In this document: positions 1 to 33,140 of the stretch, piece by piece
How positions within the stretch are numbered: the stretch's first letter is position 1
How the letters are laid out: each line of letters opens with the position of its first letter
Source: Bacteroidota bacterium
GTDB taxonomy: Bacteria > Bacteroidota > Ignavibacteria > Kryptoniales > JAKASW01
DNA length: 33,140 nucleotides
Reading direction: 5' to 3'
NCBI GenBank assembly: GCA_021845665.1
Contig: JAJZVO010000049.1
Span: forward strand, 1 to 33,140
Notes under the pieces: model-generated
The model's database searches: none
Told to the model about the DNA's origin: nothing
Seen by the model: the letters and a program-made list of their open reading frames with translations, nothing else
Program-made: the position numbers and the translations under genes

Positions 1-2328
1 TCCTTTGACGAAAAAAGCCCAGGAATAGATCATGTTCCTGATCTCTTTGACGAAACCGTCTGCGCTGAACAATCCGAGCGAGTTGTTATAAAACGAAACC
101 GACGCGTCGTAGTTGACCGAGTGTGCCGGCACAAGGCCGACGTTGTTCCACGTAGCTGTCAGATCCGACAGATTAGTCTTCGGCACAAAATCGCCGAAGC
201 TCGGATATGCAAGCGTGTTGGTATATGAGAGTCTTATATCCGACCATGAAACCGGATCGTACTTCAAGGATATGTCGGGGAGCCAGTACCCATCGTACCG
301 TGTTACAGTCGTATCATAATGAGTGTACGTTTGATAAGATTCCGGGCTTGTCACGCCCGCGACACCGGTATACGACGACTGGAAAGTCTGAAACCTCACA
401 CCGCCGACGACAGTAATCCCCGATCCCACCTTCACTGTCGCCATCGCATATCCAGCGTTCGGGTTCTCATACCCGAAATAGTCAGGTATCGTCGACGCAT
501 AGTTGTTGTAACCGTAGTTGCTGGGGCCGATGGTCTGAGCAATGTATCCCGCTTTGTTCCGCATGTATGTCGCCAGTTGTGACATCTTCCCGAGACTCAA
601 CGGAGCAATCATGGAATACTGTCCGTTCAGGAATGTCCCGTAACTGTAATTTGGGTCCAGAAAGTTCGTGATGGGTATCTGAAAGTTTCCGGTCGGCAGC
701 GAAAAATACGAGCTTATCAGGTTATCGACTGATAGCGCGCTACCGGAATTGAGAAGCTGCGCGGTGTCATATTCATTGAACTGGTACGACCTTGTCGTAT
801 AACGCGTCTCACCTCCGAATTTTATTATCGCCGACACCGCATCCGACAGGTTGACATCGGTCTTGAAGTCGATCGCTGCCGTCAGAGCCTGTGATCTGGA
901 AAATGAGTAGGTATTATCGAGGTAGTATAGATATGTCTGGGACAAATTGGGTGTCGCCGCATTCACAACGGATTCAGGATCGACATTCAGCGCACTTGTG
1001 AAAAGTCCCAGCCCGGCCTCCGATGTCTGAGAGAACTGTACAGCCCAATTGTCAGGCGATTTCGTTTCCGAATATGTGTGCCCGAGCCTTACATCCATAT
1101 CGAATACGGGAAGCTTCTGATTATAATCCAGGACGTCCGATATCGTGCTCAAAACGTTGCTGGTATTCGATAAACCATAATACAGGACATTGCTACCTAT
1201 ATCGAACGATTCCGACCGCGGGTTCGCGGTTGTCGCCCCCGTGCTAAGGAAATTCATGAACTTAAGTGAACCACCGGAATACTCGTAATCCAGGTCAAGG
1301 GCTCCGTTGTACATTCTCTTGTCCCGCGGAATATCCGAAAGTGAAACGCCAGAAATAAGAAATTGCGACAAACTGTTGCCGTTATGTGTATACGAGCTCG
1401 ACAATTCATTCGAAGTGAGGTTCAATCTCTCGATATCAACCTGCGCGAAAACCCCAAGCTTGTCGTTCAATATCCTGTCCTGAACGCTCCCCACATACTT
1501 GTAGTTATTGTACCTGTTATACGCGTCGGGAAGGTTGTTGTAACCTCCCTGCAAGTCGAGGCTGTATTCCGGTACGCCCGGTTCCTTCACATGAGCCTCG
1601 CGCATGTTGAAGTTCACCACGCCTCCGATCACGTTCGCATCCATATCGGGCGTTACCGTCTTCTTTACCTGTATTCCCTCCAGCATATTCGATGAGATCA
1701 TGCTCAGGTTCGTGCTTCGGTCGTTCGGATTCGACGACCCCATCTGAATTCCGTTTATCGTCACCTCGTTATATTGAGGTGCCATCCCGCGAATAACGAC
1801 TGCGTATCCCTCGCCTCCGCTTCTCAGAACGAATACACCCGGGAGTCTTCCGACGGACTCGGCAGCGTTCTCGTCCGGCAGCTGCCTTATCTTTGCCGCG
1901 GATACTACGTTTTCGATCGTGTTTGCGGAAATCTGCTCGTTTATCGCCGCGTTCTGGCCGCTCGCTTGCGCGGTCACCACCACCTCTTTGCCCTTGACTC
2001 CTACCGCTTCCAGCTTGAGATCGAGAGTCAGGGTTTCTCCTTTTCCGACAGTGACCCTGCTTCGCGACGTCCTGTAACCGATGTAAGTTGTCCGCAGGAT
2101 ATATGTACCCGGCGGCACGTCTGAAATATTAAAAGATCCGTTCAGGTGCGTGGCGGCACCGAGGCTTGTACCGACAATCAGCACATCGGCTCCGGGCAAA
2201 CCCTTGCCTGTTGCGCGGTCGGTGACTTTCCCCGAAATATTCCCGGTCGTCTGACAATGCGCAGTAGCGGGGAGAAGAAAACCGATTAATAGAAAAAAGG
2301 TGAAGTTCCTGGACCGACTCAACGACAT
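1..2328 (-). CDS. TonB-dependent receptor, 3' end cut by window edge
   Basis: Outer-membrane, energy-coupled uptake channel. The frame is open from the ATG at 2328 to base 1 (776 codons) and continues beyond the window. An N-terminal signal peptide (hydrophobic core FFLLIGFLLPATA, cleavage likely after residue 24-26) is followed by a carboxypeptidase-regulatory-like beta-sandwich domain (about 27-112: NISGKVTDRATGKGLPGADV, then PPGTYILRTTYIGYR). The plug (about 130-245) contains IRQLPDENAAESVGRLPGV, VVIRGMAPQYNEVTINGIQM and a GGVVNFN segment. The rest is alternating beta-strand sequence of a barrel. The start is fixed by AAGGAGA 8 nt upstream, which overlaps the stop codon of the upstream ROK repressor gene, so the two are probably translationally coupled. 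No SusD-like partner lies in the window. The neighbouring amino-sugar genes suggest an N-acetyl-hexosamine oligosaccharide as substrate; that is inference. Confidence 0.93.
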   Translation of the reverse strand, partial: MSLSRSRNFTFFLLIGFLLPATAHCQTTGNISGKVTDRATGKGLPGADVLIVGTSLGAATHLNGSFNISDVPPGTYILRTTYIGYRTSRSRVTVGKGETLTLDLKLEAVGVKGKEVVVTAQASGQNAAINEQISANTIENVVSAAKIRQLPDENAAESVGRLPGVFVLRSGGEGYAVVIRGMAPQYNEVTINGIQMGSSNPNDRSTNLSMISSNMLEGIQVKKTVTPDMDANVIGGVVNFNMREAHVKEPGVPEYSLDLQGGYNNLPDAYNRYNNYKYVGSVQDRILNDKLGVFAQVDIERLNLTSNELSSSYTHNGNSLSQFLISGVSLSDIPRDKRMYNGALDLDYEYSGGSLKFMNFLSTGATTANPRSESFDIGSNVLYYGLSNTSNVLSTISDVLDYNQKLPVFDMDVRLGHTYSETKSPDNWAVQFSQTSEAGLGLFTSALNVDPESVVNAATPNLSQTYLYYLDNTYSFSRSQALTAAIDFKTDVNLSDAVSAIIKFGGETRYTTRSYQFNEYDTAQLLNSGSALSVDNLISSYFSLPTGNFQIPITNFLDPNYSYGTFLNGQYSMIAPLSLGKMSQLATYMRNKAGYIAQTIGPSNYGYNNYASTIPDYFGYENPNAGYAMATVKVGSGITVVGGVRFQTFQSSYTGVAGVTSPESYQTYTHYDTTVTRYDGYWLPDISLKYDPVSWSDIRLSYTNTLAYPSFGDFVPKTNLSDLTATWNNVGLVPAHSVNYDASVSFYNNSLGLFSADGFVKEIRNMIYSWAFFVKG

Positions 2329-2341
2329 TGACTGGTTCTCC

Positions 2342-3571
2342 TTAATCAAGTAGAGGTGAAGCGACAAATTCCTCTATAAGCGGGACCACAGAACCGAGCG
2401 CACTCGCACTGCCGCCCAGCTCACTGAAGACGATCCCCACAGACTTGCGGGCGACCTCGAGAGCCTGTCTCTTCAATACATCCTTGACGGGATCGAGAAT
2501 GAGGTTGCCTGCCCGGACCAGGTCACCGCCGATGATGATAAGCTCGGGGTTAAGAAGATTCACAAGACTGACGACGCCCTCACCTAAGTATCGTCCGACA
2601 TCGGTGAACAGTTTGTAAGCCAGCTTATCTTCCCTTTTCGCCGCTTCGATAAGAGTCGTGAAGGTGATTGCGCTCAATGAGCCGCCCGCAATTTCCTGGA
2701 TCGCGGATGAAACTCCGTCCACCAGCGCCTTCCTCGCACTTTCGATAATGGCCGGTATACTTATGAACGTCTCAAGGCAACCGACGTTGCCGCATGTGCA
2801 AACCGGACCGTGGTCGTCTACCGTAATATGTCCGAATTCACCCGCCGTGCCGGATGTTCCGGTATAGAGCCTGCCGTTAATTACAATTCCTCCGCCGACT
2901 CCATCTGTGACACTCAGATAAAGAAAGTTCGTCTTGCCGCGGCCAAGGCCGTACCACGATTCGCCAAGCACGGCAGCGGCCGCGAGATTATGAACAAAAA
3001 CCTTGAGCCCGAGCTCTTTCTCCAACACCTCCTTAAGAGGAACACTCCCCCAGTTCGGGAGATGAGAAAGGATCGCAACACTCCCATCATTGGGATTGAC
3101 AAGCCCAGCCGCACCGACACCTATACCGCGGAACTTTGCATCTTTTCCTTTGAAGATACCGATCAGCTCTCTTGCTCCCTGAACCAGAAGAGCAAGGAAT
3201 CCGTCTTTCCCTATCTTCTTGTCGAACGGTATCCTCTTCTGCGTCAGCACATCCCCTCCCAGATCGGACACGATGAAAAGGATCTCGTCTTTACGTGCTT
3301 CTATTCCTATGACATACCGATAAGTCGAATTACACTTGTAAAGCGCCGCTGGGCGTCCGCCGTTAGCGGATGATTCGTCGCTCCGCCGGATAATCCCCCT
3401 TTTCTCCAAACCCGAGACAACTGACGTCACGGTGGCAAAGCTCAGACCGGCTGTCCGTGAGATTTCTCTCTGCGTAATGGGACCATTATGAAAGATATTT
3501 GTGAAGATTGCTGAGGCCGTGTATTGACGGGATAGCGGGGAGAGATGGGTGCCGGTTATTTTCTTCGCCAC
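2342..3571 (-). CDS. ROK-family transcriptional repressor (NagC/XylR type)
   Basis: A 409-residue DNA-binding sugar sensor. Residues 10-65 form a MarR-like winged helix-turn-helix (ITQREISRTAGLSFATVTSVVSGLEKRGII). The ROK sugar-binding fold follows, with the zinc motif at 245-266: H248 in GEFGH, then C258, C260 and C265 in CTCGNVGCLE. The position that carries the catalytic Asp in ROK kinases (ENDANAAA) reads HNLAAAA at 194-200, so kinase activity is not expected and a pure regulator is. The start is GTG at 3571 with AAAGG 5 nt upstream. It lies 13 nt before the TonB receptor gene and is divergent from the amino-sugar operon, which it most likely controls. The effector is inferred to be GlcNAc, GlcNAc-6-P or a relative. 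Confidence 0.93.
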   Translation of the reverse strand: MAKKITGTHLSPLSRQYTASAIFTNIFHNGPITQREISRTAGLSFATVTSVVSGLEKRGIIRRSDESSANGGRPAALYKCNSTYRYVIGIEARKDEILFIVSDLGGDVLTQKRIPFDKKIGKDGFLALLVQGARELIGIFKGKDAKFRGIGVGAAGLVNPNDGSVAILSHLPNWGSVPLKEVLEKELGLKVFVHNLAAAAVLGESWYGLGRGKTNFLYLSVTDGVGGGIVINGRLYTGTSGTAGEFGHITVDDHGPVCTCGNVGCLETFISIPAIIESARKALVDGVSSAIQEIAGGSLSAITFTTLIEAAKREDKLAYKLFTDVGRYLGEGVVSLVNLLNPELIIIGGDLVRAGNLILDPVKDVLKRQALEVARKSVGIVFSELGGSASALGSVVPLIEEFVASPLLD

Positions 3572-3626
3572 AATTACCTTTCAGGATAGGCTGTTTCTGG
3601 TGCGATGTTATTTCATAGAGTGTAAT

Positions 3627-3655
3627 AGTATACGGCCTTGATTCCTGTTTGTCAA
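3627..3655 (-). promoter_or_regulatory. Sigma-70-type promoter of the ROK/TonB operon
   Basis: On the minus strand, TTGACA (3655-3650) is followed by a 17-nt spacer and TATACT (3632-3627), 11 of 12 bases matching the consensus. Transcription would begin near 3620, giving a leader of about 50 nt before the GTG at 3571. Confidence 0.7.
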
Positions 3656-3679
3656 GGGTGTAATTTAAAATTGTAAAAT
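3649..3679 (+). promoter_or_regulatory. Possible promoter of the amino-sugar operon
   Basis: On the plus strand, TTGTCA (3649-3654) lies 19 nt before TAAAAT (3674-3679). The -35 is essentially the same bases as the minus-strand -35. The spacer is longer than ideal, so this is tentative. If it is used, the leader is about 290 nt and contains the repeats described for this intergenic region. Confidence 0.3.
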
Positions 3680-3730
3680 AAGTCCGACAGCCGTCAGGCT
3701 TAAATGGTTCAGGCTCGAATCTTCGCTTCT

Positions 3731-3748
3731 CTTCCTGGTTACAGGAAG
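3731..3748. repeat. Inverted repeat, candidate operator or leader hairpin
   Basis: CTTCCTG and CAGGAAG are exact 7-bp reverse complements separated by GTTA. The repeat lies in the ROK/amino-sugar divergent region, downstream of the possible plus-strand promoter. It could be a protein-binding site or an RNA hairpin. Confidence 0.4.
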
Positions 3749-3978
3749 GAGTTTGAAATATTGGGGTTTCTTCCTACCTCAGTCAAGAATTGGTACCACT
3801 GGCCTGGACCAGCCGATGCATGACATCTAATAGTCCTAAGGAAATATTCAAGGGACCAGCCGTGCCTCTACTTTCTGGCGAAAGGAAAATTACCGCAGCT
3901 TCCCGCAATTGGATCGAAGCTGAAAAGAATCGCGGAGAGATGTCGGTTTAGAAACTGAGAGCGAAAAACGAGTCTCCA

Positions 3979-4707
3979 TTGGAACCTGAATCAAACATAT
4001 CTGCATTTCATGACTCACCTTCCGCAGCGGAGTCTCATGATAATCCGTTCGTCTATAAAGTCAAACGGATCGCTCATCTCGTGCCCATCGAGTGCGGGCA
4101 GACTGAGGATAAGTGGATCACCGTAGAGCCGTTGAAGATTAACCAAGCTAACTCATGGCAAATGAAATTCAGACCTCAAACCACGGTTAAGCTCTGTTAC
4201 GACGAAGAATTTATTCGCCTGATGTACATCGTAAGGGACAAATATGTCCGTTGTTTGACGACCGAGCCAAACGGTCCGGTCCACAAAGATTCTTGTGTCG
4301 AGTTTTTCTTTTCACCTTTCGTGGACACTCCGCGTGATTATTTCAATCTCGAAATCAACTGTTGCGGAACAATAAAACTTGGGTACAAAAGCGTACTGCG
4401 AGCGACTTCCGTTCATGCGAAAGAAGAAGACCTGAAGAGGATTTTGATACGTCACTCCCTGACCGGCACAATTCAGGAAGAGATCACGCAGCGAGTTGAA
4501 TGGACACTCGAAGTCGCGCTCCCATTCGATGTCGTGAGAAAATATTGTCCCATTGGCGTGCCGGGTGCCGGAACGAGATGGAGAGCCAACTTCTATAAAT
4601 GCGCAGAGGACAATTCGCATCCCCACTGGCTGAGCTGGGCACCGATAATTTCTGCACGGCCAGATTTTCACCTCCCGCAATTCTTCGGGGAAATGGAATT
4701 CTGTTGA
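3979..4707 (+). CDS. CBM9-like carbohydrate-binding domain protein
   Basis: A 242-residue protein made almost wholly of one CBM9/DOMON-like beta-sandwich domain (about 25-240). Recognisable signature stretches are VKLCYDEEFIRLMYIV, KDSCVEFFFSP, YFNLEINCCGTIKLGY and WRANFYKCAEDNSHPHWLSW. There is no signal peptide or lipobox, so as read it would be cytoplasmic, which is odd for a carbohydrate-binding module. The start is TTG at 3979, the only start-like codon shortly before the domain besides a CTG at 3955; no good ribosome-binding site is seen. An in-frame TAG at 3949-3951 blocks longer forms. It is the first gene of the amino-sugar operon, 69 nt before the symporter. Its substrate cannot be read from sequence. 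Confidence 0.8.
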   Translation: MEPESNISAFHDSPSAAESHDNPFVYKVKRIAHLVPIECGQTEDKWITVEPLKINQANSWQMKFRPQTTVKLCYDEEFIRLMYIVRDKYVRCLTTEPNGPVHKDSCVEFFFSPFVDTPRDYFNLEINCCGTIKLGYKSVLRATSVHAKEEDLKRILIRHSLTGTIQEEITQRVEWTLEVALPFDVVRKYCPIGVPGAGTRWRANFYKCAEDNSHPHWLSWAPIISARPDFHLPQFFGEMEFC

Positions 4708-4776
4708 ACTCTCACCTGTTATTTTGCTGATGCAGTTTGCCCTTATTTTTCCGCACGGATCATCGGAACCTCATAG

Positions 4777-6273
4777 ATGAAATTTCCTGATTACGTTGTA
4801 GTCGTCGTTTTCTTCGGTTTGATGGTGCTGATAGGGTTCTATTCTTCGCGGAAAGTGAAGACCGCCAGCGACTTCTTCGTCGCCGGCGGTAAGGTCCCCT
4901 GGTGGCTCGCTGGAATTTCGCATCACGTATCGGGATACAGCGGCGTCGTATTCGTTGCGTTCGCGGGCGTCGCCTACACTTATGGATTTACAATTTACGT
5001 CTGGTGGGCGTTCGCGATATCCATCGCAGTGATAACCGGAGCTTACCTTATAGCTCCAAGATGGTCTAGGCTCCGACAAAACCTGAACATCAGTTCGCCA
5101 ACCGAGTATCTCCAGGTGAGGTATGGACTCCCCACTCAGCTGCTGACCGCTTTCAGCGGTACTGCTCTGAAGCTGTTCGATGTCGCCGCGAAGTGGGCAT
5201 CGATCGGTATACTGTTGAATGTTTTCACTGGGCTGCCGGTGATCGCCGGGGCGACGATGACCGCAGCGATAGCTCTCCTTTATACTACAATCGGTGGACT
5301 CTGGGCAGACCTGTATACCGACTTCGTGCAATTCCTCATTCAACTCGTAGCCGGTGTATTAATGTTCATAACTGTAGTCGGAAAGTTGGGAGGGATAGGA
5401 AGCATATCCGGCATGTGGTCCCGTTTGCCTAAAGGCCACGGAAGCTTGTTCAACGGCCCTTACACTTTCGCGTTCTTCATGGCATATATGCTAATGTCTT
5501 CATTCAGCTATAACGGCGGAACATGGAGTCTCGCTACCAGATATATCGCTTCACCTAACGCAGCGAGCGCAAAGAAATCCGGACTTCTTTCGGGCATGCT
5601 TTATTTGATTTGGCCTTTGATTCTTTTCTTCCCAATGTGGGCCGCTCCGATCTTCCTGCCCAAACTGGCTGACCCCACGGATGCTTACGCCTTGATGGTC
5701 AGGAAATTACTCCCCGCCGGACTTGTGGGTCTGGTACTGGCGGGAATATTCTCCGCCACACTATCGATGGTCACTTCCGACGCAAATACGGTCTCTGCCG
5801 TTATAACTAGAGATATAATACCCTTCATATCCGGGAGATTCAGAGGACTGAATCCCAAGAAAGAACTAAGACTCGCAAGGGTAACTACATTCACATTCGT
5901 GTTCATGACTCTAATAATAACGGCCTTCTACAAGGATTTCGGGGGAGTTATCGGACTGATCGTAGTGTGGTTCGGCGCGCTCGTCGGCCCCACCGCGGTT
6001 CCCATGATTCTGGGTTTGATACCACGCTTCAAACATAGCGGCTCGAAGGCTGCGATTTCATCCATACTGACCGGAGTTGCCGTATTCGTTCTGATGAAGG
6101 TCATAAGCTATCAAGCAAGCCAGGCCTTGGTACTCGCAGCGCCGACGATAGCTTCCATCCTGGTGTACTTAAGTATGGGATTCCTCGATAGAAATGGAGA
6201 AGTGCCTGAGAGTGTGGAGCGTCTGCTCGGTGAGCTCTCGATGTCAAATGTGAATAGCGCGAACGACAAGTGA
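4777..6273 (+). CDS. Sodium:solute symporter (SSS family) for sugar
   Basis: A 498-residue inner-membrane secondary transporter with about 13 hydrophobic segments, the usual length for the SSS/SLC5 family. Family hallmarks include SDFFVAGGKVPWWLAGISHHVSGYSG near residues 31-56, the GGLWADLYTDFVQF stretch near 172-185, and a Na+-site-like segment SATLSMVTSDANTVSAVI near 325-342. The start is ATG at 4777 with GGAA about 10 nt upstream. It sits between the CBM9-like gene and the epimerase, so it probably imports an N-acetyl-hexosamine or sialic-acid-like sugar in unphosphorylated form. Substrate specificity is inferred from the neighbours only. Confidence 0.92.
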   Translation: MKFPDYVVVVVFFGLMVLIGFYSSRKVKTASDFFVAGGKVPWWLAGISHHVSGYSGVVFVAFAGVAYTYGFTIYVWWAFAISIAVITGAYLIAPRWSRLRQNLNISSPTEYLQVRYGLPTQLLTAFSGTALKLFDVAAKWASIGILLNVFTGLPVIAGATMTAAIALLYTTIGGLWADLYTDFVQFLIQLVAGVLMFITVVGKLGGIGSISGMWSRLPKGHGSLFNGPYTFAFFMAYMLMSSFSYNGGTWSLATRYIASPNAASAKKSGLLSGMLYLIWPLILFFPMWAAPIFLPKLADPTDAYALMVRKLLPAGLVGLVLAGIFSATLSMVTSDANTVSAVITRDIIPFISGRFRGLNPKKELRLARVTTFTFVFMTLIITAFYKDFGGVIGLIVVWFGALVGPTAVPMILGLIPRFKHSGSKAAISSILTGVAVFVLMKVISYQASQALVLAAPTIASILVYLSMGFLDRNGEVPESVERLLGELSMSNVNSANDK

Positions 6274-6306
6274 CCAACGCGAATATTCTACTCGGAGATT
6301 TGAAAA

Positions 6307-7581
6307 TTGGATTTTAGATGGAACGACACGACAGATCTCAGGAATTTCTATAAAGATCTGTTACAAAACAATTTCTACAGATTCTGGAACAAAGCCGTCG
6401 ACAGGCAGAACGGCGGAATATTCAATTGCTTCAACAATGCCGGGACCGAACTGGTCAGTGGAAACAAGTACACCTGGTCACAGGGAAGGTTCGTTTGGAT
6501 ATGGAGCAAACTCTACTCGTTGTCAAAGAGACGGATGTTATCACTCGATCTGAATGATTTGCAGGAAGATCTCGAGAGGACTGTCGGCTTCCTCGAGAAA
6601 AATGTCTTCATGAACAACGGCAACTGCGTCTTCCTCACGGACGAAAAGGGCAACTGGCTTGAAAGTATCCCCGGAAAGGGTTTTGACACCAGTTTCTACG
6701 CGGACTGCTTCGTCGCTCTCGGTTTTTCGGAATACGCGAGGGTATTCAAAAACAAACATTATGCGGATCTCGCGTTCAAAATTTACAGGCATACTACAGA
6801 AAGGCTTCACCAGGAAGGGCTCAGGAGCGATCCCTATCCGATTCCAAAGGGATATAGGTTCCATTCGGTCCCTATGATCATGCTGAATGTCAGCGAAGAA
6901 CTAACGCTCACCCTCAGGACGCTGGACGACGACAGGGACGAGGAGGTCGATAAAGAAAGTTGCGGCTACATGAGCGAAGTGATGGAGGATTTCTACAACG
7001 AAAACGAGGGAAGGATTATCGAAGTCGTTGGTCCCGACGCGGTTTCCCGCGGCAGCGTCCTGTGCCGCCACGTCAACCCGGGTCACGCGATTGAAGACAT
7101 GTGGTTCGTGATGAGCCTGGCAAAGAGGAAAAACCGGCCGGACTATATCGGGAAGGCCGCGAGTGCAGTCAAGTCGGCGATAAGAACCGGGTGGGATAGT
7201 GAATTCGGAGGGCTGTTCAGGTTCAGCGACGCGACGGGAGGAGAGCCGAAGGGGACAAAGACCGGCGACCCGTACGAGAAGCTTATATTGGATACATGGG
7301 ACACAAAGCTCTGGTGGCCGCATTCGGAGATGCTTTACACCACGCTGCTCGCATATGCTCTTACGAAAGACCAGGAGTTCGTATCGCTGTACAAAATGGC
7401 GCACGAGTATGTGTTTAGAACCTTCCCCGACATCGAGAACAATACTGGAGAATGGGTACAGATAAGAGACAGAGCCGGGAAACCCATCGAGAAAGTAGTC
7501 GCACTCCCGGTAAAGGATCCTTATCATATCATGAGGAACATTGCTTTAATCATAGAATTATTGGGACAGAACCAGCTATAA
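6307..7581 (+). CDS. N-acylglucosamine 2-epimerase (AGE/RenBP) family protein
   Basis: A 424-residue (alpha/alpha)6-barrel enzyme expected in the cytoplasm, interconverting N-acyl-mannosamine and N-acyl-glucosamine. The family's two key histidines appear to be H260 in VNPGHAIEDMWF and H339 in TKLWWPHSEMLYTTLLAY; WSQGRFVWIWSKLY near 57-70 is also typical. The start is TTG at 6307, because the next in-frame Met is residue 79, well inside the fold; GGAG lies about 10 nt upstream. It is 33 nt after the symporter and 22 nt before nagA. The same superfamily contains cellobiose/mannobiose epimerases, but the NagA/NagB context favours an N-acetyl-hexosamine substrate. Confidence 0.88.
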   Translation: MDFRWNDTTDLRNFYKDLLQNNFYRFWNKAVDRQNGGIFNCFNNAGTELVSGNKYTWSQGRFVWIWSKLYSLSKRRMLSLDLNDLQEDLERTVGFLEKNVFMNNGNCVFLTDEKGNWLESIPGKGFDTSFYADCFVALGFSEYARVFKNKHYADLAFKIYRHTTERLHQEGLRSDPYPIPKGYRFHSVPMIMLNVSEELTLTLRTLDDDRDEEVDKESCGYMSEVMEDFYNENEGRIIEVVGPDAVSRGSVLCRHVNPGHAIEDMWFVMSLAKRKNRPDYIGKAASAVKSAIRTGWDSEFGGLFRFSDATGGEPKGTKTGDPYEKLILDTWDTKLWWPHSEMLYTTLLAYALTKDQEFVSLYKMAHEYVFRTFPDIENNTGEWVQIRDRAGKPIEKVVALPVKDPYHIMRNIALIIELLGQNQL

Positions 7582-7603
7582 ATATCTCATTTCGGAAACA
7601 GGT

Positions 7604-8944
7604 ATGCAGGACAAAATAGTTATAAAGAACGGATCGGTCCTTCTTCCTCATGGGTTGAAGGACACAGACATCGAATTGAGTGGTGGGATTATTTCACGCA
7701 TCGAACCTCGGATTTCGGCCGGCGCGGCCGCGACCGTAATCGACGCTGGCGAAAAGTTTGTAATTCCGGGGTTCATCGACGTACATACGAACGGCATCGC
7801 CGGATTTGATCTCACACTCGGGACCTACGACCAGGCAAATGACAGCTTCACTTCCGACGAAGAAATATATTTGAGCGGGTTAGATAATGCGCTCGGGCGA
7901 TATGCCTGTACGGGGGTCACCCGCGCAGTTCTCACGAGCCTCGCATCGCCGGCTCAAGATCTGAAAAAGGCCTTCGGATACGTGAGCAGGTACCGTGACA
8001 ACTATCGCGAGCGAGCGTGGAGCGCAGTATTAGCCGGGCTTTACGTAGAAGGCACTTTTATGAAAGAGGCGGGTTACCGCGGCGCTCATAACGCGGACTA
8101 CTTCAATGTACCTTCAAAGGAGCTGTTCGATGAGCTGCAAATGGCCGCCGGCGGCATGATAAAGATAGTTAACGTGGTCCCGGAATGGGGAGCGCCTGCC
8201 CTCAAGCTTATTAAATACCTCACCGCGAAAGGCATCATATGCGCGGCGGGGCACACAGGCGCCACGGGATATCAGTATTCACTGGCGATTAACCAGGGAA
8301 CGTGTCTGGCGACTCATTTTCTAAATGGACCCACCGGGTCGTCGGTGAAACCGTTCGATGGTGGAGGTGCAGCGGAGAGAGTGCTTCGTGCCGACCAGGT
8401 GTTTGCCGAAATTATCGCGGACGGCTACCACGTCGACAAGGCATACGTGATGGACGCCATAAAAAGAAAAGGCACCGACAAGGTGGTCGTGATTACAGAC
8501 AGCATGTTCCCCACGATGCTCGAAGGATTGGACAAATTCTCGATGCTGGGGGTCGAAGGGAGAGTAAGTTCGAACGGTGAGTACCTGCAAATCGCAGACA
8601 GGGGTAACGCTCTCTTCGGAAGCACACTGACGATGGACAAGGCATTCTCCAACATCCTGAATTGGCTGACCTCACCCGTAGAAGGTATCTGGTACAAGAT
8701 GCATGAGCCTCTCAATTTCGAAGAGGCACTTCTGAAGGCGTCGGAGATGTGCAGCGGTAACCCGGCCAGGGTGATCGGAATATTGGGACCCACTACCACA
8801 GTCGATCCGAAGGATATGAGCTGCTATACAGGGAGCATCGAAACTGGAAAGAGTGCCGATGTGCTGATCGCGGATATCACGGGAATTCAAGGCGATCGGA
8901 AGGTGAAGATCGAGAGGGCTTTTGTCAACGGACAGCCTGTCTGA
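7604..8944 (+). CDS. nagA: N-acetylglucosamine-6-phosphate deacetylase
   Basis: Removes acetate from GlcNAc-6-P to give glucosamine-6-P; an amidohydrolase-superfamily TIM barrel of 446 residues, longer than the roughly 380 of E. coli NagA because of an insertion around 68-95. Visible active-site elements are PGFIDVHTNG (H61, N63), E149 in LYVEGTF, H217 in GHTGAT, H238 in THFLNG, IIADGYHVD (H276) and the catalytic D299 in VVITDSM. The first metal site reads H-x-N, intermediate between the two-metal H-x-H and the E. coli Q-x-N forms. The start is ATG at 7604. It is 22 nt after the epimerase gene and 47 nt before nagB. Confidence 0.9.
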   Translation: MQDKIVIKNGSVLLPHGLKDTDIELSGGIISRIEPRISAGAAATVIDAGEKFVIPGFIDVHTNGIAGFDLTLGTYDQANDSFTSDEEIYLSGLDNALGRYACTGVTRAVLTSLASPAQDLKKAFGYVSRYRDNYRERAWSAVLAGLYVEGTFMKEAGYRGAHNADYFNVPSKELFDELQMAAGGMIKIVNVVPEWGAPALKLIKYLTAKGIICAAGHTGATGYQYSLAINQGTCLATHFLNGPTGSSVKPFDGGGAAERVLRADQVFAEIIADGYHVDKAYVMDAIKRKGTDKVVVITDSMFPTMLEGLDKFSMLGVEGRVSSNGEYLQIADRGNALFGSTLTMDKAFSNILNWLTSPVEGIWYKMHEPLNFEEALLKASEMCSGNPARVIGILGPTTTVDPKDMSCYTGSIETGKSADVLIADITGIQGDRKVKIERAFVNGQPV

Positions 8945-8991
8945 AAACACACAGTTCCACTGAGCAACCACACGAACCGGAGAATTACAAA

Positions 8992-9771
8992 TTGAAATCT
9001 GAAAGCACAGTATCAACTTTCAAAATCGATGAGCTTAACGTAGAGGTGTACAGAGACCGAAAAACTATGGGAGCGCGAGCGGCGTCAGCTGTTGCTGAAA
9101 AGCTGAAGAGCATACTATCATCAGGAAAGAATGTGCGAATGATATTCGCCGCCGCTCCTTCCCAGAACGAATTGCTCGACGCGTTAGTCTCGACTCCCGG
9201 AATCGATTGGTCCAAAGTAACGGCATTCCACATGGATGAATATGTCGGTCTGAAAGCCGGTGCTACCCAATCGTTTGGTGTTTTCTTAAGAGACAGGATT
9301 TTCGGGAAGGTAAAATTCGGGAAAGTCCATTACATAAGTTCGAATCCCGGCGATATCGATCATGAATGCGAGAGTTATTCCGAACTCCTTGCTGCGGCGC
9401 CAATAGACATTGTTTGTCTTGGGATAGGAGAGAACGGACATATCGCTTTCAACGACCCTGATGTCGCGGACTTCAATGATCCGAAGAGAGTTAAAGTCGT
9501 AGACCTCGATCACAAATCGAGACAGCAACAGGTAAACGACGGCTGTTTCTCCTCATTTGAGGAAGTGCCCAAGAGGGCGATCACCCTGACTATTCCGGCC
9601 CTGACTTCGTCTCGTTACATGTATGCAGTAGTCCCCGGCAAGACTAAGGCGGACGCTGTCCACCGCACGATCAAGGGCGAGATAACTGCCGCTTGTCCCG
9701 CTACGATCCTTCGGCGACACAACAACGCGATGCTGTTCCTCGATGCCGACTCCGCAGCTGAGATCGAGTGA
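8992..9771 (+). CDS. nagB: Glucosamine-6-phosphate deaminase
   Basis: Converts glucosamine-6-P to fructose-6-P and ammonia, the last step of the amino-sugar route. It has 259 residues, the normal length. Signatures are FHMDEYVGL (D82-E83, equivalent to catalytic D72 of the E. coli enzyme) and GIGENGHIAFNDP (144-156, with H150). Where E. coli has Asp141 this protein has Asn148 (GENGH), a form found in other members of the wider family. The start is TTG at 8992 with GGAG about 10 nt upstream; the next in-frame Met is residue 26, inside the fold. It is the last gene of the plus-strand operon, followed by convergent HAD genes. Confidence 0.92.
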   Translation: MKSESTVSTFKIDELNVEVYRDRKTMGARAASAVAEKLKSILSSGKNVRMIFAAAPSQNELLDALVSTPGIDWSKVTAFHMDEYVGLKAGATQSFGVFLRDRIFGKVKFGKVHYISSNPGDIDHECESYSELLAAAPIDIVCLGIGENGHIAFNDPDVADFNDPKRVKVVDLDHKSRQQQVNDGCFSSFEEVPKRAITLTIPALTSSRYMYAVVPGKTKADAVHRTIKGEITAACPATILRRHNNAMLFLDADSAAEIE

Positions 9772-9793
9772 AGCACGGCTAATGTCGGCATCG
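9741..9793 (+). repeat. Inverted repeat spanning the nagB stop codon
   Basis: CGATGCCGAC (9741-9750) and GTCGGCATCG (9784-9793) are exact 10-bp reverse complements around the nagB stop at 9769-9771. A smaller stem, CAAGCT/AGCTTG (9808-9813 and 9821-9826), follows. No T-run is present, so intrinsic termination is uncertain; the stem could protect the 3' end of the operon mRNA. Confidence 0.4.
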
Positions 9794-9895
9794 GCCAATC
9801 GCCAGACCAAGCTCAACCGTAGCTTGATGCTGGACTTGCCTCAGGAGCTTGACCCGCACGGATCCATCTGGACTTCCGGCGGAGCCTGGCATCGT

Positions 9896-10510
9896 TCACG
9901 ATCGATTTCCCGGTACACCGATCAGGCATCCGCGTTCCGCCAGAATCTTCCTTAGCCGGACCGCCGACTCGAACACTATTCCGTCCATGCCAACGGATCG
10001 TGCACCCTTAATGTTGTCTGGGTTGTCATCGATCATCAAAGCCCTGCCTGGCGGGACGTTCAGCAAGTCGAGAACTCTCCGGTAAATGACCGGATCGGGC
10101 TTCGCGGCGCGCTCGTCACTTGATATCAGAACAGGATTGAATATCCCATCGAGATGATTCCTCGTGATAATGTCTCTGAAAAAACCGGAGATCGCATTTG
10201 TCAATAGCGCAACCTGGTAATTGTTCCTCAGCTCCCTCACCAAATCGATTACATCTCCATTGATTGAGACATATCCCCACCACTCGTCCCGGACTTGGTT
10301 TGCAGGGATGCCTGCAAACTCACCGAGCTTCCCGAACAATTCGTCTTCCGAAATTTCGCCCCTGTCGGCCGGGCCGACTATCCTGTTTTTCACTTCCATG
10401 GATTCCTTCTCCGGCAGGTATTTCCTGAACCAGATTGGGGCAATCTCCGAGCAGACTACGCCGAAGAAATCGAAAACGAATGCGTCATAAGGCATGCTAC
10501 TGCGGCCCAC
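9896..10510 (-). CDS. HAD-superfamily hydrolase (subfamily IA)
   Basis: A cytoplasmic phosphatase-like protein of about 200 residues. The four HAD motifs are present: I FDFFGVV (nucleophile Asp), II LLTNA, III the Lys of AAKPDP, and IV MIDDNPDN. The long helical cap between I and II is that of haloacid dehalogenase/sugar-phosphatase relatives. The frame allows GTG at 10510, but ATG at 10495 (MPYDAFVFDFFGVV) fits the family start better; neither has a clear ribosome-binding site. It lies 30 nt downstream of another HAD gene and converges on nagB. The substrate is unknown. Confidence 0.85.
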   Translation of the reverse strand: MGRSSMPYDAFVFDFFGVVCSEIAPIWFRKYLPEKESMEVKNRIVGPADRGEISEDELFGKLGEFAGIPANQVRDEWWGYVSINGDVIDLVRELRNNYQVALLTNAISGFFRDIITRNHLDGIFNPVLISSDERAAKPDPVIYRRVLDLLNVPPGRALMIDDNPDNIKGARSVGMDGIVFESAVRLRKILAERGCLIGVPGNRS

Positions 10511-10540
10511 ATTAATGATTTTTGGACAATTGCTATCTGG

Positions 10541-11191
10541 TCAAAAAACTCTCAGGAGATCGGTCGGATAATTAATCAGGTGCTTCGCGCCGCTTGCCAG
10601 GAGCTCTTCCTTCGACCTGAAGCCCCACAGCGCTCCGACGGCGTACATCCCGGCCCGGTTCGCCGTCTGCATATCGACATCTGTGTCTCCCACATAGACA
10701 AAGTCTGCCGGTTGTATTCCGAACCGCCTGCTGATCTCCAGCGCCGCGGAAGGGTCGGGTTTCCTAGGCCATTCAGCTGATGAACCCATGATCACCCCGA
10801 AATGCACCTCGGGGAAGAGTGACGAAACGACCTTCCGGACCAATTCGTCTGCTTTGTTCGACAACACTGCCAGCTTGATCCCGCGCGATGAAAGCCGTAT
10901 CAGTAAATCGACAACACCGCTGTACGGTCTCGTCTTGGTTATACAGTTCGCCCGGTACTCGTTCATCATGAAATCGTAACATTCCGAAACCAGTTCATCG
11001 CTGCGAACATCCTCAGCAAGCGATTCATAAACCAGTCTTCTTATTCCGTTGCCGATCATGTTTTTATATTCTTCGACCGAATGTTGTCGAAAACCATGAT
11101 CGCGTAAGACAAGGTTCATGCAGTCGGCGAGATCTTCGAGTGAATTTACAAGCGTACCGTCGAGATCGAAAAGAACGGCCTTGAAGGTCAC
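10541..11191 (-). CDS. Phosphoglycolate phosphatase-like HAD hydrolase
   Basis: A 216-residue HAD hydrolase of the Gph/PGP type. Motif I is FDLDGTLVNS near the N-terminus, motif II is LAVLSNKA, motif III has KPDPSAAL and motif IV is VYVGDTDVDMQTANRAG. The cap domain (CMNLVLRDHGF, YKNMIGNGIRRLV) matches phosphoglycolate phosphatases, which remove 2-phosphoglycolate from oxidative DNA repair; a sugar-phosphate substrate cannot be excluded. The start is GTG at 11191 with GAGGGG a few bases upstream. It is 73 nt after the SDR gene and 30 nt before the next HAD gene, probably one transcript. Confidence 0.87.
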   Translation of the reverse strand: MTFKAVLFDLDGTLVNSLEDLADCMNLVLRDHGFRQHSVEEYKNMIGNGIRRLVYESLAEDVRSDELVSECYDFMMNEYRANCITKTRPYSGVVDLLIRLSSRGIKLAVLSNKADELVRKVVSSLFPEVHFGVIMGSSAEWPRKPDPSAALEISRRFGIQPADFVYVGDTDVDMQTANRAGMYAVGALWGFRSKEELLASGAKHLINYPTDLLRVF

Positions 11192-11264
11192 GATCCCCTC
11201 GTTCGTTGACGTCTGAGCAAGCCGAGCATACCGGGTACCATTTCAATTCCCATAAAGAGATGAC

Positions 11265-12020
11265 TTATTTCGATGAATCCCGGAATACCTGAAAACCGGC
11301 GAAAGACTGATTTACCGGCATCACCTCGAGGCGGTTGATGTTCACGTGCGGCGGGAGAGTTGCAACCCAGAAGATCATGTCAGCAATATCTTCAGCGATA
11401 AGCGGCCGAACTCCTTTATAAAGTGTATCGGAAACTTCCTGGTTGCCGCCGGTTCGTACAAGCGTAAATTCCGTCTCCGCCATCCCCGGCTCGATCGAGC
11501 TCACACGGACACCCGTACCGTGCAGGTCGCTCCGAAGCCCAAGCGAGAATTGGGTGACAAATGCCTTCGTGCCGCCGTACACATTGCCACCCGGGTAGGG
11601 GTATGTTCCGGCAATAGAACTTATGTTGACGATCGCTCCCTTCTGCTTTATCAGTGTCGGGAGAAGTTTGTGAGTTATAGTCACGAGGCCGGTAATGTTT
11701 GTGTCGATCATCCTGTTCCAATCATCGAGCTTCGCCTGGGGTGCAGGGGCCGTTCCGAGCGCGAGCCCGGCATTATTGACGAGGACATCGATGTCGCGGA
11801 ATATCGCCGGAATTGACGACAGCGCGTCCTCCAATGCCGCTTTATCGCGCATATCGAAAGGAAGTGCGAGAGTCTTGCCGCCGCCGAGCTCTTTCACGAG
11901 AGCCTTCAGCCTCTCCTCGCGCCGCCCGGTGACGACAACCTGCCAGCCATCTTTCGCGAATCTCCGCGCCGCAGCGGCGCCGAACCCCGATGTCCCTCCT
12001 GTAATGAATGCAGTCTTCAA
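11265..12020 (-). CDS. Short-chain dehydrogenase (YdfG-like)
   Basis: An NAD(P)-dependent oxidoreductase of about 251 residues with a Rossmann fold. From TTG at 12020, the cofactor motif is TGGTSGFG (residues 8-15), followed by a VVTGRREERL stretch that favours NADP. NNAG lies near 84-87, catalytic Ser in NISSIAG and YxxxK as YGGTK. The C-terminus (INRLEVMPVNQSFAGFQVFRD) resembles YdfG, an L-allo-threonine/3-hydroxy-acid dehydrogenase. An in-frame TTG at 12035 would add five residues, but 12020 has AAGGA at the right distance. It heads the SDR-HAD-HAD group. The substrate is not determined. Confidence 0.88.
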   Translation of the reverse strand: MKTAFITGGTSGFGAAAARRFAKDGWQVVVTGRREERLKALVKELGGGKTLALPFDMRDKAALEDALSSIPAIFRDIDVLVNNAGLALGTAPAPQAKLDDWNRMIDTNITGLVTITHKLLPTLIKQKGAIVNISSIAGTYPYPGGNVYGGTKAFVTQFSLGLRSDLHGTGVRVSSIEPGMAETEFTLVRTGGNQEVSDTLYKGVRPLIAEDIADMIFWVATLPPHVNINRLEVMPVNQSFAGFQVFRDSSK

Positions 12021-12063
12021 CGTAATTCCTTCCAAGAAAATTTCAGTTGATTATTCTCAGAAA

Positions 12064-12115
12064 AGCCGTGCCCCCGGATCTCGTCGGAGATTACCGACCG
12101 GCAATCTTCACGGCT
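12064..12115 (-). terminator. Nested stem-loops, terminator-like or 5' leader structure
   Basis: The outer arms AGCCGTG (12064-12070) and CACGGCT (12109-12115) are exact reverse complements. Inside is an imperfect palindrome at 12088-12107 (AGATT/AATCT arms, plus CCG/CGG). Read on the minus strand the outer stem ends in CACGGCTTTTC, a short T-run. It may end transcripts from the lipoprotein gene or form a leader before the SDR gene, whose start is 44 nt further on. Confidence 0.4.
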
Positions 12116-12322
12116 CCGTCACCTTGCAGCTATTCTCGATCTCTATATAAGATACAAAATCTTACTTAACCCGCAGCAACGCATTTCCCAAGATCATGAA
12201 ATAGATTCCCGGGACCGTCGGTCAACCGCATGGATGACACATCTGCCATGGCAGGATGTACTTCCTTTACTGCACAGAAACGTTTAAGGACGGTCTCAGG
12301 AATAAGTCCGCTTTATTCCTCA

Positions 12323-12358
12323 CCGGGTCCGATACTATTTGTCCGCACTTCGACCCGG
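12323..12358 (-). repeat. Inverted repeat downstream of the lipoprotein gene
   Basis: CCGGGTC (12323-12329) and GACCCGG (12352-12358) are exact 7-bp reverse complements beginning about 22 nt past the lipoprotein stop codon. No T-run follows, so it is only a possible terminator or 3' end stabiliser. Confidence 0.35.
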
Positions 12359-12380
12359 ACCAGGAAAACCTAAAACGACA

Positions 12381-12947
12381 TTAGTAGTAGTAACCGCCGC
12401 CGCTTGAGGTTGGCACTGTTATCGCCCACCCGAAGAGAGCTCCGCTGATCGGATGTACCATCTGGCCGTTGCTCACCTTCATCCCGGTCGAGTTGAGCAC
12501 ATACGTCCCATTTGTCTCAACATCGTAATACCAGCTTTGAGAAGTTATCTCGGGATCGTTCGCGACCATTGTCAGGGGATTTTGAAATTCTCCAACGAGC
12601 GAGTCTGTCTTCGTATCGGTTATTTTGAAAGCAAACGCTAAAATTGGCTTTTCCCCGGAAGGAGCGGTCGCCGCTAATGAAGTGGTGTCGCCACCCAGCA
12701 GTTCGAATTCCACCGGAGAGTTGAAAACGTTTGCGGGTATCTGAAACGTATATGGCCCGGACACTATTGTGTCCGCAGTTCCCGGCGTGATACTCGCCGA
12801 GTCGAGTACGGTCGTGAAGCCGTATTTCGTCCAGTCATGTACTCCCACCGTGCCTGTACTCGGCTGAGTCGGCATGGTCGATTTCTTACTACACGCTGCA
12901 AGCATTACCATCATTGACAGGCTCAAGACCACAAATATCTTACGCAT
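12381..12947 (-). CDS. Predicted lipoprotein of unknown function
   Basis: A 188-residue exported protein. The N-terminus MRKIFVVLSLSMMVMLAACSKK is a typical lipoprotein signal with lipobox LAAC (acylated Cys about residue 20). The mature part is rich in Thr, Ser, Pro and Gly, lacks recognised catalytic motifs and ends in SSGGGYYY. The segment TADTIVSGPYTFQIPANVF and later strands suggest an all-beta fold. I chose the ATG at 12947 because it begins the signal peptide and has AAAGG upstream; the frame reaches 12983 upstream but that would bury the signal. I do not recognise a family. Confidence 0.75.
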   Translation of the reverse strand: MRKIFVVLSLSMMVMLAACSKKSTMPTQPSTGTVGVHDWTKYGFTTVLDSASITPGTADTIVSGPYTFQIPANVFNSPVEFELLGGDTTSLAATAPSGEKPILAFAFKITDTKTDSLVGEFQNPLTMVANDPEITSQSWYYDVETNGTYVLNSTGMKVSNGQMVHPISGALFGWAITVPTSSGGGYYY

Positions 12948-13624
12948 TGAAATACCTTTCTCTTCATGTTTATAATTGCTCACGGCATACTAATCCTCTT
13001 TCTCGACACCGTTCTTCAGCATATGACGCATCGGCGGCCGGACAGCTCGCGCAGGTCATCCTATGGAACAATACATGCCGGCTGAAACTCGACGACCACC
13101 AACACCATTAGAAATGCCAACGGAACCGGTCAACTGTTCGTTCCATATTCAGTATGGGCCAGAAGCGACATCAAGCAGAAAGAAGTCTGAAAAGGTCACC
13201 GATTCAGATATTGAAGTCCGGTCTAACATCTCAGCAGATCTTTCGGGGAAGTTCAATCGAATGGCCGCGACTTTGAAATCAACTCCCAGAGAGTCGTGCA
13301 AATTCTTATCATGTACAGGAGAATACGAACACTCAGCCATCGCCTTGGCAAAAGAGAGCTGATGTGTCTTGCCTATGGTGTAGTTCCGTTATCTCAAGTA
13401 CTTGAAATCCGCTTTTGCTCCAGGTCATCGGTCCGCGATCCCACATTCTTCCTTCAACGCCGATATCCGCCGTGAGAGCTCATTTCCCGGGGCATTACTT
13501 GAAATCAAATGCAGAAATGTTGATTTTTATGGCTTCCATCGGTAAATTGAACCGTTCAATTTTTTTCTTGAAATTTCAATTTCGTAAGCGACAGGTGCGT
13601 TAGGAGGTAAATCCGGAGAGATTG
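12948..13624. other. Divergent intergenic region upstream of lacI-type gene
   Basis: About 677 bp between the lipoprotein and LacI-type genes. A 99-codon open frame at 13063-13362 has no ribosome-binding site, no recognisable motif and an unusual Ser/Arg/Thr-rich composition, so I treat it as chance. The right third is rich in TTGAA/TTCAA palindromes: TCAAGTACTTGA at 13394-13405, the 19-bp palindrome at 13544-13562, and TTGAAATTTCAA at 13568-13579. Confidence 0.6.
13520..13562 (+). promoter_or_regulatory. Promoter with overlapping palindromic operator, lacI-type gene
   Basis: TTGATT (13520-13525), a 17-nt spacer and TAAATT (13543-13548) form a plausible sigma-70 promoter. A perfect palindrome, AAATTGAAC-C-GTTCAATTT (13544-13562), overlaps the -10 and would cover the start of transcription. 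Its TTGAAcCG/TTCAA core resembles the site in front of the sugar-acid operon (31833-31846), although here the centre is one base shorter. Autoregulation by the LacI-type protein is inferred. Confidence 0.55.
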
Positions 13625-14659
13625 ATGAAGAGAATTACTATCGAGGATGTTGCGCGACGTGCGGGGGTTTCAAAGGGAACCGTTTCCGCCGTCATCAATG
13701 CCAAGAGTACGGTGAAACCGGGTACGAGAGATCATATTCTGGAAGTAATGAAGGAACTCAACTTCCGGCCGCGAGGGGTCGCAAGGAATTTAAAGAACGG
13801 TTCACAGGACAAGAGCATAGCGATTATCATCAAAGACCTGAACTATCCCTTCTACACTGCGATCGCCACGGGTGCAAAAGATTATGCGAGCACAAAAGGC
13901 TACTCGGTCATCATCACGAGCTCCGACGACAATCACGAGCGCGAGAAGAAACTCTCGCATTTGTTCTCTACAAAAGACATCAAGGGAACTATCATAGCCC
14001 CGGTAGTCGAGGGAACCGCAGAGATCGAACATCTTTTCAAATTGAAGATGATCAACTATCCTTTCGTTCTTCTCGAGGATGTAAAGGGAATCCAGGCGAA
14101 CGTAGTTGCGATCGACAACCTCAGGGCGATAAAGAAAGCCGTGAAGTACCTGATACAAGGCGGACACACGAAGATCGTTCATTTTGCCGGTCCGCCTCAG
14201 TCATCTCACACCCAGGAACGCATCGAGGGTTTCCGCGACGCCTTCAGCGAAAGTACTCTCGCCTTCAACCACGAGATGATCGTCTCGATCGGATCTCATT
14301 ATGAGGAGAGTTACGCCAAGACAATAGAGTATTTCAAGAAGATTGACAGGAGCCAGTACCCGACCGCAGTGGTCTGTTTCAACGACCATCAGGCGCTTGC
14401 GGTCATGACGGCTTTGAAAGATCTTCACATTGCCGTGCCTGGCGATATATCTATCATCGGGAACGACGATATTTACTACGCGCAGATTTATCCAATTCCG
14501 CTTACAACGATCAGGGCGCCGCAAGACGAAATCGGCAAGACTGCAGCCGAAATTCTCATCCGCAACATCGAGTCGTCCACCCTTCTCCCGATCGAGCGCG
14601 TCGTCCTCGATACCGAGTTTGTCGTCAGAGAATCGTCCAGGGTGCTGAACGGCGACTGA
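13625..14659 (+). CDS. LacI/GalR-family transcriptional regulator
   Basis: A 344-residue repressor-type DNA-binding protein. The N-terminal helix-turn-helix is TIEDVARRAGVSKGTVSAVIN (about 4-24), with the hinge helix at RGVARNLKNG (about 49-58), followed by a periplasmic-binding-protein-like sensor domain to the C-terminus (IAIIIKDLNYPFYTAIATGA, then IIGNDDIYYAQIYPIPLTTIR). The start is ATG at 13625 with GGAG about 7 nt upstream; a TTG directly before it would add one residue. The gene stands alone. Operator similarity suggests it controls itself and the sugar-acid operon at 24830-31522; the effector is unknown but probably a sugar acid or an intermediate of its breakdown. Confidence 0.93.
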   Translation: MKRITIEDVARRAGVSKGTVSAVINAKSTVKPGTRDHILEVMKELNFRPRGVARNLKNGSQDKSIAIIIKDLNYPFYTAIATGAKDYASTKGYSVIITSSDDNHEREKKLSHLFSTKDIKGTIIAPVVEGTAEIEHLFKLKMINYPFVLLEDVKGIQANVVAIDNLRAIKKAVKYLIQGGHTKIVHFAGPPQSSHTQERIEGFRDAFSESTLAFNHEMIVSIGSHYEESYAKTIEYFKKIDRSQYPTAVVCFNDHQALAVMTALKDLHIAVPGDISIIGNDDIYYAQIYPIPLTTIRAPQDEIGKTAAEILIRNIESSTLLPIERVVLDTEFVVRESSRVLNGD

Positions 14660-14715
14660 CTTTTTTCAAGACGGAAGGACTTTTTAGCCGGATTTCTTCG
14701 TTACTGATTTGTGAG

Positions 14716-14732
14716 AGGTTTCTGAGAAGCCT
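14716..14732 (+). terminator. Possible terminator after lacI-type gene
   Basis: AGGTTTCT and AGAAGCCT pair (one G-T) around a single G, so the real loop would be larger. The sequence is followed by TCTTC rather than a clean T-run, about 57 nt after the regulator's stop. Weak candidate. Confidence 0.25.
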
Positions 14733-14855
14733 TCTTCAGGAATCATGGATCATTGAAAACGAGGCCGGGATCCGGTCAATTCGGATAAATCCCAACGGGT
14801 GTGGATCGTCCGTCGGGTTTCTCGCCGGATTTTATTTTCCCTTTCATGTAACCCT

Positions 14856-14885
14856 TTCACATTAATAAATTACGGTTCGTAAGAT
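14856..14885 (+). promoter_or_regulatory. Possible promoter of the Bat operon
   Basis: TTCACA (14856-14861), an 18-nt spacer and TAAGAT (14880-14885) lie just upstream of the MoxR gene start at 14918, within a locally AT-rich stretch. The match is moderate and other nearby alignments are possible. Confidence 0.3.
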
Positions 14886-14917
14886 GTCAAATAAAGAAAC
14901 ACACACGAGGTGTTAAA

Positions 14918-15901
14918 TTGGATATCGCCGCATTAAACGAGAAGATCAAAGAAGAAAGCGCATTTGTAGACCTGCTGGTTAATGAAATCGGCAAGGTAAT
15001 CGTCGGACAGAGGGCCATGATCGAGCGGCTCCTAATCGGGCTCCTGAGCAACGGGCATGTACTTTTGGAAGGTGTGCCGGGGCTGGCAAAGACACTCGCT
15101 ATAAAGACTCTCTCTTCTTCCATGAAAGCCAAGTTCCAGAGAATACAGTTTACCCCGGATCTGCTTCCCGCCGACCTTGTAGGGACGCAGATTTACAACC
15201 AGAGAGAAGGCAACTTCCTCATAAGAAAAGGGCCGATCTTCTCGAATTTCATTCTCGCCGACGAGATCAACCGCGCCCCGGCAAAGGTTCAAAGCGCTCT
15301 CCTCGAAGCAATGCAGGAACGACAGGTAACGATAGGCGACCAGACATTCAAACTCGAAGACCCGTTCCTGGTGCTTGCAACCGAAAACCCAATCGAACAG
15401 GAAGGCACTTACCCGCTCCCCGAGGCACAAGTGGACAGGTTCATGCTAAAGGTGATAATCTCTTATCCTTCCAGGGACGAGGAATTAAAGATTATGCGTC
15501 AGAATGTAAACGCCGTCGATGACGGAGTTCAGCAGGTCGTTTCGCCGGAGGATATTATCAAGGCGAGAAATCTCGTCCACGAAATATATATAGATGAGAA
15601 GATCGAGAAGTACATCCTCGATATAGTATTCGCGACAAGATCACCGAAGGATTACGGGCTCGATAAGCTTAGCGACTTTATAAGCTATGGGGCTTCGCCG
15701 AGAGCTTCGATCAATCTGGCGCTCGGGGCAAAGGCAATGGCGTTCATAAAGAGAAGAGGTTACGTCATACCCGAAGATGTCAGAGGCATTTGCCTCGACG
15801 TCCTTCGCCACCGCGTAGCCGTCACATACGAAGCGGAAGCGGAAGAGATCAACTCCGAGAATGTCATCAAGGAAATCTTGAACAAGGTGGAAGTGCCGTA
15901 A
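14918..15901 (+). CDS. MoxR-family AAA+ ATPase
   Basis: A 327-residue cytoplasmic ATPase of the MoxR group, thought to act as a chaperone-like partner of VWA-domain proteins. Walker A is GVPGLAKT (52-59) and Walker B/sensor is FILADEINRAPAKVQSALLEAMQE (from 111), with the MoxR-typical GTQIYN before it and TENPIEQEGTYPLPEAQVDRF after. The start is TTG at 14918 with GAGGTG upstream; the next Met is residue 34. It is the first gene of the Bat operon, 28 nt before the DUF58 gene, the usual arrangement in Bacteroidota and relatives. Confidence 0.95.
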   Translation: MDIAALNEKIKEESAFVDLLVNEIGKVIVGQRAMIERLLIGLLSNGHVLLEGVPGLAKTLAIKTLSSSMKAKFQRIQFTPDLLPADLVGTQIYNQREGNFLIRKGPIFSNFILADEINRAPAKVQSALLEAMQERQVTIGDQTFKLEDPFLVLATENPIEQEGTYPLPEAQVDRFMLKVIISYPSRDEELKIMRQNVNAVDDGVQQVVSPEDIIKARNLVHEIYIDEKIEKYILDIVFATRSPKDYGLDKLSDFISYGASPRASINLALGAKAMAFIKRRGYVIPEDVRGICLDVLRHRVAVTYEAEAEEINSENVIKEILNKVEVP

Positions 15902-15929
15902 GCGAAAATTCCAAATTCCTGGAAAAAAG

Positions 15930-16805
15930 TTGCTAACTAAAGAGCTCTTAAAGCAAGTCCGTCAAATCGAAATCAGAACCAGAGGCGTGGTCGACCAGGT
16001 CTTCTCTGGAGAATATCATTCCGTCTTCAAGGGAAGAGGAATGGAGTTTTCCGAGGTAAGGGAGTACCAGTTCGGCGACGACATCAGGAACATCGATTGG
16101 AATGTGACTGCGCGTTTCGGTCACCCGTTCATCAAGATATTCGAGGAAGAGCGCGAGCTTACCGCTATGCTCATGGTAGACATGAGCGGCTCGTTGATCT
16201 TCGGCTCGTCCGACAAGACGAAGCAGCAGATCGCTGCCGAGATCGGCGCAGTGCTCGCATTTTCAGCTCTGAAGAACAATGACAAAGTCGGGTTGATCAT
16301 GTTCACCGACAAGATAGAGAAATTCGTCCCGCCGAGAAAAGGCCGGATGCACGTGCTCAGAATTATCCGTGAAATCCTTTCTTTCGAACCCGAAGGAAAG
16401 GCTACCAATCTAAGAGCGGCGCTCGAATACATGAACAATGCTATTAAGAAACGCAGCATCGCTTTCCTGATTTCCGATTTCATGGACACCGGCTACGACA
16501 AGATCCTCAGAATCGTCGGTAAGCGTCACGATCTAATCGGAGTAGTGCTCAACGACAAGAGAGAAAACGATATCCCGCCGGTCGGACTCATAAAATTCAC
16601 CGATGCCGAGACCGGGAAAGAAAGATGGATCGACACTGCCGACAAGAAAACCAGATATCTCTTCCAGCAACTAAGAGAGCGAAACAGGTCGCAGCGCAAA
16701 GCGCTCTTCATCTCAAGCCGGCTCGACAGCATAGAAATTCAGACCGGTGAAGATTATATAAAACCTCTTGTCCAGTTTTTCAGGTTAAGAGAAAAAAGAT
16801 GGTAA
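15930..16805 (+). CDS. DUF58 / VWA-like domain protein of the Bat operon
   Basis: A 291-residue cytoplasmic protein. The DUF58 signature GRGMEFSEVREYQFGDDIRNIDWNVTAR is centred near residue 50. A von Willebrand A-type fold follows with the MIDAS motif DMSGS (84-88) in LTAMLMVDMSGS. Such proteins are regularly encoded beside MoxR ATPases, which are presumed to act on them. The start is TTG at 15930; the next Met (residue 38) would cut into the signature. Its stop codon overlaps the next gene's start by 7 nt (ATGGTAA), indicating translational coupling. Confidence 0.92.
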   Translation: MLTKELLKQVRQIEIRTRGVVDQVFSGEYHSVFKGRGMEFSEVREYQFGDDIRNIDWNVTARFGHPFIKIFEEERELTAMLMVDMSGSLIFGSSDKTKQQIAAEIGAVLAFSALKNNDKVGLIMFTDKIEKFVPPRKGRMHVLRIIREILSFEPEGKATNLRAALEYMNNAIKKRSIAFLISDFMDTGYDKILRIVGKRHDLIGVVLNDKRENDIPPVGLIKFTDAETGKERWIDTADKKTRYLFQQLRERNRSQRKALFISSRLDSIEIQTGEDYIKPLVQFFRLREKRW

Positions 16806-17752
16806 GAAGAGCCGCATTTCTCGGGTTGTTGATTTCCCTTCTTGCCTCGCCTGCTCTTTCGCAGGTGACCTCATCCACCGCATCGACAGGCAAGACGAGC
16901 TACCTCGTAGGCGATTACATAAATTACAAGATCCAGATAAGATATAAGCCCGGCACGACCGTTTTCCCGCCGATGATCCAGGACAGTCTGAAGGACCTGA
17001 CTCTTTTGAAGGTTGAGAAACCTTCGAAGACAATTGCAAACGGCGACACAGCTTTGACTTACGCCTATGTTCTTTCCTGCTACGACTCGGCGGGTGTGAC
17101 CATTCCGGGAATTCCGATTTTTTGCAAAACGGCCGGCGATACAGCGCTCCAGGTAGTTCCAACAAACCCCGTCAGATTCACCGTGTCGACGGTCAAGGTC
17201 AACCTGAAAGAAGGGATAAAAGATGTTAACGCTCCAATAAAGATTCCTTTCGATTGGAAATGGCTTCTCGTATGGATCGGCGCGGCTTTGCTCATCGCCG
17301 TGATCACATACTATCTCTACAGGCGCTATAAGAAAAAGAAGGCCGCTGCGTCATCCGTCAAACCGGCCGTCAAAGTTCTCCCGCATGAAGAGGCATTGAG
17401 CTCTCTCCACCAGCTGGAGCAACAGCAGCTGTGGCAGCGCGGACTCGTGAAGGAGTATCACTCGGCAATCACAGAAATAATCAGAAGGTATTTCGAAAAG
17501 CGTTTCAATATGCCTGCGATGGAGCTTCCGACATCTGAAGCAGTGGAACTCCTGAAGCTCCGCCCGGAAAGTGCGCCCATACTCGATCTGACTTATGGAT
17601 TTCTTTCGAATGCGGACATGGTGAAGTTCGCGAAGTTCACCCCTATGAATTCGGTCAACGAAGAAATGATGAAACAAGCATACGAGATCGTGAACAAGAC
17701 AGCCGTTTCGAACGGCAAGGATGGCAAGGAAACCGGTGACGCTGTTCAATAA
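16799..17752 (+). CDS. Small BatD-like single-pass membrane protein
   Basis: A 317-residue protein with an N-terminal signal (MVRRAAFLGLLISLLASPALS), a periplasmic beta-rich part (22-150), one transmembrane helix (about 154-174) followed by a basic stretch, and a cytosolic helical domain (about 185-305). The cytosolic part (KEYHSAITEIIRRYFEKRF, then LPTSEAVELL and MVKFAKFTP) closely resembles the C-terminal domain of BatD further along the operon (AEFYAEISQAIFGYLEDKL, then MSLDRAESVL and CEFARFAP), so it looks like a short paralogue. It may be a DUF4381-type protein. It overlaps the DUF58 gene by 7 nt and the BatA gene by 17-32 nt. Confidence 0.8.
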   Translation: MVRRAAFLGLLISLLASPALSQVTSSTASTGKTSYLVGDYINYKIQIRYKPGTTVFPPMIQDSLKDLTLLKVEKPSKTIANGDTALTYAYVLSCYDSAGVTIPGIPIFCKTAGDTALQVVPTNPVRFTVSTVKVNLKEGIKDVNAPIKIPFDWKWLLVWIGAALLIAVITYYLYRRYKKKKAAASSVKPAVKVLPHEEALSSLHQLEQQQLWQRGLVKEYHSAITEIIRRYFEKRFNMPAMELPTSEAVELLKLRPESAPILDLTYGFLSNADMVKFAKFTPMNSVNEEMMKQAYEIVNKTAVSNGKDGKETGDAVQ

Positions 17753-18740
17753 TGTGACGTTCGCTTATCCGTGGATCCTCTACCTCCTGCCGATCGTCCC
17801 GCTGATGATACTCTGGCATTGGAAGATAGGGAAGGCAAAGCAACCCTCCCTTACTTATTCTTCGCTGGACATGTTCGGAGGTATTCCGAAATCATGGAAG
17901 GAGAAGATGAACGGCGCACCGGTACTACTGAGATCTGTCGCGGTCGGGCTTCTAATAGTGGCGCTGGCAAGACCCCAGACATATTCCTCGTCGCAGAACA
18001 TCACAACCGAGGGTATCGATATCATTCTCTGTCTCGATATGTCGGGGAGCATGACGTCCGAGGATTTGAAACCGAACCGCATCGACGCGGCGAAAGCAGT
18101 GGCCGCGCAATTCATAAAGGAACGACCGAATGACAGGATCGGGCTCGTTATTTTCGGACGACAGGCATTCACACAATGCCCGATTACCATCGACCACGAT
18201 GTCTTGTTGAACCTGCTTCATAAAGTTAAGGTAGGCATGGTTAACCCGGACGGCACGGCAATCGGTAACGCGATCGCAGACGCCGTAGGCAGGCTCAGAT
18301 ACGGCAAGGCAAAGAGCAAGGTGATTATCCTTCTTACCGACGGAGAAAACAACGCAGGACAAGTCGATCCACTGACCGCGGCTGAGATTGCAAAGACTTA
18401 CGGAGTGAGAGTCTACACAATCGGCGTCGGTACGAACGGGGAGGCCCCCTACCCCGTTCAGACTCCTTTCGGTGTGCGCTACCAGATGGTTCCCGTCAAG
18501 ATCGACACGACGCTCCTGAGCAAAATCTCAAGCATCACGGGGGGAGAGTTCTTCAGAGCAACGAATAACAGGTCGCTGGAAGAGGTTTACCGGAGGATCG
18601 ACAAGCTTGAAAAGTCGAAGATCAAGGTGACATCATACAGGAACACGACCGAGCTCTTCTCAGGCTGGCTCGATGCCGGATTGATACTACTCGTGCTTGA
18701 GCTGGGAATGTCAAAACTTGTTTTAAAAAGGGTGCCTTGA
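17736..18740 (+). CDS. batA: BatA, VWA-domain membrane protein
   Basis: A von Willebrand A-domain protein anchored in the inner membrane: two N-terminal helices (FAYPWILYLLPIVPLMILW and LLRSVAVGLLIVALA), a periplasmic VWA domain beginning at GIDIILCLDMSGSM with the MIDAS DMSGS, and a C-terminal helix (LDAGLILLVLELGM). An invariant-like LARPQ precedes the VWA domain, as in BatA/BatB. The start is GTG at 17736 with AAGGA 5 nt upstream; ATG at 17721 is also in frame and would add five residues. It belongs to the Bat operon implicated in oxygen and envelope-stress tolerance in Bacteroides, Leptospira and Francisella relatives; the mechanism is not established. Confidence 0.92.
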   Translation: MTLFNNVTFAYPWILYLLPIVPLMILWHWKIGKAKQPSLTYSSLDMFGGIPKSWKEKMNGAPVLLRSVAVGLLIVALARPQTYSSSQNITTEGIDIILCLDMSGSMTSEDLKPNRIDAAKAVAAQFIKERPNDRIGLVIFGRQAFTQCPITIDHDVLLNLLHKVKVGMVNPDGTAIGNAIADAVGRLRYGKAKSKVIILLTDGENNAGQVDPLTAAEIAKTYGVRVYTIGVGTNGEAPYPVQTPFGVRYQMVPVKIDTTLLSKISSITGGEFFRATNNRSLEEVYRRIDKLEKSKIKVTSYRNTTELFSGWLDAGLILLVLELGMSKLVLKRVP

Positions 18741-18780
18741 ATAATAAAGGTACGGGTACCACGATACACGATAAAAGCCT

Positions 18781-19821
18781 ATGATTCGATTCGCACATCC
18801 CGAATTTCTTTACGGGCTCTACTTCATCCCAGTCCTTGTTCTCGCATTCTGGTACTTTGCGAGGAGGCGGAACAGGATGCTGGACAAATTTGCCGGGAAG
18901 ACTCTTCAGGGAGTACTTTTGCCGACATACAGCAAGGGAAAGGCAGTTCTCAAATCCGGGATATGGATTTTCGCCGTTGCTTGTCTTCTCATCGCCGCTT
19001 CCGACCCGCAGATCGGCACAAGGCTGGAAACGGTGAAAGAAACTGGGATAGATATTTATATACTTCTCGACGTCTCCCTCAGCATGCAGGCGCAGGACAT
19101 TCAGCCGAGCAGGCTGGATAAGGCCAAGCTGGAAATCTCGAACCTCATCCAGAGACTTCACGGCGACAGGATCGGCCTAATCGTATTTGCTGGCGAGCCA
19201 TTCGTGCAGTTCCCCCTGACGACCGACTATTCTGCTGCCGACCTCTTCCTCAACGCCGCGAATACAAGCAGCGTGCCTGAACAGGGTACTGCCATTGCCG
19301 CGGCGATAAACCTCGCGGTAAAATCATTCGACTATAAGTTAAATTCAGAGAAGGTCATCGTCCTGTTCACCGACGGCGAAGACCATCAGGGAGATATCAA
19401 AGGCGCGATTGAGAACGCGAAGAAACATGGCATCAAGATTTTCACCATCGGGCTCGGCTCCACGCAGGGAACTCCGATTCCAATTTACAACGACCAGGGG
19501 CAACAGATAGGATTCAAGAAAGACGACAAGGGCAATATCGTATTGACAAGGATGAGGCCGGAGACTCTCGAAGAAATCGCGTCGGAGACAGGGGGGAAGT
19601 TTTTCCAGGCACAGAACGGTAGAGATGAGCTTGGCATCATCTACGACGATCTTGCAAAAATCAAGAAAACGGAATTCGGTGAAAAGCGGGTTGCTGATTA
19701 CGAGGACAGGTTTTACTATTTTTTAGCTCCGGCAATTCTACTCCTTCTCGCTGAGTTCTTTATGTCGGAGCGAAAATCTCGTTTGTTTACGAAACTGAAC
19801 AAGAAACTGGGAATAGAGTAA
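18781..19821 (+). CDS. batB: BatB, VWA-domain membrane protein
   Basis: A 346-residue paralogue of BatA with the same plan: N-terminal helices (YGLYFIPVLVLAFWYF and IWIFAVACLLIAA), a periplasmic VWA domain from residue 89 with MIDAS DVSLS (97-101), and a C-terminal helix (YYFLAPAILLLLAEFFM). The region between the second helix and the domain reads SDPQIGTRLETVKETGIDIYILLDVS, matching BatB proteins. The start is ATG at 18781. It lies 40 nt after batA and 6 nt before batC. Confidence 0.92.
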   Translation: MIRFAHPEFLYGLYFIPVLVLAFWYFARRRNRMLDKFAGKTLQGVLLPTYSKGKAVLKSGIWIFAVACLLIAASDPQIGTRLETVKETGIDIYILLDVSLSMQAQDIQPSRLDKAKLEISNLIQRLHGDRIGLIVFAGEPFVQFPLTTDYSAADLFLNAANTSSVPEQGTAIAAAINLAVKSFDYKLNSEKVIVLFTDGEDHQGDIKGAIENAKKHGIKIFTIGLGSTQGTPIPIYNDQGQQIGFKKDDKGNIVLTRMRPETLEEIASETGGKFFQAQNGRDELGIIYDDLAKIKKTEFGEKRVADYEDRFYYFLAPAILLLLAEFFMSERKSRLFTKLNKKLGIE

Positions 19822-19827
19822 TCGATA

Positions 19828-20541
19828 ATGAAAAGAATCATCTCATTCATCTTCGCTCTATCTATCGCCGTAGTGTCTTTCGGCGGAAGTGCGCTCGCCC
19901 AGGGCACACGGTCTTACGTGAACAAAGGTGTGAAACTCTATAAAGACGGCAAATACGTCGGATCCGAAGTCGAGTTCAAAAAGGGACTCGCTAAATCACC
20001 GAACAACTTTCAGGCGCACTTCAACCTCGGCGATTCATATTATAAGCAGGACAATTACCAGGATGCGATGAAATCCTTCCAGTCCTCCCTTTCGAAGACT
20101 AAGAGCCCGCTTCTCAAGTCTAAGGTGTACTACAATATCGGGAACTCCCTACTCAAGGATAAAAAGCTGAAGGAGAGCGTAGCCGCCTACACTGAGGCCC
20201 TGAAGCTTGATCCCGGAGACATGAGCACGAAGTATAATCTCTCGTACGCCCTTGACATGCTCAAACATCAGAAGAACCAGAACAAAAACAACAAAAACAA
20301 GAACAATCAGAACAAAAAGAACCAGAACAAGCAAAATCAAAACAAGCAGAACAACAACCAGAATAACAACAAGAACAAACAAAATAATCAGCAGCAAAAC
20401 CGGCAACAGAATCAGCAGGAGCAGCTTTCCAAGGAACAAGCAAAGGCGATATTTGCCGCATTAAACCATGAAGAACAGAAACTGCAGAAGAAACTGAGAA
20501 AGTTTGTAGGAAAACCGATGAAGGTGACCAAAGACTGGTGA
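19828..20541 (+). CDS. batC: BatC, TPR protein with Asn/Gln/Lys-rich tract
   Basis: A 237-residue exported protein with signal peptide MKRIISFIFALSIAVVSFGGSALAQ. Tetratricopeptide repeats span about 28-145 (YVNKGVKLYKDGKYVGSEVEFKKGL, then AHFNLGDSYYKQDNYQDAMKSF and YYNIGNSLLKDKKLKESVAAYTEAL). A strongly biased Asn/Gln/Lys tract follows (148-199), then a charged helical tail. This TPR-plus-low-complexity layout is that of BatC in Bat operons, where TPR proteins are thought to assemble with BatA/BatB in the periplasm. The start is ATG at 19828, 6 nt after batB. Confidence 0.9.
   Translation: MKRIISFIFALSIAVVSFGGSALAQGTRSYVNKGVKLYKDGKYVGSEVEFKKGLAKSPNNFQAHFNLGDSYYKQDNYQDAMKSFQSSLSKTKSPLLKSKVYYNIGNSLLKDKKLKESVAAYTEALKLDPGDMSTKYNLSYALDMLKHQKNQNKNNKNKNNQNKKNQNKQNQNKQNNNQNNNKNKQNNQQQNRQQNQQEQLSKEQAKAIFAALNHEEQKLQKKLRKFVGKPMKVTKDW
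20269..20424 (+). repeat. Low-complexity Asn/Gln/Lys-coding tract within batC
   Basis: About 52 codons use almost only AAC/AAT, CAG/CAA and AAA/AAG. Short units such as QNK and NKN recur irregularly. The tract creates a long hydrophobic open frame on the opposite strand that is an artefact. It is purine/adenine-rich compared with the roughly 50% G+C around it and probably grows and shrinks by slippage. Confidence 0.85.
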
Positions 20542-20605
20542 ACGTGAAAGATAGACTCGGAAGCGGACAAAAGTTCAGACGCAAATTGAGGGTGCAATCG
20601 ACTTG

Positions 20606-22528
20606 ATGAGCAATATCTCTAATGTCCCTGAAGCGAAGAAGAGAGAACCGGGAAGCGGGAGAAGGAAAACAAAATATTTTTTGAGGGTCGGATTCGCCGC
20701 GATGCTTGGCGCAGTCCTCTTCGCGGCATTCCCTGCCGTATCGTCGGCTCAGACGTTCACTGCTTCGGTAAACAACACGACCATAGGACAGAACGAACAG
20801 TTTGAGGTCTCGTTCACATTTTCCGCATCAGACGTAAACGGTATTAAAAACTTCCAGGCGCCCGGTTTCCAGGATTTCGTACTCCTCTCCGGACCGGACC
20901 AGTCGACCAGTCTCCAGTTCATAAACGGAGCCGCCTCCGGTTCGATGACATATTCGTACTACCTCCGCTGTCCGAAGACAGGTAAATTTACGATAGGTGC
21001 CGCATCGCTCGAATACAACGGCAAGAGATACACCACGAAGCCGATAACCATAGATGTCACGAAAGCATCTCCCAAGCCAGCATCGAGTGCCAAAGGGGCG
21101 CCGATTGTCTCATCGAACAATATCGGCGACAATGTCTTCATTCTTGCCACTGCGGACAGGGAGAGAGTATATCTTGGCCAGCCGGTGACGGTTACATACA
21201 AGCTCTACACACGGTTCCCGATCGCGAGCCAGATGCAGGTTTCCAAACTTCCTTCATACGAAGGATTCTGGGCTGAGGACTTGACGCTCCCGGGAACCAT
21301 AAGCCTCTCGACAAAGATGTATCGCGGGAAGCAGTACAGCGTCGGGATCCTGAAGAAGGTGGAGCTCTTCCCGACTCAGACCGGGATGCTTTCCGTGACT
21401 CCTATGGTCCTCGATATCCCGGTGCAAGTTCGTCAGAGACAGAGTGGCAACCCTAATAACGTGTTCGATCAGTTCTTCAACGACCCGTTCTTCAACAGCT
21501 ATTCGACGGTAAATCTCAAATCGACATCCAACACCATCGAGGTAGACGTGGTCCCACTTCCGTCGAACAATGTTCCGAAGTCATTTACCGGATCGGTCGG
21601 CGATTTCACCATGACTTCGCAGGTCAGCAACGTGAACTTGAAAGCGGACGAGCCTTTGACCCTCAAGATTACCATCAGCGGCCAGGGTAATATCCAGCTC
21701 CTCACGATGCCGAATGTCTCGCTGCCATCCGGGTTCGATACTTACCAGCCGAAAATAACCCAGGAGATCAACCGCGACAATGCAGTATCCGGCACGAAGA
21801 CTTTCGAGTATTTGATCGTCCCGAGGATATCGGGCAGACAGGAGATTCCGCCGATCAAGTTTTCATATTTTAACCCGGAACGAAGATCATACATCACGCT
21901 TGCTACCCCGCCATATCCCCTGGACATAGCGCCTGGAGCGAACAGCGGAAACGAAAATATTGCAGGCTTCTCGAAAGAGGACATAAAACTCCTTGGAGAA
22001 GATATCCGATATATCCATACGACCACCAGCGGTCTGAGGAGAGAAGTCGGTTACACCGTTTTGAGCGCGGGCTTCTGGTCGGCAGTCGTGGCACCTCTCT
22101 TCGTCCTGATAGGCCTTGTCACGTGGAAGAGGAGAACCGACAAACTTGCAGGTAACGTCGAGCTTCTCAGATATCGTCAGGCTGAGAAAATTGCGAGAGC
22201 GCGTTTCAAGAAAGCCAAGTTGCTCATGGACAGCGGCAAGCAGGCCGAATTCTATGCGGAGATATCACAGGCGATCTTCGGTTATCTCGAGGACAAGCTC
22301 CACATACCGAAATCTGAGATGTCGCTGGATCGGGCTGAATCTGTTCTGAAGTCCAGAAACATAGACGGCCAGCTTTTGGCGAGCCTCAGATCGTGCGCGG
22401 AGAAATGTGAATTCGCGCGTTTCGCTCCCGCCAATGACGGTGCCGCGGCCATGAGCGATATGTACAATGAATTAACAAAGGTAATCGTCGGTCTCGAACG
22501 AACGTTCTCGGTGAAGAAACATGCGTGA
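20606..22528 (+). CDS. batD: BatD, oxygen-tolerance family membrane protein
   Basis: A large (640 residues) exported protein. A basic N-terminus and hydrophobic stretch (AAMLGAVLFAAFPAVSSAQ) act as signal. Several periplasmic beta-sandwich domains follow (about 50-480), starting with FTASVNNTTIGQNEQFEVSFTF, typical of BatD. A transmembrane helix lies near 490-510 (AVVAPLFVLIGLVTW) and a cytosolic helical domain to the end. BatD proteins are thought to bridge the periplasmic Bat complex and the cytosolic MoxR/DUF58 partners. The start is ATG at 20606; a TTG directly before it (20603) is an equally possible start given GAGGG at 20588-20592. It overlaps batE by 8 nt (ATGCGTGA). Confidence 0.9.
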   Translation: MSNISNVPEAKKREPGSGRRKTKYFLRVGFAAMLGAVLFAAFPAVSSAQTFTASVNNTTIGQNEQFEVSFTFSASDVNGIKNFQAPGFQDFVLLSGPDQSTSLQFINGAASGSMTYSYYLRCPKTGKFTIGAASLEYNGKRYTTKPITIDVTKASPKPASSAKGAPIVSSNNIGDNVFILATADRERVYLGQPVTVTYKLYTRFPIASQMQVSKLPSYEGFWAEDLTLPGTISLSTKMYRGKQYSVGILKKVELFPTQTGMLSVTPMVLDIPVQVRQRQSGNPNNVFDQFFNDPFFNSYSTVNLKSTSNTIEVDVVPLPSNNVPKSFTGSVGDFTMTSQVSNVNLKADEPLTLKITISGQGNIQLLTMPNVSLPSGFDTYQPKITQEINRDNAVSGTKTFEYLIVPRISGRQEIPPIKFSYFNPERRSYITLATPPYPLDIAPGANSGNENIAGFSKEDIKLLGEDIRYIHTTTSGLRREVGYTVLSAGFWSAVVAPLFVLIGLVTWKRRTDKLAGNVELLRYRQAEKIARARFKKAKLLMDSGKQAEFYAEISQAIFGYLEDKLHIPKSEMSLDRAESVLKSRNIDGQLLASLRSCAEKCEFARFAPANDGAAAMSDMYNELTKVIVGLERTFSVKKHA

Positions 22529-23333
22529 AAAGATATTTAGGAATTTGCCCGCTTCCATATCGGGCGTCCTCATCACAGCTGCATTGTCTCTGCTTCTCCC
22601 CAGTGTCTTAATGGCTTCCCAGCCGATGACAAAATCGGAAGCGAAAAACCTGATGGCCCAGGGAAACAAGTACTACGAGGATAAGCAATACGAAAAGGCG
22701 GTCGATGCCTATCAGGAGATAATCAGTGCGAGATTTGAAGGCACTTCGCTTTACTATAATCTCGGCGATGCCTACTATCGTGAGGGGAAACTCGGGCTGG
22801 CGATTCTGTATTACGAGAAGGCACTCCGGCTCTCGCCCGGCAACGGCGATGTGATCCACAATCTGAAGATCACGAACGCACGGACGATCGATAAAATAGA
22901 GGCATTACCCCAGTTCTTCCTCTTCGAATGGTGGGAAAGCCTTCTCGCCGCTCTCTCGGTCACCGGATGGACTTTTACGGTTTATCTCTTTTACATAATT
23001 GTACTCCTATCAATAGGCCTCTATTTCTTCGCCAAAAGAGGGGGGATCCAGAGATTCGCTGTCTATTCGGGCTTTGTGTCCATAGTCCTTCTCATCGTGA
23101 CATCTTCGCTTCTCGCCGTGAAGCTCAACAGGGATATGAACGTGAAGAGCGCCATAGTTATCGCGCCTACCGCAGTAGTCAAGCTTTCACCGGACCAGAC
23201 AAGCAACGATGCATTCATAATCCATGAAGGACTTAAGGTGAGAGAGTTGAACGGCGTCGGCAACTGGATCGACATACGACTTGAGGACGGCAAGGAAGGG
23301 TGGATACAGAAGAACGATTTAGCAACCATCTAA
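22521..23333 (+). CDS. batE: BatE, TPR and SH3-like domain membrane protein
   Basis: A 270-residue protein with a signal peptide (about 10-33), two tetratricopeptide repeats (about 40-118: AKNLMAQGNKYYEDKQYEKA, then SLYYNLGDAYYREGKLGLA), two transmembrane helices (about 148-170 and 180-201) and a C-terminal bacterial SH3-like domain (about 210-270: VKLSPDQTSNDAFIIHEGLKV, then GNWIDIRLEDGKEGWI). This order matches BatE, the usual last gene of Bat operons. The ATG overlaps the end of batD by 8 nt, so translation is likely coupled. An AT-rich repeat follows its stop codon. Confidence 0.9.
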   Translation: MREKIFRNLPASISGVLITAALSLLLPSVLMASQPMTKSEAKNLMAQGNKYYEDKQYEKAVDAYQEIISARFEGTSLYYNLGDAYYREGKLGLAILYYEKALRLSPGNGDVIHNLKITNARTIDKIEALPQFFLFEWWESLLAALSVTGWTFTVYLFYIIVLLSIGLYFFAKRGGIQRFAVYSGFVSIVLLIVTSSLLAVKLNRDMNVKSAIVIAPTAVVKLSPDQTSNDAFIIHEGLKVRELNGVGNWIDIRLEDGKEGWIQKNDLATI

Positions 23334-23340
23334 AGGATGG

Positions 23341-23489
23341 AATCCTAAATCAGAAATTCTAAACTCTAAACAAAATCGAATGTATAAGAAACGAAATCAC
23401 AAACGCCATCCTTTTCAATTTCGGTTTTAGAGCTTTGTTAGTTGTTTAGCATTTCGAGTTTAGGATTTAGAATTTTCATATTTGAGGAT
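23341..23489. repeat. AT-rich imperfect inverted repeat of heptamer-like units
   Basis: The left arm (23341-23371) is built of AAATTCT/AAACTCT-like 7-mers and the right arm (23456-23489) of GAGTTTAG/GATTTAGAATTT. The arms are gapped reverse complements over about 30 bp. The whole spacer between batE and the mannonate dehydratase gene is low in complexity. It resembles dispersed intergenic TTTAGAATTTAGG-type repeats and may act as a terminator or be a small mobile or processed repeat. Confidence 0.6.
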
Positions 23490-23499
23490 CAAAGCATAC

Positions 23500-24696
23500 A
23501 TGAGTTTCGAACAGACCTGGAGATGGTTCGGTCCGCAGGACCCATTCTCCCTCAAAGAAATAAAGCAGACCGGTGCTACCGGTATCGTGACGGCGCTGCA
23601 CCATATTCCGATCGGCGAAGTGTGGCTGGTCGACGAGATAATGAGGCGGAAGAGCCTAATCGAGGCTGACGGCCTGACATGGTCGGTCACCGAAAGCGTG
23701 CCGGTACACGAGGACATCAAGAAGCGCAGCGGGAATTACCGGAAATATGTAGACAACTACATCGCTACGCTCAGGAACCTCGCCAAATGCGGAGTGAATA
23801 TAGTCTGCTACAACTTCATGCCGGTGTTCGACTGGCTGCGCACAGATCTTGAAGTGGTGTTCAGCGACGGATCGATAACGACGAAGTTCGAGAGGAAAGT
23901 AGTCGTCGCGTTCGACATGTTCATGCTCAAAAGGCCCGGCGCCGCGAATAATTACACCGACGCCGAGCTCGCTGAAGCGGAGGTCTATTTCAGAGGGATG
24001 TCGGACAAAGAGAAAGACAAGCTGCTGAAGACGATCCTCCTCGGGCTTCCTGGCTCGCTGGAGGCATACACTCTTGACGCGTTCAGGGACGCGCTCGGGA
24101 AATATAAGGGGGTCGGCGATAAGGAGCTTCGTGAAGATTTGCATCAGTTTATCCGCGACATAACACCCGCCGCCGAGGAAGCGGGCGTCCTCCTCGGGAT
24201 TCATCCGGACGACCCGCCCTTCCCGCTCTTCGGACTACCGAGAGTCGTGAGCAAGAAAAGGGATTTCGAGCAGATCCTTGCTGCAGCAGATTCGCAGTCC
24301 AACGGCCTGACTTTCTGTCCCGGTTCGCTCGCAGCCGATCCGAGCAACGACGTTGTGGACATGTCGGAATCCTTCGCGGAGCGGGTCAATTTCATCCATC
24401 TTCGCAACGTGACGAAAGACGGCAAAGGAGGATTCGTCGAGGACTATCAGCTCGGCGGAGACATCGACATGTACGGCGTGATGAAACCGCTCGTCATCGA
24501 GCAGAACCGCCGCACCTCGCTCGGACTGAAGAGCGCGAGGATGCCGTTGCGTCCGGATCATGGCCATCTTATGATCCCCGACATGCACAGGAAAGGAATC
24601 TACCCGGGCTATTCTCTCTTCGGAAGGATGAGAGGACTTGCCGAGCTGAGGGGACTGGAAGTCGGCATAAGAGCCTCACTGGAAGACCGAGCCTGA
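23500..24696 (+). CDS. uxuA: Mannonate dehydratase
   Basis: Dehydrates D-mannonate to 2-keto-3-deoxy-D-gluconate in hexuronate breakdown. It has 398 residues from ATG 23500, close to the roughly 394 of E. coli UxuA; the family N-terminus EQTWRWFGPQDPFSL and GATGIVTALHHIPIGEVW are clear. GIHPDDPPFPLFGLPRV, FCPGSLA, VNFIHLRNV and LRPDHGHLM carry the metal and substrate ligands (His/Asp/Cys) of this TIM-barrel enzyme. An in-frame TTG at 23482 would add six residues; ATG 23500 fits the family and has GAGGA at 23484-23488. It converges on the sugar-acid operon; uronate isomerase, fructuronate reductase and KDG kinase/aldolase genes are not in the window. Confidence 0.95.
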   Translation: MSFEQTWRWFGPQDPFSLKEIKQTGATGIVTALHHIPIGEVWLVDEIMRRKSLIEADGLTWSVTESVPVHEDIKKRSGNYRKYVDNYIATLRNLAKCGVNIVCYNFMPVFDWLRTDLEVVFSDGSITTKFERKVVVAFDMFMLKRPGAANNYTDAELAEAEVYFRGMSDKEKDKLLKTILLGLPGSLEAYTLDAFRDALGKYKGVGDKELREDLHQFIRDITPAAEEAGVLLGIHPDDPPFPLFGLPRVVSKKRDFEQILAAADSQSNGLTFCPGSLAADPSNDVVDMSESFAERVNFIHLRNVTKDGKGGFVEDYQLGGDIDMYGVMKPLVIEQNRRTSLGLKSARMPLRPDHGHLMIPDMHRKGIYPGYSLFGRMRGLAELRGLEVGIRASLEDRA

Positions 24697-24803
24697 AATG
24701 CTTCAGCAATCTGTGCCTTTGAAAGCCATCGGTGGATTGGAAGTGGAGACGAATGCGGATCCGACTTACGAAGTCATAAAGGCATGATCTTTACGATTGA
24801 AAT

Positions 24804-24830
24804 ATCGGACCCTCTCCCGAAGTTTCCGAT
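24804..24830 (-). terminator. Stem-loop between convergent uxuA and aldehyde dehydrogenase genes
   Basis: ATCGGA (24804-24809) and TCCGAT (24825-24830) are exact reverse complements directly at the stop codon of the aldehyde dehydrogenase gene; on the minus strand ATATTTC follows. It is probably the 3' end signal of the sugar-acid operon and may serve both strands. Confidence 0.35.
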
Positions 24831-26416
24831 CACAAAACTGAATTCGATATCCTCCCATTGAGTAGTCTGAAAATACCCAATGGATTCTTGTCCTTAAGCT
24901 CATCCGGAAGCACCTCGCCGGGAAAGTCCTGGTAGCACACCGGCCTCGCGAACCGCTCGATGGCGCGAGTGCCAACCGAGGTGGTCCGGCTGTCCGTAGT
25001 TGCGGGAAACGGTCCGCCGTGTACCATGGAATGACAGACTTCTACTCCCGTCGGGAAACCGTTTATGATAAGCCGTCCCGCCTTCCGCTCCAGTATGGAA
25101 ACGAGTTCGGCGTGTTCCTTAAGATCTTCCGCCGTCGCGTGGAGCGTGACTGTGAGATGTCCCTTTAGACTCTCCGCTATTTTCAATAGTTCCGACTCGC
25201 CATCTGCGGCGACCGTCAGCGTCGACGGACCAAAATTCTCCTCTTCAAGATGCCGGTCGTTCAGAAAGTCTCTTGCATCCGTGTTCAGAAGGTAAGCGAC
25301 TCCATCAAGAGCCGTTCCTTCAGGCTTGCCCTTTGCAAGGAGTCGAACTCCATTATGCCTGGTAAGGCTCTCAACTCCCTTCTTGTAAGCGGCGTTGATG
25401 CTCTCGGTCAGCATGGGGCCGGCAGCGACCTTGCCGAACTCCACTGCCGCCGCTTCCTGGAATCTCTTTGCCTCTTCGGACGAGCGATAAAACACGAGTC
25501 CCGGATTCGTGCAGAACTGGCCGACGCCCAGCGTTACAGACGCCGTCAGCCCCTTCGCGATCTCGCTCCCTCTCTCCCGGAGTGCATGTGGAAGGACAAA
25601 CACGGGATTGCTGCTTCCCGTCTCGGCGTAGACAGGTATCGGCTCCGGCCTTCGGACCGCGGCATCATAGATAGCTTTGCCTCCTCTGAAGGAGCCGGTA
25701 AATCCTATCGCCTTGATTAGCGGGTGTACCACGATGCCCATTCCAACCCTCGTAGATCGGCCGTGGAGCATCGAGAATGTGCCGTCGGGCATGCCAGTCT
25801 TTTGGACGGCTTTCACTATCGCGGCGCCGACCATCTCGCAAGTTCCAGGATGCGCCGGGTGCGCCTTGAATACTACCGGGCAGCCTGCCGCGAGCGCTGA
25901 TGCTGTGTCGCCGCCCGCTACCGAAAACGCGAACGGGAAATTGCTCGCGCCGAATACTCCTACCGGCCCGAGAGGCTTGAGCATGCTCCTGATGTCCGGC
26001 TTCGGCGCCGGTTTTCTCGAGGGATCCCCGGTGTCTATTCTCGCGTCGACCCATGAGCCTTCCCTCAAAAGCTCGGCAAACAACTTCAACTGGCCGACAG
26101 TCCTACCCCTTTCCCCTGCCAGTCTCCCTTCGGGTAACCCTGTCTCCATACTGCATCTTTTTATGAGCTGGTCGCCGAGAGAAACGATCTCTTCCGCGAT
26201 CGCTTCGAGAAAGAACGCCTTTTCTTTTCCGGCTTTCTTACCGTAGACTCCGAATGCGCTCTCGGCTTTCTTTATTGCCAGTTCAATCTCGGTGTCGTCG
26301 GCCTCATGAAATTCCGGTGAAATCGATTCGTTGATGGAGGGATCAACGGCTTTGAAGACTTCTTTTCCTTCGCCCGACAATTCATTCCCGATGAAGTTGT
26401 TTCCTGAAAGGTTCAT
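24830..26416 (-). CDS. Alpha-ketoglutaric semialdehyde dehydrogenase (ALDH family)
   Basis: Oxidises 2,5-dioxopentanoate (alpha-ketoglutaric semialdehyde) to 2-oxoglutarate, the last Weimberg step. It has 528 residues, the longer length of the type III KGSADH group. FGASNFPFAFSVAGGDTASAL (155-175) and FKAHPAHPGT (183-192, with K184) are characteristic. The general-base Glu is E265 in YAETGSSNP and the nucleophile C302 in GVGQFCTNPG. The start is ATG at 26416, one base after the stop codon of the FAH-family gene (TGAGATG), so the two are translationally linked. Other aldehyde substrates are possible, but the dehydratase partners make this assignment strong. Confidence 0.9.
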   Translation of the reverse strand: MNLSGNNFIGNELSGEGKEVFKAVDPSINESISPEFHEADDTEIELAIKKAESAFGVYGKKAGKEKAFFLEAIAEEIVSLGDQLIKRCSMETGLPEGRLAGERGRTVGQLKLFAELLREGSWVDARIDTGDPSRKPAPKPDIRSMLKPLGPVGVFGASNFPFAFSVAGGDTASALAAGCPVVFKAHPAHPGTCEMVGAAIVKAVQKTGMPDGTFSMLHGRSTRVGMGIVVHPLIKAIGFTGSFRGGKAIYDAAVRRPEPIPVYAETGSSNPVFVLPHALRERGSEIAKGLTASVTLGVGQFCTNPGLVFYRSSEEAKRFQEAAAVEFGKVAAGPMLTESINAAYKKGVESLTRHNGVRLLAKGKPEGTALDGVAYLLNTDARDFLNDRHLEEENFGPSTLTVAADGESELLKIAESLKGHLTVTLHATAEDLKEHAELVSILERKAGRLIINGFPTGVEVCHSMVHGGPFPATTDSRTTSVGTRAIERFARPVCYQDFPGEVLPDELKDKNPLGIFRLLNGRISNSVL

Positions 26417-26417
26417 C

Positions 26418-27242
26418 TCATTCCACCTTGTTCTTCAGTGTTCCGATCGGCTGAATGGTAATGTTTATTTCATCGCCGCTCTTCAGTGTGAAATCGCTTG
26501 ATGGTACGATCCCCGTTCCTGTCATGAGAAGGCTGCCGTGAGGGAAAGAGCACTCGCGATACAGGAACGAGACAAGTTGCGTAAGTTCTCTCTTGATCTG
26601 GCTTATCTCCGTGCTTCCTGTAAATACGCTGGAACCGCTTCTTTTGATATCGAGTTCGATGGTCGTCGTCTTGGGCAGCGGGTCTTCAGTCACGTAAATC
26701 CAGGGTCCAATCGCTGCGCAGCCGTCGTAGGTCTTGGCCTGCGGAAGATACAGCGGGTTTTCTCCTTCGATGCTTCTCGAACTCATATCGTTGCCGATAG
26801 TATAACCGACGATCTTCCCGGAAGACGTAATCATCAGCGTGAGTTCGGGTTCCGGGACGTTCCATGTCGAGTCCCTGCGGATTCTCACTTTCGCGCCGTG
26901 ACCGACTATCCTATGCGGCGTCGATTTGAAAAACAGTTCCGGCCGTTCGGCCTCGTAAACATGAGCGTAGTAGTCGCCTCCGCCGGTCTTCTTCGACTCT
27001 TCCTGCCGTCCCTGCTTGCTCCTGAAATACGTCACGCCGCTCGCCCATAGCTCCTGGGATTGGACGGGAGGAAGGAGATTGTCCGGCATCCTGTCGGTGG
27101 GGAGCATCGACTGTACCACGTTCTTTATCTTACGGTACAGATCATCGTCGTTGACGAATCTGTCCCAGGCCTCATTTTTCAAAAAGAAGAACCGGCTATC
27201 ATCTTCGACGAAAATGCCGGTGGTAGTTTTATATAGTCGCAT
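26418..27242 (-). CDS. FAH-family 2-keto-3-deoxy-pentonate dehydratase
   Basis: Fumarylacetoacetate-hydrolase-fold enzyme of about 274 residues, resembling 2-dehydro-3-deoxy-D-arabinonate/D-xylonate dehydratase, which turns the keto-deoxy acid into alpha-ketoglutaric semialdehyde. Diagnostic stretches are [48 protein letters not shown] (metal-binding Glu pair), [24 protein letters not shown] and a C-terminal LMTGTGIVP. The start is probably ATG 27242; GTG 27251 in the same frame would add three residues. It lies 71 nt after the IlvD-type gene and 1 nt before the aldehyde dehydrogenase gene. Confidence 0.88.
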
Positions 27243-27313
27243 CGTTCTCACGTTCGGTTGTTTGCGGTCTGTGTAAATCCGTTTCGATCTGAGTCATCAG
27301 TGTGGAATCGATA

Positions 27314-29035
27314 TCAGTGTAAATCACCCTTAACTTGGGATTCGGACTTTCCTGCGAGTATATCGAGGTCCGCGCCCTGGTCGGCCTGCTGGACGTGATC
27401 GAGATATATCTTGACATATCCCCTCTCCGCGGCCGGCTTCGGCGGCTTCCAGGTGGCGCGTCGTCTGCTAAGCTCTTCATCCGGAACATCAAGATGGAGT
27501 CTGCGGCTGGCGACGTCGAGTTCTATCATGTCACCATCGCGGACGAGTGCGAGAGTGCCGCCGATTGCGGACTCAGGCGAAATGTGGAGTACGACGGTAC
27601 CGTATGCGGTTCCGCTCATCCTGCCGTCCGAAATCCTCACCATGTCCTTCACGCCGCTCTTGATCAGCTTCACCGGTAGATCGACATTTCCCACTTCCGG
27701 CATTCCCGGATAACCCTTCGGGCCGACACTTTTCAGTACAATCACACAATTGTCATCTATATCGAGATCCGGAAGGTCAATCCTCTTGTGATAATCTTCC
27801 ATGCTCTCGAAGACAACGGCTCTCCCGCGATGCTTCATCAACCTGGGCGTGGCCGCAGACGGTTTTATCACTGCACCGTTCTCGCACAGGTTGCCTTTCA
27901 AAACTGCGATGCCGGCCTCCGTCTGAAAAGGTTTGTCGAGCGTGGCAATGACGTCCCGGTTATAACATTTGGCATTCGCACTGTTTTCGGTCAGCGATTT
28001 GCCGTTGGCAGTGACGACGTCTTTGTGAAGCAATCCTTCGAGCTCCTTCAGCACTACCGGCAACCCACCGGCGTAGAAGAAGTCCTCCATCAAATATTTT
28101 CCCGAAGGCATGAGGTTGACGAGGAGAGGAATCTTACTGCCGAGCGCGTCGAAATCTTCCAGTTTCACTTCGACGCCGATCCTGTTTGCAATGGCAATCA
28201 TGTGTATCAGCAAGTTTGTAGAACCTCCGACTGCCGCATTCACGATAATTGCATTCTCAAAAGCCTTTCTCGTCAATATTCTGGACGGCTTTAGATCTTC
28301 TTTCACCATCTCGACGATCCTGCGTCCCGAAAGCTGTGCCATCATATTCTTCCGGGAGTCTACGGCGGGTATGGATGAGAAGCCGGGGAGGGTGAGCCCG
28401 AGCGCCTCTACCATCGTCGCCATGGTTGATGCGGTACCCATCGTGTTGCAGTGGCCCGCGCTTCTTGCGGCGCAGACCTCCGCCTCCTGCAAATCCGAAG
28501 CGGACCAGCCTTCGTTTGTCTGCTTCTCTTTTATCATCCAGTTAAATGAACCTGAGCCGATCGTCCCTCCTCTGAATCTTCCAGTCAGCATCGGTCCGCC
28601 TGGAACGACGATTGTCGGGAGATCGACGCTGCATGCGCCCATCACAGTCGACGGCGTGGTTTTATCGCAGCCCGTCAGAAGGACTACGCCGTCCAGCGGA
28701 TTCGCGCGTATCGACTCCTCGACGTCCATGCTCGCGAGATTCCGGAAAAGCATTGTCGTCGGACGCATGATGGTCTCGCCTAAAGACATCACGGGGAATT
28801 CGAACGGTACGCCGCCCGCTTCGAGTATACCGCGCCGCACTATTTCGGCAAATTCCCTGAGGTGGCCGTTACAGGGAGTCAGCTCCGACCATGTGTTACA
28901 GATACCGATTACCGGACGGCCGCTGAAATAATCGTCGGGATATCCCTGGTTTCTCAGCCACGATCTGTGAACGAACCCCATTTTGTCGGAGCCTGCGAAC
29001 CATTCGCGGCTCCTCAGTTTCGCTTCGGTTTTCAT
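27314..29035 (-). CDS. IlvD/Edd-family sugar-acid (pentonate) dehydratase
   Basis: A [2Fe-2S] Mg-dependent dehydratase of the L-arabinonate/D-xylonate dehydratase branch, removing water from an aldonate to give a 2-keto-3-deoxy acid. It has 573 residues from ATG 29035. Cluster cysteines are C55 (ELTPCNGH), C123 (LTGCDKTTPS) and C196 (GHCNTMGTASTM); the spacing 68 and 73 matches characterised sugar-acid dehydratases, and K125 in CDKTT is the usual metal-site lysine. The frame is open to 29101, but ATG 29035 has GAGGAG upstream and fits the family N-terminus (LRSREWF). True IlvD (branched-chain) function is less likely in this operon. Which aldonate it uses is not settled. Confidence 0.9.
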   Translation of the reverse strand: MKTEAKLRSREWFAGSDKMGFVHRSWLRNQGYPDDYFSGRPVIGICNTWSELTPCNGHLREFAEIVRRGILEAGGVPFEFPVMSLGETIMRPTTMLFRNLASMDVEESIRANPLDGVVLLTGCDKTTPSTVMGACSVDLPTIVVPGGPMLTGRFRGGTIGSGSFNWMIKEKQTNEGWSASDLQEAEVCAARSAGHCNTMGTASTMATMVEALGLTLPGFSSIPAVDSRKNMMAQLSGRRIVEMVKEDLKPSRILTRKAFENAIIVNAAVGGSTNLLIHMIAIANRIGVEVKLEDFDALGSKIPLLVNLMPSGKYLMEDFFYAGGLPVVLKELEGLLHKDVVTANGKSLTENSANAKCYNRDVIATLDKPFQTEAGIAVLKGNLCENGAVIKPSAATPRLMKHRGRAVVFESMEDYHKRIDLPDLDIDDNCVIVLKSVGPKGYPGMPEVGNVDLPVKLIKSGVKDMVRISDGRMSGTAYGTVVLHISPESAIGGTLALVRDGDMIELDVASRRLHLDVPDEELSRRRATWKPPKPAAERGYVKIYLDHVQQADQGADLDILAGKSESQVKGDLH

Positions 29036-29117
29036 TTGTTCTTCTGCTCCTCTCAAAATGGAAAGGAAAAATGCGCCTCCTTTCCACTTCAGCTTAAACA
29101 AGAAACGGCTATTTGCT

Positions 29118-30419
29118 TCAGACCATTTTGAACTCTTTTATTTCAGGAACGAGCAGGTGGATAATGAATAATGCCAACAGATAGACGCAGCCGGCTATTA
29201 TGAAGAGAGGTAAGTAGCTTCCGGTGAACTGCAGAACGAAGCCTGCTACTCCGGCAATCAACACCCCGCCGATTGCTCCGGCCATCCCGCCGAGGCCCAC
29301 GATGGAGCCGACGGCCCTCTTGGGAAACATATCGGAAGCAGTGGTAAACAGGTTTGCCGACCAGCTCTGGTGCGAGGCTGCGGCGAGTCCAATCAGCACC
29401 ACGGCCCACCATTCAGGAACGGAAGCGGCGAACACTATCGGCACGATCAAGACTGCGCTGAGCAGCATGGTCGCTTTTCTTCCCTTGTTGATGCTCCAGC
29501 CTCTCTTGATGAATGCGCCGGACATCCAGCCGCCGCCGATGCTACCTGCGGTCACCATCGTGTATATCACTATGAGTGGGAAACCAAGATGGGCAAGATC
29601 AAGATGGTACCTTTGATTGAGAAAACTCGGGAGCCAGTATAGATAGAACCACCAGATCGGATCCGTAAGAAACTTTCCGATGACGAACGCCCATGATTGC
29701 CTGTACTTGAGAAGCTTCAACCATGGAACCTTCTCCGCAGGCGGCTCCGGTGGATCGCTCTGTATGTATGCCACCTCGGCCTTGCCGACTCTTTTCTGCT
29801 TTTCAGGAATTTCATAGAACCACAACCAGAGCGCGAGCGCAATGAACCCGAGCAGTCCCGTAAAGATGAACGCTTCACGCCAGCTCCACGTCAGCGTTAT
29901 CCATGGAACCAGAATCAGAGCGACAATGGTACCGACGTTTGGTCCGGAATTAAACAGGCCAGTCGCGAGAGCTCTCTCTTTCTTGGGAAACCATTCGGCG
30001 GTTGCCTTGATCGCCGCGGGAAAGTTTCCTGATTCTCCCAAACCCAGTGCAAACCTCGCTGCTCCGAATTCGAAAGGAGTCCCGGCAAAAGCGTGTCCCG
30101 CTGCAGAGATGCTCCAAACTACCATCGAAACCGAATATCCCTTCTTGGTCCCGATCCAATCTATGAACCTCCCGACAAACAGAAGCCCAATTGCGTATGC
30201 GCCCGTGAAAGCAGCTATGATGTAGCCGTAGTCTATCTGGTTCCACCCGATACTCTTCTGAAGTACCGGCGCGAGTATGCCGAGTACCGCTCTGTCTATG
30301 TAGTTTATCGTCGTCGCGAGAAAAAGGAGGCCGCAGACGACCCACCGGTAATAACCCGATCTGGCACCTGCAGCGAGATCCGGGGTGCTTCCATCGAATT
30401 CAGGAATACTGTTTCCCAT
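29118..30419 (-). CDS. MFS transporter, hexuronate/anion-cation symporter type
   Basis: A 433-residue inner-membrane transporter with 12 predicted helices. It belongs to the ACS branch (ExuT, GarP, gluconate/glucarate porters): RWVVCGLLFLATTINYIDRAVLGILAP in helix 1, GYIIAAFTGAYAIGLLFVGRFIDWIGTKKGY, FALGLGESGNFPAAIKATAEWFPKKERALATGLFNSG in helices 4-5 and GSIGGGWMSGAFIKRGWS later. It should import a sugar acid with protons. The start is ATG 30419. It lies 35 nt after the UroD-like gene and about 82 nt before the IlvD-type start. Aldonates, hexuronates and aldarates are all possible substrates. Confidence 0.92.
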   Translation of the reverse strand: MGNSIPEFDGSTPDLAAGARSGYYRWVVCGLLFLATTINYIDRAVLGILAPVLQKSIGWNQIDYGYIIAAFTGAYAIGLLFVGRFIDWIGTKKGYSVSMVVWSISAAGHAFAGTPFEFGAARFALGLGESGNFPAAIKATAEWFPKKERALATGLFNSGPNVGTIVALILVPWITLTWSWREAFIFTGLLGFIALALWLWFYEIPEKQKRVGKAEVAYIQSDPPEPPAEKVPWLKLLKYRQSWAFVIGKFLTDPIWWFYLYWLPSFLNQRYHLDLAHLGFPLIVIYTMVTAGSIGGGWMSGAFIKRGWSINKGRKATMLLSAVLIVPIVFAASVPEWWAVVLIGLAAASHQSWSANLFTTASDMFPKRAVGSIVGLGGMAGAIGGVLIAGVAGFVLQFTGSYLPLFIIAGCVYLLALFIIHLLVPEIKEFKMV

Positions 30420-30454
30420 TTGTCTCCTCTTCCGAAGGGATAAGTTATTAGATA

Positions 30455-31522
30455 TTATTTGATTCTGAAGGTACGGCCCGCATTCATGAAGGCCAGTACG
30501 TTCTCATCGGGCGTTTCCTGCGGGAGATCGCACCCCGTGCTGAGCACGAAATTAGGATAATCTCTCATTTTCTCAAGAAGATCACGGACGTCCTTCTCTA
30601 CCTTCTCAGGTGTTCCGCAGAGTATCGAGCCGGTGGGATTCAAATTGCCGATAAGAATAATGTCTTCAGGAGTCCTTTCGGCAACAAGCCTGAGATCGAC
30701 TCCCGCCTCCGGCGAGTCGACGCTGAGAGCGTCTACCCCCGAGCGGGCCATCGATTCTATGAGGTGCATCGAATTGCCGCAAACATGATATACCGTCGAA
30801 ACATCCGTTTCCGAGCAGCTTTCGCACAGATGACTCACATACATTCCGGAAAACTCATCGAACTGTTCCGGACCGAGCATTACCGCGCTCGGCTCCAGGA
30901 CACAAATGATCTGCGCGCCTGCAGCAATAAGGAGCCTTAGATACTGTTGGATCTTTGAAGTCGCGAAGCTGCATACTTCATGAAGCATCTCCGCATTGGC
31001 AACTGTGGATGATGCGGCTTCCTCCGCCCCCATGAGAAGTGCCGCGAGCGTATAAGGACCTGTTACATACGCGCCTCTGAGCATGCCGGAAGGAAATCCA
31101 ATGCTCATCAGTTTCAGCGTCTCGACATACCCGAGAAGCCGTGCGTCGAACGAAATGTTGACCCGTTCCGCCGCTTCCAGATCTTCAGGCCGAAACTCGT
31201 CACGCACCACCGTAGCAGATTCTCCCTTCGGAAAGACGGTGTATCTTCCTATCGCATTTGCCTCAACAGAAAGGTCCATCATCGGGAAAACGACATCCGG
31301 GTGATATCTCTCCGCAATTGCTTTCAACACCTTGAAATGCTCGCCGTAGTTTTGCTGTGCAAGCTTCACAGAACAACCGATAAGATTCAATCCGGGAAAC
31401 CCAATCAAAGGAACAACCAGCCTCCGTCCTTCATAAAATGCCTTACGGACCATTTCAGGAAACGGCTTCCCCGTGACTGCAGCTGTCCTGCCTCGTTCCT
31501 GTTCGGAAAGTGCCACCGTCAT
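30455..31522 (-). CDS. UroD/MtaA-like methyltransferase-family protein
   Basis: A 355-residue TIM-barrel protein of the uroporphyrinogen decarboxylase family. It has the zinc triad of the cobamide methyltransferase branch (MtaA/MtbA type): H246 and C248 in YHVCGNS, C331 in STGCDLPQETP; the Arg-rich N-terminus of true haem-pathway UroD is not apparent. Family stretches include YVTGPYTLAALLMG, VDALSVDSPEAGVDL and LIGNLNPTGSILCGTPEKVEKDV. A methyl transfer to or from a corrinoid or thiol is therefore more likely than porphyrin decarboxylation, but no corrinoid protein is nearby. It is the first gene of the sugar-acid operon; the ATG (31522) lacks a ribosome-binding site and overlaps the TGA of a short leader frame. 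Confidence 0.88.
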   Translation of the reverse strand: MTVALSEQERGRTAAVTGKPFPEMVRKAFYEGRRLVVPLIGFPGLNLIGCSVKLAQQNYGEHFKVLKAIAERYHPDVVFPMMDLSVEANAIGRYTVFPKGESATVVRDEFRPEDLEAAERVNISFDARLLGYVETLKLMSIGFPSGMLRGAYVTGPYTLAALLMGAEEAASSTVANAEMLHEVCSFATSKIQQYLRLLIAAGAQIICVLEPSAVMLGPEQFDEFSGMYVSHLCESCSETDVSTVYHVCGNSMHLIESMARSGVDALSVDSPEAGVDLRLVAERTPEDIILIGNLNPTGSILCGTPEKVEKDVRDLLEKMRDYPNFVLSTGCDLPQETPDENVLAFMNAGRTFRIK

Positions 31523-31731
31523 CCTGGGAACACGATTTTCAAAATCTGAACCAGCTGCACCGGCGCGGATCGAAATCCGGACTCATCGACATTTGCTCCT
31601 CCCTTATCTGATGATATACCTGCCGGTATTCGCACCGATGGATGTGACCGACGGTTTTCGCCGAGCACAAATTGAGGGAGCGAGCCTGAAGCGGAATCGT
31701 GACGGAAGCGACGATAGAGGAGCTTTCTCAT
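31519..31731 (-). other. Possible 70-codon leader reading frame coupled to the UroD-like gene
   Basis: The frame runs from ATG 31731 (MRKLLYRRF...) to a TGA overlapping the downstream ATG (ATGA at 31522-31519). It sits in the about 317-nt leader after the predicted promoter. The sequence is Arg/Ser/Pro-rich without motifs, and AAGGG is 13 nt upstream. Coupling would explain the missing ribosome-binding site of the UroD-like gene, but chance is quite possible. Confidence 0.25.
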
Positions 31732-31810
31732 GATAAATGCATGCCCTTTTTCTTCGCCTATTACTTATGCCCTGACAATGCGAAGCTTTGATTTGTCTAG
31801 GAAGTGCCCG

Positions 31811-31846
31811 TTTATTCGGTTCAAGAAAATAGTTGAACCGATTCAA
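31811..31846 (-). promoter_or_regulatory. Two LacI-type operators before the sugar-acid operon
   Basis: TTGAACCGATTCAA (31833-31846) is a 14-bp near-palindrome with TTGAA/TTCAA half-sites around a central CG, the standard form of a LacI-family site. A second, TTTATTCGGTTCAA (31811-31824), differs at two bases, and its centre is 22 bp away, two helical turns. The sites also form a 9-bp inverted repeat with each other (TCGGTTCAA/TTGAACCGA). The first one touches the -10 box. Confidence 0.65.
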
Positions 31847-31874
31847 TATTACAAAGAATACGTCAGCATGTCAA
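31846..31874 (-). promoter_or_regulatory. Sigma-70-type promoter of the sugar-acid operon
   Basis: On the minus strand, TTGACA (31874-31869), a 17-nt spacer and TAATAT (31851-31846). Transcription would start near 31839, inside the operator at 31833-31846, so binding would block initiation. The leader to the UroD-like gene is about 317 nt. Confidence 0.65.
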
Positions 31875-32004
31875 ATGGTTTCACACAGGAAAAAAGGTGG
31901 GGCAGCCACACCAAGGGCCATCTGCACAGGCCGCCGCGCCGATGACGTAGTCGAAAACACACTCCGAGTCTCGACCTGCCAATGATCCGTCTTGCGAACA
32001 AAGA

Positions 32005-32025
32005 CCCGGGCGAAAACCGTCCGGG
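32005..32025 (-). terminator. Terminator-like hairpin after the T9SS protein gene
   Basis: CCCGG (32005-32009) and CCGGG (32021-32025) pair, with two further C-G pairs inside and a GTTTT loop on the minus strand, followed by TCTTTGTT. It is about 100 nt past the stop codon of the T9SS-protein gene. Confidence 0.45.
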
Positions 32026-32074
32026 CCTTCCATCAAAGATCGAGCTGTGCCATGACAACACGTAGCATTCCTGC

Positions 32075-32091
32075 AGCGCCAAGGAGGCGCT
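32075..32091 (-). repeat. Short perfect hairpin after the T9SS protein gene
   Basis: AGCGCC-aagga-GGCGCT, with exact 6-bp G+C-rich arms, lies 34 nt past the stop codon. It is not followed by a T-run on the minus strand. It may help stop transcription together with the hairpin at 32005-32025. Confidence 0.4.
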
Positions 32092-32124
32092 TCTTCCTAC
32101 GGCTTTCTCATGAAAAGACAAGAT

Positions 32125-33140
32125 TCATTTCGTCAGCAACATCTTCTTAACCTGATTAATGCCGGGTGCAGTCAGTAGATAGAAGTAGACACCGCTGGCA
32201 AGACGAGAGCCGTCGAATGTTGCAGAGTGTACACCGGCACCCTGATGCTCATTCACGAGCGTTGCGACTTCCCTCCCCAGTATGTCGTAGACTCTCAAAG
32301 TCACTTGTCCAGCCTTAGGGACCTGATAGCGAATAGCCGTAGTGGGGTTGAAGGGATTCGTAAAGTTTCCGAGAGCCGCCTCGGCACTATCGTCCGCCAC
32401 GGGCAACATTTTCTCGGCATTCGCACCCATATCGGCATTAGGAGCATCACCACCGAAATTTACCATGACAAGTTCACCGAGGCGGGTCAGCTCGTCGTCA
32501 GGGTAACTCTCTTTCAACTGTGCAAAATATCCTCGCCCCTCCTCTGTATTCCCGAGGAGGTTCTGATGGATGTAAGCGAGGTTGAACAATGCGTGTCGCT
32601 GGATATCCTTGTCCTTGAAATTCTCCCTCAGTGTCAACAACGCCTTGACCGCTTCCTCAATTTGCCCCGCATCGAGAAGCGCGATGCTCTCCAGCTCCAG
32701 CGACCTTATGTACAACGCACCGGACTTGTCCAGCGTCGGCCGTATTTCTTTGTTCAGGTATTCAAGGAATCTGTTCGCGGAAACTATCCGGCCGGCTGCT
32801 GAAGTATCCGCTCCCCTGTAGCATTCCGCCAACTGCTCAAGTATATATGTCTTCTTGCGCTCGTTCTTTTCCTTCCAGAATTTCCGCGCGAACAACGGAA
32901 TAGCTTCATTGTGTTTCCCTTCGCTCATTTTGCTTATCGCCGCGGATAGCTCCGAATCGAAGAACGAAGTATCGCTTGAGACAACTTCGGTCTGTTTGCC
33001 GGACTTACCCGGAGTGCCGGTTTCCTGAGATGCGGACACCGAAGCGAGCGTCGTCATCGAAGCCGTGCGTCCGCTGTTCGGATCCCAGGTGAGGCCGGGA
33101 TATGCGGTAAAAGAGCCGCCGTTCTCGCTGCGCAGGTCCC
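32125..33140 (-). CDS. T9SS-secreted protein with C-terminal sorting domain, 5' end cut by window edge
   Basis: The minus-strand frame is open from the right edge to TGA-type termination at 32125 (about 338 codons visible); the Met at 33057 is internal, since coding sequence (NGGSFTAYPGLTWDPNSGRT) continues upstream of it. The visible part has helical, TPR-like segments (EAIPLFARKFWKEKNERKKTYILEQLAECYRG; HALFNLAYIHQNLLGNTEEGRGYFAQL). It ends in a type A type IX sorting domain of about 80 residues: FTNPFNPTTAIRYQVPKAG, VTLRVYDILGREVATLVNE, LASGVYFYLL and a Lys-rich end (VKKMLLTK). It is thus exported through the outer membrane and anchored or released. The role of the N-terminal part lies outside the window. 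Confidence 0.88.
   Translation of the reverse strand, partial: DLRSENGGSFTAYPGLTWDPNSGRTASMTTLASVSASQETGTPGKSGKQTEVVSSDTSFFDSELSAAISKMSEGKHNEAIPLFARKFWKEKNERKKTYILEQLAECYRGADTSAAGRIVSANRFLEYLNKEIRPTLDKSGALYIRSLELESIALLDAGQIEEAVKALLTLRENFKDKDIQRHALFNLAYIHQNLLGNTEEGRGYFAQLKESYPDDELTRLGELVMVNFGGDAPNADMGANAEKMLPVADDSAEAALGNFTNPFNPTTAIRYQVPKAGQVTLRVYDILGREVATLVNEHQGAGVHSATFDGSRLASGVYFYLLTAPGINQVKKMLLTK

Follow-up and report, generated by a model that had tools for sequence, protein, structure and literature searches.

The DNA analysed here, a window of 33,140 nucleotides, carries a gene for a LacI-family regulator and, on the other strand, a sugar-acid operon whose promoter contains a palindrome resembling the one before the regulator gene. 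This raises the question whether the regulator is an autoregulated repressor that also controls the operon, 18 kb away, as a sequence-only reading of the window had proposed.

Paired sites at two promoters

The promoter of the sugar-acid operon lies on the minus strand and, by sequence reading, consists of a -35 element TTGACA (31869-31874) and, after a 17-bp spacer, a -10 element TAATAT (31846-31851). Abutting the -10 element is the predicted promoter-proximal operator TTGAATCGGTTCAA (31833-31846, minus strand), a 14-bp even palindrome with a central CG that shares one base with TAATAT, and exactly 22 bp downstream of it is a predicted distal operator (TTGAACCG; TTGAACCGAATAAA at 31824-31811, minus strand), which is well kept only in the half facing the proximal site. 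Direct reading therefore bears out two parts of the earlier description, i.e., a TTGACA-17-TAATAT promoter whose -10 is overlapped by an operator and a second related site exactly 22 bp further on. As an even palindrome with a central CG that is conserved at orthologous promoters, TTGAATCGGTTCAA has the form of a LacI-family operator.

The regulator gene (13622-14659, plus strand; alternative ATG at 13625) encodes a protein of 345 aa whose family membership is supported by matches to PF00356 (HTH; E=8e-17) and PF13377 (periplasmic-binding-like ligand domain; E=9e-33) and whose recognition helix reads VSKGTVSAVIN. Its promoter has a TTGATT -35 element (13520-13525), a 17-bp spacer and a TAAATT -10 element (13543-13548), followed by the predicted proximal operator TTGAACCGTTCAA (13547-13559), all on the plus strand. 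The two window promoters had been said to share the same layout; they are similar but not identical, since lacI has a 13-mer of odd spacing whose half-sites (TTGAA-N3-TTCAA) stand one base closer together than those at the sugar-acid promoter (TTGAA-N4-TTCAA). The sequence-only reading had overlooked a second predicted palindrome, TTGAAATTTCAA (13568-13579, plus strand), 21 bp beyond TTGAACCGTTCAA, and lacI thus has paired sites too. TTGAAATTTCAA has lost the central CG and sits where a full 14-mer, TTAAACCGTTTCAA, stands in most orthologues of this LacI protein. In sister species, the proximal site of the lacI promoters is partial and a full TTAAACCGTTTCAA-like 14-mer follows ~20 bp further, which is the reverse of the proximal/distal order at target promoters. 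Both sites are altered in the window species and in the sister closest to it. Because its own lacI operators are atypical (a 13-mer and a distal site without the central CG), the window species offers a weaker case for autoregulation than its relatives do.

We considered whether the pair at 31811-31846 could have arisen by chance or be no more than a feature of the promoter. Allowing three mismatches, the window has 5 copies of the degenerate palindrome where 6.8 are expected, a lack of enrichment that speaks for chance, and since the bare motif is at chance level the significance rests on the exact palindrome together with the promoter. The 42-bp composite of promoter and operator gave no matches in 100 shuffles of the window, and in the 4.64-Mb genome it gave exactly five at three or fewer mismatches (C4:29415, C4:50837, C30:37368, C44:31833, which is the window promoter, and C54:9403). 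The reversed control yielded no composite and no copy of the exact palindrome TTRAAHCGDTTYAA, of which the genome has six. All five composite matches lay on minus strands, and a strand artifact was suspected, but the reverse-complement pattern returned the same five sites. The motif is retained at the orthologous operons of sister genomes, where the composite promoter is likewise conserved. The proposed genome scan thus yielded few and specific matches, all of them in front of carbohydrate operons, and there is next to no likelihood that the pair arose by chance or reflects the promoter alone.

When half-site scores were averaged over 21 target promoters from the genus, the maximum fell exactly 20 bp away from the proximal site. 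A second half-site stands at exactly +20 in 18 of these promoters and at 21-22 in the window operon and its two orthologues. The distal site of target promoters retains mainly the half toward the proximal site, and the second site falls at a multiple of the helical repeat, as in tandem operators. Tandem LacI sites are established at 21-22 bp, with a peak at 22, and have been interpreted as cooperative binding (PMC4052901). The earlier proposal of a 22-bp pair on one DNA face therefore holds as to the two-turn spacing, but 22 bp is not typical, the norm in this genus being 20 bp.

Probable assignment of the operators to the window LacI

If the window LacI reads these operators, they should recur before its own orthologues. 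We trained a position matrix on target-promoter sites only and scored 260 bp upstream of 48 orthologues drawn from Ignavibacteria, Kryptoniota, KSB1 and related MAGs, using a threshold of at least 13 bits. Such a site was present upstream of 36 of the 48 (0.7% in shuffles), in 27 cases at -36 to -65, and the remaining 12 had no scored site upstream. The motif thus stands before the regulator gene as expected of an autoregulated regulon, the window copy being atypical. The recognition helix VSKGTVSAVIN is nearly invariant across 47 orthologues.

The genome encodes four full-length LacI proteins, and motifs of this family resemble one another, so the sites might instead be operators of another member (on C75 or C72), the likeness to the lacI promoter being coincidence or cross-talk. 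Yet none of the 13 upstream regions of paralogous LacI genes examined contains the motif, compared with the 36/48 for orthologues (Fisher p=8e-7), and orthologues of the window LacI often adjoin target genes. The paralogue at C72:78370 lies, from its neighbors' translations, in an apparent uronate/KDG cluster and is probably the local regulator there. Site number in the genus also follows the window-LacI orthologue: genomes that have it contain 6, 6, 3, 3, 2, 2, 2, 2, and 1 exact sites, and those without it 0, 0, 0, and 1 (Mann-Whitney p=0.004). We consider control by another LacI protein very unlikely.

Single genomes illustrate this pattern and its exceptions. In G003 (C53:9589), which has no LacI orthologue, the orthologous promoter is kept, with the operator half-sites one base too far apart; the operon there is without the UROD-like gene. 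In the related genome G011, which has a LacI orthologue, the composite promoter was not found. Matches in G002 and G007 (TTTCATCGGTTTAAG...) were set aside as off the operator consensus, as were matches in three further genomes (TCGAAGCGCTTTAA), which adjoin other LacI genes. The TCGAAGCGCTTTAA motif occurs there with the same promoter geometry beside another LacI gene (G033:C272, G051:C477, G060:C1) and is probably a separate autoregulated LacI system.

On the evidence of genome specificity, orthologue sites, tracking across the genus and the xylose and TonB genes behind the site (described below), the window LacI very probably represses both its own gene and a xylan/xylose regulon in the Kryptoniota/Ignavibacteria lineage. 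The prediction that the motif would be present in related genomes, at orthologous operons and before LacI orthologues, held, and the idea of an autoregulated repressor that also controls an operon 18 kb away is supported, with binding itself predicted from sequence.

The predicted xylan/xylose regulon and its corrinoid module

The window promoter precedes five genes (31522-24830, minus strand). The first (30455-31522) encodes a UROD-family, MtaA/CmuA-type methyltransferase-like protein of 355 aa, and is followed by genes for an MFS transporter of the galactonate/hexuronate type (29118-30419), an IlvD/EDD-family sugar-acid dehydratase (27314-29101) that scores high, just below the cut-off, with an L-arabinonate dehydratase model, a fumarylacetoacetate hydrolase (FAH)-family protein (26418-27251), and an aldehyde dehydrogenase (24830-26416) whose best matches are 2,5-dioxovalerate dehydrogenase models, below their cut-off. 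The first protein carries HVCG and STGCDLPQETP motifs, and its closest solved structure is a methylcobalamin:CoM methyltransferase (4ay7), for which reasons methyl transfer is a likelier function for it than that of HemE. The window also contains an amino-sugar-type cluster (2342-9771) with a NagC-like ROK regulator and, by translation, an SSS transporter, an AGE-like epimerase, and NagA and NagB homologues.

The five composite promoters are nearly identical and, that of the window operon included, all face carbohydrate operons. On contig C4, one of the two (C4a) precedes genes for a GH3 enzyme, an MFS_2 symporter, a TonB receptor, and a T9SS protein, and the other (C4b) a TonB receptor, a T9SS protein, and a glucuronoyl esterase; the C30 promoter precedes MFS_2, TonB, and T9SS protein genes, and the C54 promoter genes for a T9SS protein and a TonB receptor, with GH43 and an XylR/AraC-type gene as neighbors. 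Contig C4 further holds GH10, GH30, GH9, and an arabinofuranosidase C-terminal domain, and the best solved relative of the target GH3 is a beta-xylosidase (E=1.6e-200). The MFS_2 symporter on C4 is only 197 aa long in this genome (C4, 7897-8490 and 4473-7925) versus 473 aa in the sister genome G012, probably owing to a frameshift or assembly error.

In relatives, the site lies upstream of xylose isomerase (XylA equivalog TIGR02630, above cut-off), GH3 beta-xylosidase-like, and TonB-receptor genes, and GH115 and GH43 genes adjoin lacI. Having TIGR02630 xylA and GH3 downstream of its sites, the regulator has the xylose/xylan targets of a XylR-type repressor. A convincing site was sought at xylA of the window genome and none was found, and this gene was rejected as a direct target. 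More than two operons belong to the predicted regulon, which is concerned with xylan/xylose.

Target leaders measure ~290-470 nt, which is unusual for LacI targets and counts against the model; that of the sugar-acid operon extends ~290 nt up to the first ATG (31523-31810, minus strand). A shared RNA element was dropped as an explanation for the long leaders, since an Rfam search of the window, this leader included, gave no match and the leaders of different targets in the genome are dissimilar. A leader peptide was also rejected, the frame of the small ORF in the sugar-acid operon leader not being kept in the sister species.

The sixth exact palindrome (C4:10689) lies 73 bp upstream of a gene for a corrinoid protein (C4:9951-10616; B12-binding, B12-binding_2), after which come a homocysteine S-methyltransferase-like frame, a protein with a Met_synt_B12 reactivation domain, and a second UROD-like protein. 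This module (C4 7151-10616, minus strand), part of the xylan locus, recurs in Ignavibacteria beside lacI, GH115, and GH43, and its homocysteine methyltransferase is confirmed by Pfam in a relative (PF02574). In G012, it is directly upstream of the orthologue of the window operon, among orthologues of the C4 GH10, GH30, and GH9 genes. Corrinoid proteins of this type (at least 51% identity) are present in 8/9 genus members with the LacI orthologue and in 0/4 of those lacking it.

GH115 enzymes free 4-O-methylglucuronate from xylan, which makes B12-dependent demethylation of this sugar acid the natural hypothesis, and the module is a candidate 4-O-methylglucuronate demethylase. In such a route, a GH115 alpha-glucuronidase would yield 4-O-methylglucuronate from xylan, a UROD-type methyltransferase would pass its methyl group to the dedicated corrinoid protein, the homocysteine S-methyltransferase would transfer the corrinoid-borne methyl to form methionine, and the MetH-type reactivation protein would repair the corrinoid cofactor; the window operon, whose first gene also encodes an MtaA-type methyltransferase, would process the demethylated sugar acid. 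Only tentatively, and as something short of an even chance, do we suggest that the regulon encodes every step of a corrinoid-dependent O-demethylation of a methylated sugar. In the literature searched, corrinoid O-demethylases have aromatic methoxyl groups as their substrates, and none for 4-O-methylglucuronate demethylation was described in the open-licence papers searched. The module points to a possible anaerobic route for this demethylation, a step in hardwood xylan breakdown.

Proposed switch and comparison with known systems

The computed results are the sites themselves, the fact that they are specific genome-wide, conserved, and found before lacI orthologues, and the link of the genes behind them to xylan. 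With good confidence, we propose that a xylan/xylose-responsive LacI represses its own gene, the sugar-acid operon, and other xylan operons through paired dimers at -10/+1. A LacI dimer would bind TTRAAHCGDTTYAA at the -10/+1 region of strong promoters, and a second would take the weaker site 20-22 bp downstream, two helical turns away on the same DNA face; the two-turn spacing suggests that the dimers cooperate. When xylan sugars are absent, the two adjacent dimers would cover the DNA from the -10 to ~25 bp past the start point and exclude RNA polymerase. The targets in the window would be the sugar-acid operon (31522-24830) and, via the related pair at 13547-13579, lacI itself, which would keep its own level limited; elsewhere in the genome, four or five xylan-utilization operons would be repressed. 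A xylan-derived sugar would release the repressor, and the likely inducer is xylose or a xylo-oligosaccharide. Binding, repression over activation, cooperativity, and the inducer are what we infer here.

The regulon spans at least five loci, its regulator is not adjacent to all of its targets, and some LacI proteins are global (PMC4052901), all of which could instead reflect a protein with a mainly activating role or a global catabolite-type regulator like CcpA/PckR. We regard this as unlikely, given that the sites occupy the -10/+1 region and the DNA immediately after it, a placement in which a protein blocks polymerase, and that nearly all targets are xylan or pentose genes. Under the preferred reading of a local xylan repressor, a regulator, an operator, and a substrate are assigned in Kryptoniota/Ignavibacteria, a lineage known mainly from uncultured genomes, and the motif can be used for wholesale annotation of xylan regulons there.

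The operator switch is of a known kind, and the xylan regulon appears to be undescribed. E. coli LacI, of the same family, likewise has an operator at the promoter and more than one operator (O1/O2/O3), whereas the second site here is two turns away, without a loop spanning tens to hundreds of base pairs of DNA. Caulobacter crescentus XylR is a LacI-type repressor of xylXABCD and xylE (cited in PMC8625115), and the likeness is functional: an oxidative sugar-acid operon under a LacI-type repressor, with xylan-degrading genes and receptors co-induced on xylose. Unlike that system, the regulon here adds GH3/GH115 clusters, xylose isomerase in relatives, and the corrinoid methyltransferase module. 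Tandem-operator LacI regulons such as those of RafR and ScrR (Ravcheev et al. 2014, PMC4052901) share the even palindrome with a central CG, autoregulation, a sugar regulon, and paired sites whose two-turn spacing suggests two cooperating dimers; neither Ignavibacteria nor Kryptoniota is among the phyla that the survey lists. Compared with those systems, the sites here are 20 bp apart (22 bp at the window operon), and in targets the distal site keeps its inner half alone, whereas at lacI it is usually full.
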